From positions 1 to 64,000 of the forward strand of contig NZ_JPVQ01000001.1 in the NCBI RefSeq assembly GCF_000772965.1: DNA of 64,000 nt, given 5' to 3'. The notes under the pieces were generated by a model that was given only the letters and a program-made list of their open reading frames with translations, was not told the origin of the DNA and searched no databases. Each line of letters starts with the position of its first letter. Positions within the stretch are counted from its first letter, which is position 1. This document shows, piece after piece, positions 1-64,000 of the stretch. A program made the translations under genes and the position numbers. The stretch is from Ureibacillus massiliensis 4400831 = CIP 108448 = CCUG 49529 (lineage in GTDB: Bacteria; Bacillota; Bacilli; Bacillales_A; Planococcaceae).

Positions 1-206
1 TTTGGTTCATTTCACCCAGAAAAATTGTTATTTATTCCGAGACTCTATTAATGTGTCATATAAGAATGGTAATTATTCAATTTACAAGGGAAACTGAGAA
101 AGAAAAATTAAAAATTGTATCGAACATTAAATGGAACTCATCAACATTCGCTAAATTATGACATCAAAAAAGGATTTTTTTCATAACATAAAGTTGAGGT
201 GAAAAA

Positions 207-644
207 ATGCCAAGAGTTAAGTACCGAGATAAGGATGTTGACCTAATTGCAAGAATGATGCGAGCGGAAGCAGAAGGTGAAGGAAACCAAGGAATGCTTT
301 ATGTTGGTAATGTCATTGTCAATCGTCTCGTAGCAAATTGTTTAGACTTTAGAGATTTAAGATCGATTGAAGATGTTATTTACCAGGTGCAAGGAGGAAA
401 TTATTCGTTCGAAGCAGTTCAAAAAGGAAATCTTTTTTATAGCCCTGCAAGAGCGAATGAACAAAGATTAGCAAGGCAAGTGTTGGATTATTGGAGAGAC
501 CACCCTGGGAAATATGCCCTTTGGTATTTCAATCCATATGCTCCATGCCCTCCAACATGGTACAATCAACCTTTTGCTGGCCAATTTAAAAATCATTGTT
601 ATTATGAACCAGCAGCAGGAACTTGCGAAAGTGTTTACCGTTAA
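207..644 (+). CDS. cwlJ: Spore cortex-lytic cell wall hydrolase CwlJ
   Basis: A 145-residue protein with a single SleB/CwlJ-type hydrolase domain covering nearly its whole length (about residues 10-140). The RAEAEGE stretch at residues 19-25 carries the glutamate expected to be catalytic in this family. There is no signal peptide and no peptidoglycan-binding domain, which separates CwlJ from SleB. CwlJ proteins sit in the spore coat and break down cortex peptidoglycan during germination. The start is ATG behind GAGGTG. A rho-independent terminator follows directly, so the gene is monocistronic. No gerQ partner is adjacent. Its presence marks the host as a spore former (inference from family role). 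Confidence 0.93.
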   Translation: MPRVKYRDKDVDLIARMMRAEAEGEGNQGMLYVGNVIVNRLVANCLDFRDLRSIEDVIYQVQGGNYSFEAVQKGNLFYSPARANEQRLARQVLDYWRDHPGKYALWYFNPYAPCPPTWYNQPFAGQFKNHCYYEPAAGTCESVYR

Positions 645-668
645 CATTGTGAAAATTCTTTAACTAAG

Positions 669-700
669 AGCGTTGATCCAAAAGGGTTGACGCTTTTTTT
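669..700 (+). terminator. Rho-independent terminator of cwlJ
   Basis: An 11-bp stem (669-679 with 684-694, three G-U pairs) and an AAAA loop are followed by a T run, 25 nt after the cwlJ stop. Confidence 0.85.
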
Positions 701-789
701 AATTTCAATAAATAAGAATAAATCAATATATTTGGAATGAAATACTTGGTTATAATAAAATTAAGATGGATAAAAGGGAAGTGTGAGTA

Positions 790-1497
790 ATGGATTTCGA
801 AACGGTAATGGAGGAGCTTGAAGCCCTTGGCAAAGAACGAACGAAAAAAATGTATATGTCAAATGGTGCAAGAGAACCTCTATTTGGTGTAGCGACAGGC
901 GCGATGAAGCCAATCGCAAAGAAAATCAAAATCAATCAACCTTTAGCCGAACAGCTTTATGCGACAGGGAACTACGATGCCATGTACTTTGCGGGAATTA
1001 TTGCAGATCCAAAAGGCATGACAGGGAAAGATTATGATCGTTGGATGGACCAAGCCTATTTTTATATGATATCTGATTATGTGGTAGCAGTAACATTATC
1101 CGAATCAGATATTGCGCAAGAGGTGGCGGACAAATGGATTGCTAGTGGTGAAGAGCTTCCAATGTCAGGAGGGTGGAGTTGTTATTGTTGGCTTTTAGGA
1201 AGTCGTTCAGATGCTGAATTTTCCGAAAGCAAACTTTCCGATATGCTTGACCTTGTAGAAAAAACGATTCATGATGCACCGGAACGTACCAAAGCTTCGA
1301 TGAATAATTTCATATATACAGTAGCGGTATCCTTTGTACCGCTTCATGAAAAAGCACTCGAAACGGCAAAAAATGTTGGGATTGTAGAAGTGAAACGGGA
1401 GAACAAAAAAAACAGTCTCCTAAATCCTTATGAAAGCATTATGAAAGAAGTAGACAAAGGGAGAATTGGTTTTAAACGTAATTATGTAAGATGTTAA
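790..1497 (+). CDS. AlkD-like DNA alkylation repair protein
   Basis: A 235-residue protein resembling the HEAT-repeat DNA alkylation repair family (AlkD superfamily). This family removes or recognises N-alkylated purines in the cytoplasm. Recognisable parts are the N-terminal YGV/FGVATGAMKP-like segment (around residue 36), the MDQAYFYMISDYVV helix and the Trp-rich stretch around residues 120-130. Length is near the family norm. The ATG start follows an AAGGGAAG ribosome site. It stands alone between the cwlJ terminator and a regulator pair, so context gives no extra hint. The family call is fairly safe, but actual glycosylase activity is not established by sequence, since several subfamilies are catalytically weak. 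Confidence 0.8.
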   Translation: MDFETVMEELEALGKERTKKMYMSNGAREPLFGVATGAMKPIAKKIKINQPLAEQLYATGNYDAMYFAGIIADPKGMTGKDYDRWMDQAYFYMISDYVVAVTLSESDIAQEVADKWIASGEELPMSGGWSCYCWLLGSRSDAEFSESKLSDMLDLVEKTIHDAPERTKASMNNFIYTVAVSFVPLHEKALETAKNVGIVEVKRENKKNSLLNPYESIMKEVDKGRIGFKRNYVRC

Positions 1498-1702
1498 TAA
1501 GAGTCAGCTCCTAGGATTCCCACACAATAACATAGTAGGAAGTAAAAAAGTGTTTCTTTGTTTTAAGAAATGCTTTTTATTTTTGCTTAAAAAAGGAATT
1601 GTCAACAAAAAAAATATAATTTTATTCAATAATTATTTATTGAAAAACGATAAAAATCGGTTTATTATCAATAACATAATCAAAACGTGAGGTGTAATTT
1701 AA

Positions 1703-2185
1703 ATGAAAAAAGGCTCAACATGGTTTTTAAAGTTAGCTGTTTTTATTATTGGAGCTCCAATTCTTGCAGCTTGTATCTTTCTGTTACCTTGGATTGCAAA
1801 AGATGTTGCACAAGATGGCTTAGAGTGGGCTTGGGTAATCTATAGTATCCTAATAATTATGTATGTGTCTGCGATTCCATTTTTCATCGCGCTTTATCAG
1901 GCATTTCAGCTTTTAATCTATATCGATAAAAACAAAGCGTTCTCGGAAATATCCGTGACTGCATTAAAAAAGATTAAATACTGTGCTACTACGATCGCAG
2001 GCTTGTATGTCGTTGCCTTACCATTTTTCTATATTTTTGCTGATATAGATGACGCCCCTGGAGTAGTTATCATTGGGATGATGCTTGTTTTTGCTCCGTT
2101 AGTAATCGCAGTCTTTGCTGCAGTCCTACAGAAGCTTTTAAATGAAGCGATTGATATTAAATCTGAAAATGATTTAACGGTCTGA
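1703..2185 (+). CDS. DUF2975 membrane protein
   Basis: A 160-residue integral membrane protein with four predicted hydrophobic segments (roughly residues 10-32, 44-68, 95-115 and 122-145). It matches the DUF2975 pattern of small membrane proteins that are co-encoded with a short XRE regulator. The next gene begins 10 nt after its stop, exactly that arrangement (as in the B. subtilis yoaS/yozG pair). The start is ATG with GAGGTG upstream. Its biochemical role is unknown. The pairing suggests that the membrane protein modulates, or is controlled by, the small DNA-binding partner. Confidence 0.8.
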   Translation: MKKGSTWFLKLAVFIIGAPILAACIFLLPWIAKDVAQDGLEWAWVIYSILIIMYVSAIPFFIALYQAFQLLIYIDKNKAFSEISVTALKKIKYCATTIAGLYVVALPFFYIFADIDDAPGVVIIGMMLVFAPLVIAVFAAVLQKLLNEAIDIKSENDLTV

Positions 2186-2195
2186 GGTGAAAACA

Positions 2196-2414
2196 ATGGC
2201 GATAATAGTAAACATTGATGTCATGCTGGCAAAAAGAAAAATGAGTGTAACAGAATTAACTGAGAAAGTTGGAATTACAATGGCGAACCTTTCAATATTA
2301 AAGAATGGCAAAGCAAAGGCAATTCGATTTTCCACTTTGGAGGCAATTTGTAAGGCGTTAGAATGTCAACCAGGAGATATTTTAGAATACCGAAATGATG
2401 ATACACAAGAGTAA
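2196..2414 (+). CDS. Small XRE-family regulator, YozG-like
   Basis: A 72-residue helix-turn-helix protein consisting of little more than the HTH (the segment from MLAKRKMSVTELTEKVG through ITMANLSILKNGKAKAIRF). It closely resembles YozG-type regulators that accompany DUF2975 proteins. I chose the ATG at 2196 because AGGTG lies 6 nt upstream. The GTG at 2187 would overlap that ribosome site. It is co-transcribed with the preceding membrane protein. Targets are unknown, and autoregulation is a reasonable guess only. Confidence 0.85.
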   Translation: MAIIVNIDVMLAKRKMSVTELTEKVGITMANLSILKNGKAKAIRFSTLEAICKALECQPGDILEYRNDDTQE

Positions 2415-2474
2415 TTGTGAATTTCTCTAGATTAAAAGTGAAAACAAAAAATAAAACGAATAGGAGAGGTTTGT

Positions 2475-2678
2475 GTGGGATTCTATTACTTATTATTACT
2501 ACTGATAGGAATTGTACTTCTTGTAGTAGGAGGAGGAGCACTTTGGAAAGGTGTATCTTGGTCAGTTAAAACAATCCTCCTTTTGTTTATTGTAGGTATT
2601 CTTTGTATTGGATTGGCTATCTTTCTGTTAACGCCAGGTAGTTCTGATTTAATTGCTGAATTATTGAAATGGAATTAA
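2475..2678 (+). CDS. Small two-helix membrane protein, unknown
   Basis: A 67-residue protein made almost entirely of two hydrophobic helices (about residues 2-24 and 33-53), joined by a short loop containing WKGVSWSVK. It starts with GTG behind AGGAGAGG. It follows the DUF2975/XRE pair by 60 nt on the same strand and may belong to that operon. I do not recognise a family. The clear ribosome site and clean membrane topology make it likely real, but no function can be assigned. Confidence 0.6.
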   Translation: MGFYYLLLLLIGIVLLVVGGGALWKGVSWSVKTILLLFIVGILCIGLAIFLLTPGSSDLIAELLKWN

Positions 2679-2823
2679 TTTGGCTTTTGTATAAGCGATT
2701 TCTAAAGATGATGAGGGAATCCACGCTTTTATGTGCGGCTTCCTGAAAATTATAAACTAAATCGAAAATTCACTAGTTCGTAATTAAATCAAATCAAGCA
2801 CTTTCAAATTGGAGGTCATATAA

Positions 2824-3000
2824 TTGAGTTTAATTATTCCTAAATGTATGAAATGTGGTAAGGAAATTAAAGATGATGAGGAAGTATTGGTTCAAATAAG
2901 ATATCCAAAACGAAAAGGTTTTACCGAAATCAAAGCCTTTTTAAGTTTAGAGGGGAAATTTATCTGTAAAGAATGTTCGACTAAAATGAATCTTAACTAA
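2824..3000 (+). CDS. 58-residue zinc-ribbon protein, TTG start
   Basis: A short reading frame from TTG at 2824 to TAA at 3000, with a strong GGAGGT ribosome site 7 nt upstream. The product has two CxxC knuckles about 37 residues apart (CMKCG near residue 8 and CKEC near residue 48). They frame a basic central segment with PKRKGF. This is the layout of a small treble-clef or zinc-ribbon protein. It is preceded by about 145 nt of non-coding DNA and followed at once by a bidirectional terminator. Function is unknown; a metal-stabilised fold is inferred from the cysteines. Confidence 0.7.
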   Translation: MSLIIPKCMKCGKEIKDDEEVLVQIRYPKRKGFTEIKAFLSLEGKFICKECSTKMNLN

Positions 3001-3011
3001 CACCAGAAAAA

Positions 3012-3036
3012 AGGAGAATTCGATCTGAATTCTCCT
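3012..3036. terminator. Bidirectional terminator hairpin
   Basis: A perfect 10-bp inverted repeat (3012-3021 with 3027-3036, 5-nt loop). It has A-rich DNA on the left and TAATTTATT on the right, between the convergent zinc-ribbon and binding-protein genes. Confidence 0.75.
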
Positions 3037-3052
3037 AATTTATTATCTCCAA

Positions 3053-3964
3053 TTATTCTTTTGGTTGTAAGTCTTCAATTGAATCGATGTCCATATATGC
3101 AGGGACAACAAGTCCATTTTTCCCGCCAGTTAAATTAGGTCCTAAATCAACAATTTCTTCCTTGTACTCTTCATAGAAAGATCCGTGTGTTGTAGGTAAC
3201 CATGGTGCAAGGGAAGCATCGCCTTTGCCAGTTGCAATAGCTTGGAACATAATAACTGGATCTACAGGTGTTAGTGTAACATTGTAGCCTTGTTGTACTA
3301 ATACTTCATACATTACTTGCGCTGTAGCACGTTCTGTATCCCATGGAGTTAAAACTAATTCGATATCTTTTCCATCCACCTTTTCAGTACCTTCAATCCA
3401 TTCATTTACTTTTTCTGGATTCGCTTCAACCCAATTTTTTGCGGCTTCTTCCATTGAGATTTCTTGAGCGGCTAACACAATAGATTCGATATCTTCCAAT
3501 TCCCAATGAAAAGTATCAAGTATTTTATAAGCGTTCGGCATGTCTTCCTCTAATCCTTTTCTTGCAATGGTTTGAATGTTTTCCACTCCACCAAAAGCGC
3601 CTTTTGGGTCTTCAAGGAATTTCAAATCATATGCGGCGAATTTCCAGTGAGGGCTCCAACCAGATATAATAATAGGTTCCTCGTTCTTAATAGCGTCATC
3701 TAGTGCGGCAAGCATACCTACAGTAGAGCTTTCTTCAAGCTCCCAGCCTTCTAAATTATCATAGGCTTCTAATGTGTCTTTTGTAAGTTGGGTTAATCCT
3801 GCACCTGGTTCAACACCAGTAATCGTATAGTCCAAAGCTTCACTTAAACTAGGCTTTTCATCCTCTTGAACGTTTTGTTGAGCACTTTCGTCGTTACCGC
3901 AACCAGCTAGTAGTAAAGAAATGGACAGACCAAGTGTTATCCCTTTTAATTTTAAATTATTCAA
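3053..3964 (-). CDS. Glycine betaine/proline-type ABC substrate-binding lipoprotein
   Basis: A 303-residue OpuAC/ProX-family substrate-binding protein. A lipobox (LLLAGC, Cys22) follows a short basic signal, so it should be a membrane-anchored lipoprotein. The mature part contains segments typical of the family: the SGWSPHWKFAAYDLKFLEDP region near residue 100 and TPWDTERA near 207. Such proteins capture quaternary amines (glycine betaine, carnitine, choline) for an ATP-driven importer in osmoprotection. No permease or ATPase gene is next to it, so it is an orphan that may serve a transporter encoded elsewhere. The ligand is not predictable from this sequence alone. Confidence 0.88.
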   Translation of the reverse strand: MNNLKLKGITLGLSISLLLAGCGNDESAQQNVQEDEKPSLSEALDYTITGVEPGAGLTQLTKDTLEAYDNLEGWELEESSTVGMLAALDDAIKNEEPIIISGWSPHWKFAAYDLKFLEDPKGAFGGVENIQTIARKGLEEDMPNAYKILDTFHWELEDIESIVLAAQEISMEEAAKNWVEANPEKVNEWIEGTEKVDGKDIELVLTPWDTERATAQVMYEVLVQQGYNVTLTPVDPVIMFQAIATGKGDASLAPWLPTTHGSFYEEYKEEIVDLGPNLTGGKNGLVVPAYMDIDSIEDLQPKE

Positions 3965-4463
3965 GCTTTCATCCCCTTAAAATAAAGAGCAATCCACAAA
4001 ACCCTTTACAAATTTATTACTCTATCGAACAACAGTAATATATTATTAAGGTTAACATCATACTTTAATGTATTTCAAATTAGGTATTTAGTCATGGGGA
4101 TGAAAAGTTTTATAAATATGTGCTACAGAAAGGACCTTTAATTAATACTGTATTAATTTAGAAGAAATGGTTGACCGCGTACCAATGTAGGTGACATTAG
4201 AATACTATTAATGGGAGTGATAAATTTATATTAAATAAAAGATATTAAAAGTCAAAAAAACATTAAAAATAATACGATTTATAGATATAAATACATTGAT
4301 TCGCAACTTTAAAATGAATCGATTTACATATACCTATCGAGTGGGATATAAAGCTTCTATGATGATTTATTTCCCCTTAATTTTTAAATGAATCGAAAAA
4401 TCAACCAACAAAACAAGAAAACAGAGTCGCTTAATCAAGGATTAAAACAACTCTGGATACTCT
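3965..4463. other. Intergenic region, nothing coding recognised
   Basis: About 500 nt of AT-rich DNA between two minus-strand genes. It must hold the promoter of the binding-lipoprotein gene. I see no convincing gene, repeat or strong terminator. A plus-strand frame starting at 4388 runs antisense into the dehydrogenase gene and is not credible. Confidence 0.5.
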
Positions 4464-5618
4464 TTATGAAACTGCTGAAGATTTTGAAAGGGATTGGTAA
4501 AATACTTTTAATGAAGAGGGGGTCATTTCAATCGGATTGTTTTGCATATTTGGTGCGAAACTATTTGCGACAAGATTATCAAGCAGCTCTTCTGAAGTAA
4601 CACCTGCATCCTCTAATGTCATACATAAGTCCATTTCTTTCTTCATAAAATCGATGAAATCCGCTAAAACATTACCATCCTCGAATCCACAGCGTTTACT
4701 AAAATCCTGAAGACGAGTGCTAACGTACGGATCATCACTTTGGCTATTTAATCGCCAAAATGCAGCAAGTGTAAAGGCGCATGCTTCACCATGTGTGATG
4801 CCGAAATCTTGTGTTAGTGGGTAAGAACAGGCGTGAGCGGCTGCTGTCTGTGTTAGATTAAATGCAAATCCAGCAGTAACAGAGGCTAAACTCATATTCA
4901 CTCGAGCTTCAATATTATTTGGATCCTTATAGGCTGTTAAAAGATTCTCAAAAACTAATTTTGCCGCTTTTTCTGCAGCCATATCTGTATATGGTTGATG
5001 CTTCTTGCCATAAAAGGCTTCCAATGAATGGGCTAATACATCAATTCCACTTGTAGCTGTTACATGAGGAGGACAGCTGTATGTCAATTCTGGATCAATT
5101 ATTGCGTACTTTGCATACAAATATTTGCTACCTAGAGGAGCTTTAATTCCTTTATCTGTATCCGTTAAAACAGACACTGCTGTAATTTCACTGGCGGTAC
5201 CAGAAGTTGTTGGGATGGCAATTAAAGGAATCCCTGAGTGATCGATAGTTTTTTTCTTGTAGAAATAGATGCTTGTTGAATCTTCCGTATTTGCTACAAA
5301 GCAAGCAACCTTTGCGCAATCTAAAATACTGCCGCCACCAATTGCTACTGCAAAATCATATTTATTGCTACGAAGAATATCAGCGCAATCATCTGTATTC
5401 TTTAACGTAGGATTTGGCTGAATATCAGAAAAAATCTCTTGCAGCTTCCCATTTGAAGCTGCTACTATTTGCGCTGCCACACCGTTTTTTACCATAGAAG
5501 GTGTGCTAATTAACAATCCTTTTTCAAAGCCAAATTGATCAATAATTTCAGGTAGCTTCTTTAATTTCCCTATACCAAAATCAATTGGTACCGGCTGTTC
5601 GTAATAAAATCCTTCCAC
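4464..5618 (-). CDS. Iron-containing alcohol dehydrogenase (probable malonic semialdehyde reductase)
   Basis: A 384-residue group III (Fe-dependent) alcohol dehydrogenase. The NAD(P)-binding signature AIGGGSILDCAK is near residue 93, followed by IPTTSGTASE and the metal-ligand segments DVLAHSLEAF and HGEACAF. Its gene lies 14 nt downstream of the class III aminotransferase and is clearly co-transcribed with it. In this pyrimidine-degradation context the natural job would be reduction of malonic semialdehyde to 3-hydroxypropionate. A bacterial extended reductive pyrimidine pathway with such an enzyme (called PydE) has been described. Family membership is certain; the specific substrate is inferred from neighbours. 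Phosphonoacetaldehyde or other short semialdehyde reduction is the main alternative. Confidence 0.88.
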   Translation of the reverse strand: MEGFYYEQPVPIDFGIGKLKKLPEIIDQFGFEKGLLISTPSMVKNGVAAQIVAASNGKLQEIFSDIQPNPTLKNTDDCADILRSNKYDFAVAIGGGSILDCAKVACFVANTEDSTSIYFYKKKTIDHSGIPLIAIPTTSGTASEITAVSVLTDTDKGIKAPLGSKYLYAKYAIIDPELTYSCPPHVTATSGIDVLAHSLEAFYGKKHQPYTDMAAEKAAKLVFENLLTAYKDPNNIEARVNMSLASVTAGFAFNLTQTAAAHACSYPLTQDFGITHGEACAFTLAAFWRLNSQSDDPYVSTRLQDFSKRCGFEDGNVLADFIDFMKKEMDLCMTLEDAGVTSEELLDNLVANSFAPNMQNNPIEMTPSSLKVFYQSLSKSSAVS

Positions 5619-5632
5619 TTAAAGTAACCTCC

Positions 5633-6994
5633 TTACACAGATAGCGTTTCTTCTGGGAATAATCCTTCTTTTTCAAATTGCTTTAACGTACTTTCAAAAA
5701 TGTCCATAGCTTCATTAATTTGTTCCTCAGTAATGATGAGTGGGGGAGCGATGATCACCGTCGATTCATGAGAATAAGTATAAAAACCATTCGCACTTAA
5801 CATCGATATAAATTTATTCATAAGTCCAACAGGGTCCTTCCCATAGTCAAGGCCATATTGAATAATTGGCTCCTTTGTTGCCTTATCCTTCACAAGCTCT
5901 ACCCCTGCAAATAAACCAATTGAACGAATCTCGCCAATAGAAGGGAAGGTTAATAATTTCTCAAGACGTTGTTTTAAAAGAATGCCCATTTTTTCAGCGT
6001 TTTCAAAGATATTTTCTTCCTCATAAACTTCTAAATTGGCAACTCCGATTTGCGTACACATTGTATGACCGCTATAAGTAAGTCCAGTCATTAATACATT
6101 TTCATCAAAGAAACGTGAAATGTCTTCGCTAATAATAACACCGCCGAGTGGTGCGTAACCAGAAGTTACCCCTTTAGCAAAGGTCATAATATCTGGTTTA
6201 AAATCGTAATGATCCACAGCAAACCCTTTACCTGTACGACCAAATCCTGTCATAACTTCATCACAAATCATTAAAATGCCAAACTCATCGCAAAGGGCAC
6301 GCACACCTTCAAGATAGCCTTTAGGAGGAATTAACACACCGTTACTTCCTGGAATAGGCTCGATAAAGATTGCTGCAATCGTATCAGAACCTTCATATAA
6401 AATTTGATTGCGTAGTTTTCCTAAGTAATAAGCTGTTGCCGCCTCTTCTGAATCAAAATCAATGACTTCACGATAAAGGTAAGGTACTTCAAATTTAACA
6501 AACCCTGGTAAACCAGGCTCAGCAGCAAAACGACGACTTTCTCCTGTTAAATTACCAGCCCCAAAGGTAGCTCCGTGATAGGAACGGTAGCGAGAAAAAA
6601 TCTTGTAACGGCCTGAAACCATTCGCGCGATTTTAACTGCATGATCATTGGCTTCGGCACCGCCAGAAGTATAAAAGACCTTTGCCATGTTAGAAGGGGC
6701 TAGTTCGATAATCCTCTGAGATAAATCAGATTTAGGCTTCGTTGCAAATGAAGGTCCAGCAAGAGGGTATGTGCCGATTTCTTGAAAGGCTTTTAAAACT
6801 TTCGGATGCTGATGACCCACATTGACATAAACAAGCTGTGAGCTCATGTCAAAATAACGATTACCTGCATCATCCCAAAAACAAACACCTTCTGCCTTTG
6901 CTATAACCTTTGGATTGAAACTTCCTTGTTTCGCCCAAGAATGTAAAACATATTGCTTATCCTGTTCTTTTATCGATAAATAATCACTCATCAC
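5633..6994 (-). CDS. Class III aminotransferase (probable beta-alanine transaminase)
   Basis: A 453-residue PLP-dependent class III (omega) aminotransferase. The PLP-binding lysine lies in FAKGVTSGYAPLGG (around K274). The YTSGGAEAND segment and the ICDEVMTGFGRTG segment, with the Asp that contacts the PLP ring, are intact. Length is normal for beta-alanine or taurine:pyruvate transaminases. It is first in a two-gene unit with the Fe-alcohol dehydrogenase, starting at ATG behind GGAGAG. Encoded next to all enzymes that turn uracil into beta-alanine, it most likely moves the amino group of beta-alanine to a keto acid, giving malonic semialdehyde. A perfect palindrome about 90 nt upstream is a candidate regulator site. 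Confidence 0.88.
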   Translation of the reverse strand: MMSDYLSIKEQDKQYVLHSWAKQGSFNPKVIAKAEGVCFWDDAGNRYFDMSSQLVYVNVGHQHPKVLKAFQEIGTYPLAGPSFATKPKSDLSQRIIELAPSNMAKVFYTSGGAEANDHAVKIARMVSGRYKIFSRYRSYHGATFGAGNLTGESRRFAAEPGLPGFVKFEVPYLYREVIDFDSEEAATAYYLGKLRNQILYEGSDTIAAIFIEPIPGSNGVLIPPKGYLEGVRALCDEFGILMICDEVMTGFGRTGKGFAVDHYDFKPDIMTFAKGVTSGYAPLGGVIISEDISRFFDENVLMTGLTYSGHTMCTQIGVANLEVYEEENIFENAEKMGILLKQRLEKLLTFPSIGEIRSIGLFAGVELVKDKATKEPIIQYGLDYGKDPVGLMNKFISMLSANGFYTYSHESTVIIAPPLIITEEQINEAMDIFESTLKQFEKEGLFPEETLSV

Positions 6995-7082
6995 AAATCT
7001 CTCCTTTTTACTATCGACGATTGCATGAGGTCATCATATCAACAGCGTCCATAGAAAACAATGAATATTCGGACAAATTAAG

Positions 7083-7098
7083 TTGTGCAAATGCACAA
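7083..7098. promoter_or_regulatory. Palindromic operator candidate (PucR box 1)
   Basis: TTGTGCAAATGCACAA is a perfect 7-2-7 inverted repeat. It lies between the pucR-type gene and the aminotransferase gene, 89 nt upstream of the latter. An 11-nt core (GTGCAAATGCA) recurs at 8371-8381 in front of the other arm of the cluster. Confidence 0.6.
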
Positions 7099-7132
7099 GC
7101 ACCATGTCAACATCAGATCTATAAGTCTTGTT

Positions 7133-8320
7133 CTATTTACCCTTTTTTTGATTCATAATATCTTCAATCATAAAGGCAACATTTAAATTTGTTCTCGCAA
7201 AAGTATTATTTAAATCTAAATCTAGTAAAGAAGCTATTTTGTTAATCTTATACGTAACAGTATTTCTATGAATAAAAAGGCGTTTACTAATTTTATTTGC
7301 ACTGCCATTTTCCTCAAGAAAAATACGCAAAAATTCTACAAAGTCCGTATTGTGTAATTGATCATATAAATAAAGGGGACCAAGCATGTCCTGATGAAAA
7401 GTTTTAATAATAGATTGGTCTGGAACATTCATAATAATTTTGTAGGTTCCGATTTCTTTATACTTTTGAATAAAAGGATTTTTATGTTGTTTGACTAAAT
7501 GAATAACCGTTAAAGATTCATCATAACTCTTCGAAACATTTTTTAATTCTGTGTAAAAATTCCCCATTCCAATAATCAGTTCTAATTCTCCGTTTCTTTC
7601 GATGGCCTTGTCGTAAATCTTTTCTACAGTCTTTGAAAAGGGAATATGATTTGTTTTCACTTGAGCGCGGTCAATTAAGAAGATTAGCTGATTATTATGC
7701 TTTAAAGATAAAAAATCATGATAACGGTTTTGAAATTCATAAAGAATAATCTCTGAATATTGAGAGATAGAGTGATTTAAATTTTTTGTTGTGCAAGTAA
7801 TAATCCCTAGTTCGGCTCCTTTCGGAATGCCTCTTTGGAGCAAGTTTTCTTCTATTGAAATACGTGGATGGTCATAGCGAAATATTAAATTGTAAAGAAG
7901 CTTTTGTTCACTTTGTTGTTGGTGTAAGGATGCTTGAGTCATGGAGATTAATTCGATGGTGTTTTTTAATAAATCGGCAACCCGATACTTCCATTCCATC
8001 TGAAATAAGGGGAAATTTATTTCGTTAGCAAATTGAATAATGGAAGGTGGTACATCAGGTATATAAGGGCCAATGTTAATAATAAAACCTGCAACCTTCC
8101 TAGAATATGAATTCCGAATGAGCTGCTCAAGCTGATTTAAATCATTTTTCATTTGAACTCCAGTTGTGACAATCAATTCATTTGGTCTGCAAAATGGAAT
8201 TAAATCGGTACTTTCGATTACATTAATGCCGGAAAGCTTGCGATTTAGGCCGTTTTCACCCGCAATTAACTGAAGATGCTGGAATTCAGGTGCATGAAGA
8301 AGTTCTCTAACTGTTGTCAT
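7133..8320 (-). CDS. PucR-family transcriptional regulator
   Basis: A 395-residue regulator of the PucR/CdaR type. An N-terminal PucR sensory domain (about residues 5-125) begins with a TVRELLHAPEFQHLQLIAG-like stretch. A middle GGDEF-like domain spans roughly 140-280. A C-terminal PucR HTH_30 domain contains LFIHRNTVTYKINKIASLLD at about 345-365. PucR proteins respond to metabolites of purine, allantoin or pyrimidine breakdown and usually activate the adjacent catabolic genes. The gene sits between the two divergent halves of the pyrimidine cluster, so it is the obvious local regulator. Near-identical palindromes flank it on both sides. The effector is unknown. Confidence 0.9.
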   Translation of the reverse strand: MTTVRELLHAPEFQHLQLIAGENGLNRKLSGINVIESTDLIPFCRPNELIVTTGVQMKNDLNQLEQLIRNSYSRKVAGFIINIGPYIPDVPPSIIQFANEINFPLFQMEWKYRVADLLKNTIELISMTQASLHQQQSEQKLLYNLIFRYDHPRISIEENLLQRGIPKGAELGIITCTTKNLNHSISQYSEIILYEFQNRYHDFLSLKHNNQLIFLIDRAQVKTNHIPFSKTVEKIYDKAIERNGELELIIGMGNFYTELKNVSKSYDESLTVIHLVKQHKNPFIQKYKEIGTYKIIMNVPDQSIIKTFHQDMLGPLYLYDQLHNTDFVEFLRIFLEENGSANKISKRLFIHRNTVTYKINKIASLLDLDLNNTFARTNLNVAFMIEDIMNQKKGK

Positions 8321-8368
8321 GAAAAAACTCCCTTCAATAATAGATTGTTAAAATTTATGACATTATGA

Positions 8369-8384
8369 ATGTGCAAATGCATAA
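8369..8384. promoter_or_regulatory. Palindromic operator candidate (PucR box 2)
   Basis: ATGTGCAAATGCATAA matches box 1 (7083-7098) at 14 of 16 positions and shares its 11-nt core. It lies in the divergent promoter region between pucR and the carbamoylase gene, 109 nt before the latter's GTG start. Confidence 0.55.
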
Positions 8385-8492
8385 CAATTTTTATAACAAT
8401 GTCCATATACTGTAAAAACATTATACATTAAAATAACCAAATAAATATTATTATGTTAATTTATTTAACATCAAAATTTGGAGGGGTGTTTT

Positions 8493-9731
8493 GTGTATAA
8501 ATGTAATCAATCTCGATTAAAAGAATCACTTGAACAATTTAGTCGATTTGGTGCAACAGAAAATGGTGGAGTTACAAGACTTTCCTTATCAAAAGAAGAT
8601 ATTGAAGCAAGAAATTACTTTGCCGAATGCTGCAAGGAGCTAGGGATGGAGTTAGTAATAGACGATATGGCAAATATGTACGCTACTCTACCTGGAAAAA
8701 GAGACTTACCTCCAATTATGATGGGCTCCCACTTAGACTCAGTTGAAAAAGGTGGGCGTTTCGATGGTGTTTTAGGCGTATTAACAGCTCTAGAAGTAGT
8801 TAGAACGATTAAAGAAAATGATATAGAGTTAGAGCTTCCATTGACAATCGTTAATTTTACAAATGAAGAGGGCGCCCGCTTTGATCCAGCTATGATGAGC
8901 TCGGGTGTCATTACTAATAAATTTGATAAAGAAAAAATGCTTCAATCTACAGATAAAAATGGTATCACCTTTTTAGAGGCATTAAAGGAGAGCGGTTATG
9001 AAGGCAGTATCGATAACCGCCTAAAAGAGGCAACTGCTTTTCTTGAATTACACATTGAACAAGGTCCCATTTTAGAAGCAGAACAATTGGAAATTGGCGT
9101 TGTAGAGGGTGTACTTGGAATGTGCTGCTATGAGGTAAGTATAAGTGGCGAGTCAGATCATGCTGGAACAACACCAATGAAAATGCGTAAAGATCCACTA
9201 TTTTTAGCTACAAAATGTATTTCTACATTAATTGAACAACTTGGTAGTGTAGATGAGGAGCTTGTTTATACAATCGGCCGAGTCAATGTTTCACCAAATA
9301 TCCACACGGTTATTCCAAATAAGGTTGTTTTCACCATTGATGCGCGTCATAAAGATCCAAAGAAAATTAGCGAAGTTGAAGACATTATTCAAGCATTACC
9401 ATCTGAAGAAGCAGGGTGCTTCGTTCGAAAAGAAAAACTATGGGGGCGAGATACCGTAGATTTTGATTCGGAAATTTGTGATCAAATTGAACAAGCTTGC
9501 AATGGATATGGGTACTCATCAAAGCGCTTATATAGTGGTGCGGGACATGATGCCCAATATATCGCATCCATTGTGCCAACTGCGATGATTTTTGTCCCAA
9601 GCATAAATGGGAAAAGCCATTGTGAGGAAGAAGAAACAACTTACGAAGATTGTGCAAAAGGCGCAGATGTCTTAATCGAAACAGTTTTAAACTTACAAAC
9701 GAAATTCGCCATCAGTGAGGCTGCAATTTAA
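8493..9731 (+). CDS. M20 amidase: beta-ureidopropionase / N-carbamoyl amino acid hydrolase
   Basis: A 412-residue M20-family amidase of the hydantoinase/carbamoylase type. Metal-site motifs are intact: MGSHLDSVEKGGRFDG (about residues 75-90), NEEGARF (about 120) and LHIEQGPILE (about 185), then GHDAQ near the C terminus. In this pathway it would cleave N-carbamoyl-beta-alanine to beta-alanine, CO2 and ammonia. I chose GTG at 8493 because GGAGGGG lies 6 nt before it; the TTG at 8478 lies upstream of and overlaps that ribosome site. It heads a five-gene operon with dihydropyrimidinase, preT, preA and a small gene. Allantoate amidohydrolase is a related alternative, but the neighbours favour the pyrimidine role. 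Confidence 0.9.
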   Translation: MYKCNQSRLKESLEQFSRFGATENGGVTRLSLSKEDIEARNYFAECCKELGMELVIDDMANMYATLPGKRDLPPIMMGSHLDSVEKGGRFDGVLGVLTALEVVRTIKENDIELELPLTIVNFTNEEGARFDPAMMSSGVITNKFDKEKMLQSTDKNGITFLEALKESGYEGSIDNRLKEATAFLELHIEQGPILEAEQLEIGVVEGVLGMCCYEVSISGESDHAGTTPMKMRKDPLFLATKCISTLIEQLGSVDEELVYTIGRVNVSPNIHTVIPNKVVFTIDARHKDPKKISEVEDIIQALPSEEAGCFVRKEKLWGRDTVDFDSEICDQIEQACNGYGYSSKRLYSGAGHDAQYIASIVPTAMIFVPSINGKSHCEEEETTYEDCAKGADVLIETVLNLQTKFAISEAAI

Positions 9732-9837
9732 ATTTGAAACGCTTATGTATGCAAAAAGAGGCTCAGACGCTGGCTGTATGAATTCCTCCCGAAAACGCTA
9801 ATCATTCACAAAGCAAAATACGAAAGGAAGTATGTCC

Positions 9838-11256
9838 ATGACAAAGAAAATCATTAAAGGCGGTACAATCGCAACTGCCACAGATATTTTTGAGGGCGAT
9901 ATTTTAATTGAAGGTGAAAAAATCGTTCAGATTGGAAAGGACCTTTTAGACACAGAAGCTGAAATTATTGATGCAACAGGTAAATACGTATTCCCCGGAG
10001 GCATTGATCCCCATACCCATTTAGATATGCCTTTTAATAACACAGTAACTGATGATGATTGGGAATCTGGTACCATTGCTGCTGCGTTTGGTGGAACGAC
10101 TACTATTTTAGACTTTGCCTTAACAGCTGGTGAAACGAAATTATCAACGGCTGTTGAAAAATGGCATGAAAAAGCTACTGGTAAAGCAGTTATTGATTAT
10201 GGATTCCACCTAATGGTAACAGACTTAAACGAAGAAACGGAAAAAGAGCTTCCTCTATTACTAGAAAAAGAGGGCATTACTTCCATTAAGGTGTTTATGG
10301 CCTATGCTAAAGAATTTCAAGCTTCAGATAATACATTGTTTAAGGCGTTCAAGGCAGGGAAAGAAACAGGAGCGGTTGTCATGGTGCACTGTGAAAATGG
10401 TTCCGTTATAGACGAGCTTGTTGAAGCTGCCAAAAGGGCAGGGAACACAGCGCCAATTTACCATGCATTAACACGACCGCCGGAATTAGAAGGCGAGGCA
10501 ACAAAACGAGCAATTGAACTTGCACATGTAGCAGGCGCAAAACTGTATGTCGTTCATGTTACTTGTAAAGAAGCAGTAGATGAAATCGTAAAAGCACGTG
10601 AAAAAGGCTATGACGTTTATGGCGAAACTTGCCCTCCTTATCTTACTTTAGACCAATCACTACTCGCTCAACCAGGGTTTGAAGGTGCCAAATACGTTTG
10701 GTCACCACCACTTAGACCAAAATCTCATCAAGAACCCCTTTGGAATGCTTTAAAAGCAAAACAACTACAAACCATTGGCTCAGACCAATGTTCATTTAGC
10801 TTTAATGGTAAAAAACAATTGGGATTAAATGACTTCTCGAAAATACCAAATGGCGGTCCATTTATAGAGGATCGATTCACTGTTTTATATTCAGAAGGTG
10901 TAACTAAAGGAAGAATATCTATCAATGATTTCGTTGATGCAGTTTCAACGAGTGCCGCGAAAATTTTTGGGCTATTCCCGCAAAAAGGTACGATTGCAAT
11001 CGGCTCTGATGCGGACATCGTTATTTTTGATCCGAATGTAAAACGTATCATTTCAGCGGAAACACATCATATGAATGTCGATTACAATGCCTTTGAAGGA
11101 ATGGAAGTAACAGGCGAGCCAGTAAGTGTACTATTACGAGGAGAATTTATTGTGAAAGATAAAGAATTTGTAGGCACGATCGGTGGCGGTAAATATATTA
11201 AACGACCATTAAAGAAAAAAGCTGCTAGCACATTAGAAGCTGCTGTATCTAATTAA
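9838..11256 (+). CDS. hydA: Dihydropyrimidinase (D-hydantoinase)
   Basis: A 472-residue cyclic amidohydrolase. The zinc-binding HTHLDMPF segment (near residue 58) is followed by the IKVFMAYAKE segment carrying the carboxylated lysine. GETCPPYL and the late metal Asp in GSDQCSF complete the dihydropyrimidinase pattern. It opens dihydrouracil or dihydrothymine to the N-carbamoyl beta-amino acid. ATG at 9838 is favoured over 9832, since AGGAAG lies only about 2 nt before the earlier codon. The gene lies 106 nt after the carbamoylase and 26 nt before preT. 5-substituted hydantoins would be accepted by many homologues, but the PreT/PreA partners argue for pyrimidines. Confidence 0.93.
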   Translation: MTKKIIKGGTIATATDIFEGDILIEGEKIVQIGKDLLDTEAEIIDATGKYVFPGGIDPHTHLDMPFNNTVTDDDWESGTIAAAFGGTTTILDFALTAGETKLSTAVEKWHEKATGKAVIDYGFHLMVTDLNEETEKELPLLLEKEGITSIKVFMAYAKEFQASDNTLFKAFKAGKETGAVVMVHCENGSVIDELVEAAKRAGNTAPIYHALTRPPELEGEATKRAIELAHVAGAKLYVVHVTCKEAVDEIVKAREKGYDVYGETCPPYLTLDQSLLAQPGFEGAKYVWSPPLRPKSHQEPLWNALKAKQLQTIGSDQCSFSFNGKKQLGLNDFSKIPNGGPFIEDRFTVLYSEGVTKGRISINDFVDAVSTSAAKIFGLFPQKGTIAIGSDADIVIFDPNVKRIISAETHHMNVDYNAFEGMEVTGEPVSVLLRGEFIVKDKEFVGTIGGGKYIKRPLKKKAASTLEAAVSN

Positions 11257-11282
11257 CGTGTTGCCTAAAAGGAGGGGGATAT

Positions 11283-12644
11283 ATGAGCAGTATAACTGGT
11301 GGAATGATTTCTCCAAATCTAAAGGAGAATTTTGAAGAAATCTATAAAGGAATGACGAAAACAGAAGCCATCGTCGAAGCAAATCGATGTCTTTATTGCT
11401 ACGATGCACCTTGTATAAAAGCATGTCCTACGGGAATTCAAATACCGAAATTTATTAAAAAAATAGCTTCAAATAACCTAAAAGGATCGGCCAAAACCAT
11501 TTTAGAAGCAAATCCACTTGGTGCAAGTTGTGCGCGGGTATGTCCAACTGAAGAATTATGTGAAGGTGCTTGTGTATTGAACGATATATCGAAACCGATT
11601 GAAATCGGAAATCTACAACGGTATGCAACGGATTATGCAATGAAACAAAATAAACCATTATTTGAAGCAGGCATAAACAATGGGAAAACAGTTGCGATTA
11701 TCGGAAGTGGACCTGCTGGATTATCTGCTGCAAGAGAGTTAAGTCGCCTAGGCTACAAAGTAACCATTTTTGAAGCTGAAAGTGAAGCAGGAGGACTAGG
11801 TCGTTATGGTATTGTGTCCTTCCGACTTCCTAGAACTGTAGTTGATTGGGAGGTCAAACAAATAGAGAAATTGGGCGTCGAAATTAAAACAAATTGTCGT
11901 GTTGGTGAAGACGTTTCTGTAGAAGAAATAGTCAACAATCATGATCGTATTGTACTTGCAATTGGTATGAGCAGTGTTCCGAATTTAGATATTGATGGTG
12001 AGCAACTAAAGGGTGTTTATGATGCAATTGAATTTGTAAAGGATACAAAAATAAACGAACCAACAGAAGATATTAGAGGTAAGAAGGTAGCTGTAATTGG
12101 TGCTGGAAATACTGCGATTGATGCTGCAACTTCTGCAGTAAGATTAGGTGCTTCTAATGTACAGATTATTTATCGAAGAACGAAAACGGAAATGACAGCC
12201 TACCAGTTTGAATATGAGTTTGCAAAGCAAGATGGGGTCGAATTTAGATGGCTAACCGCTCCTGTTGAAATTATAGGTGAAGATAGCCAAGTGAAAGGTT
12301 TAAAATGCACGGAAATGACATTAGGCGAAGTAGGTCCAGATGGTAGACAAAAACCAATACCAGTTGAAGGCTCTGAATTTACCCTTGAAGTGGATTTGGT
12401 CATTAAAGCTATCGGGCAATCCCGCTACGAAAATTTAATTAAAGCATTTGGATTGAAAAGTGTCCGAGGCGTTGTTCAAGTAGATGAAGCATTAAAAACC
12501 TCTCAAGAAAAAATCTACGCCTGTGGAGATGTTATTTTTGGCAATGGACAAGGAGAAGCGATGGTAGTTTCTGCTGTAGAGCAAGGAAAAACAGTGGCTG
12601 GCGCAATTCATCAATCATTTCGATTACAGACGGAAATTGCTTAG
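11283..12644 (+). CDS. preT: NAD-dependent dihydropyrimidine dehydrogenase subunit PreT
   Basis: A 453-residue flavoprotein subunit matching PreT. The N-terminal cysteine clusters (CLYCYDAPCIKACP and CARVCPTEELCEGAC) bind Fe-S centres. They are followed by an FAD Rossmann motif (IIGSGPAGLSAARELSRLGY, near residue 140) and an NAD motif (VIGAGNTAIDAATSAVRLGA, near 270). With PreA it reduces uracil or thymine using NADH in the cytoplasm. ATG start after GGAGGGGGATAT. The stop is 17 nt before preA. It is slightly longer than the E. coli protein, but all motifs are in order. The glutamate synthase small subunit is a structural relative; the preA neighbour settles the assignment. Confidence 0.95.
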   Translation: MSSITGGMISPNLKENFEEIYKGMTKTEAIVEANRCLYCYDAPCIKACPTGIQIPKFIKKIASNNLKGSAKTILEANPLGASCARVCPTEELCEGACVLNDISKPIEIGNLQRYATDYAMKQNKPLFEAGINNGKTVAIIGSGPAGLSAARELSRLGYKVTIFEAESEAGGLGRYGIVSFRLPRTVVDWEVKQIEKLGVEIKTNCRVGEDVSVEEIVNNHDRIVLAIGMSSVPNLDIDGEQLKGVYDAIEFVKDTKINEPTEDIRGKKVAVIGAGNTAIDAATSAVRLGASNVQIIYRRTKTEMTAYQFEYEFAKQDGVEFRWLTAPVEIIGEDSQVKGLKCTEMTLGEVGPDGRQKPIPVEGSEFTLEVDLVIKAIGQSRYENLIKAFGLKSVRGVVQVDEALKTSQEKIYACGDVIFGNGQGEAMVVSAVEQGKTVAGAIHQSFRLQTEIA

Positions 12645-12661
12645 AAAAGGAGGGAAAGTGT

Positions 12662-13942
12662 ATGGCAGATTTAAGTATTAATTTAGCGGGAATAAGATCG
12701 CCTAATCCTTTCTGGTTAGCCTCTGCACCACCGACAAACTCTGGCTATCAAGTTCAAAGAGCATTTGAAGCAGGATGGGGAGGTGTCGTTTGGAAAACAC
12801 TTGGTGATCCAATTTTAAATACTTCCTCACGCTTTGCGGCCGTCAATTTTAATGGGCAGCGAGTGGCGGGCTTTAACAATATTGAACTGATTACAGATAG
12901 ACCAATTGAAGTGAACTTGAAAGAAATCTATGAAACGAAGAAACTATTTCCGGACCGAGCTATTGTTGTTTCATTAATGGTGGAACCAATCCAAGATAAA
13001 TGGCATGAAATAGTTAAACGTGTGCAGGATGTGGGCGTTGATGGCTTCGAGTTAAACTTTGGCTGTCCCCATGGTATGGCTGAGCGTGGTATGGGCGCTG
13101 CTTCAGGTCAAGTACCGGAGCTAGTTGAAAAGCAAACCTATTGGGCAAAAGAAGTAGCTGAGGTTCCAGTCATTGTTAAGCTAACACCGAACATTACGGA
13201 TATAACGGTAACAGCGGAAGCGGCGGTACAAGGTGGTGCTGATGCTATTAGTATGATCAACACGATTAATAGTTTAGCAGGTGTTGATTTAGACAGTTGG
13301 AACACGATTCCCCATGTTGGAGGAAAAGGTGCACATGGTGGGTATTGTGGTCCTGCAGTTAAGCCAATTGCCTTAAATATGGTTGGTGAATGTGCACGAA
13401 GCCCCTATATTAATGTACCGATTTCAGGCATTGGTGGAGTCTCTAATTGGCAGGATGCGGCTGAATTTTTACTAATGGGTGCAACGGGTGTGCAAGTATG
13501 TACTGCTGCTATGCATCACGGCTTTAGCATTGTAGAAGATATGATTGATGGTTTAAATAATTACCTTGATGATAAAGGAATCACTTCAGTGATGGATATC
13601 GTCGGTAAAACAGTACCGAAGTATTCTGACTGGGGAGATTTAGATCTAAACTATAAAGTAGTTGCAAAAATAAACAATGATGTATGTATTAACTGCAATA
13701 AATGCCATATTGCTTGTGAAGATACATCTCATCAATGTATTGAAATGCTTACTGGTACAGATGGTAAGCCAATGCTAAAAGTTCGTGAAGAAGATTGTGT
13801 TGGCTGTAATTTATGCTCCATAGTTTGTCCAGTCGATGGCGCCATTGACATGATTGAGGTGAAAAATACGTTACCAAGTATGACGTGGAATCAAAGACAA
13901 GCTATGGTTGGTCGTTACACAATTGATAAGATTGCAAAATAA
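12662..13942 (+). CDS. preA: NAD-dependent dihydropyrimidine dehydrogenase subunit PreA
   Basis: A 426-residue FMN/Fe-S subunit. The N-terminal dihydroorotate-dehydrogenase-like barrel (residues 1 to about 320) contains FELNFGCPHGMAERGMGAASG, with the catalytic-loop cysteine. The C terminus has two ferredoxin clusters (CINCNKCHIACEDTSHQC and CVGCNLCSIVCP). PreA binds the pyrimidine and receives electrons from PreT. It is the fourth gene of the operon, 22 nt before a small unknown gene. All expected domains are present and uninterrupted, so an active enzyme is expected. Confidence 0.95.
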   Translation: MADLSINLAGIRSPNPFWLASAPPTNSGYQVQRAFEAGWGGVVWKTLGDPILNTSSRFAAVNFNGQRVAGFNNIELITDRPIEVNLKEIYETKKLFPDRAIVVSLMVEPIQDKWHEIVKRVQDVGVDGFELNFGCPHGMAERGMGAASGQVPELVEKQTYWAKEVAEVPVIVKLTPNITDITVTAEAAVQGGADAISMINTINSLAGVDLDSWNTIPHVGGKGAHGGYCGPAVKPIALNMVGECARSPYINVPISGIGGVSNWQDAAEFLLMGATGVQVCTAAMHHGFSIVEDMIDGLNNYLDDKGITSVMDIVGKTVPKYSDWGDLDLNYKVVAKINNDVCINCNKCHIACEDTSHQCIEMLTGTDGKPMLKVREEDCVGCNLCSIVCPVDGAIDMIEVKNTLPSMTWNQRQAMVGRYTIDKIAK

Positions 13943-13964
13943 TCGACAGTGGGAGGTATAAGCG

Positions 13965-14174
13965 ATGTCTGAATATCTTGAATTTGTTGAGGAGAAAAAC
14001 AAAATCGAGCGCTACTTTGAGGAAGGTTATGAAATTCACAGTATAACTGAAAACTTTAGCGGCACCCTGATTGAATTTACCTCTCCAAAATTAGAAGGTA
14101 AAGATTTTATTCAAATACTACTCGTCACACCTGAAGCCCGAAAGTATATTGCAACGAAATTAATGGTTTCGTAG
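13965..14174 (+). CDS. Unknown 69-residue protein of the pyrimidine operon
   Basis: The last gene of the pyrimidine-degradation operon, starting at ATG behind GGGAGG and 22 nt after preA. The acidic N-terminal helix (EFVEEKNKIERYFEEGYEI) is followed by a beta-rich part with GTLIEFTSPKLEGKDFIQIL and a C terminus with TPEARKYIATKLM. It has no signal peptide, membrane helix or cysteine. I do not recognise the family. Tight coupling to preA, and the terminator right after it, argue that it serves the pathway, perhaps as an assembly or stability factor for PreTA or as a small sensor. That is only a guess. Confidence 0.7.
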   Translation: MSEYLEFVEEKNKIERYFEEGYEIHSITENFSGTLIEFTSPKLEGKDFIQILLVTPEARKYIATKLMVS

Positions 14175-14227
14175 AGTATGTAAGAGTTGCTTCATAGGTA
14201 CATTTCCCAATTTCCCCTTAAAATAAT

Positions 14228-14270
14228 GTGAACCCTAACGATTTTTTATATCGGTATGGGTTCATTTTTT
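14228..14270 (+). terminator. Terminator of the pyrimidine operon
   Basis: A GTGAACCC / GGGTTCAT outer stem and a mismatched inner stem are followed by TTTTTT. It lies 54 nt after the last gene of the operon. Confidence 0.75.
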
Positions 14271-14406
14271 ATTTAAAATCGCCTATTTTTCCCTGTTTTA
14301 AAATAAACGAATCTCTAGGACAACCTAATTACAACTAGACCGAATAGAATGAGAAAAATAAACAATGCTATCAATGTAACATTCCAATTCAAAATGAGGT
14401 GTTCCA

Positions 14407-14748
14407 TTGAAATTACTCGTAATTGGTTCTATTCTATTTGGCGCAATCGTGTTTGCTTTATTGCCCATACTATCAACGTACTTTTTTCAACCAAGTTTAA
14501 AGGATAGTATTAAATTTAATGTTTATTTTCTTCCACTCAATTTTTTAGGGAATGTAGTGTTAGCCTGGGGATTCATACAAGGTGCCAAACTATTTGGAAA
14601 TACAGTAATGCTATCTGGAATACAATTAGGTACTAATGCAATTATTGTTACAGCATTATCCATTTTAGTTTTACATCAAAAGATTTCTATGTACTCCATC
14701 CTAGGCATTGTTTTAATTGTAATCGGAACAGTCCTATTAAATAAATAA
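14407..14748 (+). CDS. Small DMT/EamA-like membrane protein
   Basis: A 113-residue protein with four hydrophobic helices (about 3-23, 38-60, 66-88 and 92-111). The last helix ends in GIVLIVIGTVLL, a pattern common to the drug/metabolite transporter superfamily. It is the size of a small multidrug-resistance protein but lacks the conserved helix-1 glutamate of that family. It therefore looks more like a half-sized EamA-type protein that would dimerise. The start is TTG behind AATGAGGTG. It is monocistronic between terminators. The substrate is unknown. Confidence 0.6.
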   Translation: MKLLVIGSILFGAIVFALLPILSTYFFQPSLKDSIKFNVYFLPLNFLGNVVLAWGFIQGAKLFGNTVMLSGIQLGTNAIIVTALSILVLHQKISMYSILGIVLIVIGTVLLNK

Positions 14749-14749
14749 A

Positions 14750-14780
14750 AAATGGTTGCGTAATAAATGCGCAACCATTT
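14750..14780. terminator. Bidirectional terminator
   Basis: An 11-bp perfect stem (14750-14760 with 14770-14780) lies between two convergent genes. A-rich on the left and T-containing on the right, it can serve both. Confidence 0.8.
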
Positions 14781-14789
14781 GTACTTCTA

Positions 14790-16781
14790 TTATATTTTAA
14801 ATTTACTTACAGCGACAGTTAGCTCAGTGCTTAAGTTATTCAATTGTTCAGAGGCTTCTGCAACAGATTGAATTGCTGTTAATTGCTCATCACTTGATGC
14901 GCTTACTTCCTCACATGCAGCCGCAGTCGATTGAGCGGTCATGGACATTTCTTTAATAGTATTAACAACCTGATCTTTATACTTCACTATTCCATTCATT
15001 TCAGTCGTTAAATTGTCGAATGTTTCTTCCATATTTTCAATAAATGTTGAAATGTTTTCAAATAGAGAACCAGTCTCCTTAACCACAACACCTTGATTTT
15101 GGAATGTATTTTGCATTTCGTTCATTTGTGTTGTGACCTGTAAAGAGTCATTTTGTAGCTGTTGAATCGTTATTTTTACTTTTTCAGTTGCACTCGCAGA
15201 CTGCTCAGCTAATTTGCGAACTTCTTCTGCCACAACTGCAAAGCCTTTACCGTGCTCACCTGCACGAGCTGCTTCAATACTTGCGTTTAATGCGAGTAAA
15301 TTTGTTTGTGCTGAAATCTCAGAAATTGTATCCATAACTGAACCAATATCAGATACCTTTAGCTTCAATGTGTCAACGGCTTTTGCCATTTGTTTTAATT
15401 CATCTTGAGAATGACCAAATGAACCGAAAAGCTCTGACATTTTATCTCGACCGACGTCGTTTAATTTATTTGCTTTCATAGTAATATCATGTAAAGCAGT
15501 AGTTTGGTTTGTCATTTCGTTTATTTTCTCACCAAGCATTGATGATGAATCAGTTACTGCATCGGCATTTTCGGATGATGTTGTTGCGCCAATAGCAATA
15601 TCATTAACTGCCCTTGATACTTCCATACTTGATGCACTTGTTTCCTCAGCCAATGCACTTAAATGATGAGAGCGTTCTTCGACATGATTGGATGAATCCT
15701 TCACAACACTAATAATCTTTTTCATATTTTCAAGCATGTCATTAAAGTGCTGTGATAAGCGACCGATTTCATCGTTTGAATTGACGTCAATTTTAACAGT
15801 TAAATCACCTTCGGCAACTTGTCCCATTAAAGAACCTAAAGTATTAATCGGTTTTAAAGTTTTTGTAATAAAGAAATAAAGAATTACAAAGGTAATGACT
15901 AAAATTACTACTGCAAAGATAATAATCAACACTTGAATGCTGTTAGCAGTACCTTGTAATTGATCCGTTTGATAGATAGATCCAACAGTCCAACCTAATT
16001 CAGGCATTTTATGATACACAATCACTGATCCTTTTCCATCAATGGAAGTATGTAATGAGCTTGTTTCAGTAGTGTCTGAAAGGATATGAGTAACATATTC
16101 TTCACCACTTAAGTTCTCACCGAATTGTGAAGGGTGAACAATAGCTGTTCCTGTTTCGTCTAAAATAATAGGGTAGCCTTCGTAACCAAGATTTATAGAA
16201 GAAATCATGTCTGTTAAGCTAGATAATAAAATATCCACACCAATAACACCGACAACTTCATTTCCGTTCATCACAGCTTTCGAGCCAGCAATTGCATATT
16301 CTCCAGTAGAAGAATCCACATATGGAGCAGACCAAATGACTTCATTTGGGTTACTCATCGCATCGGTAAACCACGAACGTGAGTTTACATCTAAATCAAA
16401 AATTGCATCAAAGTGAGGTTCCGTAATGATTTTTTCACCAGTAGTGAAGTAAATCGAAGAAGCAGAATCATAAATTGATAAATAATTTGCCAATTCTTCA
16501 CGATAAGCTCGGTCTGCTTCGTCATTGTATTCAGTAGAATTCTCAAAGTAATTTAGCACTTCTTTTGACGATGCCATTTTTAGTATGCTATTTTCATGCC
16601 CTTCTAAAAAGGTATTGATAGAATTAGATAATTCATCAACTAGTATTTTGCTTTGTTCTATTACACTTTCCTCAGTTTTAGAAGAAATAGTTAAGGAAGT
16701 AGCTGTAGCAAGCGATCCTAAACCGAGTAATATAACAATCAAAACTATGGCGATGATTCGCCATCGAATAGAATTTTTCAA
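14790..16781 (-). CDS. Methyl-accepting chemotaxis protein with dCache sensor
   Basis: A 663-residue chemoreceptor. An N-terminal membrane helix (about residues 7-28) is followed by an extracellular sensor of the double-Cache type (about 35-270, containing [20 protein letters not shown]). A second membrane helix (about 282-305), a HAMP linker and a long cytoplasmic signalling domain follow. The hairpin tip carries [21 protein letters not shown] start it at TTG 16781, because GGAGG lies 7 nt upstream on the coding strand; the ATG at 16820 lacks a ribosome site. A weak sigma-D-like element (CTAAA at 16861-16865 with an ATAT block near 16840, minus strand) lies upstream. The ligand cannot be read from sequence; amino or organic acids are common for this sensor type. 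Confidence 0.92.
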
Positions 16782-17447
16782 AGCCTCCACCTCCAAATTA
16801 TTACCATATAATTTTAACATAATAGAGCATGTCTCTGAATATGTCCGGAGTAGTGACGTGTTTAGTTTCTAAAATAAGAATTATCGAAAAATTGTAACTT
16901 TATACTCATGTAATTGGTAAATAATACATCCGAAATGATAATTGTCTGAATTTTTAGTAATATATTAATAGATTTTAATTTTGAAAGATGGATTTTAGTT
17001 TTCATTTTTGTACTAGGGGGTTCATCTGAATAGTATTTCGAAATAATTTGATTGAAAATTCAGAAAAATATTGACTTAACGTAATGTGGTATTTAATATA
17101 TATTTAACAGCTCATGGGAAGTTACTGGAATTTATCATTATCGATATTCTCAATAAAATTAAATAAATCGCGGTTTTTTTGCGATAAAGGAACATGTCAG
17201 TTTCTTTATATAACCATTAAAACTTAGCATGATGAACCAATTAGCTTAATTGTAAAAAAGCTGATTAGTTTGTTGATGCTAAGTTTTTTTATTGGAGGTG
17301 AAAAGTAAAACGCTATCTGCAAGTGATGTAAGCGAGCAAAGAATAACACATCGACAAAGTTTTAAAAACGGTTACATATCCTTGTAGACTAGTACGTAAA
17401 TTTCTCAAAAATCCAAAAGTAAAATAAAAAATAGGGGAGAGAATTTT
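16782..17447. other. Long AT-rich intergenic region with orphan terminator
   Basis: About 665 nt between the divergent chemoreceptor and zinc alcohol dehydrogenase genes. It holds the receptor promoter, a long orphan hairpin with a T run (17221-17290) and about 160 nt of leader before the dehydrogenase. No credible gene is seen. A 29-codon frame from 17299 (GTG) is too short and lacks independent support. Confidence 0.5.
17221..17290 (+). terminator. Long orphan terminator-like hairpin
   Basis: A 10-bp outer stem (17221-17230 with 17275-17284) is extended by an imperfect inner stem ending in AGCTT/AAGCT. TTTTTTT follows. No plus-strand gene lies upstream for over 400 nt, so it may end a small RNA or act as an attenuator for the downstream dehydrogenase. 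Confidence 0.6.
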
Positions 17448-18557
17448 ATGAAAACAAAAGCAGCTGTGTTGGAGGCAGTTACATCTCAATTACCTTTTGA
17501 AAAATCGAAGCCTTTAAATATTTCAGAAGTGGAAATTGCAAAGCCTGGCTATGGTGAAGTGATGGTGAAGGTAATGGCAGCGGGTCTGTGTCAATCAGAT
17601 GTATCGGTTATGAAGGGGAATCTTGTACGGCCACTGCCGATGGTTATAGGTCATGAAGCAGCAGGAATTGTTTATGAAGTAGGTGAGGGGGTTACGGGAC
17701 TTCAGCCTGGTGATAAAGTCGTTACTACCTTTGTCCCATCATGTGGGAAATGTTTGCCTTGTTCTGAAGGACGTCCATCATTATGTGAGCCTGGAGTTAA
17801 GTCTAACAATAATGGAGAACTAATTACTGGTGGGAAACGCTTTAGCAAAGAGGGTAAGCCAGTAAGCACCCATGTTGGCGTATCTGCTTTTTCTCAATAT
17901 ACAACGGTAGCAGAAAATTCATTAGTCAAGGTGAATACGGATATTCCCTTTGAATATTTAGCCCTTTTTGGTTGCTCAGTCGTAACAGGAATCGGTGCGG
18001 TTGTTAATGCAGCTCAGCTTAAACTAGGAAATAGTGTGTGTATTTTAGGATTAGGTGGAGTTGGCTTTAGTGCGTTAATAGGAGCGAAGGCAGCTGGTGC
18101 CTCACGAATTGTTGCGATAGATATTAATCGGAAAAAACTAGATATGGCGTTGGAATTAGGAGAGGAAATCGAAGTCTATACACCAGAAGAGGCTCTTAAA
18201 CAAAATATTCAAGTAGATTTAGCGATTGAGACTGCGGGAGTACCAGATGCATTAAAACTTGGGTTTTCACTTGTTCGACGTGGCGGCAGAGTTGTAACAA
18301 CGGGTATACCTAGCCCTGATCGGAAAATTGATGTTCCAATTATGTCTGTTACATTTGAAGAAAAAGAAATAAGAGGCTCTTATTTAGGAAGCTGTGTACC
18401 AAAAAGAGATATTCCTAGATTTTTAGAGTTATACGAAAAAGGACTACTCAGAATTGATAAACTGCTATCTAAAACGATAACACTTGAAGAAATCAATAAA
18501 GGATTTGATGATTTATTATCGGGTGAGTATATTCGTATTGTTATTAAATTTGAGTAG
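17448..18557 (+). CDS. Zinc-dependent alcohol dehydrogenase (MDR family)
   Basis: A 369-residue medium-chain dehydrogenase. Catalytic zinc ligands lie in GLCQSDV (about residue 48) and GHEAAG (about 70). The structural zinc cysteines are in CGKCLPCSEGRPSLC (about 103-117), and the NAD Rossmann motif GLGGVGFSALIGAKAAGA is near 200. It oxidises or reduces alcohols and aldehydes with NAD(H). The class resembles class III/aryl-alcohol enzymes, but the substrate is not predictable. The ATG start follows GGGGAGAG. It is monocistronic, ending before a strong hairpin at 18616-18645. Confidence 0.9.
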   Translation: MKTKAAVLEAVTSQLPFEKSKPLNISEVEIAKPGYGEVMVKVMAAGLCQSDVSVMKGNLVRPLPMVIGHEAAGIVYEVGEGVTGLQPGDKVVTTFVPSCGKCLPCSEGRPSLCEPGVKSNNNGELITGGKRFSKEGKPVSTHVGVSAFSQYTTVAENSLVKVNTDIPFEYLALFGCSVVTGIGAVVNAAQLKLGNSVCILGLGGVGFSALIGAKAAGASRIVAIDINRKKLDMALELGEEIEVYTPEEALKQNIQVDLAIETAGVPDALKLGFSLVRRGGRVVTTGIPSPDRKIDVPIMSVTFEEKEIRGSYLGSCVPKRDIPRFLELYEKGLLRIDKLLSKTITLEEINKGFDDLLSGEYIRIVIKFE

Positions 18558-18615
18558 GTACTTCTACAATAGATATAAGGTTATTTATTAGGTGTAAAAC
18601 TTCTATAAAAGATTT

Positions 18616-18645
18616 AAAGACTTCGGCATATACCCCGAAGTCTTT
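18616..18645. terminator. Terminator hairpin between convergent genes
   Basis: An 11-bp perfect stem (18616-18626 with 18635-18645, 8-nt loop) sits between the alcohol dehydrogenase and yitT-like genes. TCTTT follows it on the plus strand. Confidence 0.75.
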
Positions 18646-18679
18646 AATGTTTAATGATATAGGGTAAATCAGGGAGGTT

Positions 18680-19279
18680 CTAACTCCTCACCATATCTAC
18701 AATGGTCACCGCGATAAAATATGTAATAATCGAAACAACGGCACCTTTCCATCCAAATAATAATAACGCAAAAAGGAAGATGAAAATATTAATAATGAAA
18801 ATGGATTGTCCGACAGTAAGGTGAGTTCTTCTAGCAATGAGTAATGCGAGTACATCACTTCCGTCTAAAACACCGCCATTACGAATGACAATGCCAATTC
18901 CAAGACCAAGGAGAATTCCTCCAATAATAAGCTCTAATAAAGAATTACCTTCCAAAAAGGGGGTCCTTCTTTCTAATATACTAGTAGAAAGTGTTAAAGA
19001 AATAATTCCAAAGGTTGCGGAAAATGCAAATCGTTTACCTAAATACTTTAACCCAAGTAAGATGAATGGAATGTTAAAAATGAAAAGCAAAAGACTTAAA
19101 GGGTAGTCACCAAACTCTGATAACATCATAGACACTCCAGTAATGCCACCATCTATTAGGCCATGAGGAATAAGAATAACTTCAAGGCTTATGGCAGTGA
19201 TGGATGCCCCTATAAAAATCCATGGAATTTTAAAAGCAAGCTCTGCAAAATACATTTTATACGGACTAAGACTTTTCAA
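18680..19279 (-). CDS. YitT-family membrane protein lacking the C-terminal DUF2179 domain
   Basis: A 199-residue membrane protein with about five hydrophobic helices and the family segments IPHGLIDGGITGVSMM and NGGVLDGSDVLALLI. Most YitT proteins carry an extra cytoplasmic DUF2179 domain (total near 280 residues). Here the protein ends after the last helix at IVDMVRS. I start it at TTG 19279, since AAGGAG lies 7 nt upstream; the ATG at 19297 is on the far side of that ribosome site. It is transcribed divergently from the MarR-MFS pair. YitT function is unknown. Confidence 0.82.
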   Translation of the reverse strand: MKSLSPYKMYFAELAFKIPWIFIGASITAISLEVILIPHGLIDGGITGVSMMLSEFGDYPLSLLLFIFNIPFILLGLKYLGKRFAFSATFGIISLTLSTSILERRTPFLEGNSLLELIIGGILLGLGIGIVIRNGGVLDGSDVLALLIARRTHLTVGQSIFIINIFIFLFALLLFGWKGAVVSIITYFIAVTIVDMVRS

Positions 19280-19459
19280 ATTTGAACTCCTTTTCATAGG
19301 TTCGATATATAGATTTTACGTTTATATACAGAATTGTTTTCATATATATAACTATGAGTTTGTAAAAAAGATGATGAATCGTAAAGAAAATTAATATAAA
19401 ACAATAAATGAATTATACATCTTCTAATCAGTTCGCCGAAGAAGCATAAATCAAAGCTG

Positions 19460-19520
19460 TTGACATCAAAAGAAATAACTATTATAGTTACCTTCAGCAA
19501 TAGTTACTTATGGTAACTAT
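19460..19520 (+). promoter_or_regulatory. Promoter and tandem MarR operators
   Basis: TTGACA (19460-19465), a 17-nt spacer and TATAGT (19483-19488) form a near-consensus sigma-A promoter 69 nt before the marR start. Two palindromes overlap it. TAACTAT-n-ATAGTTA (19476-19490) covers the -10 box. ATAGTTAC-n5-GTAACTAT (19500-19520) covers the likely transcription start. The halves are in the same sequence family, as expected for MarR autorepression. Confidence 0.75.
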
Positions 19521-19557
19521 TTTTAAAAACCTATTTAAAGGCAATTAGGGAGTGCGA

Positions 19558-19992
19558 ATGATGGAAGGATTTTTTAGGCAATATATAAGACTGTATCGCC
19601 CATTAATTACAAAACTAAATGAATTAATGAGTCCATATGAGCTGTCATATTCTTTATGGCAAGTCATTTTTTATATTAAAAATCATGGTCCTTCGACACT
19701 TGTAGATGTTTCGAATTACTACGAGGTAGAAAAACCAACTATTACGAGAAGGGTGCACCGTTTAGAAGAACTCAAGCTGGTGGAACAGATACCAGGAAAA
19801 GACCGACGAGAAAAAGTAATTCAATTAACACTGTCGGGCGAGGACATTTACCAAACCCTTAGAGCCAAAATTACGGAATTAGAAAATGGAATAATGGAAG
19901 GCATTTCATTAGAAGAGCAAACAATATGCTTCCAAACACTTCCGAGGATTCAAGAAAATTTATTGAAAAAAGAAGGGAAACCAATTGAATAA
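19558..19992 (+). CDS. MarR-family transcriptional regulator
   Basis: A 144-residue winged-helix regulator. The DNA-recognition part (about 50-75) contains VEKPTITRRVHRLEELKLVE, and the wing follows with KDRREKVIQLTLSGE. MarR proteins bind short palindromes as dimers and release on ligand binding. Two such palindromes overlap this gene's own promoter. ATG at 19558 fits the AGGGAG site 6 nt upstream better than the GTG at 19552. The MFS gene overlaps its last 8 nt, so the pair forms a typical regulator-exporter operon. The inducing compound is unknown. Confidence 0.9.
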   Translation: MMEGFFRQYIRLYRPLITKLNELMSPYELSYSLWQVIFYIKNHGPSTLVDVSNYYEVEKPTITRRVHRLEELKLVEQIPGKDRREKVIQLTLSGEDIYQTLRAKITELENGIMEGISLEEQTICFQTLPRIQENLLKKEGKPIE

Positions 19993-21172
19993 ACCTAAGC
20001 TATGGACAAAGGATTTTATCATCGTATCCTCTGTCAATTTTTTATTAACATTAGTTTTTTATTTATTAATCGTCATCATTGGGGTCTATGCGGTAGATCG
20101 TTTCCAAGCTACTACAAGTCAGGCCGGTCTTGTTACAGGAATTTTTATTATTGGTACATTAATAGGACGGTTAGTTATCGGGAGTAGTATTGATAAAATT
20201 GGAAGGAAAAAAACGCTATTTATCGGGTTAATTCTATATGTAATTACAACATCGATGTATTTCATCCAAGTGGATATTAACTTTTTACTTATTACCCGTT
20301 TACTTCACGGGATTACACTGGGTGTTGCTAGTACTGCAACGGGGACGATTGTGGCACAAATTATTCCTACAACACGAAAAGGAGAAGGAATTGGCTACTA
20401 CAGTATGAGTGCGACCCTTGCGACAGCCATCGGACCGTTCATTGGACTATTGATGAGTCAGCATTCAAGCGCTGAAATGATTTTCATTTTATGTCTCATA
20501 TTTGGTATTTTCAGTTTAGCAACAGCATTTTTCCTATATGTTCCGAAATTAGAAGATATGCCAATAAAAGAGCCTGTTACAAAGGGTATTAAATTAGCGA
20601 ATTTCATTGAACCAAAAGCCATTCCAATCGCTTTTGTAACGCTAGTGGTAGCATTTGGTTATTCTAGTGTTTTATCGTATATTAATTTTTATGCGATAGA
20701 AATCGATCAAGTGAGTGCGGCGAGCTTCTTCTTCCTTGTATATTCCATTGCTGTACTATTTTCACGTCCGTTTACCGGTAGATTACTAGATTTAAAGGGT
20801 GCCAATTATGTAATGTACCCAGCCTTTATTTTATTTGCAGTTGGGTTGTTCCTATTAAGTATAGCTAATAATGGACTTCTTCTTTTATTAGCTGGAGTGT
20901 TAATTGGTCTTGGATTTGGGAACATGCAGTCATGTACGCAGGCAATTGCTGTGAAGCTAACACCAGCACATCGTATGGGGCTTGCTACATCAACGTTTTT
21001 CATTTTCCTTGATGCTGGTCTAGGGTTTGGACCGTATATTCTTGGATTCATCATTCCATTTATGACTTATGGAAAGCTGTACGGCATTTTAAGCGTCGTG
21101 ATTTTACTTTCAACAGCACTATATTTCTTTTTACATGGCAAAAAAGCGAAGCAACATATGGTCAGTGAGTAA
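19985..21172 (+). CDS. MFS transporter controlled by adjacent MarR
   Basis: A 395-residue major facilitator superfamily protein with 12 predicted helices. The loop 2-3 motif GRLVIGSSIDKIGRKKTLF is intact and SRPFTGRLLDLKG marks the second half. It starts at TTG within the end of marR (8-nt overlap), with GAAGGG upstream. Coupling to MarR suggests export of a toxic compound or an efflux-type role. It is clearly paralogous to the MFS gene at 23390-24583: both share the FTGxLxDxKG and LFAxGLFLLS segments. The substrate is not predictable. Confidence 0.88.
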   Translation: MNKPKLWTKDFIIVSSVNFLLTLVFYLLIVIIGVYAVDRFQATTSQAGLVTGIFIIGTLIGRLVIGSSIDKIGRKKTLFIGLILYVITTSMYFIQVDINFLLITRLLHGITLGVASTATGTIVAQIIPTTRKGEGIGYYSMSATLATAIGPFIGLLMSQHSSAEMIFILCLIFGIFSLATAFFLYVPKLEDMPIKEPVTKGIKLANFIEPKAIPIAFVTLVVAFGYSSVLSYINFYAIEIDQVSAASFFFLVYSIAVLFSRPFTGRLLDLKGANYVMYPAFILFAVGLFLLSIANNGLLLLLAGVLIGLGFGNMQSCTQAIAVKLTPAHRMGLATSTFFIFLDAGLGFGPYILGFIIPFMTYGKLYGILSVVILLSTALYFFLHGKKAKQHMVSE

Positions 21173-21200
21173 GGAGTAGTTTGAGATTTTAAAAGGAAAA

Positions 21201-21240
21201 GAGTCCATTTTGAGTTTGATAGTCAAAATGGATTCTTTTT
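21201..21240. terminator. Terminator after the MFS gene
   Basis: A 13-bp stem with one G-U pair (21201-21213 with 21223-21235) is followed by TTTTTT. It lies between convergent genes. Confidence 0.85.
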
Positions 21241-21836
21241 TAGTATTTTAAACTTTCATCCATCTCAAGGTCATTTATTCTTAAAACATTCACCCTGCGA
21301 ACATCCAATAACAGCATAAGGAAAAGAATATGCATGACAAAGCTGATTACTAATAGCCCCATCGTGATGGATAGAATAAAATTATTAGGTAGATTCATAG
21401 CAAAAGTTGTACTTAAATAAAATAAAAATACAGCGCAAAAGTATGCGATGAACAAATTTTTTGAACGTTTGATTAATCTTACACTACCATGTGTTCGAAC
21501 TACTTCCAAAATGAGCTGGAAAGTATAAAAAATTAAAAGTAAATCGATTACTACAAAGGCAATTGAGTACCAAGACCAACCAAATAATTCATATGACTGA
21601 AGAAAAGAATTTCCTCCAGTTGATGCTGGACCCAAAACGTTGGGGATTGAAAGAATGACAAGCACTAAAGAGAGATTCGTTACTCTCTTGCCAATCGTAA
21701 ACTTTGAAGCAATTCGTTTAACTCCAGCATAAATCAAAAAATAACCAACTGGATCTGGTAACAAATCTATCATTATATAAAAGTCTAACCAAACGAAAAA
21801 GTATCCCCAAAAAATAGTTTGAAATGCATTTTTCAT
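21240..21836 (-). CDS. Unknown polytopic membrane protein
   Basis: A 198-residue protein with about six hydrophobic helices, the first near residues 8-28 and the last near 155-177, then a charged tail with LRINDLEMDESLKY. I do not recognise a family. Its start codon overlaps the stop of the upstream gene (TAATG). The two are therefore translationally coupled and probably work together, perhaps as a sensor or signalling pair. Nothing in the sequence suggests catalysis. Confidence 0.65.
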   Translation of the reverse strand: MKNAFQTIFWGYFFVWLDFYIMIDLLPDPVGYFLIYAGVKRIASKFTIGKRVTNLSLVLVILSIPNVLGPASTGGNSFLQSYELFGWSWYSIAFVVIDLLLIFYTFQLILEVVRTHGSVRLIKRSKNLFIAYFCAVFLFYLSTTFAMNLPNNFILSITMGLLVISFVMHILFLMLLLDVRRVNVLRINDLEMDESLKY

Positions 21837-22801
21837 TAGTTAAATCCTCCTTGCTTCTCAGCGATTATTTCATTAATTGTTCTTTGAGTGAAGTAGGGCA
21901 TATCAATAATAGGCTTTTTATGAACAAAAGTTTCGCCATTGTCAGTAGTACCTTCAATCCTGATATCAAAATAATAATAACTTCTATGTTCGGGGTTTAA
22001 TCGAATAAAAAGCTTTAGTAAGTCATTTTCATTTAAATGGATTGGAAATAGGCCATCATAAACTGTAATGGCATTTTTCTCATCATCCTTCATATTTAAT
22101 TTATTTTCCTTATACCAATCTCGTGAAACGGAAGGACTGAAAGCTGAATCGTCCAGTGAATTCAATATATCCTTATCAAGTCCAAGCTTCAGAAGTAAAT
22201 TCCCCCCAATCTCATCTTCAAAAGGAATGGAAATCTCTTCAATTGTTAAAGATTGTAAAATCTTCATATAGGAATCATGGTAATATTGGTTGCTACCTGA
22301 TCCATATCTTTCTTCCATCATAGTGGGAGGGCTAAATTTTCCATAAACAATTACCTCTCCAATATCAGCCTCAACGGTTTGCCCGTTTTTAAAGGTAACT
22401 TGAATCTCCTCAAAGCTCCAAATATCATCAGTCCCTTGTTGTATTGGAAGGTCAAAAGGATGAATTTCTAATGTAACTGATTTGAGATAGTGATGTATAT
22501 ACTCCTGTTCATATTGTATATATGGATCGTTTTGTGACCACCTCCACATCCCTTCGTTTGACACAGGGTACGCAGTGATGCCATCGATTACAGCATAGTT
22601 CACTTCCGCATCGGATGGATTCATTTTGTTCCCTAAATAATAAAGTTTAAATTTAAGCGTATCTTCTTCTGGTATATAAGTTTCGTAGTAATGATCGAAA
22701 AAAATAGGTTGTGCAAGCTGCTTTGATTGAAAATATATAAAGTTCCCTAACCAACTACAAATAACAATAGCTAGACCAATCCAAAAATATCGTACTTTCA
22801 A
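21836..22801 (-). CDS. Unknown membrane-anchored extracytoplasmic protein
   Basis: A 321-residue protein with one N-terminal hydrophobic anchor (about residues 5-25). A large outward-facing domain rich in aromatic and acidic residues follows, with several short beta-type segments but no motif I recognise. It starts at TTG behind GGGGG. It is coupled by a 1-nt overlap to the polytopic membrane protein downstream, so the two likely form one membrane complex. The upstream region (22802-23389) holds a repeat array and the divergent promoter of an MFS gene. Function is unknown. Confidence 0.6.
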   Translation of the reverse strand: MKVRYFWIGLAIVICSWLGNFIYFQSKQLAQPIFFDHYYETYIPEEDTLKFKLYYLGNKMNPSDAEVNYAVIDGITAYPVSNEGMWRWSQNDPYIQYEQEYIHHYLKSVTLEIHPFDLPIQQGTDDIWSFEEIQVTFKNGQTVEADIGEVIVYGKFSPPTMMEERYGSGSNQYYHDSYMKILQSLTIEEISIPFEDEIGGNLLLKLGLDKDILNSLDDSAFSPSVSRDWYKENKLNMKDDEKNAITVYDGLFPIHLNENDLLKLFIRLNPEHRSYYYFDIRIEGTTDNGETFVHKKPIIDMPYFTQRTINEIIAEKQGGFN

Positions 22802-22921
22802 GATATTACCCCCATTTTTACCTATTATTGGGTTTTTCTTTACTATAGGATATAAGATTTAATAAGTCGATGGAAGGATAAGTTTTGAATTTAATGCAAA
22901 TGAACTAATTAGATTTCATGT

Positions 22922-23217
22922 GCTCAGGAATGATAATTCAAGTAAAGAGTTTGGAGAGGTTATCTGCTCAAATGAAGGCTCCATTCGCTCAAAACATGGG
23001 GCTAACCGCTCAAAAAAATGCTAAGTGCCCAAAAGGATACCATATCCGCTCAAAAGTGATAATTAAGTGCCCTAGTGAATAAACTATGTGACCCAAACAA
23101 AGCTCTAAATGCCCGAAAGGTATGTCGTAGAAATAATAATCGAAATATCCGCTCAAATGAAATGCTATCCGCCCAATTAGGCTTCTACGTGACCCAATCG
23201 AATCTCCAACTGTCCTA
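22922..23217. repeat. Degenerate 20-21 nt periodic repeat array
   Basis: At least 12 copies of a degenerate unit with core (C/T)CGCTCAAAA or GTGCCCAAAA. The core G falls at 22966, 22987, 23008, 23027, 23048, 23069, 23090, 23111, 23151, 23171, 23191 and 23212, with an outlying copy at 22922. Spacing is 19-21 nt nearly throughout, about two helical turns, with one unit missing near 23131. It lies between divergent genes and is followed by the promoter of the MFS gene. It has no exact long repeats, so it is not CRISPR. Confidence 0.75.
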
Positions 23218-23261
23218 ATCCAAGGATCCGTGTAAATCCCATCAATAAATCTGATAAAACC

Positions 23262-23296
23262 TTGTTAAAAAAACAATAAATCCGTATAATTCGGAT
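23262..23296 (+). promoter_or_regulatory. Promoter of the second MFS gene with overlapping inverted repeat
   Basis: TTGTTA (23262-23267), a 17-nt spacer and TATAAT (23285-23290) form a strong promoter. ATCCG-n7-CGGAT (23280-23296) is a perfect 5-bp inverted repeat bracketing the -10 box, so a repressor site is plausible. The leader to the ATG is about 95 nt. Confidence 0.6.
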
Positions 23297-23389
23297 AAAG
23301 TTGATTGTTGTCAGAATATTTTCACATGATGATGCTTTCACAAAATCATAAAATTTCTAATAAATGAGATTAGATTAAGGGGAAACGAT

Positions 23390-24583
23390 ATGGGTGAAAA
23401 ATTAGAAGGGAAAATATGGACTGGACCGTTTATCGTAGCGGTTTTGAACAATTTTTTTCTATTTGTAGTGTACTATTGTTTATTAACATTGTTACCTGTT
23501 TACGTTCTAAATGAATTAAATGGAACAGAGGGTCAAGCAGGATTAGTTATCGCTATTTTTATGTTGTCTGCAATTCTAATTAGGCCTTTTTCAGGTAGAA
23601 TTATTGAAGTATTAGGAAAAAGGAAGACGCTAATTATTTCACAGCTTTTCTTTTGTATTTCCTCTGCATTATACATATTTATCGATTCTATTGAACTACT
23701 TTATGCATTGAGATTTTTTCATGGAATTTGGTTTAGTTTTGTGACAACGGCGTTAATTACCATAGTGAATGATTTTATTCCAGATAGTCGAAAGGGCGCG
23801 GGACTTGGCTATTATGCAATGTCCTCAAATCTAGCCGTCGTTTTTGGACCGTTTATTGCACTGACAACGATCCAGTGGTTTTCTTTTCAAATATTATTTA
23901 TTGGTTTAGCAACAGCGGTCTTTATTGGATATGTATTTGCCTTTACGCTGAAAGTAACTGAATATCAAAAGGATACTGAAGTTGAACGCCGATTCCTTTC
24001 GTGGGGGGATCTATTTGAAAAAAAGGCGATTCCTATTGCAATTGTAGCGTGTTTAACGTCCTTTGCGTATACAAGTATTATGTCTTTCATATCTGTATAT
24101 GCAGAGTCTAAAAATGTATTTGAATATGTTAGTTTATTTTTTATTGTATTTGCGATAGCCATGATTGTTGCTCGACCTTTTACAGGGAAATTATATGACA
24201 CAAAAGGGCCAAGCATAGTCGTCCTTCCGTCCTTCATACTGTTTGCGATGGGGTTATTCTTATTAAGTGTGATGGATTCGGTTACAATTTTATTAATTTC
24301 CGCTGTAGTAGTAGGTGTCGGCTATGGTTCCATTGTTCCATGCTTCCAAGCACTTGCTATACAATCTGCGGAAAAACATCGGAGTGCCCATGCAACGTCA
24401 ACATTTTGGACATTCTTTGATGGTGGCATTGCAATTGGTGCTTCAACACTAGGTGTAGTTTCAGCATTATGGAGCTATTCAACGATGTATCTTCTTTGTG
24501 GTGGGGTAATTGCGGTATCAATATTTATATATTGGAATTTAGTCAGTGGAAAAATAAAGCAAAGAAATGAAGTGAATATGTAA
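23390..24583 (+). CDS. MFS transporter
   Basis: A 397-residue, 12-helix major facilitator protein. The motif-A region IRPFSGRIIEVLGKRKTL is near residue 65 and the second-half copy ARPFTGKLYDTKG near 265. It is a paralogue of the MarR-linked MFS protein 2.2 kb upstream and shares its length and several whole segments. It starts at ATG behind AAGGGGAAA. It has no local MarR gene but has its own strong promoter with an inverted repeat over the -10 box. The substrate is unknown; drug or metabolite efflux is the default guess. Confidence 0.87.
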   Translation: MGEKLEGKIWTGPFIVAVLNNFFLFVVYYCLLTLLPVYVLNELNGTEGQAGLVIAIFMLSAILIRPFSGRIIEVLGKRKTLIISQLFFCISSALYIFIDSIELLYALRFFHGIWFSFVTTALITIVNDFIPDSRKGAGLGYYAMSSNLAVVFGPFIALTTIQWFSFQILFIGLATAVFIGYVFAFTLKVTEYQKDTEVERRFLSWGDLFEKKAIPIAIVACLTSFAYTSIMSFISVYAESKNVFEYVSLFFIVFAIAMIVARPFTGKLYDTKGPSIVVLPSFILFAMGLFLLSVMDSVTILLISAVVVGVGYGSIVPCFQALAIQSAEKHRSAHATSTFWTFFDGGIAIGASTLGVVSALWSYSTMYLLCGGVIAVSIFIYWNLVSGKIKQRNEVNM

Positions 24584-24608
24584 ATTTAATTCCTGTTGAA
24601 GCAAAAAA

Positions 24609-24628
24609 GAGGGCACCAAGAAGCCCTC
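24609..24628 (-). terminator. Terminator of the catalase gene
   Basis: GAGGGC / GCCCTC (24609-24614 with 24623-24628) has an A run on its left that reads as a T run on the minus strand. Confidence 0.8.
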
Positions 24629-24649
24629 AAGTATTAATTGAATTTTAAT

Positions 24650-25564
24650 TTAATGAGAATTCAAATGATGGGAATCATGACCATCGTTATAATCCTTAAA
24701 AATCGGTTGTTTATAGTTTGCTAAGTCAATTCCTGGTGCATCTTCACCTGGGATTGGCGTATTGTGAATATAAGCTGGAGCTTGATCTAGCTTTGGAACT
24801 TGTCCCGTTGCTTCTGGGTTTGCAATGTATTCAAAGTTTCCTTGACCGTCAAATGTTGGACCACTAGCCCAGCGACCTTGAGCGCTTTCTTCACCTTTCG
24901 AGAAGTTCATGAAGGAATGGGAGACATGTTGCTTTTCTAGTTCTTGTGGGAAAGTACTTGGAACAATCGGTTTTTGTTTTTGTTCTAATTCCTCAATGGC
25001 AGCCATCCATTGATTTTGGTGCATTGTGTCACGGGCGATTAAGAAAGAAAGCATATCTCTCACGCCTGGATCGGTTGTTGATTCATATAAGCGAACTACC
25101 TGTAATCTTCCTTGTGATTCAGCATTTAAGTTTGAACGGAAGTCTGCTAGAAGATTACCACTTGAAACAATATAGCGAGAATTCCAAGGATAGCCCACAC
25201 TATCTGTAGGTGTTGCTCCTAATCCAGAGACGATTACATGCTGTGGATTCATTCCGCCTAGTACTGCACCGATGACCGGATCTTTTGCAGCTTCCTCTTG
25301 ATCCTGAACAGGTGCTTTATCTAATAATTGGGCAATCATTGTAGCAAGCATTTCTACATGACCAATTTCTTCTGTCCCAATATCAAGTAACATATCTCGG
25401 TACTTTTCTTCACCGCGACAATTCCAGCCTTGGAACAAATATTGCATCATGACACTAATTTCGCCAAATTGCCCCCCTAAAACCTCTTGCAGCTTTTTAG
25501 CAAAAATGGGATCTGGCTTTTCTGGTTTCGCAGTATATTGCAATTCTTTGATGTGATAGAACAT
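24650..25564 (-). CDS. Manganese (non-haem) catalase
   Basis: A 304-residue dimanganese catalase that breaks down hydrogen peroxide. The di-Mn ligands are visible: Glu35 in GQFGEISVMMQYLF, Glu66 and His69 in EEIGHVE, and later the Glu of NLNAESQGR and His of RDTMHQNQW. Length is typical. The C-terminal tail is rich in His and Asp (NDGHDSHHLNSH). It is monocistronic with its own terminator, starting at ATG behind GAGGAAA. In spore formers such enzymes are often coat-associated, but no direct evidence for that is seen here. Confidence 0.95.
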   Translation of the reverse strand: MFYHIKELQYTAKPEKPDPIFAKKLQEVLGGQFGEISVMMQYLFQGWNCRGEEKYRDMLLDIGTEEIGHVEMLATMIAQLLDKAPVQDQEEAAKDPVIGAVLGGMNPQHVIVSGLGATPTDSVGYPWNSRYIVSSGNLLADFRSNLNAESQGRLQVVRLYESTTDPGVRDMLSFLIARDTMHQNQWMAAIEELEQKQKPIVPSTFPQELEKQHVSHSFMNFSKGEESAQGRWASGPTFDGQGNFEYIANPEATGQVPKLDQAPAYIHNTPIPGEDAPGIDLANYKQPIFKDYNDGHDSHHLNSH

Positions 25565-25746
25565 GCCTAGTTTCCTCCTCTATAAGTTCTTACCTACCTA
25601 TTTTCAACATTAAAACCCATTTAATACATACTATCTATTCAATTAAAAATTTCTTCCAAACAACTCCAATCATCGATTCTAAATAAAAATGACTCCGATA
25701 ATGAAAATCCGAAGTCATCTAATCTTTTACCGATGATCAGGTGTTG

Positions 25747-27138
25747 TTAATCATCACTTTCATGAAATTTTTTAATTACTTGAATTGCCAGTTCATAAAT
25801 AATTAGAAGCCCTTGCTCTAACTGATCGTCAGAAGCATAGGCATAGGAAAGTCGAATATGGTAAGCGTCCTTTGGCTCGTATATATAACCAGGATTAATC
25901 AATACTTTGTGTTTCAAGCTTTTCATAAAGAATTCTGTTGTTACAATTGGATCGTTAAATTTAAGCCAAATATAAAAGCCGCCTTTAGAAGATTTCCATG
26001 AGGCAATACCAGCAAAAAATCGCTCAAGCAAATTCTCCATTAAATATGCACGTCGTTTTAATTCGTCTCTTAACTGTTCAATATGTTTCTCGTATAATCC
26101 GGAGGTTAACCAATAGTGAACGATTTCCTGTGAAATAGCGCTAGAGCCGTAATCCAGCTGCATTTTAATATCAGCCAAGCGTTTGATAACAGGGGTAGGT
26201 GCGACTACCCAGCCGATACGAAGTCCAGGACTGAGAGTTTTTGATACGCTCCCAATATAAATAACTTGTCCAGTTGTATCAAACGATTTTAATGCAGGTG
26301 TTGGTGAATCAAAGGATAATTCAAAATATACATCGTCCTCAATAATCGGTAGCTGCAAGGATTGGCACATAGCATAAAAGGATTCCTTTTCTTCTATAGT
26401 CCAAATCCCACCAGTTGGATTGTGAAGAGTTGGGATGGCGTAATATATCCCTTGACGTTTTCTGAGAAGCGGTTGAATTACTTTTTTAACTCGTTCATCC
26501 TGATGAATACTTTGCATTTGCATACCAAAAGATTGAAAAGGATGAACTGAATTTAAATAAGAAAATTCGTCCTGAAATACAATGGAACCAGTTTCAAGTA
26601 ATCCGAGGGCAATTAATTGTAATGCCTGCAATCCACCAGAAACGATGCAAATATTATCAGGTGTTGTTTTAATACCGCGTTTCAATAAATAATCACAAAG
26701 GGCAATCCGTAACTTAAGACTTCCTTGTGGAGAGGAATACCCCATTGCTTTACCTTCAAATTGCAATTGCTGCAAAGAAGCATGAATTTCTTCGGTAGGT
26801 AATAATGAAGGGGAGAGCTCGCCAGTACTCAGCCTAATAACAGTGTCATTCTGTTCGAATTCATTTATTAGCTGAATGGTTTGATAATTAGGCTTATGAA
26901 TACTTGATTCAATGTATCTTTGCCAATTAGGTTGTTTTTGCTTTAAGAGTATATTCCAAGAATCATTTGATACATATGTACTTGAGCCAACCTTTGAAGA
27001 TAAGATTCCATCTGCTTTTAATTCATCAATTGCTTCCTGTACCGTACTTCGATTTACTTCAAATGAAAGGGCAAGTTGTCGTTGTGCCGGTAGCTTTGTT
27101 CCGATTGGCCATTGACCTGTTACTATTTGTTCCGTCAT
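25747..27138 (-). CDS. MocR-type GntR/aminotransferase regulator, 5' end interrupted
   Basis: A 463-codon frame with a GntR winged helix (GTKLPAQRQLALSFEVNRST, about residues 13-32) fused to a class I aminotransferase-like PLP domain. The PLP lysine lies in GSVSKTLSPGLRIGW, near residue 290. MocR proteins sense PLP and an amine and often control vitamin B6 or amino acid genes. The natural start seems to be ATG at 27198 behind GAGGGGG. From there the frame reads M-N-stop-KPNRSLPISLSKQIVDW, that is, TGA (27192-27190) where homologues have Trp. The ATG at 27138 is the first in-frame start after it and has no ribosome site; it would lose the first DNA-binding helix. It is probably a recent pseudogene or a crippled regulator of the divergent lysE-type gene. 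Confidence 0.8.
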   Translation of the reverse strand: MTEQIVTGQWPIGTKLPAQRQLALSFEVNRSTVQEAIDELKADGILSSKVGSSTYVSNDSWNILLKQKQPNWQRYIESSIHKPNYQTIQLINEFEQNDTVIRLSTGELSPSLLPTEEIHASLQQLQFEGKAMGYSSPQGSLKLRIALCDYLLKRGIKTTPDNICIVSGGLQALQLIALGLLETGSIVFQDEFSYLNSVHPFQSFGMQMQSIHQDERVKKVIQPLLRKRQGIYYAIPTLHNPTGGIWTIEEKESFYAMCQSLQLPIIEDDVYFELSFDSPTPALKSFDTTGQVIYIGSVSKTLSPGLRIGWVVAPTPVIKRLADIKMQLDYGSSAISQEIVHYWLTSGLYEKHIEQLRDELKRRAYLMENLLERFFAGIASWKSSKGGFYIWLKFNDPIVTTEFFMKSLKHKVLINPGYIYEPKDAYHIRLSYAYASDDQLEQGLLIIYELAIQVIKKFHESDD

Positions 27139-27301
27139 CCAATCAACAATTTGCTTTGAAAGACTGATTGGAAGTGAACGATTTGGCTTTCAATTCATCA
27201 AGAAAACCCCCTCGGAAATTGGCTGGATTTATTCCCATCCAATTGGACCTTTTTCTTTAGTTATATCACAGTTATGATATGGAAGAAAGGAGGGAGAGTA
27301 G

Positions 27302-27916
27302 GTGGAACCAATTCTTCATGGCATCATATTAGCATTTGGACTTATTTTACCTTTAGGTGTACAAAATGTTTTTGTCTTTTCTCAAGGAGTCACACAACCA
27401 CGATTCATAAAGGCACTCCCAGCAACTATAACCGCATCAATTTGTGATACGATACTAATCTTGTTAGCGGTGTTAGGAATATCAATGATTGTTTTGCAAT
27501 TCGAATGGATCCGACTCATCTTACTAGTTGGAGGGATTCTATTTTTACTGTATATGGGAAAGGTTATATGGCAGTCAGGGGCAGCAAGCTTAGAGGGAAA
27601 AGATGCATTGCCAATCAAAAAGCAAATTCTATTTGCACTTTCCGTTTCCTTATTAAATCCGCATGCATTGCTTGATATAATCGGAGTTATTGGAACAAGT
27701 GCAATCAAATACAATGGACAAGATCAGCTATTATTTATGGTAGCTTGCATCGTGGTGTCATGGATGTGGTTTTTTGGGTTAACGATTAGCGGTGCGTTTT
27801 TAAAGAAAATGCAAATTCCAAATAGGGTATTTATTTTGTTTAATAAATTATCAGCACTTTTTATATGGGGGACAGCCGTTTATTTATTGGTAGGCTTATT
27901 TTATTTCGAACATTAA
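27302..27916 (+). CDS. LysE-family amino acid exporter
   Basis: A 204-residue membrane protein with about six helices. The family N terminus contains FGLILPLGVQNVFVFSQG, and SLLNPHALLDIIG lies mid-protein. LysE-type proteins export basic or neutral amino acids from the cytoplasm. It starts at GTG with AAGGAGGG upstream. It is divergent from the MocR-type gene, which would normally be its regulator. AATTGG elements 24 nt apart (27217 and 27241) in the shared promoter region could be MocR half-sites, but that is weak. Confidence 0.88.
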   Translation: MEPILHGIILAFGLILPLGVQNVFVFSQGVTQPRFIKALPATITASICDTILILLAVLGISMIVLQFEWIRLILLVGGILFLLYMGKVIWQSGAASLEGKDALPIKKQILFALSVSLLNPHALLDIIGVIGTSAIKYNGQDQLLFMVACIVVSWMWFFGLTISGAFLKKMQIPNRVFILFNKLSALFIWGTAVYLLVGLFYFEH

Positions 27917-28031
27917 AGAAATTGTAGAAGTAAGTGATAAGAAAAAGGGAAAAAGAGAAAAAGAGTAATTAAAAACATCATAAAAAAGCGCATTACTAAA
28001 CTCTTTTAGGCGCAGGTGTTTAAAAAGAGAA

Positions 28032-28232
28032 CTAATAATTACAAAGCTTTTTCGCATCCTTTTTCTTTAAACCTCTTCTATGCATCTCTTGCTTAATAAG
28101 GGCTAAAAACTTTTTACATTCAAAATAATGATTTAAATCATATAATGACTGTCTTTGTTTTTGTTTGTATAGTTTCTTTTCTTTTTTATATTTCATATAA
28201 AGATTTGCTAGTTCTTTATTCGTAAGTTTCAT
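28032..28232 (-). CDS. Small basic protein, unknown
   Basis: A 66-residue, very lysine-rich protein, probably helical (MKYKKEKKLYKQKQRQSLYD region), containing a lone FECKKF. I start it at ATG 28232 because AGGTGAG precedes it by about 5 nt; a GTG at 28241 overlaps that site. No recognised family. It lies downstream of another small gene on the same strand. The charge suggests nucleic-acid or envelope binding, but that is speculation. Confidence 0.5.
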   Translation of the reverse strand: MKLTNKELANLYMKYKKEKKLYKQKQRQSLYDLNHYFECKKFLALIKQEMHRRGLKKKDAKKLCNY

Positions 28233-28394
28233 TTGTCTCACCTATTTTATATATTAAACAACTAGTGATAAAAATCAATAAATTAATAGTTCTGTGGAGA
28301 AATTGTCGATTTTTAGTAAAGATTTTTTTGTAATGGTAAAAAAGATTGTTCAAATAATTTTGAGTAATATATCGTTTCTCATCTGAGAAGGGTT

Positions 28395-28577
28395 TCAATT
28401 TTCATTAAATAACTCTCGTTCATCATATTTGACTACATCATAATCTTCAAGAATTGTACTGTAGTCATATCCTTTATCATTCATGATCTCTTCTAAATAG
28501 GATTTACATTCGTTCAGCTGGCTTTGCATGTTGTTTAGCATTAAATACATATTATACAAAGTCTTTTCTTCATTCAT
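28395..28577 (-). CDS. Small helical acidic protein, unknown
   Basis: A 60-residue protein, probably one long helix (NEEKTLYNMYLMLNNMQSQL) followed by an acidic tail. It contains a heptad-like pattern of Met/Leu and resembles small coiled-coil proteins of Bacillales. ATG 28577 is chosen because GAGG lies 8 nt upstream; the preceding ATG codons crowd the ribosome site. It is followed on the same strand by the small basic gene at 28032-28232. No function can be assigned. Confidence 0.55.
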   Translation of the reverse strand: MNEEKTLYNMYLMLNNMQSQLNECKSYLEEIMNDKGYDYSTILEDYDVVKYDERELFNEN

Positions 28578-28693
28578 CATCATCACCTCAAATTCCTTCT
28601 ACATATACAGAATGCCCTTTTTGCCTATTTTTATGATGGTTTGTTTAATCATACTAATAAAGGGAAAGTTAAAAATCAAATCATATTAAAAAG

Positions 28694-28716
28694 CCCCTAT
28701 CAATATTTGATAGGGG
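28694..28716 (-). terminator. Terminator of the NSS transporter gene
   Basis: A 10-bp perfect stem (28694-28703 with 28707-28716, 3-nt loop) has a T-rich tract on the minus strand. It lies 14 nt beyond the stop of the transporter gene. Confidence 0.85.
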
Positions 28717-28730
28717 TGCTTTCAAATTCA

Positions 28731-30065
28731 TTAAATAATGTTTATAACATCTAAAAATACGATGATTATCACGAGTGGGATAATATAGCGTAGTAAATAG
28801 TACCAAACTTCAAAAAGTAAACTAAACTTCGATTTGTTAATTAGTTCACTCTTCAAGACATCCTTTTTCATTTTATAAGATACAAAAATAGAAATAAGGA
28901 AAGCGCCAGTTGGTAATAAAATATTACTTACTAAATAATCTGCTGCATCAAAAATACTTTTCCCGAAAATCGAGATATCTGCCATTATTCCATAGGACAA
29001 TGCGGATGGAATGCCGACTAAAAAGACGAGGATTCCAATAATCCAAGCATTTCGGTTTCTCGTATTTTTCCCTTTTGTCACAACTGCAACAACAATTTCT
29101 AATAATGAAAAAGCAGAAGTAAGGGTTGCAAATAAAAACAGAATTAAGAAAATCAATAAAAATAAATTCCCAAACACCATTTGCTCAAAAACAGATGGTA
29201 AAACGATAAATAATAGGCCAGGACCAGCTGTTGGTTCATAGCCTAAAGAAAATACAGCTGGGAATATGGCAAGACCTGCGAAAAGAGAAATAAATAAATT
29301 CATGCCAACGATGGATACAGCTGGCTGGATGATGCTTTCATTTCTTTTTAAATAGGAAGCGTAAGTCACCATAACAGAAACCCCCACACTTAATAAGAAG
29401 AACGATTGTCCCAAAGCAAACAAAATACTTTCGGAATTAAGTTTTGAAAAATCGGGATTTAGGAAGAAACTTACGCCCTCCATTGCATTATCAAGCGTTA
29501 GAGAACGGAATATTAAAATGATAAATAGAACAAATAGGGTAGGCATCATAAATTTACTTGCCTTTTCAATTCCTGACTGAACACCTTTTGCTACAACAAA
29601 TATTGTGATCAAAAGGAAAATAGCTTGTCCACCAACAGCAAGTAAAGAATCAGATACTGAACTATTGAAAAGCGTTTCATAATTAACGTCGCCACGACCA
29701 ATTTGGCCAGTCAAACCATAAAATACATATTGTATAACCCATCCACCAATAACGCTATAAAAAGATAATAAAATAAAACAGGTCACAACCCCTAAATATC
29801 CGATGTAGTGCCATTTAGTGTTTGGTGCAATTTTTTTGTAGGCAGAAATGGCATCCTTTTGTGTACTTCTACCAATAATAAACTCCGAAAGTAACAAAGG
29901 TAACCCAATTAAAAGGGAGAACAAAACAAATAATAAAATAAATGCGCCCCCACCACTTGTTCCAGTGACATAGGGCAATTTCCAAATAGCACCAAGCCCA
30001 ATAGCAGAACCAGCAGATGCTAAAATAAAGCCGATCTTTGAAGACCACTGATCTTTATGTTCCAA
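28731..30065 (-). CDS. Sodium-dependent amino acid transporter (NSS/SNF family)
   Basis: A 444-residue protein with about 11-12 membrane helices. The NSS start pattern [24 protein letters not shown] contains the unwound helix-1 sodium site. The glycine-rich [10 protein letters not shown] segment and later [20 protein letters not shown] are also typical. NSS proteins import amino acids such as leucine, tryptophan or glutamate with sodium. It is monocistronic with its own terminator. A TGTNAN7TNACA box (30102-30118) ends 37 nt before its start codon region, suggesting repression or activation by TnrA/GlnR in response to nitrogen. The substrate is not predictable. Confidence 0.92.
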
Positions 30066-30101
30066 AAGTTAATCCTCCTCATGTTGTTAAAATTAGATGC
30101 T

Positions 30102-30118
30102 TGTAACTGTTAATTACA
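30102..30118. promoter_or_regulatory. TnrA/GlnR-type box upstream of the NSS gene
   Basis: TGTAACTGTTAATTACA fits the core consensus TGTNAN7TNACA exactly, though the central bases fit the extended consensus poorly. It is 37 nt upstream of the transporter start on the minus strand. Confidence 0.5.
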
Positions 30119-30153
30119 AAGAAGTATGTATAGTGAAGATGGTTGTAAAAAAC

Positions 30154-30217
30154 AAAAGTCACAGCTAGTAAGATGTGAACTAATTGAAGTACCACCATCT
30201 AAAAGCATGTGACTTTT
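30154..30217. other. Structured element in the NSS upstream region
   Basis: An imperfect long hairpin with a 10-bp outer stem (30154-30163 with 30208-30217) and shorter inner pairings. Read on the minus strand it contains GGTGGTAC and ends in a T run. It might be an end-of-transcript structure or part of a leader RNA. The rest of the 30066-30503 gap shows nothing else beyond the TnrA-type box. Confidence 0.4.
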
Positions 30218-30503
30218 TAAATAAATTTTGCAATTTAACTATCTCAGTTGAGAAAAATCAAAGTTGAAATTCGTCAAAATCATTGTAGTAGCTTCCACCA
30301 ACTATTAATGTTATTTCAGTAATTTATAGTCCAAAACATTTTAAGACATACTTTTTTAATATAGAAAATATTAAGAGAATTTTAGGTGTAAGTCAATGTA
30401 ATACCTAAAAAATATGAATAATATAAAATAATATCACAGTATTTGGGAAGAAGTGTGAGTTTATGCAATAATAATTAATACAATATACTTGGAGGAACTT
30501 TTG

Positions 30504-30845
30504 ATGACGATTAAAAAAATTACACCTGAAGAGTTGTATGAGAAATTCGCTACAGATGAAAAGGTAGTAGTGTTAGATGTAAGAGATGAACAAAAGTACA
30601 ATGACTACCATATTGAAGATAGGAATGTAGAAAGTTTAAATATACATAAAACAAAAATTTTTAAATTAGCTGAAAATGAAGAAATAGAAATGAATACCTT
30701 ACCAAAAGAAAATGAAATTATCGTAACCTGTACAACAGGTAATTCTGCAACGAAATGTGCAACCATTCTTTCAGAGCATGAATATGATGTAGTTATTTTG
30801 GAAGGTGGTATTACAGCGTGGAAGGAGTACTTGAGAACGAGATAG
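30504..30845 (+). CDS. Single-domain rhodanese
   Basis: A 113-residue rhodanese-fold protein. The DVRDEQKYNDYHIEDRN segment (CH2A-like) is followed by the active-site loop CTTGNSA with its cysteine near residue 76. It would carry persulfide sulfur or act as a thiosulfate sulfurtransferase in the cytoplasm. ATG 30504 is used because GGAGG lies 8 nt upstream; the TTG at 30489 lies upstream of and overlaps that site. It stands alone, about 500 nt before a serine acetyltransferase gene on the same strand, so a shared sulfur role is possible. A terminator lies 127 nt downstream. Confidence 0.85.
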   Translation: MTIKKITPEELYEKFATDEKVVVLDVRDEQKYNDYHIEDRNVESLNIHKTKIFKLAENEEIEMNTLPKENEIIVTCTTGNSATKCATILSEHEYDVVILEGGITAWKEYLRTR

Positions 30846-31344
30846 ATTAATGGCTTGTAGGAAATTTATATCAAATATTGGTTTTTAGTGCTATTCTACA
30901 CTTATCAATGTGGATTCTATTTAACTTAAAGTGTTATAATCAAAAAGTACTTTATCACCTGAATTGCAGGAAGGCAGCTTATAAATATATAAGCTGCCTA
31001 TTTTTTATGTATTATTTTAGTTTTGCAAAATAATAACGATATAAAGCTTCCTTCTTAATGAGAGACTCAAAATAAAAGAGCATAGGATCTCTATTTTTAA
31101 TGTACGTTTACTATTGATAAGTGTAATTATATAATGTGATTTAAAACGATCAAATTTGTATAAACAAATAATTGGTATCTCACCTATTGTTGCGATTATA
31201 CTTGTCTTAAGATTAGCAGAATCCAATTACTTGATTCTAAATAATGAGATAAAAAGTAATGACAGAATTTCATAAGTTTACATAAATAAAGGATATGCGT
31301 CATATATCAAGTTTGGTACAATTTTTGATGAGGGGGAAGGAACA
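30846..31344. other. Intergenic region with rhodanese terminator
   Basis: About 500 nt. It contains a clear terminator (30972-31005) and the promoter region of the serine acetyltransferase gene. I see no T-box or SAM riboswitch signature in it. A minus-strand frame at 31017-31226 lacks a ribosome site and is not credible. Confidence 0.5.
30972..31005 (+). terminator. Terminator downstream of the rhodanese gene
   Basis: A 12-bp stem (30972-30983 with 30988-30999) and a 4-nt loop are followed by ATTTTTT. Confidence 0.8.
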
Positions 31345-32247
31345 ATGAAATTAAATGATTGGTTAAATAATGAAATACTTAATGTTGCAAAATCACTTGA
31401 AGATGTGCATAAAACGTATTTTTCTATTGATAAGTCGATAGGGTTTGAAGGGCAAGAAACGATTTATAAAATATTACAAAATTTCCGTTCTGCACTTTTC
31501 CCATGCGTGTGTGATAAACACGTTGATCCTGAAACGAGAGTCAATGTAAATATAGGAAATAAATTAAGAACTTCTGCTTTAGATTTAAGAGACTTAATAG
31601 AAAAAGTTCTGATAAATAATAATAGTATACAAGAAAAAGAGGCTAGTTCTAGTGCTGACGAGATTGTCATTGATCTGATTAATCAATTCCCGAGAATCCG
31701 TAAAGTTTTACAAACTGATATAGAAGCAGCCTATAATGGGGATCCTGCAACAACTTCAACAGAAGAAATATTATTTAGTTATCCATCAATACTAGCAATT
31801 AGCATACATAGAATTGCAAATGTACTATACAATTCTAATGTGCCAATCATTCCAAGGATTATGTCCGAATACGCCCACCAGTTAACGGGTATTGATATAC
31901 ACCCTGGTGCATCAATAGGGGAATACTTCTTTATTGACCATGGCACAGGTGTCGTTATTGGTGAAACTTGTACTATTGGTAAGAATGTGAAGATTTATCA
32001 AGGTGTTACGCTAGGGGCTAAAAGTTTCCCGCTTGATGAAGATGGAAATCCCATTAAAGGGATTAAACGTCATCCTGACATAGAAGATAATGTAGTAATT
32101 TATGCAGGGGCAACGATTCTTGGTGGGGATACAAAAATTGGGCACGACTCAGTCATCGGGGGTAACATTTGGCTGACTCAATCAGTACCGCCTTTCTCAA
32201 GAGTTTATCAAAGCCAACCATCACCAAAAATTAAAAACGATCAATAA
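31345..32247 (+). CDS. Serine O-acetyltransferase
   Basis: A 300-residue protein with a helical N-terminal half and a C-terminal left-handed beta-helix of hexapeptide repeats. TGIDIHPGASIGEYFFIDHG and VVIGETCTIGKNVKIYQGVT are diagnostic of serine acetyltransferases. The N-terminal extension is longer than in short CysE of Bacillus (about 217 residues), as in EpsC/SatA-type enzymes. It makes O-acetylserine from serine and acetyl-CoA for cysteine synthesis. It starts at ATG behind GAGGGGGAAGG. No cysK is adjacent. A hairpin terminator follows directly. Confidence 0.92.
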   Translation: MKLNDWLNNEILNVAKSLEDVHKTYFSIDKSIGFEGQETIYKILQNFRSALFPCVCDKHVDPETRVNVNIGNKLRTSALDLRDLIEKVLINNNSIQEKEASSSADEIVIDLINQFPRIRKVLQTDIEAAYNGDPATTSTEEILFSYPSILAISIHRIANVLYNSNVPIIPRIMSEYAHQLTGIDIHPGASIGEYFFIDHGTGVVIGETCTIGKNVKIYQGVTLGAKSFPLDEDGNPIKGIKRHPDIEDNVVIYAGATILGGDTKIGHDSVIGGNIWLTQSVPPFSRVYQSQPSPKIKNDQ

Positions 32248-32254
32248 ATATTTA

Positions 32255-32284
32255 AAAGCCGGGGTGAATTGTCACCTCGGCTTT
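32255..32284. terminator. Bidirectional terminator
   Basis: A 13-bp stem with one G-U pair (32255-32267 with 32272-32284) and a 4-nt loop, followed by T-rich sequence between convergent genes. Confidence 0.85.
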
Positions 32285-32318
32285 ATTTTATAAATAAACA
32301 CTTCTCAAGGAAAATGCG

Positions 32319-33014
32319 TTATGTTTCTTCCATTTTTAAACAGAAAAATCCCTCATCTTCTGACCATTCTGCGTATAAAACATCTTCAGCTTTTGAGATT
32401 TTCTTTTTCTCCAGCTGATTGAAAAGCCAGTTTTCATCAAATCCGGCTTGTTTTAAATTATCTTGATCCACAATCCCGTCACTAATTATTGTAATAGGAA
32501 GGTAGACAGCTTTTTGTTTCAATTTTAAATCATCAATAGTAGGAGATGAGTACTTCGGTTTTCTAATCACGCTAATGAGTCCATTTGGTTCTAATATTAA
32601 ATATTCCACTTCACGGATCGAAAAAATATCCTTTTGTTGTCGTAACATTTGCTGTAATTGGTTAATATCCAAGTGATTTGATTTCAGTTCATCTCGATCG
32701 ATATGACCTTTTCGAATTATAATTGATGGGTTACCTTCAAAAGTACTTCGAACTCCTCTAAATTTTTGAGTTAATCTTTCCACTATAAAAATCAATAAAG
32801 TCCATATGGATAATGCTATTAATATATTCCATATATATATTTCATGATCGTAAACACTGTTTCCTAATAATTCACCGAGCACGATTGCCGAAATAAAATC
32901 AAATGGTGTAAGTTGTGAAATTTGCGTTTTCCCTAAAATTTTTGTTGCAATGAGTAATGCAATGAATCCGATAACAAGCTCTAAAACCGTTTGTCCAATA
33001 TTTTCAATGACCAT
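32319..33014 (-). CDS. DUF421 membrane protein, YetF-like
   Basis: A 231-residue protein with three N-terminal helices (up to about residue 80) and the segment GKTQISQLTPFDFISAIVLGE. A cytoplasmic beta-rich domain follows, with RKGHIDRDELKSNHLDINQL and PLEPNGLISVIRKP-like elements. This is the YetF/YrbG-type DUF421 pattern. Members influence spore germination or general membrane physiology; the biochemical role is unknown. It starts at ATG behind AGGTGG. It is transcribed separately from the downstream lactate-permease-type gene on the same strand. Confidence 0.88.
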   Translation of the reverse strand: MVIENIGQTVLELVIGFIALLIATKILGKTQISQLTPFDFISAIVLGELLGNSVYDHEIYIWNILIALSIWTLLIFIVERLTQKFRGVRSTFEGNPSIIIRKGHIDRDELKSNHLDINQLQQMLRQQKDIFSIREVEYLILEPNGLISVIRKPKYSSPTIDDLKLKQKAVYLPITIISDGIVDQDNLKQAGFDENWLFNQLEKKKISKAEDVLYAEWSEDEGFFCLKMEET

Positions 33015-33163
33015 GATCTTTCCACCTCAATTGAAAGCATTCATTGTCATAGTATAGCCAACAATAGCAATAGAAAATCTCATTATGTAAGGATAATCAT
33101 AGGACTAAACAACCGAATTGAAGTTACAGAAGTATTTTCCGCTTACTTTGGAAATCAATGCAA

Positions 33164-34648
33164 TCAGCTAATAATGATCCAACCAAGCATCATAAAGGCA
33201 ACAATTAAAAGGGCGCCAGCAACAATTAATAAAATTTTTCTTAAAAGTATGTGCTCTTTCGAAGGGATCCCGCATATTGAAACACCAAGAGCAACACGAG
33301 CCGGACTTGCCATTGTGGCGTGGGAGGCACCGACATTTTGTCCGTAAGAAATAATTTCTGGAGGAATGCCGACGCGAATTGCCGTTTCCGTTTGCAATTT
33401 TATAAACATCGCATTTGAACCAGTGCTACTACTCGTCAAGAAACCTCCAATTCCACCTATAAAAGGTGAGATAAAGAAAAAGGCTGTGCCAAAAGCAGCG
33501 CCTGTCACATTAGCTAGAATGGCTGTCATTCCCGCCTCGCTCATCATTTCAGAGATTCCAATAAATGCCGTTGTAGAAATCATAAAGGGTACCCATTGAA
33601 CAACCGTTTTCTTCATCGATTCAATTACGATTTGTTTTGAAATCTTAAAGAGAACGATAGTGATAATACTCGTAATCAATAGCCAAAATCCTGGAGAATA
33701 GAAGAGGGCCATTGTAAAAGAAAGAGATGGAAAACGAATAACACCAAAGGACATGAAAAAATCCTTTATGGGCGTCCATAATCTAGTAATGAAAATGAAG
33801 GCAGTTAGGATGATATAAGGGCTAATGGCTTTTATTAAAGGTAAAGCATTGCCAATATTGCTCTTATCAGTAGGTTTCTTTAAAGTGCCTTTCATTAATA
33901 CAAAGCCCAATCCTGTAGTAATAAATGAACTCAATACACCGGCTAATTCCACGCTCACAAAGGCATTAAAAAAAGTGATACAAATGGAGAAGGAGAAAGA
34001 AAATAGAAGTATTTCTTTCCATTTTGTTTTTATTGCTATTTTTCCTCCAGCAATAAAAACGGCAACAACGATAATGTATATAAAAACAGGTATGCTTAAT
34101 AGGGCTGAGCCTATTCCGAATGCTTGTAGTGGAACACTAATTAGCTCTGCGCCAATTACAGTACCTGTTGCAAGCGCCCCCCAAGGAACAGCTAGTAAGC
34201 TGATAAGTCCTAATAAAACTGACTTCATAGGATCAAACCCTAAAGCCATAAAAATCGGAGTAACCATCATAAACGCAATACCAAATCCACTTGTTGACTC
34301 TAGTAGTGGAGACAAACCGACTACTAATGTAAGGACTTGAAGAATTCGATCATTCGTGGCATGTGAAATAGACGTTGCAATCGATTGGATTGCTCCGATA
34401 TTGTTCATCAAATGGAATAAAAAAATGCCAAAAAACAGGATATAGGCTGCAATGAATGAAATAAGCACACCTTTTAAAGAAGAAAGCATAATTTGATCAG
34501 CTGTTAAGTGAAAATTGGGAACGAGCCAAGTAATTATCATTGTAAATAAAAAGGAAAAAACCCCTGCTCGTAAGGTGGTTTGCTTCAGAAAAAATAAAAA
34601 TATAATAACTGCTAAGAGAGGCAGTAATGCTATGAAAAAGTACATCAA
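33164..34648 (-). CDS. L-lactate permease family transporter (LctP-like)
   Basis: A 494-residue membrane protein with about 13 helices. LctP-type segments include LVVGLSPLLESTSGFGIAF and GGIGGFLTSSSTGSNAMF. The family imports lactate or glycolate with protons. It is shorter than the classical LctP (about 540) but complete. It starts at ATG behind GAGGAGAA and is divergent from an HTH-cupin regulator gene 146 nt away, which probably controls it. Since several unrelated carboxylates are carried by this family, lactate itself is not assured. Confidence 0.85.
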   Translation of the reverse strand: MMYFFIALLPLLAVIIFLFFLKQTTLRAGVFSFLFTMIITWLVPNFHLTADQIMLSSLKGVLISFIAAYILFFGIFLFHLMNNIGAIQSIATSISHATNDRILQVLTLVVGLSPLLESTSGFGIAFMMVTPIFMALGFDPMKSVLLGLISLLAVPWGALATGTVIGAELISVPLQAFGIGSALLSIPVFIYIIVVAVFIAGGKIAIKTKWKEILLFSFSFSICITFFNAFVSVELAGVLSSFITTGLGFVLMKGTLKKPTDKSNIGNALPLIKAISPYIILTAFIFITRLWTPIKDFFMSFGVIRFPSLSFTMALFYSPGFWLLITSIITIVLFKISKQIVIESMKKTVVQWVPFMISTTAFIGISEMMSEAGMTAILANVTGAAFGTAFFFISPFIGGIGGFLTSSSTGSNAMFIKLQTETAIRVGIPPEIISYGQNVGASHATMASPARVALGVSICGIPSKEHILLRKILLIVAGALLIVAFMMLGWIIIS

Positions 34649-34794
34649 TTTCTCCTCATTCCCCTTGTATAATTTGAGACTAATTGATAAACTATTTAAA
34701 AATTTACTATAATGGATTATTTTCCACTATAAGAGTAATGAATATTTAAGTCAAGGGAATTTTTTACTTAAGTAGAATTTGAGGTGCACAAGCG

Positions 34795-35352
34795 ATGGAA
34801 TTTGGTGAAAATATAAAAAAAGAAAGAAAGAGGCAGGGGCTTACATTAGAAGAATTGGCCGTGCGATCAAGTGTTAGTAAATCGATGCTATCAATGATTG
34901 AAAGAGGAGAAAAAAATCCTACAATTCAAGTTGCATCACAAATTGCAGAGGGTCTAGGAGTTACCATATCGTACCTTTTAGGTGAAAATCAGAAAAGAGA
35001 AGTTGTAGTAATTCGATCTGGTAAGCAGCTAGTTTATAAAGATGAAACGACAGGGATCGAACGTCATTTATTATCCCCATCCTTTCCTACAAAAGGAATT
35101 GAGTTTATTTTAAATGTAATACCACCTATGCAAGAAACGGGGGTTTTTCCAGCGCATAAAAGTGGTGTAAAAGAGTATATATATGTTTCCGATGGAAGGA
35201 TTAAAATCGAATTAGGTCATGAGCCTGAAAGCTATGATTTAGAAGCGGGGGATTCCATTTATTTTGAAGCGGACGTCACTCACCGATTTATTAACCCATC
35301 TAATCAGGAATGTCGTTATTATTTAGTAATTGATTCAAGCCAGTTAACATGA
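34795..35352 (+). CDS. XRE-cupin transcriptional regulator
   Basis: A 185-residue protein with an N-terminal XRE helix-turn-helix (KRQGLTLEELAVRSSVSKSM, about residues 12-31). A C-terminal cupin barrel contains GVKEYIYVSDGRIKIELG and EAGDSIYFEADVTHRF. HTH-cupin regulators bind a small ligand in the cupin and control neighbouring transport or catabolic genes. It is transcribed away from the lactate-permease-type gene, making that the likely target. It starts at ATG following GAGGTG. It is one of two such proteins in the window; the other sits in the polyamine-type operon. Confidence 0.88.
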   Translation: MEFGENIKKERKRQGLTLEELAVRSSVSKSMLSMIERGEKNPTIQVASQIAEGLGVTISYLLGENQKREVVVIRSGKQLVYKDETTGIERHLLSPSFPTKGIEFILNVIPPMQETGVFPAHKSGVKEYIYVSDGRIKIELGHEPESYDLEAGDSIYFEADVTHRFINPSNQECRYYLVIDSSQLT

Positions 35353-35507
35353 AGTGATTGGTGGAAATGAGTCATTTAAAACAGTGTCAAAAAAATCGTT
35401 CCATTCGAAATTAAATCATTGATAATGGTAAGATAGACGATAAAGAATCGCTAATGTATCCAATGAATTGTATTGAAATTAAGCTATCTAGCAAAAGGAG
35501 GGCACTA

Positions 35508-36050
35508 TTGAGAAACCATAATAAAATGATCTACATTTCAGTCTCCATCATTCTTGTCTTGATTATTGCTATTTATTATTTCAACAGGCCTAGACAATTG
35601 TATGGAAATGATGAAGAATCTATCATCCAAATTATCAATTCAATAGAAGGGTACGAAGATAAAGAGATTGAAATTATTGATAGTATAGATTTTGAAAATG
35701 ATCGAATAGTTGGGTTCCTATCAGATAATAGCCCTGGCTATATTCAATTTATAAAAAATGAATCTGGCGATTACAGATGGCAGCATATCGAAGTAAATCA
35801 AGATGGACCTCTCGGTATTTTTCTTCCAAATTTAACAAGCTCCCAGCCTCATCAATTTATGTTTGTTGCAAATAGTTTCAACGATATTGCGAAAGTACAG
35901 ATTACAGTAAATGGAGGAGTGGTAGAACAAACGCTTACCCCTTTTGTCGCTTCTGTTGTTTGGAAACCATTACCTGAAACGACAAACGGTGAATACAGAT
36001 ATGATGATTATCAGTATTTTGATGCAGATGGAAATATAATAAATAGATAA
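35508..36050 (+). CDS. Unknown membrane-anchored exported protein
   Basis: A 180-residue protein with one N-terminal membrane helix (IYISVSIILVLIIAIYYF, about residues 8-25). A beta-rich outward-facing domain follows, with ending segments GGVVEQTLTPFVASVVWKP and YRYDDYQYFDADGNII. I start it at TTG 35508 behind AAGGAGGG; an earlier ATG lacks a ribosome site. No lipobox and no family recognised. It is followed by a terminator and so is monocistronic. Confidence 0.6.
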   Translation: MRNHNKMIYISVSIILVLIIAIYYFNRPRQLYGNDEESIIQIINSIEGYEDKEIEIIDSIDFENDRIVGFLSDNSPGYIQFIKNESGDYRWQHIEVNQDGPLGIFLPNLTSSQPHQFMFVANSFNDIAKVQITVNGGVVEQTLTPFVASVVWKPLPETTNGEYRYDDYQYFDADGNIINR

Positions 36051-36144
36051 TAATTCGAGCTAAATAAAAACAATAAAGCTTTTGGAGGGCTATGAAATAC
36101 GTAAGCTGATTACCGTACCCCTACATAAATAAATAGTAATTTTG

Positions 36145-36177
36145 AATCGTATATCTATTAGGGTATACGATTTTTTT
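36145..36177 (+). terminator. Terminator hairpin
   Basis: An 11-bp stem with one G-U pair (36145-36155 with 36162-36172) is followed by TTTTTTT. It lies about 95 nt after the preceding gene. The rest of the gap to 36379 shows only a lone TGCTCA repeat-like motif near 36307. Confidence 0.85.
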
Positions 36178-36379
36178 GAACATCCATTATAACGGGTTTC
36201 ACAAAAGAGTATATAGGAAAACTATCCTAATCAAAATAGGAATTTTTTTATGAAAAATGAGAATGATTAGCTATAGCAAGTGAGTGAGTAAACGGGCATA
36301 ATTACTGCTCAGAAGGTAATTAGTGAACCTATTAAAAATCTTCTTACTTATTTACACTCCATCGAAAGGGGCGTTTTTA

Positions 36380-36763
36380 TTGATTTTTAAAAGAGACGAA
36401 GCATTCCGTTATACATTTGGTAGCCCACTATTAGCTAAATTTACTATTACAGAAATCAATGATAAGAAGGTAGAGTCATCGCCTGGGTTAGCGGAAATCA
36501 TTGATATAAGTCCTGAAGGGTTATGTATTAGTTCGAATTTAATTATTCCTGACGAAGGTTCCAAAATAGTCTTATCCGTTCAATTTAAAATAAACGAAGC
36601 TGAAATTACATTAAATGGTGAAATTGTATGGACAAAGGAATTAGGGAGTAAAGCTGAATATGGCATCAACTTAATCGTAGATGATTTTGAGAAAGAACTT
36701 ATTATTGAAGAACTAAAAACTTATGCAAAAAATAATGCGAATCAATCGAACTTGTCAAAATAG
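36380..36763 (+). CDS. PilZ-domain protein
   Basis: A 127-residue single-domain PilZ protein. The N-terminal RDEAFRYTF stands for the c-di-GMP-binding RxxxR element, and DISPEGL matches the (D/N)xSxxG element. Such proteins are cytoplasmic c-di-GMP effectors. I use TTG 36380, preceded by AAAGGGG; an earlier in-frame start would add 19 hydrophobic residues without a ribosome site. A GGDEF-EAL protein encoded at 51.7 kb could supply or remove the signal. The terminator hairpin begins inside the last codons of this gene. Confidence 0.78.
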   Translation: MIFKRDEAFRYTFGSPLLAKFTITEINDKKVESSPGLAEIIDISPEGLCISSNLIIPDEGSKIVLSVQFKINEAEITLNGEIVWTKELGSKAEYGINLIVDDFEKELIIEELKTYAKNNANQSNLSK

Positions 36764-36792
36764 GGAAACCCCTGTTTTGGCAAGTTTTTTTT
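36749..36792 (+). terminator. Terminator overlapping the end of the PilZ gene
   Basis: A long stem (CTTGTCAAAAtaGGG with CCCctgTTTTGGCAAG) is followed by TTTTTTTT. Its left arm covers the last five codons and stop codon of the gene. Confidence 0.85.
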
Positions 36793-36811
36793 GAGGGGAA
36801 TATTAGTCGTT

Positions 36812-36874
36812 TTGACAATTAAATATTTCAAAATGACAAATATAGTTGTCAAAATGAAATATATCGTTTACAAT
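36812..36874 (+). promoter_or_regulatory. Promoter and operator repeats of the XRE/DUF3169 operon
   Basis: TTGTCA (36846-36851), a 17-nt spacer and TACAAT (36869-36874) form the promoter. TGACAA-n6-TTGTCA (36834-36851) is an inverted repeat over the -35 box. TCAAAATGA recurs at 36828 and 36849, and a further TTGACA sits at 36812. The repeats suggest autoregulation by the XRE protein. Confidence 0.65.
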
Positions 36875-36895
36875 GTGTTTAAGAGGTGATGAAGT

Positions 36896-37099
36896 ATGAA
36901 AAGTCGTCTGAAAGAACTTCGAGCGCGGGATGGATTAAATCAAACCCAATTGGCGAAGCTTGCAAAAGTTTCAAGACAAACAATTAGTTTAATCGAACGT
37001 GAAGAGTTTATTCCATCGTTATTAATTGCCGTTCGTATTTCACGAATATTCAATGAGCCGGTAGAGAAAGTGTTTATGTTTGAGGAGGAGGAATTATAG
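36896..37099 (+). CDS. Small XRE-family regulator
   Basis: A 67-residue protein that is essentially one helix-turn-helix (QTQLAKLAKVSRQTISLIER, about residues 17-36) with an acidic tail FEEEEL. This is the regulator type paired with DUF3169 membrane proteins. Its ATG follows GAGGTGATG, and its stop touches the next gene's start. Repeated TTGTCA-type motifs around the promoter suggest it represses itself. Confidence 0.9.
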   Translation: MKSRLKELRARDGLNQTQLAKLAKVSRQTISLIEREEFIPSLLIAVRISRIFNEPVEKVFMFEEEEL

Positions 37100-37780
37100 A
37101 TGAAACGTTGGTTAATAACTTTAATAATTAGTGCAGTCATTGGTTTTGCAGTAGGTTACTTACTGAGTGTTGGATTTTCATTTGACTTCTTAAAATATTC
37201 TGATGGGATTGTCATTGGGATTTTAGTAATTGTCTTTGTATTGTTGGGAACTAGCTATGTACTAGCTAGACAAATAAAGAAACTGCATCAAACTGAATTT
37301 ATAGGTGATGAAGAGGATGCAGCTGATGTGATTATTTATAAGAAATTTACCGACTATACACTCTTTGTACAAACAAGTCTAACACTATCTGTTTTAGCAC
37401 TGTGTACCACGATGGTGACCACACAAAAATTAGCTTTAGCTATAGTATCTCTTGTTGGTTTAGGTTTTAGTTATATCCTTTTAGTGTTCATGAATAGTTT
37501 ACTGCAGATGGTATATCCAGAACGTCCGCTACCAAAAGCAAATGATCCAAAATATGCAGAAAAATTATTAGACATGTCAGATGATGGTGAGAAGCACGTC
37601 ATTCTTATTGGTCTTTACAAAACTTTTCAACTGATGGGCGTAGCGCTAGTTTTTGGCATCGTGCTTTCAACTATCTATTCAGTTTCTACAGGAAACTCTC
37701 AGCTGTTCTCGATTCTTGTAATGGGTATCATTCTAATTCTAATCAACGGAAAATACAGCCTGTCCATTCGTGAAAAATAA
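37100..37780 (+). CDS. DUF3169 membrane protein
   Basis: A 226-residue membrane protein with about six hydrophobic helices arranged as three pairs. It contains the YPERPLPKANDPKYAEKLL loop typical of DUF3169 proteins. It begins at ATG immediately after the XRE gene stop, with GGAGGAGGAA inside the end of that gene, so translation is coupled. Its function is unknown. The recurring XRE/membrane pair organisation parallels the DUF2975 pair at 1.7-2.4 kb. Confidence 0.82.
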   Translation: MKRWLITLIISAVIGFAVGYLLSVGFSFDFLKYSDGIVIGILVIVFVLLGTSYVLARQIKKLHQTEFIGDEEDAADVIIYKKFTDYTLFVQTSLTLSVLALCTTMVTTQKLALAIVSLVGLGFSYILLVFMNSLLQMVYPERPLPKANDPKYAEKLLDMSDDGEKHVILIGLYKTFQLMGVALVFGIVLSTIYSVSTGNSQLFSILVMGIILILINGKYSLSIREK

Positions 37781-37792
37781 AATAAGAGAAGT

Positions 37793-37825
37793 AAGGGGTA
37801 TCTCTATTTTTGAGATGCCCTTTTT
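37793..37825 (+). terminator. Terminator of the XRE/DUF3169 operon
   Basis: A stem of about 11 bp with one bulge (37793-37804 with 37812-37822) is followed by a short T run. Confidence 0.8.
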
Positions 37826-37923
37826 AAATTTTAATTTCTATATTTAAGTCCTTAAACAATATGGAAAGACTTAAAATAAGTTAGGATTGAAGTGATTGGA
37901 TATTTAAATAGGGGGGAATCGCC

Positions 37924-38469
37924 ATGAAAATTGTTGGTATCTCAGGATCATTAGCCGGATACAAAACGTTTACATTAGTGAACAAAGTATTGCAGGCTGC
38001 AAAAGCTGTTGATTCTACGGTTGAAATTGAACTAATTGATTTAAAGGGTTATGATGTAGAGTTTGTAAAAGGAACACCATTAAGCTTTTATAATGATGAT
38101 ACGGTCAAAGTGGTAAATAAAATACTATCAGCGGATTGTCTCCTTATTGGAACACCTATATACCAAGCATCCATTACCGGCGCTTTAAAAAACCTATTAG
38201 ATCATTTGCCTGTGGATGGATTAATGGATAAAACAGTCGGAATGATTGCCCATGGTGAGACAGATAAACACTTTCTTGTCCTAGAATATCATTTACGATC
38301 CATTCTTACGTTTTTAAAGGCTGTAGTCCCAGTTAGCAATTTATTTGTCCGTAACGATTATTTTGACGAAGAGAATGAAATACATGATATTAATTTGAAT
38401 CACCGAATAAAAAAGCTAGCAGCAGAAACTATTACTATTCAAAAATTAATGAAACTAAAAGGTGAATAA
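37924..38469 (+). CDS. NAD(P)H-dependent FMN reductase
   Basis: A 181-residue flavodoxin-like reductase of the NADPH-dependent FMN reductase (SsuE-like) family. The phosphate-binding N terminus IVGISGSLAGYKTF and the GTPIYQASITGALKNLLD segment that contacts flavin are clear. It would supply reduced FMN to a monooxygenase or act as a quinone reductase. It starts at ATG behind GGGGGGAA. No sulfonate monooxygenase is adjacent, though an LLM-class oxidoreductase gene lies 1 kb downstream on the other strand and could use its product. Confidence 0.87.
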   Translation: MKIVGISGSLAGYKTFTLVNKVLQAAKAVDSTVEIELIDLKGYDVEFVKGTPLSFYNDDTVKVVNKILSADCLLIGTPIYQASITGALKNLLDHLPVDGLMDKTVGMIAHGETDKHFLVLEYHLRSILTFLKAVVPVSNLFVRNDYFDEENEIHDINLNHRIKKLAAETITIQKLMKLKGE

Positions 38470-38541
38470 GTGCTTCTTCTAGAAATCCAATGTAACACCA
38501 ATTAGAACGAAACGTCTAATTTGAAAAAGGAGATTCACCTT

Positions 38542-39000
38542 ATGAAAAAAATCTATTGTCTAGTCATGGTTATCACCTTTTTTATATTGGCAGGCTGTCA
38601 AAATGCAGAAAACACCGTAGAAAATGAAATAACATCTGACAATGAAGCTATTTTCGATTTTGTACCTTCTTCTGAAGATGTTATTAGTATGCATGATGAT
38701 ATTGAGAATATAGAAAGGTTTGAGACTTTTTTCAATAATGTTGAAAATGGCGAGAAGGATAAGATTAGGATTGTCAATTATACAACTGAAGGCGATCCGA
38801 TATTGCAAGAAGTTGACTATGACGGAGAAAATATAAAAATAACGACTGATTCACGTAGAGACAGTTATGGACAAGGTGGTATCAGTCAAAATACCTGCCA
38901 AGAGATTGACGTAGTAGAAAAGCTAGAAAGAACCGATTACCTACTGGAAGGTTGTAAAAATCAGTTAGACAATATGCTATTAGTAATATGGAAGAATTAA
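38542..39000 (+). CDS. DUF4362 lipoprotein
   Basis: A 152-residue lipoprotein. The signal peptide has lipobox ILAGC (Cys about residue 19), and the mature part contains NVENGEKDKIRIVNYTTEGDP and the Cys-containing NTCQEIDV. This matches the DUF4362 family of small Bacillales lipoproteins. ATG 38542 follows AAGGAG; the TTG at 38521 lies upstream of that site. It lies 72 nt after the FMN reductase gene and may share its transcript. Function is unknown. Confidence 0.8.
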   Translation: MKKIYCLVMVITFFILAGCQNAENTVENEITSDNEAIFDFVPSSEDVISMHDDIENIERFETFFNNVENGEKDKIRIVNYTTEGDPILQEVDYDGENIKITTDSRRDSYGQGGISQNTCQEIDVVEKLERTDYLLEGCKNQLDNMLLVIWKN

Positions 39001-39178
39001 TCGAATCAAACAATATAAAACTAATTTTCCATATTTAATGATATGAAAAGTGAACAAAAACTAACGATTTTATCGATTCATTTAATTTCTTAGTGAATAT
39101 AGGATATACTTTTAAAGTCCGAAAAATTGTCGATAAAGTAGGAACGAAACATGGCAGAAAGTTTTATTGGAGGTCTAT

Positions 39179-39451
39179 ATGAATTATAAAATTATTAACA
39201 GACAAGTATTTGAACAGGCTCAAGTTCGCTCAATAGCAGACGTGCCATTCACTGAAGAAGAATTACAAAATGGAATGAAGCTTGCTGTATCAAGAGCAGA
39301 TGATACACTTGCATTATATTTAGTTGATGTAGATGGTCAGAAAAAATTTGAAGTACGTTGGGATGATTCGTCAGAGTTATTTAGCGGCTGGTTCTCTGCA
39401 TGGGATAATTTCACATGGTGCTTAAATATTGTGGATGGAGAAAATAAATAA
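39179..39451 (+). CDS. Unknown 90-residue cytoplasmic protein
   Basis: Starts at ATG 39179 behind GGAGGT. The product has a mixed alpha/beta character and ends in a Trp-rich region (WDDSSELFSGWFSAWDNFTW). No signal peptide or membrane segment. I do not recognise a family. It is monocistronic with a strong terminator. The tryptophan-dense end is its only striking property. Confidence 0.65.
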   Translation: MNYKIINRQVFEQAQVRSIADVPFTEEELQNGMKLAVSRADDTLALYLVDVDGQKKFEVRWDDSSELFSGWFSAWDNFTWCLNIVDGENK

Positions 39452-39459
39452 TAAAACAA

Positions 39460-39493
39460 AAACTCTCTTAATCTAGATGGATTAGGAGAGTTT
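39460..39493. terminator. Bidirectional terminator
   Basis: A 14-bp stem with one G-U pair (39460-39473 with 39480-39493) and a 6-nt loop, followed by TTTTTT. It reaches into the 3' end of the convergent LLM gene. Confidence 0.85.
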
Positions 39494-40495
39494 TTTATTA
39501 TCGTTAAGTAATTCTTGTGCGATCAATTTATATGATTCAATTCGATCTATTGGTGAATGAGTAATAGTCAAAATCATAAATTCATCTACTTGATATTTCG
39601 CCTGTAAATTAAGAAGAGCTTGTCCGATTTCTTTTGGACTGCCGATAAGCATTTTGTCTTTCATTTCTTCTAACATTCTTCTGTCTTTTTCATTTAAGTT
39701 AACGGCTTGTGCTTCCTCATAAGAGGGGACTGTTTTTCCTTCGCCTTTTGCACTCAACAATTGCCAAATTAAAGTGCTATATGCTATTTCTTCTGCTCTT
39801 TCCGTCGTCTCAGCACAGATTGCCGGTATAGTAACTAACACCTCTGGAGAACCTTCCTTTTGCTTTGGTTGAAAAGTGTTTCGATAGGATTGAATAATTT
39901 CCGTTCCTTCGAGTTCGCTCATAAATTGCCCAAATGCATAGGCTAAACCAAATCGAGCCGCAAGCTCGGCGCTTTTTTGACTGGTTCCAAGCATCCACGG
40001 AGTTGGTGTTACTTGTGGCATCGGCGAGGCAGTCACCTTTGAAAAGGGATGATCTTTAGGGAAATCTTGATGAAAGAAATGAAGTAGCTCTTCAACTAAC
40101 TCTGGCATCTTATAAACCTGCTGCAAAAAATTGTCCGATAAAGCATTTGTTGCTTCCGCAGAGCCACCAGGGGAGCGACCTATTCCAATGTCAATACGAT
40201 TTGGGAATAGCGTTGCTAGCATATTATAAACTTCTGCCACTTTATATGGCTTATAATGTGGCAATAAAACAGCGCCACACCCTAAACGAATATGTTTTGT
40301 GTGAGCCCCAATATAACTAATCATCACCTCAGGAGCAGAACAGGCAAGACCTGGTAAATCGTGATGCTCGCTAATCCAAAACCTTGTATAACCTAGTTCA
40401 TCTCCAATGCGAGCTAAATTCATCGATTCATCTAATGCTTCTTTAGCAGTTTGATTTGAAGAAATAGGGGATTGATCTAAAATGCTTAATTTCAT
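39482..40495 (-). CDS. LLM-class flavin-dependent oxidoreductase
   Basis: A 337-residue bacterial-luciferase-like protein. RFWISEHHDLPGLACSAPEV near residue 42 and RIDIGIGRSPGGSAEA near 105 are typical of group 1 members (YceB/YhbW-like). These enzymes use reduced FMN or F420 to oxidise small substrates. ATG 40495 is used because AGGCGG lies 8 nt upstream; in-frame GTG codons before it overlap that site. It lies 12 nt after a DUF3219 gene, so the two are co-transcribed. The substrate is unknown. Confidence 0.87.
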   Translation of the reverse strand: MKLSILDQSPISSNQTAKEALDESMNLARIGDELGYTRFWISEHHDLPGLACSAPEVMISYIGAHTKHIRLGCGAVLLPHYKPYKVAEVYNMLATLFPNRIDIGIGRSPGGSAEATNALSDNFLQQVYKMPELVEELLHFFHQDFPKDHPFSKVTASPMPQVTPTPWMLGTSQKSAELAARFGLAYAFGQFMSELEGTEIIQSYRNTFQPKQKEGSPEVLVTIPAICAETTERAEEIAYSTLIWQLLSAKGEGKTVPSYEEAQAVNLNEKDRRMLEEMKDKMLIGSPKEIGQALLNLQAKYQVDEFMILTITHSPIDRIESYKLIAQELLNDNKKLS

Positions 40496-40507
40496 CACAG
40501 ACACCGC

Positions 40508-40792
40508 CTAATGTTTTACTTCCACTAAACTTAATTTATAATCTGCTACTTGACCTTTTTCGTATAAATTTGTAATTGAAGTGGAGTAATTTTGTATCGT
40601 TCCTCTGAAAGCTATATTACGTTCTTCCACTTTCACATTAAAGCTTCCTTCATAGAGCAAGACAGCAATATCATGATAATCTTCACTCGTTACTTTAAAG
40701 TGTATATCAATTTTGTACAATCCGTTCTCATGACTCTCTTCATAGCTCTCAATTGGAATCACACGGTCATTTAATAATATTTCTTTTACCAA
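40508..40792 (-). CDS. DUF3219 protein, YkvR-like
   Basis: A 94-residue protein resembling DUF3219 (YkvR) proteins. It is beta-rich, with an alternating pattern such as YKIDIHFKVTSEDYHDIAVLLYE. It starts at TTG behind GAGGAGG. It is the first gene of a two-gene transcript with the LLM oxidoreductase. No catalytic motif is visible; the role is unknown. Confidence 0.75.
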   Translation of the reverse strand: MVKEILLNDRVIPIESYEESHENGLYKIDIHFKVTSEDYHDIAVLLYEGSFNVKVEERNIAFRGTIQNYSTSITNLYEKGQVADYKLSLVEVKH

Positions 40793-40914
40793 AATATTAC
40801 CTCCTCATTAGTCCTTCTAATGGGAATCATAGCACTGCCAAAAGAAAGGGTAAATGAAAAGGAACTACAGATGAAATACTGTATGAAGTTATCATCTTGA
40901 TTAAGTTAATTGTC

Positions 40915-40971
40915 GAACAGAAGAATAAGTATAGCCATCCTGAGCAGAATATAATAATCCATTATGAGCAG
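40915..40971. repeat. Short array of GAGCAGAA-type units
   Basis: Three spaced copies of GA(A/G)CAGAA (at 40915, 40942 and 40966), 24-27 nt apart. Read on the minus strand they are TTCTG(C/T)TC, resembling the core of the larger array at 22922-23217. Probably a short remnant of the same repeat type. Confidence 0.4.
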
Positions 40972-41081
40972 AAAATTAGTATTACCATATAATTACCTTT
41001 ATACTTATGATTTGTTGCTTTTTTATTTCTGTAAAAGAAATAATAAAGAGCATGAGAAAGTGTAATAAAGGAGTTAGAAAA

Positions 41082-41723
41082 ATGACAAAAAATGTATTAG
41101 TAATTAAAGCAAATAATCGCCCAGACGGTGTTTCAACAAAAATGTATGAAACATTTGTTGCTGAGGCTAATCAAATCGAAGGTGTTCAAGTAACAACTTT
41201 TGATGTGTTTGAAGAGAATATGCCGTATTTTGGACAAACACTTTTCAATGCATTCGGTAAATTGCAACACAATGAAGAATTAAATGAAGCAGAAGCGGCA
41301 ACAATTGCAGCTAGACAAAAATCTATGGATGCAATTAAAGCAGCAGATGTAGTAGTATGGGCATTCCCATTATGGAACTTAACAATCCCAGCTGCACTTC
41401 AAACTTTTATTGATTACACATATGCTTCAGGATTCTCCTTCAAATACAATGAAGAAGGACAATTAGTAAGTCTGTTAACTGATAAAAAGACGATTATTTT
41501 ATCAGCGCGCGGTGGTTACTATTCAACACCTGAAACTGCTCCACTTGAAATGGCACATACATACATTAAAAATGTAGCATGTGGTGTTTACGGAATGGAA
41601 TTACTTGACGAAGTAGTAATCGAGGGACATAATGCAGAACCTCAAAGAGCAGAAGAAATTATTGCTGAAGGATTAGAAAAAGTTAAGAAATCTGCACAAT
41701 TATTAAAAGCAGTTACTGCTTAA
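41082..41723 (+). CDS. azoR: FMN-dependent NADH-azoreductase
   Basis: A 213-residue flavodoxin-fold NADH:quinone/azo reductase. The FMN-binding segment FPLWNLTIPAALQTFIDYTY is near residue 105 and the SARGGYYS loop near 145. It reduces quinones, azo and nitro compounds with NADH in a two-electron step. ATG 41082 with AAGGAG upstream is used; the frame extends further upstream without a ribosome site. It is monocistronic with a perfect long terminator. A repeat remnant lies 110 nt upstream. Confidence 0.9.
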   Translation: MTKNVLVIKANNRPDGVSTKMYETFVAEANQIEGVQVTTFDVFEENMPYFGQTLFNAFGKLQHNEELNEAEAATIAARQKSMDAIKAADVVVWAFPLWNLTIPAALQTFIDYTYASGFSFKYNEEGQLVSLLTDKKTIILSARGGYYSTPETAPLEMAHTYIKNVACGVYGMELLDEVVIEGHNAEPQRAEEIIAEGLEKVKKSAQLLKAVTA

Positions 41724-41729
41724 AAATAT

Positions 41730-41777
41730 TAAAGGTTATGCCTTAAATCCATTGATTTGAGCATAACCTTTTTTTAT
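41730..41777 (+). terminator. Terminator of azoR
   Basis: A long stem of about 19 bp (41730-41748 with about 41753-41771) is followed by TTTTTTT. Confidence 0.85.
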
Positions 41778-41824
41778 TTAAAGTATATGAACATAAAAAA
41801 GAATGGGAAATTCCCATTCTTTAA

Positions 41825-42781
41825 CTATTTCACTAGTTCTTGTTCTAATTTTGCAACGACTTCTGCAACATATTCTTCTGATAAGTTATGTTTTGCTACA
41901 TAGCGATTGCGTGGGTCTTTTGTACATGCAATTGTACAACCACCAAGGTGTTTTGCTTCGTTCTCCTCTGATGCAAGAATTTGCTTATTGCATTCAGGGC
42001 TTGCACAATTAACGTAACGTTCACATGGTGTGCCGTCATAATGGTCACGACCAACTACTACATGCTCCACTTGGTTAATCGGAACAGTTAAACGTTCGTC
42101 AAACACATACATTTGACCATCCCAAAGCTGACCTTTTGCAACTGGGTCTTTACTATAAGTAGCAATTCCACCGTGTAATTGACCAACCTCTTCACCAATT
42201 CCTTCACGCATTAACCAGCCTGAGAATTTCTCACAACGTATACCGCCTGTGCAATATGTTAAAACACGTTTACCTTCGAACAACTTTTTATTGTCAATAA
42301 TCCATTGTGGAGTATCACGGAATGTTTCTACATCCGGACGAATCGCTCCACGGAAGTGACCAACATCATATTCATAAGTGTTACGAACGTCTAATACAAC
42401 TGTATCTTCACGTTGCATTTCCTCAAAGAATTCTTGTGGGGAAAGGTAACGGCCAGTAATTTCATGCGGATTAATATCTTCTGGTAAGCTTAAGTTAACA
42501 AGCTCTGGACGTGGGCGACAGTGCATTTTCTTAAATGCATGACCTTCAGCTTCATCCACTTTGAAGACAATCCCTTTAAATAAAGGATGGTTTTTCATGT
42601 ATTCCATATAAGTATTTGTATCTTCAATCGTACCAGAAACCGTTCCATTGATGCCTTCTTGTGCAACAAGGATACGACCTTTTAAGTTGATTGATTTACA
42701 AAAGTCTAAGTGCTCTGCAGCAAATTCTGCAGGATCTTCAATGTGATTGTAAAAATAATACAATAAAACACGATATTCCAT
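41825..42781 (-). CDS. trhO: tRNA uridine(34) hydroxylase TrhO
   Basis: A 318-residue protein of the YceA/TrhO family. An N-terminal alpha/beta domain (about 1-110) carries [16 protein letters not shown]. The rhodanese domain (about 125-225) has the active loop [12 protein letters not shown]-terminal cysteine-rich tail contains CASPECNKQ and [10 protein letters not shown]. TrhO makes 5-hydroxyuridine at the wobble position of tRNA using oxygen and prephenate-derived chemistry. ATG 42781 follows AGGTGGAG; the upstream in-frame start lacks a ribosome site. It stands alone. Confidence 0.94.
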
Positions 42782-43248
42782 ATTTTCTCCACCTATCATT
42801 AATATTTGCAGGATATTCCTGATGGTGAACTTCTACATAATGAAGAAATTCATTGCGTTACAACTTTATCGTATGCTCAATCCGTTATGATTAGATACTC
42901 CAAAGTAGCAACCTTATAAACATAACATATATAAAGCAATTAGTTTATCAGTCATAGGTCCGAAGTTTTATCCAATATTAAGGAGGATAGAATATAAAAA
43001 ACTCTCAACTCGAATGTTTTGTATATAGGTTTTAATGATAGTAATTGAAATTATTTAAAATTTGTGAGAAACCGTTTGAATTCCATCACGTTACCCTTCT
43101 TATTCTTACTTAAATGTGCCATAAAATAGGGGAGGGAAATTAATAATAATAGACATTATGTTTTTTCTCGAATTTTAAAAGAGGGGAGAGGGCTAATGGA
43201 TAGAAAAAAGTGAGTTACCAATTCTTCTTGATAACTCACTTTCAATAC
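42782..43248. other. Intergenic region
   Basis: About 465 nt between two minus-strand genes. It holds the trhO promoter and, near its right end, the terminator of the polyamine-type operon (43208-43241). Nothing else is recognised. Confidence 0.5.
43208..43241 (-). terminator. Terminator of the polyamine-type operon
   Basis: AAGTGAGTTA / TAACTCACTT (43208-43217 with 43232-43241) has a T tract on the minus strand, 8 nt past the last gene. Confidence 0.85.
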
Positions 43249-43803
43249 TTAAGCTTTAGGGAACATTATCCATAGGCATTTTATCCACTGATTGCTCTTA
43301 TTATAAAAACAATGTGGTAAAGTACTATCAAAATTAATACTATCCCCTTCATTTAATATATATTCTTGGCCATGAATAAATAATGTTAATGTCCCGGATA
43401 TAACATATCCAAACTCATCTCCGTTATGAGAAAGCTCGGGGGGGATAAATTCACTATTAGGTTCAACCAATAACTCCATAACATCTATTTTCTTAAGAGG
43501 GTTTGGAATCAACATTTTGTACCGAACGTTTGGATGAAGAATTTTAATCTCCTCATTTTCCTCACTTCTTAAAACTTTTATTTTCTCATCAAAAGATTCT
43601 CGTAAAAATCTAAATATAGGAACTTCTAAAATAGTACTGATTTTCCAAAGTGTTTCTAGTGAAGGGGAGGCTTGTCCCCGTTCTATTTGAGATACCATAC
43701 TTTGACTTACACCAATTTTGTTGGCGAGTTCTTCGACGGTTAAACTTGAATCCTTTCTAGCTTCTCGTATCAGATTCCCTACTAGCGCCTTAGGAAATTC
43801 CAT
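43249..43803 (-). CDS. XRE-cupin regulator of the polyamine-type operon
   Basis: A 184-residue regulator. The helix-turn-helix SLTVEELANKIGVSQSMVSQ spans about residues 20-39, and the cupin contains HNGDEFGYVISGTLTLFIHG and LNEGDSINFDSTLPHCF. It resembles PuuR-type HTH-cupin proteins that control putrescine use. ATG 43803 is chosen for the GGAGG 6 nt upstream; it lies inside the end of rocB (14-nt overlap). It is the last gene of the six-gene operon, so it probably controls its own operon in response to the imported compound or a breakdown product. Confidence 0.88.
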   Translation of the reverse strand: MEFPKALVGNLIREARKDSSLTVEELANKIGVSQSMVSQIERGQASPSLETLWKISTILEVPIFRFLRESFDEKIKVLRSEENEEIKILHPNVRYKMLIPNPLKKIDVMELLVEPNSEFIPPELSHNGDEFGYVISGTLTLFIHGQEYILNEGDSINFDSTLPHCFYNKSNQWIKCLWIMFPKA

Positions 43804-45448
43804 CTTCTTCCTCCTTGCTATATACCTCCAATGCAAGTCTAAGAAGTTTAGGTGCGTCATTTTCGAAATAACTTCGATGTAGTCTTTCGGTGCTTTTGTG
43901 AGCATCTTTACCGTAAGGACCGATGTTAACAGTAGGCACATTTAGACTTTCGATTTCGAATAAAGGCAAATCATAATTTTTTTTCCATAGAGGCATGTTT
44001 TTTCCAAATATTCTATCATATTCTTCTGCATTTCTCATTGAAAAATAACTCACATCTGAAAGTCCTGTAAAATATTCTTTTAGTTTAATTGTTTCATTAC
44101 TTACATGCTTAAATTCTTCAATAATGTTCAATAACTTATTATAAGCATGATTAAACGAGTCTCCTCCATTGCGTAGGTTAACGGCAGGGTAGAATGGAGG
44201 TGCGAGTGTAATTAAATAAAATGGAGCTAAATGATTAAAATAGGAACATAGTTTCTGGATATATAATATCGATAATTCTTGTAAACTGTTCTCTTTTTCA
44301 GCACTCTTCATAAATACCGTTAGATCTGTAAGGAAATCTTCGCCATACTTTTCTTGACCTTGTTTTACTAAATCTGAATAAGAATAAACTTTTGGCTTTT
44401 GAATGAGCTCTCCACTTATATTTTGTCCAGAGTTAAACACTTGGAAATAACGCTTCCATTTATTATGAATGTTATTTGAAGATTCATTTATTATTTTTTT
44501 AAAACTTTCGAGTATTTCTTCTGGATCTTTCTGAAATAGCAAGACGTTATATAGTGCGTATGCCATCTTAGGAGTTTGAACATCATAAAACAATTTAGAG
44601 TCTCCAATTTTTAAACAAGTAGGGGGAGGAGTTTTCTCACCATCTATTTCCTCCATTAAATCTGTTGAACACTCTAATCTAGTAATGACTTCGGATAACA
44701 TCCAATTCGGATTGAGTCCTTCAAGAGATTCTCCTACATGTGTTTCCTTTCCAACACAAGTAATTAGAGGTAGTATTTTTCCTATCGATCCAGAATAAAT
44801 ATGTTTTTCTCTTTCGCCTGGAAAACTAGAGAAATTAGGTTCCGAACAAATACAAACCTCGTATTCTAATTGAAAAGTTTTTTTAAATTCATTTAGCCAA
44901 GAAATACTAGATAATACACCCTTTGAACTTGTTTCTTCATCAGGTGTTGATAAAAGTAATAGATTGCATTGTAAATTATCTTTAATCGATTCAAATAATG
45001 CGTTTAATTGGAGTGCCAGACCAGCTTTCATATCCATAACGCCACGACCAAAAAGGTATTCTTGACTATTAATATCTAATTGAATCTCAGATTGAAAATC
45101 AGCACTTTTTAAAGACTTTGTATAATTTTCGATATCAAATGCTAAATCTTTGGCAATTCCAAAGTCATCAATTCCAACAACATCATAATGGCTTAAAAGA
45201 ATGATTGTTTTAGAAGTCTTATTAGGTGATGCATAATAAGCTGCTACAGAAAATCGATTTAAATTGTCATTTTCAATATTAATCTTATAGATATTGTTCG
45301 GATTATCTTGAAAGTAAGAATGCTCATTTAATATATTAATAATTTTATTGCCCATATCATTTTCAGAAGTTGTATTTGTAATACTGGGAACTGCTACAAG
45401 ACGTTGTAGCAATTCAAATAATGAAGATTTCGCTTCGACATTAGACAT
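43790..45448 (-). CDS. rocB: RocB-like M20 peptidase
   Basis: A 552-residue M20-family hydrolase of the RocB type. The metal-site elements are intact: LSHYDVVG (about residue 88), GRGVMDMKAGLAL (about 138) and STPDEETSSKG (about 170). The protein has the long RocB-specific C-terminal part. RocB is encoded with arginine catabolism genes in Bacillus, but its reaction is not settled; amide or peptide bond cleavage is expected from the family. It lies 18 nt after the ureohydrolase gene and overlaps the regulator gene. No rocA, rocD or rocF is nearby, so the context differs from the classical roc genes. Confidence 0.88.
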   Translation of the reverse strand: MSNVEAKSSLFELLQRLVAVPSITNTTSENDMGNKIINILNEHSYFQDNPNNIYKINIENDNLNRFSVAAYYASPNKTSKTIILLSHYDVVGIDDFGIAKDLAFDIENYTKSLKSADFQSEIQLDINSQEYLFGRGVMDMKAGLALQLNALFESIKDNLQCNLLLLSTPDEETSSKGVLSSISWLNEFKKTFQLEYEVCICSEPNFSSFPGEREKHIYSGSIGKILPLITCVGKETHVGESLEGLNPNWMLSEVITRLECSTDLMEEIDGEKTPPPTCLKIGDSKLFYDVQTPKMAYALYNVLLFQKDPEEILESFKKIINESSNNIHNKWKRYFQVFNSGQNISGELIQKPKVYSYSDLVKQGQEKYGEDFLTDLTVFMKSAEKENSLQELSILYIQKLCSYFNHLAPFYLITLAPPFYPAVNLRNGGDSFNHAYNKLLNIIEEFKHVSNETIKLKEYFTGLSDVSYFSMRNAEEYDRIFGKNMPLWKKNYDLPLFEIESLNVPTVNIGPYGKDAHKSTERLHRSYFENDAPKLLRLALEVYSKEEEDGIS

Positions 45449-45466
45449 GTTATCCCCTACCTTAAA

Positions 45467-46336
45467 TTACTTTGCTTTTTCTGTTAGACAATCAAATATA
45501 ATCCTTGTTGCAATACTAGCTGTAATACCTTGAGGGTCGTATAAAGGATTTACTTCAGCAATATCAAAAGCATCGATATATGGATAAAGAGCGTCTAACA
45601 TTGTAAAGCATTGATGAGGAGTTAAACCACCTGATTCATTTGCACCAGATCCAGGGGCAAATGCTGGATCAAGTACATCGATATCAAATGTACAATATAC
45701 TTTGTCTACGCGTTTACATACTTCAATAACTTGATTAATAATATCTGTAATTGGCATAGTATGTACTTCATTTGCTGTAAATTGAACAATTGGGTTTTCA
45801 GATAAATATTTTGAATACCAAGGGTAATTAAAGCTCCGGACGCCTATTTGAATAATATTTTCAGCTTTAACTCTATCCAGTTCTAATGCACGTCGCATTT
45901 GACTACTTTGAGAAAACTTCCCTTGAATTTTAGAATCGTCTACTAAATCTAAATGAGCATCAAATTGAATGATTGCTATTTCACCTTCACATGAATCATG
46001 AAGTGCTTTAATCGGTGAATAAGATATAGAATGATCTCCGCCTAAAACAAAGGGCATATATCCATCATCAATAGCTTGTTTCACTTTACTTTCTGCATTT
46101 TTAAATGTTTCTTCATAGCTATAAGCAACAATATCAATGTCTCCTAAATCAATAAGTTCTGAATTAGATAGATCAATAAGTTTTTTCTTATTTACATTGT
46201 ATATTTGATTGTTTTCTATGCGGTTAAATAACCATCTGGAATCTTCTCTAATTGCTTTAGGAGCATAGCGTGAGCCGGGTCTTCCTAGCGAAGCTCCTCC
46301 ATCCCAAGGGAATCCGATTAATGCAATTTTACTCAT
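45467..46336 (-). CDS. Ureohydrolase (agmatinase/arginase family), altered active site
   Basis: A 289-residue ureohydrolase. The Mn-binding motifs are present: GGDHS (near residue 111), DAHLD (near 135) and DIDVLDPAFAPG (near 220). These enzymes cleave guanidino groups of agmatine, guanidinobutyrate, arginine and similar compounds to urea plus amine. In the segment that normally reads SHxxxMRR (or has HG in arginases), this protein has FSQSSQMRRALE, so the usual His is Gln. Activity may be changed. It lies between the permease genes and rocB, all within one operon. Confidence 0.85.
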   Translation of the reverse strand: MSKIALIGFPWDGGASLGRPGSRYAPKAIREDSRWLFNRIENNQIYNVNKKKLIDLSNSELIDLGDIDIVAYSYEETFKNAESKVKQAIDDGYMPFVLGGDHSISYSPIKALHDSCEGEIAIIQFDAHLDLVDDSKIQGKFSQSSQMRRALELDRVKAENIIQIGVRSFNYPWYSKYLSENPIVQFTANEVHTMPITDIINQVIEVCKRVDKVYCTFDIDVLDPAFAPGSGANESGGLTPHQCFTMLDALYPYIDAFDIAEVNPLYDPQGITASIATRIIFDCLTEKAK

Positions 46337-46349
46337 AAAAAAACCTCCA

Positions 46350-47126
46350 TTATTCGATGTACTGATGTATTTTGAAGAACTTTTCTGAAATTAAAATAAT
46401 AATAATTGAAACGATAACAATTGCTGTCGAAAGTGCTGTCACAATTGGATTAATGTCTAAGTTAATATATTGGAATATTTTAATAGGCAATGTAATCGTA
46501 TCTGCATCAGCTAAAAATACCGTTACTGTGTATTCATCGATTGATACTAGAAATGCTAACAATCCACCAATTAAAGTTGCAGGCAATAATTGGGGCAAAA
46601 CGACTGTTCGAAACATATAAAAAGTACTCGCTCCATGAACAATCGCAGCTTCTTCTATAAATGGATTCATCTGTTTTAAAGATGCAATACAGATTCTTAT
46701 AATATATGGAGAAATAATGATGATATGGGCTAAAATAATTCCCGTTACTGTTCCTAGTAATTCAAGCTTTACGAAAAAAACCATCAGTCCTATTCCAGTA
46801 GTTACATAAGGTATAATAAGTGGTCCCAAAAATAAATTTTCTAAAACCTTTGAATATTTAATTTGCCCTTTAACAATTCCTAAGGATCCGAATATTCCAA
46901 TTATTGAGGCTGCAAAAGTAGCGATAATCGCTATGATGAAAGTCAGCCATAATGAATTTAGTAAATTACTATCAGAAAATAAAGATTGATAGTTCTTAAG
47001 AGTTAATGACGAAAAATCTAATTGAAACATATTTTCTGTAAATGAAATGGGTGTAATGATTAAAATTGGTCCTAATATAAACAAATATATAATACTGACT
47101 AATAGAATTCTTATTGCTTTAGGCAT
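46350..47126 (-). CDS. Polyamine-type ABC transporter permease (PotC-like)
   Basis: A 258-residue permease with six helices. The binding-protein-dependent transport loop EEAAIVHGASTFYMFRTVVLP (EAA motif) is near residue 160. It is the second permease of a spermidine/putrescine-type importer. ATG 47126 is preferred over 47132, because AAAGGAAG ends 1 nt before the earlier codon. It overlaps the first permease gene slightly. Together with the other subunits it forms one inner-membrane complex. Confidence 0.88.
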   Translation of the reverse strand: MPKAIRILLVSIIYLFILGPILIITPISFTENMFQLDFSSLTLKNYQSLFSDSNLLNSLWLTFIIAIIATFAASIIGIFGSLGIVKGQIKYSKVLENLFLGPLIIPYVTTGIGLMVFFVKLELLGTVTGIILAHIIIISPYIIRICIASLKQMNPFIEEAAIVHGASTFYMFRTVVLPQLLPATLIGGLLAFLVSIDEYTVTVFLADADTITLPIKIFQYINLDINPIVTALSTAIVIVSIIIILISEKFFKIHQYIE

Positions 47127-47937
47127 TATCATACTTCCTTTCTAAAGCACCTAATATAATTAGAACAAATAAAACGATAATCAGTAATAATATTGATACT
47201 GAGGCACCCATTCCAATATTGCCTAGGTTAACAACAAGTGTATAAACGAGATTTGCTAACATACCATTAGAAGGACCGCCTAACAAAATTGGAACTAAAA
47301 AAGTGCTAGCAGCTAATGTGAATGATACTGAAGCTGATGCAAATACCCCAGGTAATGATAGGGGGAATATGATTTTCCAAAAGGTATTAAATGGCGTTTC
47401 ACCTAACGTTATGGAAGCATCAATTAAAGATGGCTCCACTTTTTTTAGTGTTGTGTACATATTGAGTACAACAAACGGCAGTATATAGTGGACAATCCCT
47501 ATTATTACTGAAACAGATGAGAATAAAATCGTTTCTTGGTTAAAGACCTTTTCATAAATGTTTGAAATAAAACCATCACTGTTTAATAAAATTATCCAAC
47601 CATAAAGTCTAATTATCAGACTTATGAACATTGGTAAAATTGTTATTATTAGTAAATATCCTTGGAAGGGCTGTTTTACTTTTACAATAAAGTAAGCTAG
47701 GGTATAGCCAATAATTAATGTGATAATTGTGCTTATTATTGCTGTATATAGCGTTCTCCAAAGAGTTAATAAATACATTTTGTTTTCGAATAGAGCTGTA
47801 TAGTTATCTAAAGTAAAATTTTGACCTTTATATAAGCTTTGGAAAAATATTAAACATAAAGGGTATAAAAAGAAGATGGCCATAAATATCAGTGCAACTA
47901 AGCCGACGATTCGATAAAAATTTATGACACCTTTCAT
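47119..47937 (-). CDS. Polyamine-type ABC transporter permease (PotB-like)
   Basis: A 272-residue permease with six helices. The EAA loop contains PSLIDASITLGETPFNTFWK (near residue 172). The upstream ATPase gene overlaps its start by 4 nt (ATGA). PotB-type proteins pair with PotC-type to form the membrane channel of type I importers for polyamines, opines or related amines. The ligand here is unknown. Confidence 0.88.
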   Translation of the reverse strand: MKGVINFYRIVGLVALIFMAIFFLYPLCLIFFQSLYKGQNFTLDNYTALFENKMYLLTLWRTLYTAIISTIITLIIGYTLAYFIVKVKQPFQGYLLIITILPMFISLIIRLYGWIILLNSDGFISNIYEKVFNQETILFSSVSVIIGIVHYILPFVVLNMYTTLKKVEPSLIDASITLGETPFNTFWKIIFPLSLPGVFASASVSFTLAASTFLVPILLGGPSNGMLANLVYTLVVNLGNIGMGASVSILLLIIVLFVLIILGALERKYDNA

Positions 47938-49034
47938 ATTTTTACATCACCCTTATCCTTAAAAAAATGTGCTCGATTTGGTTCAATATTGATTCCGACA
48001 TAGCCGTTAGTAAATATTTCTTCGGAGACTAGGTAGGGAAGCATTGATATTAAAGTTTGTCCATTTGAACCATTAATTTCTATTGTGATTTCAGTATTAC
48101 TTCCTAGGTAACGGTAGTCAGTAATTCTGTGTTTATTAGTTTCGGTTGGGTTAGAAATAAGAATATCTTGCGGCTTGATATTGATAATCCCATCTCCAAA
48201 TGAAGCTGCAGTATCTTTTGGGATTACGTTTAATGTTCCGACATTAAGTATACCTTCATTATTTATATGTCCATTGAGCTTATTAGTATAGCCGAAAAAG
48301 TCTGCTACAAAAGAGGTTTTTGGTTTCTCAATAATTTCCCTTGGACTTCCAAATTGTTCAAGAATGCCTTTGTTTAAAACAGCGATTTGATCTGATAAAT
48401 AAAGAGCTTCATTTTGATCATGCGTAACATAAACGGCTGTGAAACCTAATTCTTTGTGTAGTCGATGGATTTCTCTAAGCATTTGATCTTTTAACCTTGC
48501 ATCTAAATTAGAGAGAGGTTCGTCAAAAAGTAAAATATCTGGTTCAATAATCATGGCTCTAGCCAAACTAACTCGTTGCTGTTGACCGCCTGAAAGTTCT
48601 TTTGGCTTTCGATTTGCCAATTTTCCTAATCCAACTAAATCTAAATATGTTTCTACTTTTTCTTTAATTATTTTTTTATCAACTTTACGTGCCTTTAATC
48701 CATATGCCACGTTTTCAAATACTGTGAGGTGGGGAAAGAGTGCGTAGTTTTGGAAAACCATTCCGAAATTTCTTTTGTTTGCTGGTATATTTGTAAGTTC
48801 ATTGTTGTTAACTAAAATGTTTCCTGAAGAAACATCTAGTAATCCGGCAAGCATTCTTAATAAAGTAGTTTTTCCAGAGCCACTAGGACCGAGAAGACTT
48901 AAAAACTCGCCTTTATTTAATGACAAGCCAACATTATTCAATGCTAGCTCGCCTCCAAATAATTTACTCACGGATTTTAACTCTAGATAATAAGAGTCTA
49001 TTGAGTAGTTACTTCTGTCCATTTCAATAACCAT
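47934..49034 (-). CDS. Polyamine-type ABC transporter ATPase (PotA-like)
   Basis: A 366-residue ATPase. Walker A is GPSGSGKTT (about residue 53), the signature LSGGQQQRVS is near 148 and Walker B ILLFDEPLSNLD near 168. A C-terminal TOBE-type regulatory part follows. The reading frame overlaps the end of the binding-protein gene. Both ATG 49034 and ATG 49022 are possible starts; AGAGGA is very close to the first and a little far from the second. It energises uptake through the two permeases. Confidence 0.92.
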   Translation of the reverse strand: MVIEMDRSNYSIDSYYLELKSVSKLFGGELALNNVGLSLNKGEFLSLLGPSGSGKTTLLRMLAGLLDVSSGNILVNNNELTNIPANKRNFGMVFQNYALFPHLTVFENVAYGLKARKVDKKIIKEKVETYLDLVGLGKLANRKPKELSGGQQQRVSLARAMIIEPDILLFDEPLSNLDARLKDQMLREIHRLHKELGFTAVYVTHDQNEALYLSDQIAVLNKGILEQFGSPREIIEKPKTSFVADFFGYTNKLNGHINNEGILNVGTLNVIPKDTAASFGDGIINIKPQDILISNPTETNKHRITDYRYLGSNTEITIEINGSNGQTLISMLPYLVSEEIFTNGYVGINIEPNRAHFFKDKGDVKI

Positions 49035-50047
49035 TCCTCTCGATAACCTAAAATCTCATTCCAATCTGGAGCAATCAGCTGACTAATATCCTCTTTTCCG
49101 TAAACCACTAAAGTATCAGAAGGAAGTTCAACTTGTTCGTTTGTTGGTCCATAATATAATTCTTCTGCAAATCCGATTTGTGCTTCCGTTTTTAATGTGT
49201 ATTCAATAAATTCCATTGCTAATTCAGCATTTTTACTACTTTCAAGTACACCTAAGCCGCTTCTAATTAATATTCCGCCTTCTTTTGGAATTGTAAATTC
49301 AACCGATTGACCAGCATCTTTTAAAGCGTATGCTCGTCCATCAAACCAAGAGGCTAGTACAATCTCATTTGAACTGAATAAAGACTCTGGTGAAGAAAAT
49401 GAAGAATAGTATTGTGAAATAGATGGTGTAAGTTCTTCATAGTAACTCCAAACTTTACTCATATCTGACTCAGAACTATTAACGGCTTCCTTAATCATCA
49501 AAATATCAGGGATCCATTGACTCATTAATGAAACTTTTCCAGAATAGTTTTGGTTAGATAAATCTAACCAAGATGTTGGTTGATCAACAACTTCCGGATT
49601 GTAAGCAAGTCCCCATGCGCCAAATACATTCACTATGCCATATAAATTTTCATCTTTTCCATATAACTTTGCTTGATCATATAAACTGTCCAAACTAGGT
49701 ATATTTTCAGAATTAATTGTTTTTAAATATCCCTGGTTCGCAGCATCGATTAAATCAAAATCATCTAATTGAATCACATCAATATTACCAGCTCCACCTT
49801 GTGCAATTTTTGTTACACCAGTATAAGGTGCTAGTTCAACATTGACATTAGGATGATCGTTTTCAAAAGGTTCTACTACGTATTTTGTTAATACTTCATC
49901 ATATGTACCTCCAAATGATGATACTGTAAGTGTTACACTTTCATTTGAGTCGGCTGCATTTGATGAAGAATTTTCATTACCATTTGAACATCCAACTAAT
50001 GTTGTTGCTGTTAACAAAAATAAAGATAACCATTTAGCCTTTTTCAA
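48998..50047 (-). CDS. Polyamine-type ABC substrate-binding lipoprotein (PotD-like)
   Basis: A 349-residue binding protein. The lipobox LVGCS (Cys about residue 20) anchors it outside the membrane. SSFGGTYDEVLTKYVVEPF at the mature N terminus is typical of the PotD/SBP_bac family. It is the first gene of the six-gene operon, starting at TTG behind GGAGGAG. A strong TnrA-type box lies 87 nt upstream. Binding of agmatine, a guanidino acid or an opine is suggested by the co-encoded ureohydrolase and RocB, not by the protein itself. Confidence 0.9.
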   Translation of the reverse strand: MKKAKWLSLFLLTATTLVGCSNGNENSSSNAADSNESVTLTVSSFGGTYDEVLTKYVVEPFENDHPNVNVELAPYTGVTKIAQGGAGNIDVIQLDDFDLIDAANQGYLKTINSENIPSLDSLYDQAKLYGKDENLYGIVNVFGAWGLAYNPEVVDQPTSWLDLSNQNYSGKVSLMSQWIPDILMIKEAVNSSESDMSKVWSYYEELTPSISQYYSSFSSPESLFSSNEIVLASWFDGRAYALKDAGQSVEFTIPKEGGILIRSGLGVLESSKNAELAMEFIEYTLKTEAQIGFAEELYYGPTNEQVELPSDTLVVYGKEDISQLIAPDWNEILGYREEWLLKWTEVTTQ

Positions 50048-50133
50048 TATGTATCTCCTCCTTAAATAATTAATAGAATTAATATTCTATTAATTCGAAT
50101 TATAAAAAGATTCTAAATATAAATCAAATTTTA

Positions 50134-50150
50134 TGTTAGATTTTCTTACA
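50134..50150. promoter_or_regulatory. TnrA/GlnR-type box in the divergent promoter region
   Basis: TGTTAGATTTTCTTACA matches the extended TnrA consensus TGTNANAWWWTMTNACA at every fixed position. It lies in a 278-nt, extremely AT-rich gap between the polyamine-type operon and the TnrA-like gene, so it could serve either. Confidence 0.75.
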
Positions 50151-50325
50151 TAAGATTTTGAATAAATTGTATTTTTATTATTTTCAATATCATTTAATGG
50201 ATTTTTATTATTTATATTTAATGATATTAAATATAAATAAATCTAAATTATAAATTTATTTTGAATTATTAAATAATATGTTAAATTTATTAAATAATTG
50301 TTAATAGAATAAAGGGGGTTCTTGT

Positions 50326-50613
50326 ATGGATGATTTGCTCGAGTTGAAGATAATTACGATAGGAAATGTTAGTAATGTAACTGGCCTTTCGGAAAGGCAA
50401 ATAAGGTACTATGAAGAAAAGCAACTAATATTCCCAAAGAAAAGCTCAAAGGGAACCCGAACTTATTCAATAAAAGATTTAGAAACGCTATTAGAAATTT
50501 CAAATGGTATAAGCGAAGGCTTGCAAACAAAGGAAATTCGAGAAAGGTTAAATGATACTAGTTCGAAAAAAAAATCAAACAATCGAAATGGTAATGAAAA
50601 TAATAGAAAATGA
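50326..50613 (+). CDS. TnrA/GlnR-like MerR-family regulator
   Basis: A 95-residue protein whose N-terminal MerR helix-turn-helix (TGLSERQIRYYEEKQLIFPK, about residues 20-39) is nearly that of TnrA, including the SSKGTRTYS wing. TnrA controls nitrogen genes and is held inactive by feedback-inhibited glutamine synthetase through its C-terminal tail. Here the tail is short and rich in Lys, Asn and Arg (SSKKKSNNRNGNENNRK), so that interaction may be lost. It is divergent from the polyamine-type operon, with a perfect TnrA box between them. It is probably a TnrA paralogue or local nitrogen regulator. Confidence 0.85.
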   Translation: MDDLLELKIITIGNVSNVTGLSERQIRYYEEKQLIFPKKSSKGTRTYSIKDLETLLEISNGISEGLQTKEIRERLNDTSSKKKSNNRNGNENNRK

Positions 50614-50774
50614 TTGATTTTAATTTTTAATAATCCATTAATTTTCCTTCAGCACTTACAAAAGTTGCTTTTATAATTTGAAATATATTATAGAGAAGAT
50701 TAGAACTATTATGTTATAGTGGATAAAATAAAACGGACGTAAGAAGGAACCAAATTGTGAGAGAAGTGTAGTTT

Positions 50775-51410
50775 GTGACTTTATTCTTTACGTATCTGAT
50801 CGTGGGTCTAACAATTGCAATGCCAGTTGGAGCCATAACGATTGAAATGACAAAGCAAGGCTTGAAGAAAGGCTTTATGCACGGCTGGGCTGTAGGGCTT
50901 GGCGGAATGACTGTGGACACAGTACTTATCCTTTTGTTATATATGGGATTTGCCTCTGTTCTTGCGATACCTATGATTCAAATACCGTTATGGTTAATCG
51001 GTGCATTATTTCTTATTTTTCTTGGATATGATTCTATTAAAAATTCCGATAAAGATATTGTTTTGTCTGGAGAACAGGTCAATCAATCATTTATTCGGAC
51101 ATATCTTAATGGATTGTTAGTAGCAGTTTCTCCAGGAAATGTTGTCTTTTGGATTTCAGTGTTTGGCGCTGTTTTATCGAATACTTATGATGAAACAGAA
51201 ACGACAAGCTTTTTAATTGTTGGTGCTGGGATTTTATCAGGGATACTCCTACATGATATTGGTTTATTATCCATTGTGTCCATCACTAGAAAAGTAATGA
51301 GTCGTAGTATGATTAAATGGGTATCGGTAGTTGCTGGTATTATCTTAATCTGCTTTGCTGGGTACTTCTTATATGAGTTTGTGATCGCATTATCTGGATT
51401 AATTAGTTAA
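50775..51410 (+). CDS. LysE-family transporter
   Basis: A 211-residue membrane protein with about six helices. The family N terminus contains IVGLTIAMPVGAITIEMTKQ, and SPGNVVFWISVFG lies mid-protein. It is probably an exporter of an amino acid or amine. It starts at GTG with a weak ribosome site (GAGAGAAG). It is monocistronic with a strong terminator. It is the second LysE-type protein in the window and is not closely similar to the one at 27.3 kb. Confidence 0.87.
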   Translation: MTLFFTYLIVGLTIAMPVGAITIEMTKQGLKKGFMHGWAVGLGGMTVDTVLILLLYMGFASVLAIPMIQIPLWLIGALFLIFLGYDSIKNSDKDIVLSGEQVNQSFIRTYLNGLLVAVSPGNVVFWISVFGAVLSNTYDETETTSFLIVGAGILSGILLHDIGLLSIVSITRKVMSRSMIKWVSVVAGIILICFAGYFLYEFVIALSGLIS

Positions 51411-51426
51411 ATTATATCGAAATGAA

Positions 51427-51475
51427 AAATCGTACTATCTCATTTGTAAACGGTGAGATGAGTACGATTTTTTTC
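51427..51475 (+). terminator. Terminator of the LysE gene
   Basis: AAATCGTACT-n-ATCTCA / TGAGATGAGTACGATTT (one bulge) is followed by TTTTTT. Confidence 0.85.
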
Positions 51476-51693
51476 GGGTTCTGATAGAAAGATGAAGGTT
51501 CTCAAGTCGTTACATCCACTCAATTGTGTGATTAAAAATAAAGTCAACAATCCGTACAATAATATGTGACAATATACAAAGTTTAGAACATAGTGATTTT
51601 CAAGTGAAAATAGAGACCATAATAAAAAATATTGAAAGTTGAATACTAAAACTAATATACAAAGTACTTACCTAATTAAAGGAGTATACATTC

Positions 51694-53820
51694 ATGTTAA
51701 ATAACAATCGTTTCTTCTATAATCTAGAAAATTATTCAAAGTTACCAGAAGAAATAAAGGAAGAGTTAAAAGTACTCCGTAAAATGGAGTATGTTATTAA
51801 TCAATCCGTTATTATGGCGATTACAGACAGGAAAGGCTGCATTACATATGTAAATGATTTACTATGTGAAGTTTCTCAATATAAAAGAGGTGAGCTAATT
51901 GGGCAACGTCACGAAATTTTATATTCACAAAGCTATAAAAATCGGTTTATTGTAGCGATGCTCGAAACCGTAAAAAGAGGACAAGTTTGGAAGGGGGAGA
52001 TATTAAGCAGAAAGAAAGATGGTTCACATTATTGGATTCATACAACCATCGTACCCTTTATCAATGATGAAAATGATGAATATCAATATTATTCCATCAG
52101 TAAAGAGATTACGAAAGAAAAAGAAATTGAAGAAGACCTGAAAAGAAGTCATGAAAACTATCGTTTAATAGCGGAAAACACCATTAATCTTGTAACCCTT
52201 CTCGAAACGGACGGTTCATTTCAATATATTTCACCCAGCTTTAATAGCATACTCGATTACGATGTGCCGACTTTAATGAATGAGAACTTCTTTAATATCG
52301 TTCACCCTGAGGATCTCAAGACAGTAAAGGAAGATGTACAAACTTATTGTAGGAAAAGGAAAGAACCATTGTTGATGGAATTTCAGATTCTTCATCCCGA
52401 AGGAGAATATATTGACGTGGAAGCTTCAATCCGTGCTATTAGCAATACAAGTTACTCAAATGAAGATTTAATTTTAGTGGTAATGCGAGATATTCGAGGT
52501 CGTAAAGAGATTGAACAAAAAATTTATCATTTAGCCTACCATGATCCATTAACAAATTTTCCAAACCGTCGTTCTTTTATGATAAAACTACGAGATGAAA
52601 TTCTAAATCGAAGAAAAACAAAAGAAAAAATGGCCATTCTTTTTATTGATTTAGACAATTTTAAATCGATTAATGACCAGTGGGGCCATGACATGGGAGA
52701 CTTAGTGTTGAAGGAAGCAGCAATCATGATCCAATCCTCTATTTGCCCATCTGATGTAGCTGCAAGACTAGGTGGAGACGAGTTTATGGTCATGCTAAAA
52801 AGTATCCGAGACGATCAAGATACAATAAATGTCGTACAAAGTATATTAAAGAAATTTCAATCACCTCTATTCGTAGATGGTCAAGAATTTATAATTACTT
52901 GTAGTATTGGTATAGCAAATTACCCTGAACATGGCAGATCATCTGAAGAGTTAATGAAAAATGCAGATGATGCCCTATATAGTGTGAAAGGACAGGGGAA
53001 AAATAATTTCATCATTTTTAACAAATCCATAGAAAATAAAACATTAGAAAGAAGGCTACTTGAAAATGCACTAAGAAAGGCTATTAAGAAACAGGAATTT
53101 TATTTGGAATATCAGCCCAAATTGAATATTTCTACGAATGAGATAATAGGTATGGAAGCGTTAGTAAGATGGAATCATCCAGACTTGGGAACTATACCAC
53201 CAGTTAAATTTATATCTTTAGCTGAATCGACAGGTCTTATTATCCCATTAGGTGAATGGATATTAAGAGAAAGCTGCAGACAGACGAAAGAATGGCAAGA
53301 AAAGGGCTATCCACAATTACGTGTATCGGTTAATGTGTCTGTTCGTCAGTTTGAAGACCCATATTTTATCGAAAAGATTAAAAGAATACTACATGAAATA
53401 GGATTAGACCCACATTGGTTAGAAATTGAATTAACAGAGAGTGTTTTTGCAGATCTTAAGCATACAGTTCCAATATTAGAGGGAATTCGAAACTTAGGTA
53501 TTCATATTTCTGTGGATGATTTTGGAACGGGATATAGTTCATTAAGCTATATTAAACATTTACCTATTGATACATTGAAAGTGGATCAATCCTTCATAAA
53601 AGATGTCCATTTAAATCATCAAAGTAAAGCGATTGTCTCAGCTGTTATTCATTTAGCAGAAACAATTGGATTAAATGTTATTGCAGAAGGTATTGAAACC
53701 CTTGAACATGTTGAAGCATTAAGTAAAGACGGATTGAAATTTGGACAAGGTTATTTCTACAGCAGACCATTACGATGTGAAGCATTTGAGGAGTTTGTCA
53801 CAAATAATGCCAGTTTGTAA
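51694..53820 (+). CDS. PAS-PAS-GGDEF-EAL cyclic-di-GMP protein
   Basis: A 708-residue cytoplasmic protein with no membrane helix. There are two PAS domains (about 30-150 and 155-275), a GGDEF domain with intact LGGDEF (near residue 360) and an EAL domain with MEALVRWNHP (near 486), ELTES and DDFGTGYSSL. Both catalytic signatures are preserved, so it could make and break c-di-GMP; one activity usually dominates. The PAS domains probably sense a small molecule or redox state. It starts at ATG behind AAAGGAG and is monocistronic. The PilZ protein at 36.4 kb is a possible effector. Confidence 0.94.
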   Translation: MLNNNRFFYNLENYSKLPEEIKEELKVLRKMEYVINQSVIMAITDRKGCITYVNDLLCEVSQYKRGELIGQRHEILYSQSYKNRFIVAMLETVKRGQVWKGEILSRKKDGSHYWIHTTIVPFINDENDEYQYYSISKEITKEKEIEEDLKRSHENYRLIAENTINLVTLLETDGSFQYISPSFNSILDYDVPTLMNENFFNIVHPEDLKTVKEDVQTYCRKRKEPLLMEFQILHPEGEYIDVEASIRAISNTSYSNEDLILVVMRDIRGRKEIEQKIYHLAYHDPLTNFPNRRSFMIKLRDEILNRRKTKEKMAILFIDLDNFKSINDQWGHDMGDLVLKEAAIMIQSSICPSDVAARLGGDEFMVMLKSIRDDQDTINVVQSILKKFQSPLFVDGQEFIITCSIGIANYPEHGRSSEELMKNADDALYSVKGQGKNNFIIFNKSIENKTLERRLLENALRKAIKKQEFYLEYQPKLNISTNEIIGMEALVRWNHPDLGTIPPVKFISLAESTGLIIPLGEWILRESCRQTKEWQEKGYPQLRVSVNVSVRQFEDPYFIEKIKRILHEIGLDPHWLEIELTESVFADLKHTVPILEGIRNLGIHISVDDFGTGYSSLSYIKHLPIDTLKVDQSFIKDVHLNHQSKAIVSAVIHLAETIGLNVIAEGIETLEHVEALSKDGLKFGQGYFYSRPLRCEAFEEFVTNNASL

Positions 53821-53944
53821 GTCGTTTGTTCATTGTATTTATCGCAGGTTGTAGATTGATTTAAAACTACAATTAAATAGAAAATATTCACAAAATAAGT
53901 ACATTCAACTATAATTACCTATAGAACATAAAAATGAATATTAG

Positions 53945-54131
53945 ACAAATAGGTTTCTTAAATGAACTTTTATAGCCAGTTCATTTAAGACGAAGAGGGA
54001 AGTTGGTGCAAGTCCAACACGGTCCCGCCACTGTAAGCGAGTAGGAAGGTTAACAAAAATCCACTATGTTTTTAAACATGGGAAGGAATAACCGACCAAT
54101 GATTCGTAAGTCAGGAGACCTGCCTATTTGT
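53945..54131 (+). promoter_or_regulatory. Cobalamin riboswitch aptamer
   Basis: Contains the diagnostic blocks GGTGCAAGTCC, GGTCCCGCCACTGTAAGC and AGTCAGGAGACCTGCC. A perfect 9-bp P1 helix (53945-53953 with 54123-54131) closes it. A second 11-bp hairpin (53957-53990 region) lies just inside. It precedes the cobalamin uptake/synthesis operon and should switch it off when adenosylcobalamin is plentiful. Confidence 0.95.
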
Positions 54132-54261
54132 GTTTTAAACTTCCTCGAGGAAAGGAACGTTTGAAGAGCAGGTAATCATAGATTAATCGTTACTTTAATC
54201 TTGATGATTGCATTTGACTGTGCTTCTCAAAAGAGATTAGCAATCATTAAGCCTTTATACG

Positions 54262-54291
54262 AACGCTTTCCCTCGAGGAAAGCGTTTTTTT
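54262..54291 (+). terminator. Riboswitch expression-platform terminator
   Basis: A 10-bp stem (AACGCTTTCC with GGAAAGCGTT) and CTCG loop are followed by a T run. Its left arm can instead pair with 54143-54161, just after the aptamer (8-bp CCTCGAGG plus flanking AAAG and CGTT), giving an antiterminator. Confidence 0.85.
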
Positions 54292-54316
54292 GTGTGGAAA
54301 ATTAGGAGGCGATTAA

Positions 54317-55312
54317 ATGATAAAACAATATGTAAGAAAATGGGGATTATTAAGTTTTGTTCTTCTGCTGATTTTAAGCATAGCAACAGGCTGTGGTGCA
54401 CAAGAACAACCGATTAATGGAGAAGAATCAAATTCTTTAAGTAATGATATTGAAAATAAAGATGACAATTCAATATTCCCAGTAACGATCATAGATGATG
54501 CCAATCGCGAAGTAGTTATTGAAAAGGAACCTGAATCAATCGTATCGATTCAAGCAAGTAATACAGAAATCGCATTTGCCCTTGGTCTAGGAGAGAAAAT
54601 CATTGGTGTATCAGATTATTGTAATTATCCAGAAGAAGCATTAGATATTACAAAGGTAGGAGGACAAGACATTAAAGCAGAAGTAGTTTTTTCTCTTCTT
54701 CCTGATATGGCCTTTGTAACAGATTATCATTACAATACACATCCCGATCTTTTGAAGCAATTTGAGGAAGCAGGAATTGATGTTATTGTGGTTGGTAGCG
54801 CCACATCCTTTAAAGATGTTTATGGCAATATCGAAATGATTGCTAAAGCTACTGGAACTCAAGAAGTAGCCGAAGAAATTATTACGGATATGAAAGAGCG
54901 TCATCAAGCAATTAAAGATAAGGCAAAGGCTATCACAGATCAAAAAAAGGTATGGGTGGAGGTTGCACCTGCGCCAGACATTTTCACAACAGGTACGAAT
55001 ACATTCATGCATGAAATGCTAGAGTCCATTCATGCAATAAATGTAGCACAAGACCATGAAGGTTGGGTAAAGCTAAATGAAGAAGAAATAGTTCAATTAA
55101 ATCCAGATGTAATCATTACAACCTATGGCTATTATATTGATAATCCTAAAGAACAAGTATTATCTCGAGAAGGATGGGCTGAAGTTCCGGCGGTTAAAAA
55201 TGAGCTTGTGTTCGACGTCGATAGCGATACCGTTACAAGACCTGGTCCTCGTTTAATAGAAGGAGTTGAAACCCTTGCGGAATTTATCTATCCAGAGGTT
55301 TTTAGTCAATAA
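54317..55312 (+). CDS. btuF: Cobalamin ABC transporter binding lipoprotein BtuF
   Basis: A 331-residue binding protein. The lipobox SIATGC (Cys about residue 26) is followed by an acidic linker and a periplasmic-binding domain of the helical-backbone class. ESIVSIQASNTEIAFALGLGEKIIGV is split by family-typical spacing near residue 75. It captures cobalamin or a corrinoid outside the cell for BtuCD. It is the first gene after the cobalamin riboswitch, starting at ATG behind AGGAGG. Iron-siderophore binding is the alternative in this family, but riboswitch and neighbours fix it as a corrinoid protein. Confidence 0.92.
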   Translation: MIKQYVRKWGLLSFVLLLILSIATGCGAQEQPINGEESNSLSNDIENKDDNSIFPVTIIDDANREVVIEKEPESIVSIQASNTEIAFALGLGEKIIGVSDYCNYPEEALDITKVGGQDIKAEVVFSLLPDMAFVTDYHYNTHPDLLKQFEEAGIDVIVVGSATSFKDVYGNIEMIAKATGTQEVAEEIITDMKERHQAIKDKAKAITDQKKVWVEVAPAPDIFTTGTNTFMHEMLESIHAINVAQDHEGWVKLNEEEIVQLNPDVIITTYGYYIDNPKEQVLSREGWAEVPAVKNELVFDVDSDTVTRPGPRLIEGVETLAEFIYPEVFSQ

Positions 55313-56345
55313 AATAGGGTGGCTATATATTGGTAGCATCCTACTTTTAATTAGTTCAATCCTTCTAGGTTTATTTGTTAGTAGCGTAACGATACCGGTA
55401 CCAACTATTTTACATATCCTATCTGAAAAAATATTTCATATTGGATGGTTAAGTGAAATACCGATAAACGAAGAAATGATTATATGGAATATTCGATTTC
55501 CAAGAGTAGTTTTAGCACTTTGTGTAGGGGCATCTCTTTCGTTAGCGGGTGCTGCCTTTCAAGGGCTTTTACGAAACCCTTTAGCTGATCCGTATACGAT
55601 TGGTGTGTCTTCAGGTGCTTCCCTTGGTGCGGTAATTGTACTATTCTTTCAGATTACGATAATTGGATTAGGGAGTTTTACACTACCGATAGTTGCGATT
55701 ATAAGTGGGTTAATCACACTGCTGGTCGTTTTTGGGTTAGTTCGATTAAGTAGTAGAAGTTTAGCGATTGAAACGATTATCCTAGCAGGAATTATTGTAG
55801 GTGCCTTTATTGGAGCCCTTGTTTCACTCCTTATTTCATTAGGTGATCGAGATGCTATGACTCAAATTATATATTGGCTTTATGGCAGTGTGGGAATGAG
55901 AGGCTGGAATTACGTTCAATTAATAGTGCCGTTTATGCTCGTAGGTACAATCATATTAATCTATCACTATCGTGAATTAAATGCTCTAGCGCTAGGGGAA
56001 GAAGCAGCCGATCATATTGGGGTAAATGTTAAAAAAGGGAAAACCTTCGTATTAATCGGTGCCTCTTTATTAACAGGTGCAGCAGTAGCTGTTTCGGGAT
56101 CTATCGGTTTTGTAGGATTGGTTATTCCCCATGTAGTACGTCTTGTGGTAGGTCCGAATCATCGCCATGTTTTACCACTTTCCTTCCTTATAGGCGGAGC
56201 GTTTTTAATATTGGCGGATTTATTAGCTAGATCAATTATAGCCCCTCAAGAGCTACCTATTGGAGTGATAACGGCCTTAATTGGAGCACCTGTATTTGCT
56301 GGATTATTAATCCGAGAAAGAATATCTAGGGGGAAAACGATATGA
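55275..56345 (+). CDS. btuC: Cobalamin ABC transporter permease BtuC
   Basis: A 356-residue FecCD/BtuC-type permease with about ten helices. LRNPLADPYTIGVSSGASLG is near residue 98 and the ATPase-contact region GSIGFVGLVIPHVVRLVVGP near 275. It starts within the end of btuF. TTG 55275 has AGGAG 9 nt upstream, whereas TTG 55266 directly abuts it. It overlaps btuD by 4 nt. It forms the inner-membrane channel for corrinoid uptake. Confidence 0.93.
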   Translation: MRNLSIQRFLVNKIGWLYIGSILLLISSILLGLFVSSVTIPVPTILHILSEKIFHIGWLSEIPINEEMIIWNIRFPRVVLALCVGASLSLAGAAFQGLLRNPLADPYTIGVSSGASLGAVIVLFFQITIIGLGSFTLPIVAIISGLITLLVVFGLVRLSSRSLAIETIILAGIIVGAFIGALVSLLISLGDRDAMTQIIYWLYGSVGMRGWNYVQLIVPFMLVGTIILIYHYRELNALALGEEAADHIGVNVKKGKTFVLIGASLLTGAAVAVSGSIGFVGLVIPHVVRLVVGPNHRHVLPLSFLIGGAFLILADLLARSIIAPQELPIGVITALIGAPVFAGLLIRERISRGKTI

Positions 56346-57739
56346 TCAGCATTCAGAAGCTAGTTGGTGGATATGCTAATTCCTCTGTTATTAAAGGTAT
56401 TGATATTGAAGTGGAAAAAGGAGAGTTTTTTGCACTACTAGGTCCGAATGGCAGCGGGAAAACAACATTGTTTAAGCTGATTACAGGGCAATTACCAATT
56501 ACTAGTGGGAGGATTCTTTTATCTGATAAAACAATCTCCTCTTATTCAAAACTCGAGAAGGCAAAGAAGGTTGCTGTATTAACACAAGAAATACAAGTCT
56601 CCTTTGATTACACAGTAGAAGAAATCGTAAGTCTTGGGCGCTATCCTCATCAGAAAGGTTTCCTGAAGAAGCTATCAAAGGCAGATTGGAACGTTATTGA
56701 AGAGGTAATGGATATTACGAAAATAGGTGCCTTTCGAAAGAAACAGTTTCGTACAATTAGTGGCGGTGAAAAGCAGAGGGTGTTGTTGGCTAAAGCGTTG
56801 GCACAAGAGCCGGAACTTTTATTATTAGATGAGCCAACGAATCACTTAGATATTAAACATACATTTCAAATTTTAGATCTATTAAAGGAACGTCAACAAA
56901 CGATGGGATTAACAATCTTTGCAATTCTTCATGATTTAAACGTAGCATCCTTATATGCTGATCGTTTTGGTTTACTAAATGACGGGAGACTTTTAGATAC
57001 TGGCGATGTGGATGTATTAAGAAATGAAGAACAGTTAAGGGAAGTATATGAAGTACAAGTAAATACTCAATCTCACCCAACCATTCCGAAGCCACAATTA
57101 TTAATGACGCCTAAATATGCAATTTCAAAGGATAATACTAGTTTTCATAACTTATATAAAATCAATCAAACAGCTGAACAAATGCATATCCAATTTGACC
57201 AACCATTAAGAACAATATCAAATTCAACATATGTGGACGGCATTCAGTGGATAAAAGATTTTTATATATTGAAAAATGAAAATGAAAGAAATTTGATAGA
57301 TTTGATTCATTCAAATAAACAATCAGCTGTAACGACTGTCGACCATCCTCAAAATACAATCATTGTGAAGAAAGAGATTGAAAATATACAAATGGTGATC
57401 TTTACAGCTTTTGAGGTTCAAGATGTTACAAGCAATGAGCGGCTTGAAGGGAATAAGTCTATTGGGAAAATAATTACGAAGCTATTTATTGATAGTCATT
57501 TTACAGATGGAGCCATTGTTCAAGGACTTATGTTTGCATTATCAGGGAGAGACAGAGCGATGCAAAATGTAGATTCAAAGGTTAAGAATGTTGCGTCTTC
57601 CTTAACCGAACCTCTAGTCTTTGGTGTGACGCAAAGAGGGATGAAGGTAGCTACTGGGGAACTTGAAAATAAGCTTGGTAAAGCAATTGAAGAGGCTATT
57701 TATAGTACAACCAATGAAATGATAAAAAGATGTTTGTAA
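56342..57739 (+). CDS. btuD: BtuD ATPase fused to a divergent CbiZ-like domain
   Basis: A 465-residue fusion. Residues 1 to about 255 are an ABC ATPase (Walker A GPNGSGKTT near 35, signature ISGGEKQRVLLAK near 138, Walker B LLLLDEPTNHLD near 158). From about 260 the protein resembles CbiZ, which hydrolyses adenosylcobinamide to adenosylcobyric acid for salvage. The order and spacing fit, including IGKIITKLFIDSHFTDGAIV. However, residues I recall as conserved in CbiZ (TAG, EAK and GTGTD blocks) read TAF, GRD and VTQRG here. BtuD-CbiZ fusions are known, so activity of this version is the open question. Confidence 0.82.
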   Translation: MISIQKLVGGYANSSVIKGIDIEVEKGEFFALLGPNGSGKTTLFKLITGQLPITSGRILLSDKTISSYSKLEKAKKVAVLTQEIQVSFDYTVEEIVSLGRYPHQKGFLKKLSKADWNVIEEVMDITKIGAFRKKQFRTISGGEKQRVLLAKALAQEPELLLLDEPTNHLDIKHTFQILDLLKERQQTMGLTIFAILHDLNVASLYADRFGLLNDGRLLDTGDVDVLRNEEQLREVYEVQVNTQSHPTIPKPQLLMTPKYAISKDNTSFHNLYKINQTAEQMHIQFDQPLRTISNSTYVDGIQWIKDFYILKNENERNLIDLIHSNKQSAVTTVDHPQNTIIVKKEIENIQMVIFTAFEVQDVTSNERLEGNKSIGKIITKLFIDSHFTDGAIVQGLMFALSGRDRAMQNVDSKVKNVASSLTEPLVFGVTQRGMKVATGELENKLGKAIEEAIYSTTNEMIKRCL

Positions 57740-57766
57740 AAGCAAATTCATAAAGGGGGATAACGT

Positions 57767-59158
57767 TTGGGCAGACGAATTGTTATCGCGGGTACAGGAA
57801 GTGGTGTTGGAAAAACAACGCTGACAATCGGCATAATGGCAGCTTTAAGGAAGAAAGGTTTAGCGGTACAAGGCTTTAAATGTGGACCGGATTATATTGA
57901 CCCAACTTATCATACAGCAGTGACAAAACGAGTATCTCGAAATTTAGATAGCTGGATGCTTACAAAAGAGCGAGTGATGGAAGTATTCATACATGGAAGT
58001 CAAGGAAGTGATATTTCTGTTATAGAAGGTGTTATGGGCTTTTATGATGGGAAGAATCCTGAATCCAATGAAGGCAGTACAGCGGAAATTAGTATGATTT
58101 TAAAAAGTCCCGTTATCCTCGTAGTAAATTGTGAAAGTATGGCTCGGAGTGCAGCGGCAATAGTGAAAGGTTTTCAAATGTTTTCAGATGGGCCAAAATT
58201 AGCTGCAGTGATTGCCAATAAAGTAGGTAGCGAAGGACATTATCAGCTTGTTAAAAAGGCAATAGAGCAAGAGTGCAAGGTACCGGTTATTGGATATGTA
58301 AAGCGAGACATGGATATCGAAATTCCAGAAAGACATCTTGGATTGATCCCATCAATTGAAAGAGGAGAGCTTGAACCATTTTTTGAGAAGTTGGGAGACC
58401 TCATTACAGAAACAATCGACTTAGATAAATTGCTAGAAATAGCTGAAGCTGAACCATTAAAGATAAGCGAAACAGGTTCTCTGTTTATAGGTTCAAAAGA
58501 AAAGATTGCAAAAATTGCCGTAGCAAGGGATGCTGCCTTTAACTTTTATTACCCTGAAAACTTAGAAATTATGGAAGCAAAGGGAGTAAAACTTGTGTAC
58601 TTCTCACCACTTAAAGATGAGGAATTACCAAGTGATGTAGAAGGACTTTATATTGGCGGAGGATTTCCCGAAGAGTTTGCTTACAAGCTTGAGGGAAATG
58701 AAAAGGCTAAACATTCAATAAAGAGAGCCATTGAAAACGGACTTCCAACCCTTGCTGAATGTGGGGGATTCATGTATTTAACAGAATCTATCGAAACAAC
58801 TGACAAGAAACAATACAAAATGGTAGGAGTCATTCCTGGGAAAGTAAAAATGCAACAAAGTTTAGCTGCATTAGGATATAGAGAAATTCGTGGATTAAAT
58901 TCTAATTATCTTCTTTCGGACTTAACGGCACGGGGACATGAGTTTCATTACTCTACTTATCAAAACTTAGAGGGAAATAGATTACATGCATACGAAACAA
59001 GAGGAATGCGCGGTGTGAATAAAGAAGGCTACTTAACTCAAAATCTTGTAGCTGGCTATACGCATTTCCATTTTGCATCAAACCCAGCTGTAGTAGATAA
59101 CTGGATAAGAAAATGTCTTCAATATAAGAAAAGTGTATCTTTTATATCCTTTGAGTAA
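57767..59158 (+). CDS. cbiA: Cobyrinic acid a,c-diamide synthase (CbiA/CobB)
   Basis: A 463-residue glutamine-dependent amidotransferase. The N-terminal P-loop-like GTGSGVGKTTLTIGIMAAL is followed by the family segment CGPDYIDPTYH. The C-terminal class I glutaminase has LYIGGGFPEEFA and the nucleophile in LAECGGFMYL. It amidates the a and c side chains of cobyrinic acid using glutamine and ATP. It starts at TTG behind AAAGGGGG, 27 nt after btuD. Its inclusion shows that the host modifies corrin rings and does not only import them. Confidence 0.95.
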   Translation: MGRRIVIAGTGSGVGKTTLTIGIMAALRKKGLAVQGFKCGPDYIDPTYHTAVTKRVSRNLDSWMLTKERVMEVFIHGSQGSDISVIEGVMGFYDGKNPESNEGSTAEISMILKSPVILVVNCESMARSAAAIVKGFQMFSDGPKLAAVIANKVGSEGHYQLVKKAIEQECKVPVIGYVKRDMDIEIPERHLGLIPSIERGELEPFFEKLGDLITETIDLDKLLEIAEAEPLKISETGSLFIGSKEKIAKIAVARDAAFNFYYPENLEIMEAKGVKLVYFSPLKDEELPSDVEGLYIGGGFPEEFAYKLEGNEKAKHSIKRAIENGLPTLAECGGFMYLTESIETTDKKQYKMVGVIPGKVKMQQSLAALGYREIRGLNSNYLLSDLTARGHEFHYSTYQNLEGNRLHAYETRGMRGVNKEGYLTQNLVAGYTHFHFASNPAVVDNWIRKCLQYKKSVSFISFE

Positions 59159-59189
59159 TTCACTAAAAAAGAAAAGGGAGATGGGGAAT

Positions 59190-59735
59190 ATGGAACAAAC
59201 AAGCAAAAAGGGATTAACTCTTGTGTTTACTGGTGATGGAAAAGGAAAGACAACATCAGCTATCGGTTTGGCGGTACGAGCGGTAGGAAGAGGCTTGAAA
59301 GTGAAAATTTTTCAGTTTATTAAATCACCGCAGCGTTCATATGGGGAACAAATAGCACTTGAAAAAATAGGTGTAGAAATGGTTCAGCTAGGGACAGGTT
59401 TTACTTGGACCAAAACACCTGAGGAGCATAGAGAAGCATTAAAGAAGGCTTGGCCTATTGCAAAGGAAGCGGTTATGAGTGGGGAGTTTGATATTGTTGT
59501 TTTAGATGAGCTGAATAATGCTCTTGCAATCGATAAATTTCCAATTGACGATGTTTTACCTTTAAACGAGGTAATTGAATTAATAAAAAATAAACCAGAA
59601 CATGTTCATCTCGTCATAACGGGAAGAGGTGCTAAACAGGAAGTGAAAGATATCGCTGATCTTGTTTCTGTTATTGATGCGGAGAAACATTATTATGATG
59701 AAGGTATTCCTGCAGTGAAAGGAATAGAGTTTTAG
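59190..59735 (+). CDS. cobO: Cob(I)yrinic acid a,c-diamide adenosyltransferase (CobO/BtuR type)
   Basis: A 181-residue ATP:corrinoid adenosyltransferase. The P-loop FTGDGKGKTTSAIGLAVRA begins near residue 13, and VVLDELNNAL near 110 is the Walker-B-like region. It attaches the adenosyl group to reduced corrinoid. ATG 59190 has GGGAG 9 nt upstream; longer in-frame starts overlap cbiA. It fits the step between CbiA and CobQ, the order in which the genes are encoded. Confidence 0.94.
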   Translation: MEQTSKKGLTLVFTGDGKGKTTSAIGLAVRAVGRGLKVKIFQFIKSPQRSYGEQIALEKIGVEMVQLGTGFTWTKTPEEHREALKKAWPIAKEAVMSGEFDIVVLDELNNALAIDKFPIDDVLPLNEVIELIKNKPEHVHLVITGRGAKQEVKDIADLVSVIDAEKHYYDEGIPAVKGIEF

Positions 59736-59817
59736 ATTGCTATGAACGATCATATAGAAAATTTTGTTCAATAAGAAGAAATGAATCTCACCAAGGGTAA
59801 AGGCTAGGAGTGAAATC

Positions 59818-61323
59818 ATGGGAAAAGGAATTCCGTTAATGATTCAAGGAACCCATTCGGATGCTGGAAAAAGCTCTATTGTAGCAGCCTTATGTAGAAT
59901 TTTTCATCAAGACGGTTATAAAACGGCGCCATTTAAGTCTCAAAATATGGCTTTAAATTCATACATTACCGTTGACGGGAAAGAAATTGGACGGGCACAG
60001 GGTGTACAAGCAGAAGCTGCGGGTATTGTAGCAACGACGGATATGAATCCGATATTAATTAAACCAAGTGGCGTTACCCAATCCCAAATCGTTGTACATG
60101 GAAAGGCTTATAAAAATATGAAGGCAGGAGAATATCGACAGGATTTCTATGAACAGGGGCTGTCAATTATTCAAGAATCATATAATCGTTTGGCGAGTGA
60201 ATATGAAAGAATTGTCATTGAAGGAGCCGGGAGTCCAGCAGAAGTTAATTTGAACGATCGGGAGCTTGTGAATATGCGTGTTGCAAAAATTGCGAACGCC
60301 CCTGTCATTTTAGTCGGGGATATTGAAAAAGGTGGTGTTTTTGCAAGCTTAGTAGGTACATTGCAGCTTTTAGAACCAGAAGATAAAAAACGGGTTATCG
60401 GTGTCATTATTAATAAGTTTAGAGGCGATGTTTCCTTACTACAGCCAGGCCTTTCCTGGTTTGAAGATTATACAGGTGTTCCGATTCTCGGTGTTGTCCC
60501 ATATATAGATCATCTATTCATTGAAGCGGAAGATTCCGTCATTTTAGACCAATATACATCTATTCAAAATACAGAAAAAGATATTGATATAGCAGTAATA
60601 CGTTTCCCGTTTATATCTAATTTTACAGATGTTGATCCTTTCTTTGCAGAACAGGATTGTTCCGTTCGTTATGTAAAAACGGTAGAAGAAATCGGACAAC
60701 CGGATCTTCTTATATTGCCAGGCAGCAAAAATACGGTTGAAGATATGATGTTTCTTCACCAATCAGGGTTAGCAAATAGGATTCATCATTTAATGATTAA
60801 CAACGGGACAATGATATTTGGCATTTGCGGTGGCTATCAAATGTTAGGCAATCAAATATCTGATCCAGCTGAAGTGGAATCATCCTATCAAATGATCGAA
60901 GGATTGGGACTAATTCCAATGCAAACAATCATGGCTAAAGATAAAACGACAGTTCGTTCAGAAGGAATTGCGATGATTGGAAAAGAACGTATTCATGTGG
61001 AAGGTTACGAGATTCATATGGGGCAATCAACGTTTCAGAAGGATTATATTCCTCTTATTGAATTATCCAATCGTTATGATGGAGCGATGACGTCAGACAA
61101 GAAAATTTTTGGCACCTATTTGCATGGTATCTTTCATAACGATGCATTCCGAGAAACAATCCTTAATGAAATAAGAATGAAAAAGGGGTTGGCTCCAATA
61201 CGAAATCGAGCTTCTTTTAATCATAAAAGGGAAGAAGCCTTTGATATATTAGCCCAAGTTGTTCGTGAAAATATCCAATTGACACGTATTTATGAACTGA
61301 TGGAGGAATTCCAAAAGGAGTGA
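59818..61323 (+). CDS. cobQ: Cobyric acid synthase CobQ (CbiP)
   Basis: A 501-residue amidotransferase. The N-terminal ATP site is GTHSDAGKSSIVAALCRIF, followed by PFKSQNMALNSYIT and IEGAGSPAEVNL. The C-terminal glutaminase has the nucleophile in GICGGYQMLG and a late catalytic His in GTYLHGIFHN. It amidates four side chains to give adenosylcobyric acid. It starts at ATG behind AGGAGTG, with 82 nt after cobO, and is tightly followed by the cobalamin-binding gene. Confidence 0.96.
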   Translation: MGKGIPLMIQGTHSDAGKSSIVAALCRIFHQDGYKTAPFKSQNMALNSYITVDGKEIGRAQGVQAEAAGIVATTDMNPILIKPSGVTQSQIVVHGKAYKNMKAGEYRQDFYEQGLSIIQESYNRLASEYERIVIEGAGSPAEVNLNDRELVNMRVAKIANAPVILVGDIEKGGVFASLVGTLQLLEPEDKKRVIGVIINKFRGDVSLLQPGLSWFEDYTGVPILGVVPYIDHLFIEAEDSVILDQYTSIQNTEKDIDIAVIRFPFISNFTDVDPFFAEQDCSVRYVKTVEEIGQPDLLILPGSKNTVEDMMFLHQSGLANRIHHLMINNGTMIFGICGGYQMLGNQISDPAEVESSYQMIEGLGLIPMQTIMAKDKTTVRSEGIAMIGKERIHVEGYEIHMGQSTFQKDYIPLIELSNRYDGAMTSDKKIFGTYLHGIFHNDAFRETILNEIRMKKGLAPIRNRASFNHKREEAFDILAQVVRENIQLTRIYELMEEFQKE

Positions 61324-61327
61324 TGAG

Positions 61328-62152
61328 ATGCGATTAATATCAATATGCCCGAGTAATACAGAATTGCTAGGGTACTTAGGTTTATCTTCATCTTTAGTAG
61401 GAGTAGATAAATATTCCGATTGGCCAGAGGAAGTGAAAACATTGCCACAGCTTGGCTCTGATTTAAGTATTGATATGGATAAGGTTGAAGAGTTAAAACC
61501 GGACTTAGTACTCGCTTCTCTTTCTGTTCCTGGAATGGAACGAAATATTGAACAATTAGAAAAACGAAAAATTCCATATGTTATTGTACCGAATCCAAAA
61601 TCACTAACTGAAGTTGGGGATAGTATATTGTTTGTCGGTGACGTGACAAACACCGCTGATAAGGCAAGGAAATTGTATAATGAGTACAATCAAATACTTC
61701 AAAATTATCGCACTTTAAGTAAGCAAGTTGAAAAAAAGATACCGTTGTATTGGGAATGGTGGGCAAAACCAATTTTCACGCCTGGTGCGACCAATTGGCT
61801 AACGGAAATTAGTGAGCTTGCTGGAGGAAGAAATGTATTTGATGATATGCCCAAAGCGAGTGTAAAAACAGACTGGGAAGATGTTAAAAGCAGAAACCCA
61901 GAAGTAATATGCGTAGTTTGGGTTGGGGTAAAGAAAGAAAAAGTAAACCCAAAGGTAATTTTAAAAAGAGAAGGGGTAGAGCAGTTGGCGGCCATTCAAA
62001 ATAATCAGCTGTACATACTAGACGAACCGTTATTTTGTCGACCTTCACCAAAACTATTAATGGGTTTAAGTAAAATCGCTAGTATCCTTCACCCACAAAT
62101 ATATCCATCATTTAATGAAAGTAAAGATCCGTTGTTAGAAACTTTAATATGA
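61328..62152 (+). CDS. Cytosolic BtuF-like cobalamin-binding protein
   Basis: A 274-residue protein of the BtuF fold (RLISICPSNTELLGYLGL at the very N terminus; YWEWWAKPIFTPGATNWLTE near residue 140). No signal peptide or lipobox is present: the fold begins at residue 2, and the ATG has GGAGTGATG upstream only 4 nt after cobQ. It should therefore stay in the cytoplasm. Similar stand-alone proteins occur in Bacillales cobalamin operons, but their role is unclear; a corrinoid carrier or buffer is a reasonable guess. It is the last gene of the operon. Confidence 0.82.
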   Translation: MRLISICPSNTELLGYLGLSSSLVGVDKYSDWPEEVKTLPQLGSDLSIDMDKVEELKPDLVLASLSVPGMERNIEQLEKRKIPYVIVPNPKSLTEVGDSILFVGDVTNTADKARKLYNEYNQILQNYRTLSKQVEKKIPLYWEWWAKPIFTPGATNWLTEISELAGGRNVFDDMPKASVKTDWEDVKSRNPEVICVVWVGVKKEKVNPKVILKREGVEQLAAIQNNQLYILDEPLFCRPSPKLLMGLSKIASILHPQIYPSFNESKDPLLETLI

Positions 62153-62213
62153 TCAGCTTATCTTTCAGTCTAGTGAGTTAGTTCGAAACTACAGGAATAC
62201 ATTTACTAAAGAA

Positions 62214-62248
62214 AAAGAAGCTATTTTAAAATTCAAAATGGCTTCTTT
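62214..62248. terminator. Terminator between the cobalamin operon and the TatD gene
   Basis: AAAGAAGC-TATTTT / AAAATG-GCTTCTTT (62214 to 62248) forms a stem of about 13 bp with G-U pairs, between convergent transcription units. Confidence 0.7.
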
Positions 62249-62288
62249 ATGTATTGAATAAATATTTTTCAAGAGTAGAAGAAATCTA

Positions 62289-63059
62289 TCAAATACGATA
62301 AAATCCTTTTGTATTTTCGTAGAGAATTCTTTCAGTCTTTTCAAAAGTTAAGTCTTTTAACTGTGCAATTTTTTTAATAGAATGCTTCATCATTTTTGGA
62401 GCTGTCATTTGTCCTTCAAAAGGTCCTTCGAACGGCCAAGGACCATCCGTCTCTATCATTATTTGTGTAATAGGGTATAAACGAACGAGCTGCTGAATTT
62501 CCTTTTCATATAATACGTCGGGTGTGATTGAAATAAAATACCCTTTTTCCATCATCCGTCGAGTAACCGAATCATCTCCCTTAAACCAATGAAAATGAGC
62601 ATTTTTTATGTCGTGCTTTTCAAGTAAATCACATGCAATTAAAGCATCTTCATAGACTGCATGAAGGACAATCGGTTTGTTCCATTTTGCTGCAAATGCC
62701 ATAAATTGATCTAGTAACTGTACATAAGGCCCATAATCAAAAGGGGAGTCACTTTCCAAGCGTTTATAATAAGGTAATCCAACTTCACCAACAGCAACCA
62801 TTTCATCTACATGACCTTCCATCCAGTCAAGTAGCTTAGTTACTTCATCATCGGAAGGGATATCTTGTTCTGGATGAAAGCCATAGGCGGGCTTTATACG
62901 TGAATCCTCTAATGAGTATCTGTGATTTTTTAAACAGGATTCCAAATTAAAAGAAACGGAAATTAAAGCATCCACCTGATGTTTTGAAAGGTCATCTAAG
63001 ATCGCCTTTTGCTGTAGTGGATGATAATGATCAAGATGAATATGTGCATCAATCATCAT
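62289..63059 (-). CDS. TatD-family metal-dependent hydrolase
   Basis: A 256-residue TIM-barrel hydrolase. The N-terminal metal site is DAHIHLDHY, followed by AVGEVGLPYYKR, PIVLHAVYEDA, NAHFHWFKGD and the late IETDGPWPF. The pattern is TatD-like, though looser than DNase TatD (VGEVGLPYYK instead of IGEIGLDYH). It overlaps the upstream ATPase gene by 4 nt, so it belongs to an ABC importer operon. It may act on the imported compound, for example by deformylating or deaminating a pyrimidine precursor; nuclease activity is the alternative. Confidence 0.85.
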   Translation of the reverse strand: MMIDAHIHLDHYHPLQQKAILDDLSKHQVDALISVSFNLESCLKNHRYSLEDSRIKPAYGFHPEQDIPSDDEVTKLLDWMEGHVDEMVAVGEVGLPYYKRLESDSPFDYGPYVQLLDQFMAFAAKWNKPIVLHAVYEDALIACDLLEKHDIKNAHFHWFKGDDSVTRRMMEKGYFISITPDVLYEKEIQQLVRLYPITQIMIETDGPWPFEGPFEGQMTAPKMMKHSIKKIAQLKDLTFEKTERILYENTKGFYRI

Positions 63060-63796
63060 ACTTCAATTTCCTCCTTAATCGTTTGGAATATCTTTTGCTT
63101 CATTGTGAAAAACTCATTTGATTCTAACAAGCTTTCGTTTCTTGGTCTTGCAAAAGGAACTTTTATTTCAGCCTTCACCCTAGCTGGGCGCTTTGATAAT
63201 ATATAAATTCGATCCGCTAAAAATAAAGCCTCTTCAATACTGTGGGTTATAAACAATACAGATTTACGATTTTCTTCCCAAACTGATAGAAGCCATTTTT
63301 GCATTTTCAGTCTTGTAAATTCATCTAGTGCCGAAAAGGGCTCATCTAAACAGAGAATGCTTTGTTTACTTAATAATGCTCGTATAAAGGAAACCCGTTG
63401 CTTCATCCCACCAGATAACTCAATCGGATAGGAGTTCTCAAACTCATCTAATCCAACCTTTTCAAGCCACCTTTTTGCTTCCTTATAATTTGGCTTCCCA
63501 TTTATCTCAGCAGCCAGTACAACATTTTCTAAAACAGTACGCCATGGAAAGAGGGAAGGCTGTTGTGGCATATAGCTAATAAAGCCTTTCTTTCCATTGA
63601 TAACTTCTCCATTTAAAGAAATGGTTCCATGATCAGCTAGGAGATTTCCTCCGATTAACTGAAATAGTGTACTTTTTCCGCTTCCAGAAGGTCCAAGAAT
63701 AGCAACAAATTCCCCTTCATCTACTTGCAAATTAATATCCTTCAATACCTGAAGATTCCCAAAGGTTTTATTTAATTCATGAATAGTTAACAACAT
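63056..63796 (-). CDS. ABC transporter ATPase (SsuB/TauB/ThiZ-like)
   Basis: A 246-residue ATPase. Walker A is GPSGSGKST (near residue 38), the signature LSGGMKQRVS near 132 and Walker B ILCLDEPFSALDE near 155. It belongs to the nitrate/taurine/HMP-precursor class of type I importers. I start it at ATG 63796, since AGGAGG lies 9 nt upstream; a longer frame would overlap the permease gene. The neighbours (a TatD hydrolase and a permease) fit a salvage importer for a thiamine pyrimidine precursor or a sulfonate. The substrate is unresolved within this window. Confidence 0.88.
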   Translation of the reverse strand: MLLTIHELNKTFGNLQVLKDINLQVDEGEFVAILGPSGSGKSTLFQLIGGNLLADHGTISLNGEVINGKKGFISYMPQQPSLFPWRTVLENVVLAAEINGKPNYKEAKRWLEKVGLDEFENSYPIELSGGMKQRVSFIRALLSKQSILCLDEPFSALDEFTRLKMQKWLLSVWEENRKSVLFITHSIEEALFLADRIYILSKRPARVKAEIKVPFARPRNESLLESNEFFTMKQKIFQTIKEEIEV

Positions 63797-63797
63797 G

Positions 63798-64000
63798 TTA
63801 CACAGCCTCCTTTCTGCCTTTGACGACCATTTTTTCGATGAATCGGATGAGTCCAAATAATAGTAAGCTTAACAACATAATAAAGAAAATCGCGACAAAT
63901 ACACGATCGATTCGGAAAGAGGATTGTGCAAGGGTCATATATACCCCGATACCTGATTTTGCACCAAGCCATTCCGATATAACAGTCCCCATCACGCTGT
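63798..64000 (-). CDS. ABC transporter permease, 3' end only (cut by window edge)
   Basis: The C-terminal part of a type I ABC permease of the SsuC/TauC/ThiX class: GVISEWLGAKSGIGVYM-like segment, one more helix (VAIFFIMLLSLLLFGLIRF) and a basic tail. The EAA loop and earlier helices lie beyond the window. It ends 1 nt before the ATPase gene start, so the two are co-transcribed. Confidence 0.85.
   Translation of the reverse strand, partial: SVMGTVISEWLGAKSGIGVYMTLAQSSFRIDRVFVAIFFIMLLSLLLFGLIRFIEKMVVKGRKEAV

Follow-up and report, generated by a model that had tools for sequence, protein, structure and literature searches.

A ~21-nt intergenic repeat array of Ureibacillus massiliensis shares its unit type with arrays beside NERD-domain genes

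An intergenic array of degenerate repeats, located in a 64,000-nucleotide stretch of the Ureibacillus massiliensis genome (hereafter the window), is built of the same type of unit as an array found beside a NERD-domain gene of that genome (G000, with contigs such as C88; L numbers denote fetched loci). At C88 the array is directly 3' of the gene, a position likewise taken, in other genomes, by arrays with other cores. Because such arrays adjoin, and vary together with, this family of nuclease-like genes, we favour the view that the array provides cooperative DNA docking sites for its cognate NERD-domain protein and would probably act as a self-DNA platform or sponge.

Results

The array of the window

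The array occupies a gap from which two genes diverge, one of 321 aa on the minus strand and, on the plus strand, one for a Major Facilitator Superfamily (MFS) transporter (Table 1). The preliminary description had reported at least twelve core units recurring every 19-21 nt between divergent genes, which is correct: 13 units were counted, with the G of the core at 22922, 22966, 22987, 23008, 23027, 23048, 23069, 23090, 23111, 23151, 23171, 23191 and 23212, and the successive steps (44, 21, 21, 19, 21, 21, 21, 21, 40, 20, 20 and 21 nt) follow a rhythm of mostly 19-21 nt in which two places are skipped. The core sequence proposed there required correction, as the unit is closer to TAnnYGCYCnAAA, a ~13-nt degenerate core joined to a ~8-nt spacer. 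A(-4) is present in 13/13 units and A(+5) in 12/13; G(0) and C(+3) occur in 13/13 units each but were both used as anchors, and independent evidence for the core comes from the other positions. That the units share the core and differ elsewhere is also borne out, the mean pairwise identity being 0.64 in the core and 0.35 in the spacer, against 0.27 expected from composition. Conserved cores separated by spacers of near-chance identity agree with the earlier judgement that this is more than simple slippage, and are a signature expected of binding sites.

The repeat array is real. Autocorrelation confirmed its periodicity, as 9 core pairs were observed at a lag of 19-22 nt, against a mean of 0.21 in first-order Markov resamples (0/5000 reached 9), with a degenerate core pattern that was picked after the array had been seen. 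Across the 64 kb, scanned on both strands in 300-nt segments moved by 50 nt, lag values above 1 were confined to segments overlapping the array. Elsewhere in the window, four similar 10-mers spaced by ~21 nt form a weak chain at 49501-49800.

The array had been described as neither CRISPR nor coding, and both statements stand. A CRISPR requires near-identical repeats, ~30-nt spacers and cas genes (sought here in four neighbouring frames), whereas the present cores are degenerate and ~13 nt long, with ~8-nt spacers. A coding repeat protein, or the remains of one, is rejected since steps of 44, 19, 40 and 20 shift the frame between units. The preliminary description also suggested that such motifs are often miscalled as small proteins; the one candidate considered here, a 54-aa open frame within the array, is probably not a gene, because the units keep no frame and the translation has no Pfam match. 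A plasmid iteron origin was also rejected, the neighbours scanned being the Pfam-less 321-aa gene and the MFS transporter, with no replication gene. A promoter scan came out empty.

Table 1. Coordinates of the window features and of the TGGACAAAA arrays at fetched loci
Feature	Location	Strand	Remarks
Left flanking gene	21836..22801	-	321 aa; without Pfam match at E 0.01
Right flanking gene	23390..24583	+	397 aa; Major Facilitator Superfamily transporter (PF07690)
Degenerate-unit array	22914..23224	+	n=13; consensus TAnnYGCYCnAAA; anchors 22922 to 23212
Open frame within array	22918..23082	+	54 aa; without Pfam match; probably not a gene
Element unalignable to orthologous locus G013:C1:521k	22912..23255	.	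species alignment
TGGACAAAA array	L353:1085-1616
TGGACAAAA array	L171:188-790
TGGACAAAA array	L356:912-1640
TGGACAAAA array	L337:433-1203
TGGACAAAA array	L172:1131-1330
TGGACAAAA array	L355:893-1320

History of the array sites

The bounds of the element in Table 1 mark where alignment between the species breaks down, and its flanks are 82-85% identical to those of the orthologous site in G013. This site measures 344 nt in the window and 655 nt in G013, where an array of the same unit type is built of 5-unit repeats of ~101-103 nt. A related species has thus kept an array at the orthologous site while the array sequence differs. All of the 9 G013 array loci compared (9/9) can be aligned to a G000 array locus through one or both flanks, and for L337 and L339 through just one; the G013 arrays at 778 and 893.6 kb have no G000 counterpart in the compared set, and at some orthologous sites, such as C142, the arrays of G000 and G013 themselves still align. 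From the alignment of G013 and G000 flanks it appears that many array sites are old and that their contents turn over at different rates. No array adjoins the homologs of the left flanking gene (42-45% identity) that G002, G006 and G011 encode; these were not counted as empty sites, synteny not being established.

Linkage of arrays to class A NERD genes

The NERD family model PF08378 has 9 matches in G000, and the C88 gene scores 54.6 bits against a cut-off of 22.1. The linkage was assessed on 63 of 125 NERD matches, drawn from 16 genomes and having frames of at least 272 aa and longer flanks; left out were genes with short frames, weak matches of a ~330-aa kind and a number of long-frame genes with short flanks, and L164, L165 and L173 entered through their arrays. 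The last ~60 residues divide the set into 44 class A and 19 class B genes, a split fixed after the contrast between them had been seen, and the class A C-terminus consists of a zinc ribbon and a ~60-residue module. An array was scored as a chain of at least four similar 10-mers at steps of 18-23 or 39-44 nt, which makes the score blind to other periods, in a zone from 45 nt before to 655 nt after the stop codon. By this measure a downstream array accompanies 36/44 class A and 0/18 usable class B loci (P = 8e-10, Fisher; the nineteenth class B locus was dropped as its downstream stretch reads N). Without the three loci found through their arrays the class A count is 33/41 (P = 2e-9), and shared ancestry inflates these figures as well as the Mantel figures given below. 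In a control of three shuffles per locus, a chain of four was reached by 0/46 class A and 1/17 class B loci, under an earlier split in which L225 and L227 were misfiled and which was later replaced by the final 44/19.

The 8/44 class A loci without a scored downstream array are varied: L206, L208 and L244 carry the array upstream, L260 ends at a contig edge, L249 is frame-broken with an array further on, L264 and L265 have weaker chains and L246 has none. A terminator between gene and array is not the rule, being present in 5/36 according to a simple scan that misses tight loops. Loose patterns for nuclease-like residues were found in both classes, QxD-like in 38/43 class A and 18/19 class B frames, and ExK-like in 39/43 and 19/19, respectively. 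Comparison of the class A module with solved structures gave no convincing relative, and, among defence models, two class A proteins matched MAD6 and one matched PglW, in each case weakly, in part and far below the cut-offs. At L179:2096-2300, in a genome from another family of the class (G031), a ~21-nt array with a TTTTTTAATCC core directly follows a 231-aa NERD gene that lacks the module.

A profile of class A C-termini (A2) matched 71/398 genomes of the class; in a sample of 398 from the phylum it matched 6, every one of them from this same class. It returned 36 loci, of which 32 could be scored and 20 had an array (1/32 shuffles reached four). When the 4 genes belonging to the first set are removed the count is 17/28, and among loci that are both outside the genus and absent from the first set an array is present in 15/26 and lacking in 11/26. 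The linkage between class A genes and arrays is, thus, common but not universal.

Similar arrays were found in other genera, in line with the suggestion in the preliminary description that such motifs occur in other Bacillales. A genome-wide scan of named genomes allowed too wide a gap, and most of the at least 118 stretches it produced reflect chance; the useful loci came from Lysinibacillus, Peribacillus, Fictibacillus and Filibacter. The window-type array of G008, a member of the genus of the window genome, is also found in Lysinibacillus fusiformis (JASENG010000002.1). Arrays of a CCGCTCAAA type are present in Peribacillus muralis, Fictibacillus nanhaiensis and Filibacter tadaridae (L147:1053-1840, L137:925-1000 and, on the minus strand, L150 at about 3635-3830 of that strand), and the profile did not find the class A module in the 8-kb pieces around them. 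At L174 and L175, ~22-nt repeats with TGCTCAAA lie inside a coding frame resembling a phage or plasmid replication gene, which may thus contain an origin and its iterons.

Period and motif diversity

Single steps in the 36 gene-linked arrays (n=231) measure 21 (184), 20 (25), 19 (18), 18 (3) and 22 nt (1). The spacing preference ascribed to the window array therefore recurs in other copies, with 184/231 steps at exactly 21 nt in a search that permitted 18-23 nt. Helical phasing had also been proposed. The ~21-nt rhythm on which this idea rests is found elsewhere, but phasing is not strict, as L221, L274 and L299 keep a constant 20 and many other arrays alternate 21 and 19.

The cores vary with the type of NERD gene (for example TCGCACGTAAA, TTGGCGGATA, TTTTGTCTATTATC and TCGCGAGTATT), and several array specificities coexist in a genome. 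Since cores differ between types while the period is constant, intrinsic curvature, which had been suggested as a function, finds no support in this argument from sequence. In 33 arrays motif similarity tracks C-terminal identity (Mantel r = 0.52, 0/2000 permutations as high) and, likewise, identity of the N-terminal part (r = 0.47, 0/2000 as high); the partial correlations are 0.25 for the C-terminal and 0.04 for the N-terminal part. Shared descent contributes to the correlation between motif and C-terminus, and several genes are closest to one gene by C-terminus and to another by motif. Within the window type the core is GTGATCAAAA in G000, G013 and G008, whose C-termini are 100, 86 and 69% identical to that of C88, and drifts to GTGACCGAAAA in G002 (77%), GTGCACAAAA in G017 (72%), CCGCACCAAA in G021 (65%) and CGGACGAAA in G020 (57%).

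Arrays away from the gene

G000 contains further window-type arrays, for example at C1:294 kb, C13:19 kb, C142:7 kb and C88:42 kb. Profile R1, built from window-type arrays of G000, G008 and G013 and hence favouring these genomes, matches the window at 22961-23176, two window segments being among its 17 source sequences. Under filters at which weak matches are lost, R1 arrays were detected in 11/61 genomes, all within the genus. Of 25 congeneric genomes, 12 encode the window-type C-terminus (56-100% identity; next best 37%), and a home array was scored for 11 of these 12 genes, the array in G024 being four units recognized by eye. R1 arrays occur in 9/12 genomes with the window-type gene vs 2/13 without it (P = 0.005). 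The discordant genomes are G009 and G010, with three R1 matches each and no cognate gene type, and G003, G022 and G024, in which the cognate gene type is present and an R1 match absent. In G003 (C26:1878-2136) two frames share the sequence of the window-type NERD gene, which is thus split; the home array is still visible and there is no R1 satellite.

In two complete genomes the satellite arrays crowd round the gene, 9/10 clusters in G013 and 11/14 in G002 lying within 260 kb of it (binomial 9e-8 and 2.5e-8), a limit set after the data had been seen and applied to clusters that we grouped ourselves. Window-type arrays are intergenic and indifferent to gene direction: a frame of at least 90 aa that spans more than half of the array is absent in 35/36 of them (four genomes), they occupy gaps between divergent (8), convergent (10) and tandem genes (15), and in tandem gaps 7 run with the genes and 8 against (n=15), a tally in which orthologous G000/G013 sites count twice.

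Crowding is no general rule, because the satellite clusters of a second gene type (TCGCACGTAAA, model R2) in the complete genome G005 lie 397, 1303, 1628 and 1665 kb away from their cognate gene (4 clusters among the 21 of 24 matches listed). This type is also dispersed: R2 matches 9/13 genomes, including all 5 sources of the model and also G006 (97 matches), G007, G011 and, once, G003, the latter four counted without pairing to a gene of this type.

An exact pair of TGGACAAAA at ~21 nt has 60 matches in G000, 50 in G013, 31 in G002 and 16 in G017, with 2 in G010 and a single one in each of G014 and G015; another 18 genomes have none, and the control matched nowhere. It was noticed afterwards that the four rich genomes are those whose cognate C-terminus is 72-100% identical. 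Arrays of TGGACAAAA (Table 1) have a ~21-nt period and ~103-nt higher-order repeats and share intergenic gaps with window-type arrays, from which clusters lie at most 1 kb away in 3/4 cases in G013 and 6/8 in G002, and one G017 array mixes the two kinds of unit. These sequences suggest that TGGACAAAA and window-type units may be a single type, xGNNCAAAA.

Discussion

The preliminary description envisaged cooperative binding by a nucleoid or regulatory protein. A DNA-binding protein remains the best reading, but the likely partner is the gene-linked, motif-matched NERD protein and not a general nucleoid protein. We propose that the C-terminal zinc ribbon and ~60-residue module would recognize the short core, and that the spacing of about two helical turns would place neighbouring monomers on one face of the helix, allowing them to bind cooperatively. 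The gene would keep a home array near its own 3' end, and satellites built of the same type of unit, among them the array of the window, would occupy intergenic DNA elsewhere. The likeliest role of such arrays may be to hold and concentrate a putatively nuclease-like protein on its own chromosome, as a self-DNA platform or sponge.

The strongest rival, which is compatible with docking although in itself unlikely, is a selfish satellite, in which the NERD protein would nick or break DNA at its own units and repair would duplicate the units and copy arrays into further intergenic sites, without any function for the cell. Amplification in ~101-103-nt higher-order repeats, the crowding of window-type arrays round the gene in two genomes, the intergenic position of arrays blind to direction and the coexistence of several specificities in a genome would all fit this model. 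So would the lack of matches in mobile elements: two class A proteins found none in plasmids, one found none in phages, and two scans of viral contigs for close relatives were empty, from which the array system looks chromosomal. Set against selfish spread is the finding that every G013 locus compared aligns, by one flank or both, with a G000 array locus, indicating that many sites are inherited; in addition, the second type is unclustered in G005, and the nuclease activity that the model requires is a prediction. It could also be argued that the repeats act as RNA, a transcript of the array binding or restraining the NERD protein in the fashion of a type III toxin-antitoxin system. Home arrays do follow the gene, often with no terminator between, and folding beats that of shuffled sequence for C142 on either strand (z -2.7 and -5.7) and for L259 on one (-2.5). 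We nevertheless regard an RNA device as improbable: the remaining folds of the 9 arrays, examined on both strands, scatter between -1.0 and +2.8, the full range (z -5.7 to +2.8) showing no common trend, the fold of the window array is ordinary (z +0.86), satellites disregard gene direction, and the ~21-nt step is left unexplained. The window array, furthermore, has no match in Rfam.

There is also little probability that the arrays are sites for some other nucleoid or regulatory DNA-binding protein which merely share regions with NERD genes. The period suits helical phasing, and the occupation of divergent, convergent and tandem gaps alike would be expected of such sites, but this reading explains neither the motifs specific to NERD subtypes nor the class B genes that have no arrays. 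Finally, higher-order duplication is plain in many copies, as it would be if the arrays were neutral tandem repeats, or DNA of intrinsic curvature, that no protein recognizes; the resemblance of cores across spacers of near-chance identity, the single period shared by different motifs and the linkage to the NERD gene make this explanation highly improbable.

The arrays suggest that satellite-like bacterial DNA may be co-evolving with a linked gene. They offer one branch of the NERD family a candidate target that is readable from the genome, with one motif per protein type, and make the binding, specificity and role of this branch directly testable. More tentatively, and with some doubt on our part, the data may point to a new class of chromosomal nuclease-satellite systems, encountered here only in Bacilli, in which each type of a multi-copy NERD nuclease family would have evolved its own recognition module along with a ~21-bp satellite and would seed many arrays in the chromosome (for one type or more, in the neighbourhood of the gene), for selfish ends or for self-recognition. 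The portions of the literature on NERD domains and intergenic repeats that our search covered hold no published account linking NERD genes to such arrays.

NERD domains occur in many bacteria and also inside defence proteins such as PglW and MAD6. These two proteins, and SmdA of Staphylococcus aureus, share the domain (PF08378) with the array-linked genes. According to the authors of the SmdA study, the function of NERD had never before been studied experimentally, and mutations in the NERD domain of SmdA abolished or reduced the effect of its overexpression; the sections of that 2022 report available to us describe no repeat array (PMC9040797). In the text accessible from two other papers, a NERD gene is merely mentioned near upp (PMC12802215), and one is given as a putative CRISPR auxiliary gene by association score (PMC10910872). 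We would guess that ~21-nt arrays may have been taken for CRISPR behind that score.

The arrays resemble several known systems in part. In type III toxin-antitoxin systems (ToxIN and its kin) an RNA repeat array, with repeats of about 36 nt, lies upstream of the toxin; a nuclease-like gene beside a tandem repeat array is common to both, whereas the arrays described here are dispersed and mostly downstream, with weak evidence at the RNA level. ParB/parS and MatP/matS are examples of dispersed sites for one protein that crowd in one region of the chromosome, as do the window-type arrays in two genomes. However, parS and matS are single palindromes, and no inverted repeat of 12 or more was found in 22880-23320; the sites considered here are tandem direct arrays with a motif for each gene type, and those of the second type are uncrowded. 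Plasmid iterons, bound by a Rep initiator whose gene lies close by, are direct repeats some 20-22 bp long. The arrays are like iteron origins in consisting of ~21-nt direct repeats beside a linked gene, and differ from them in being chromosomal and in having many dispersed copies.
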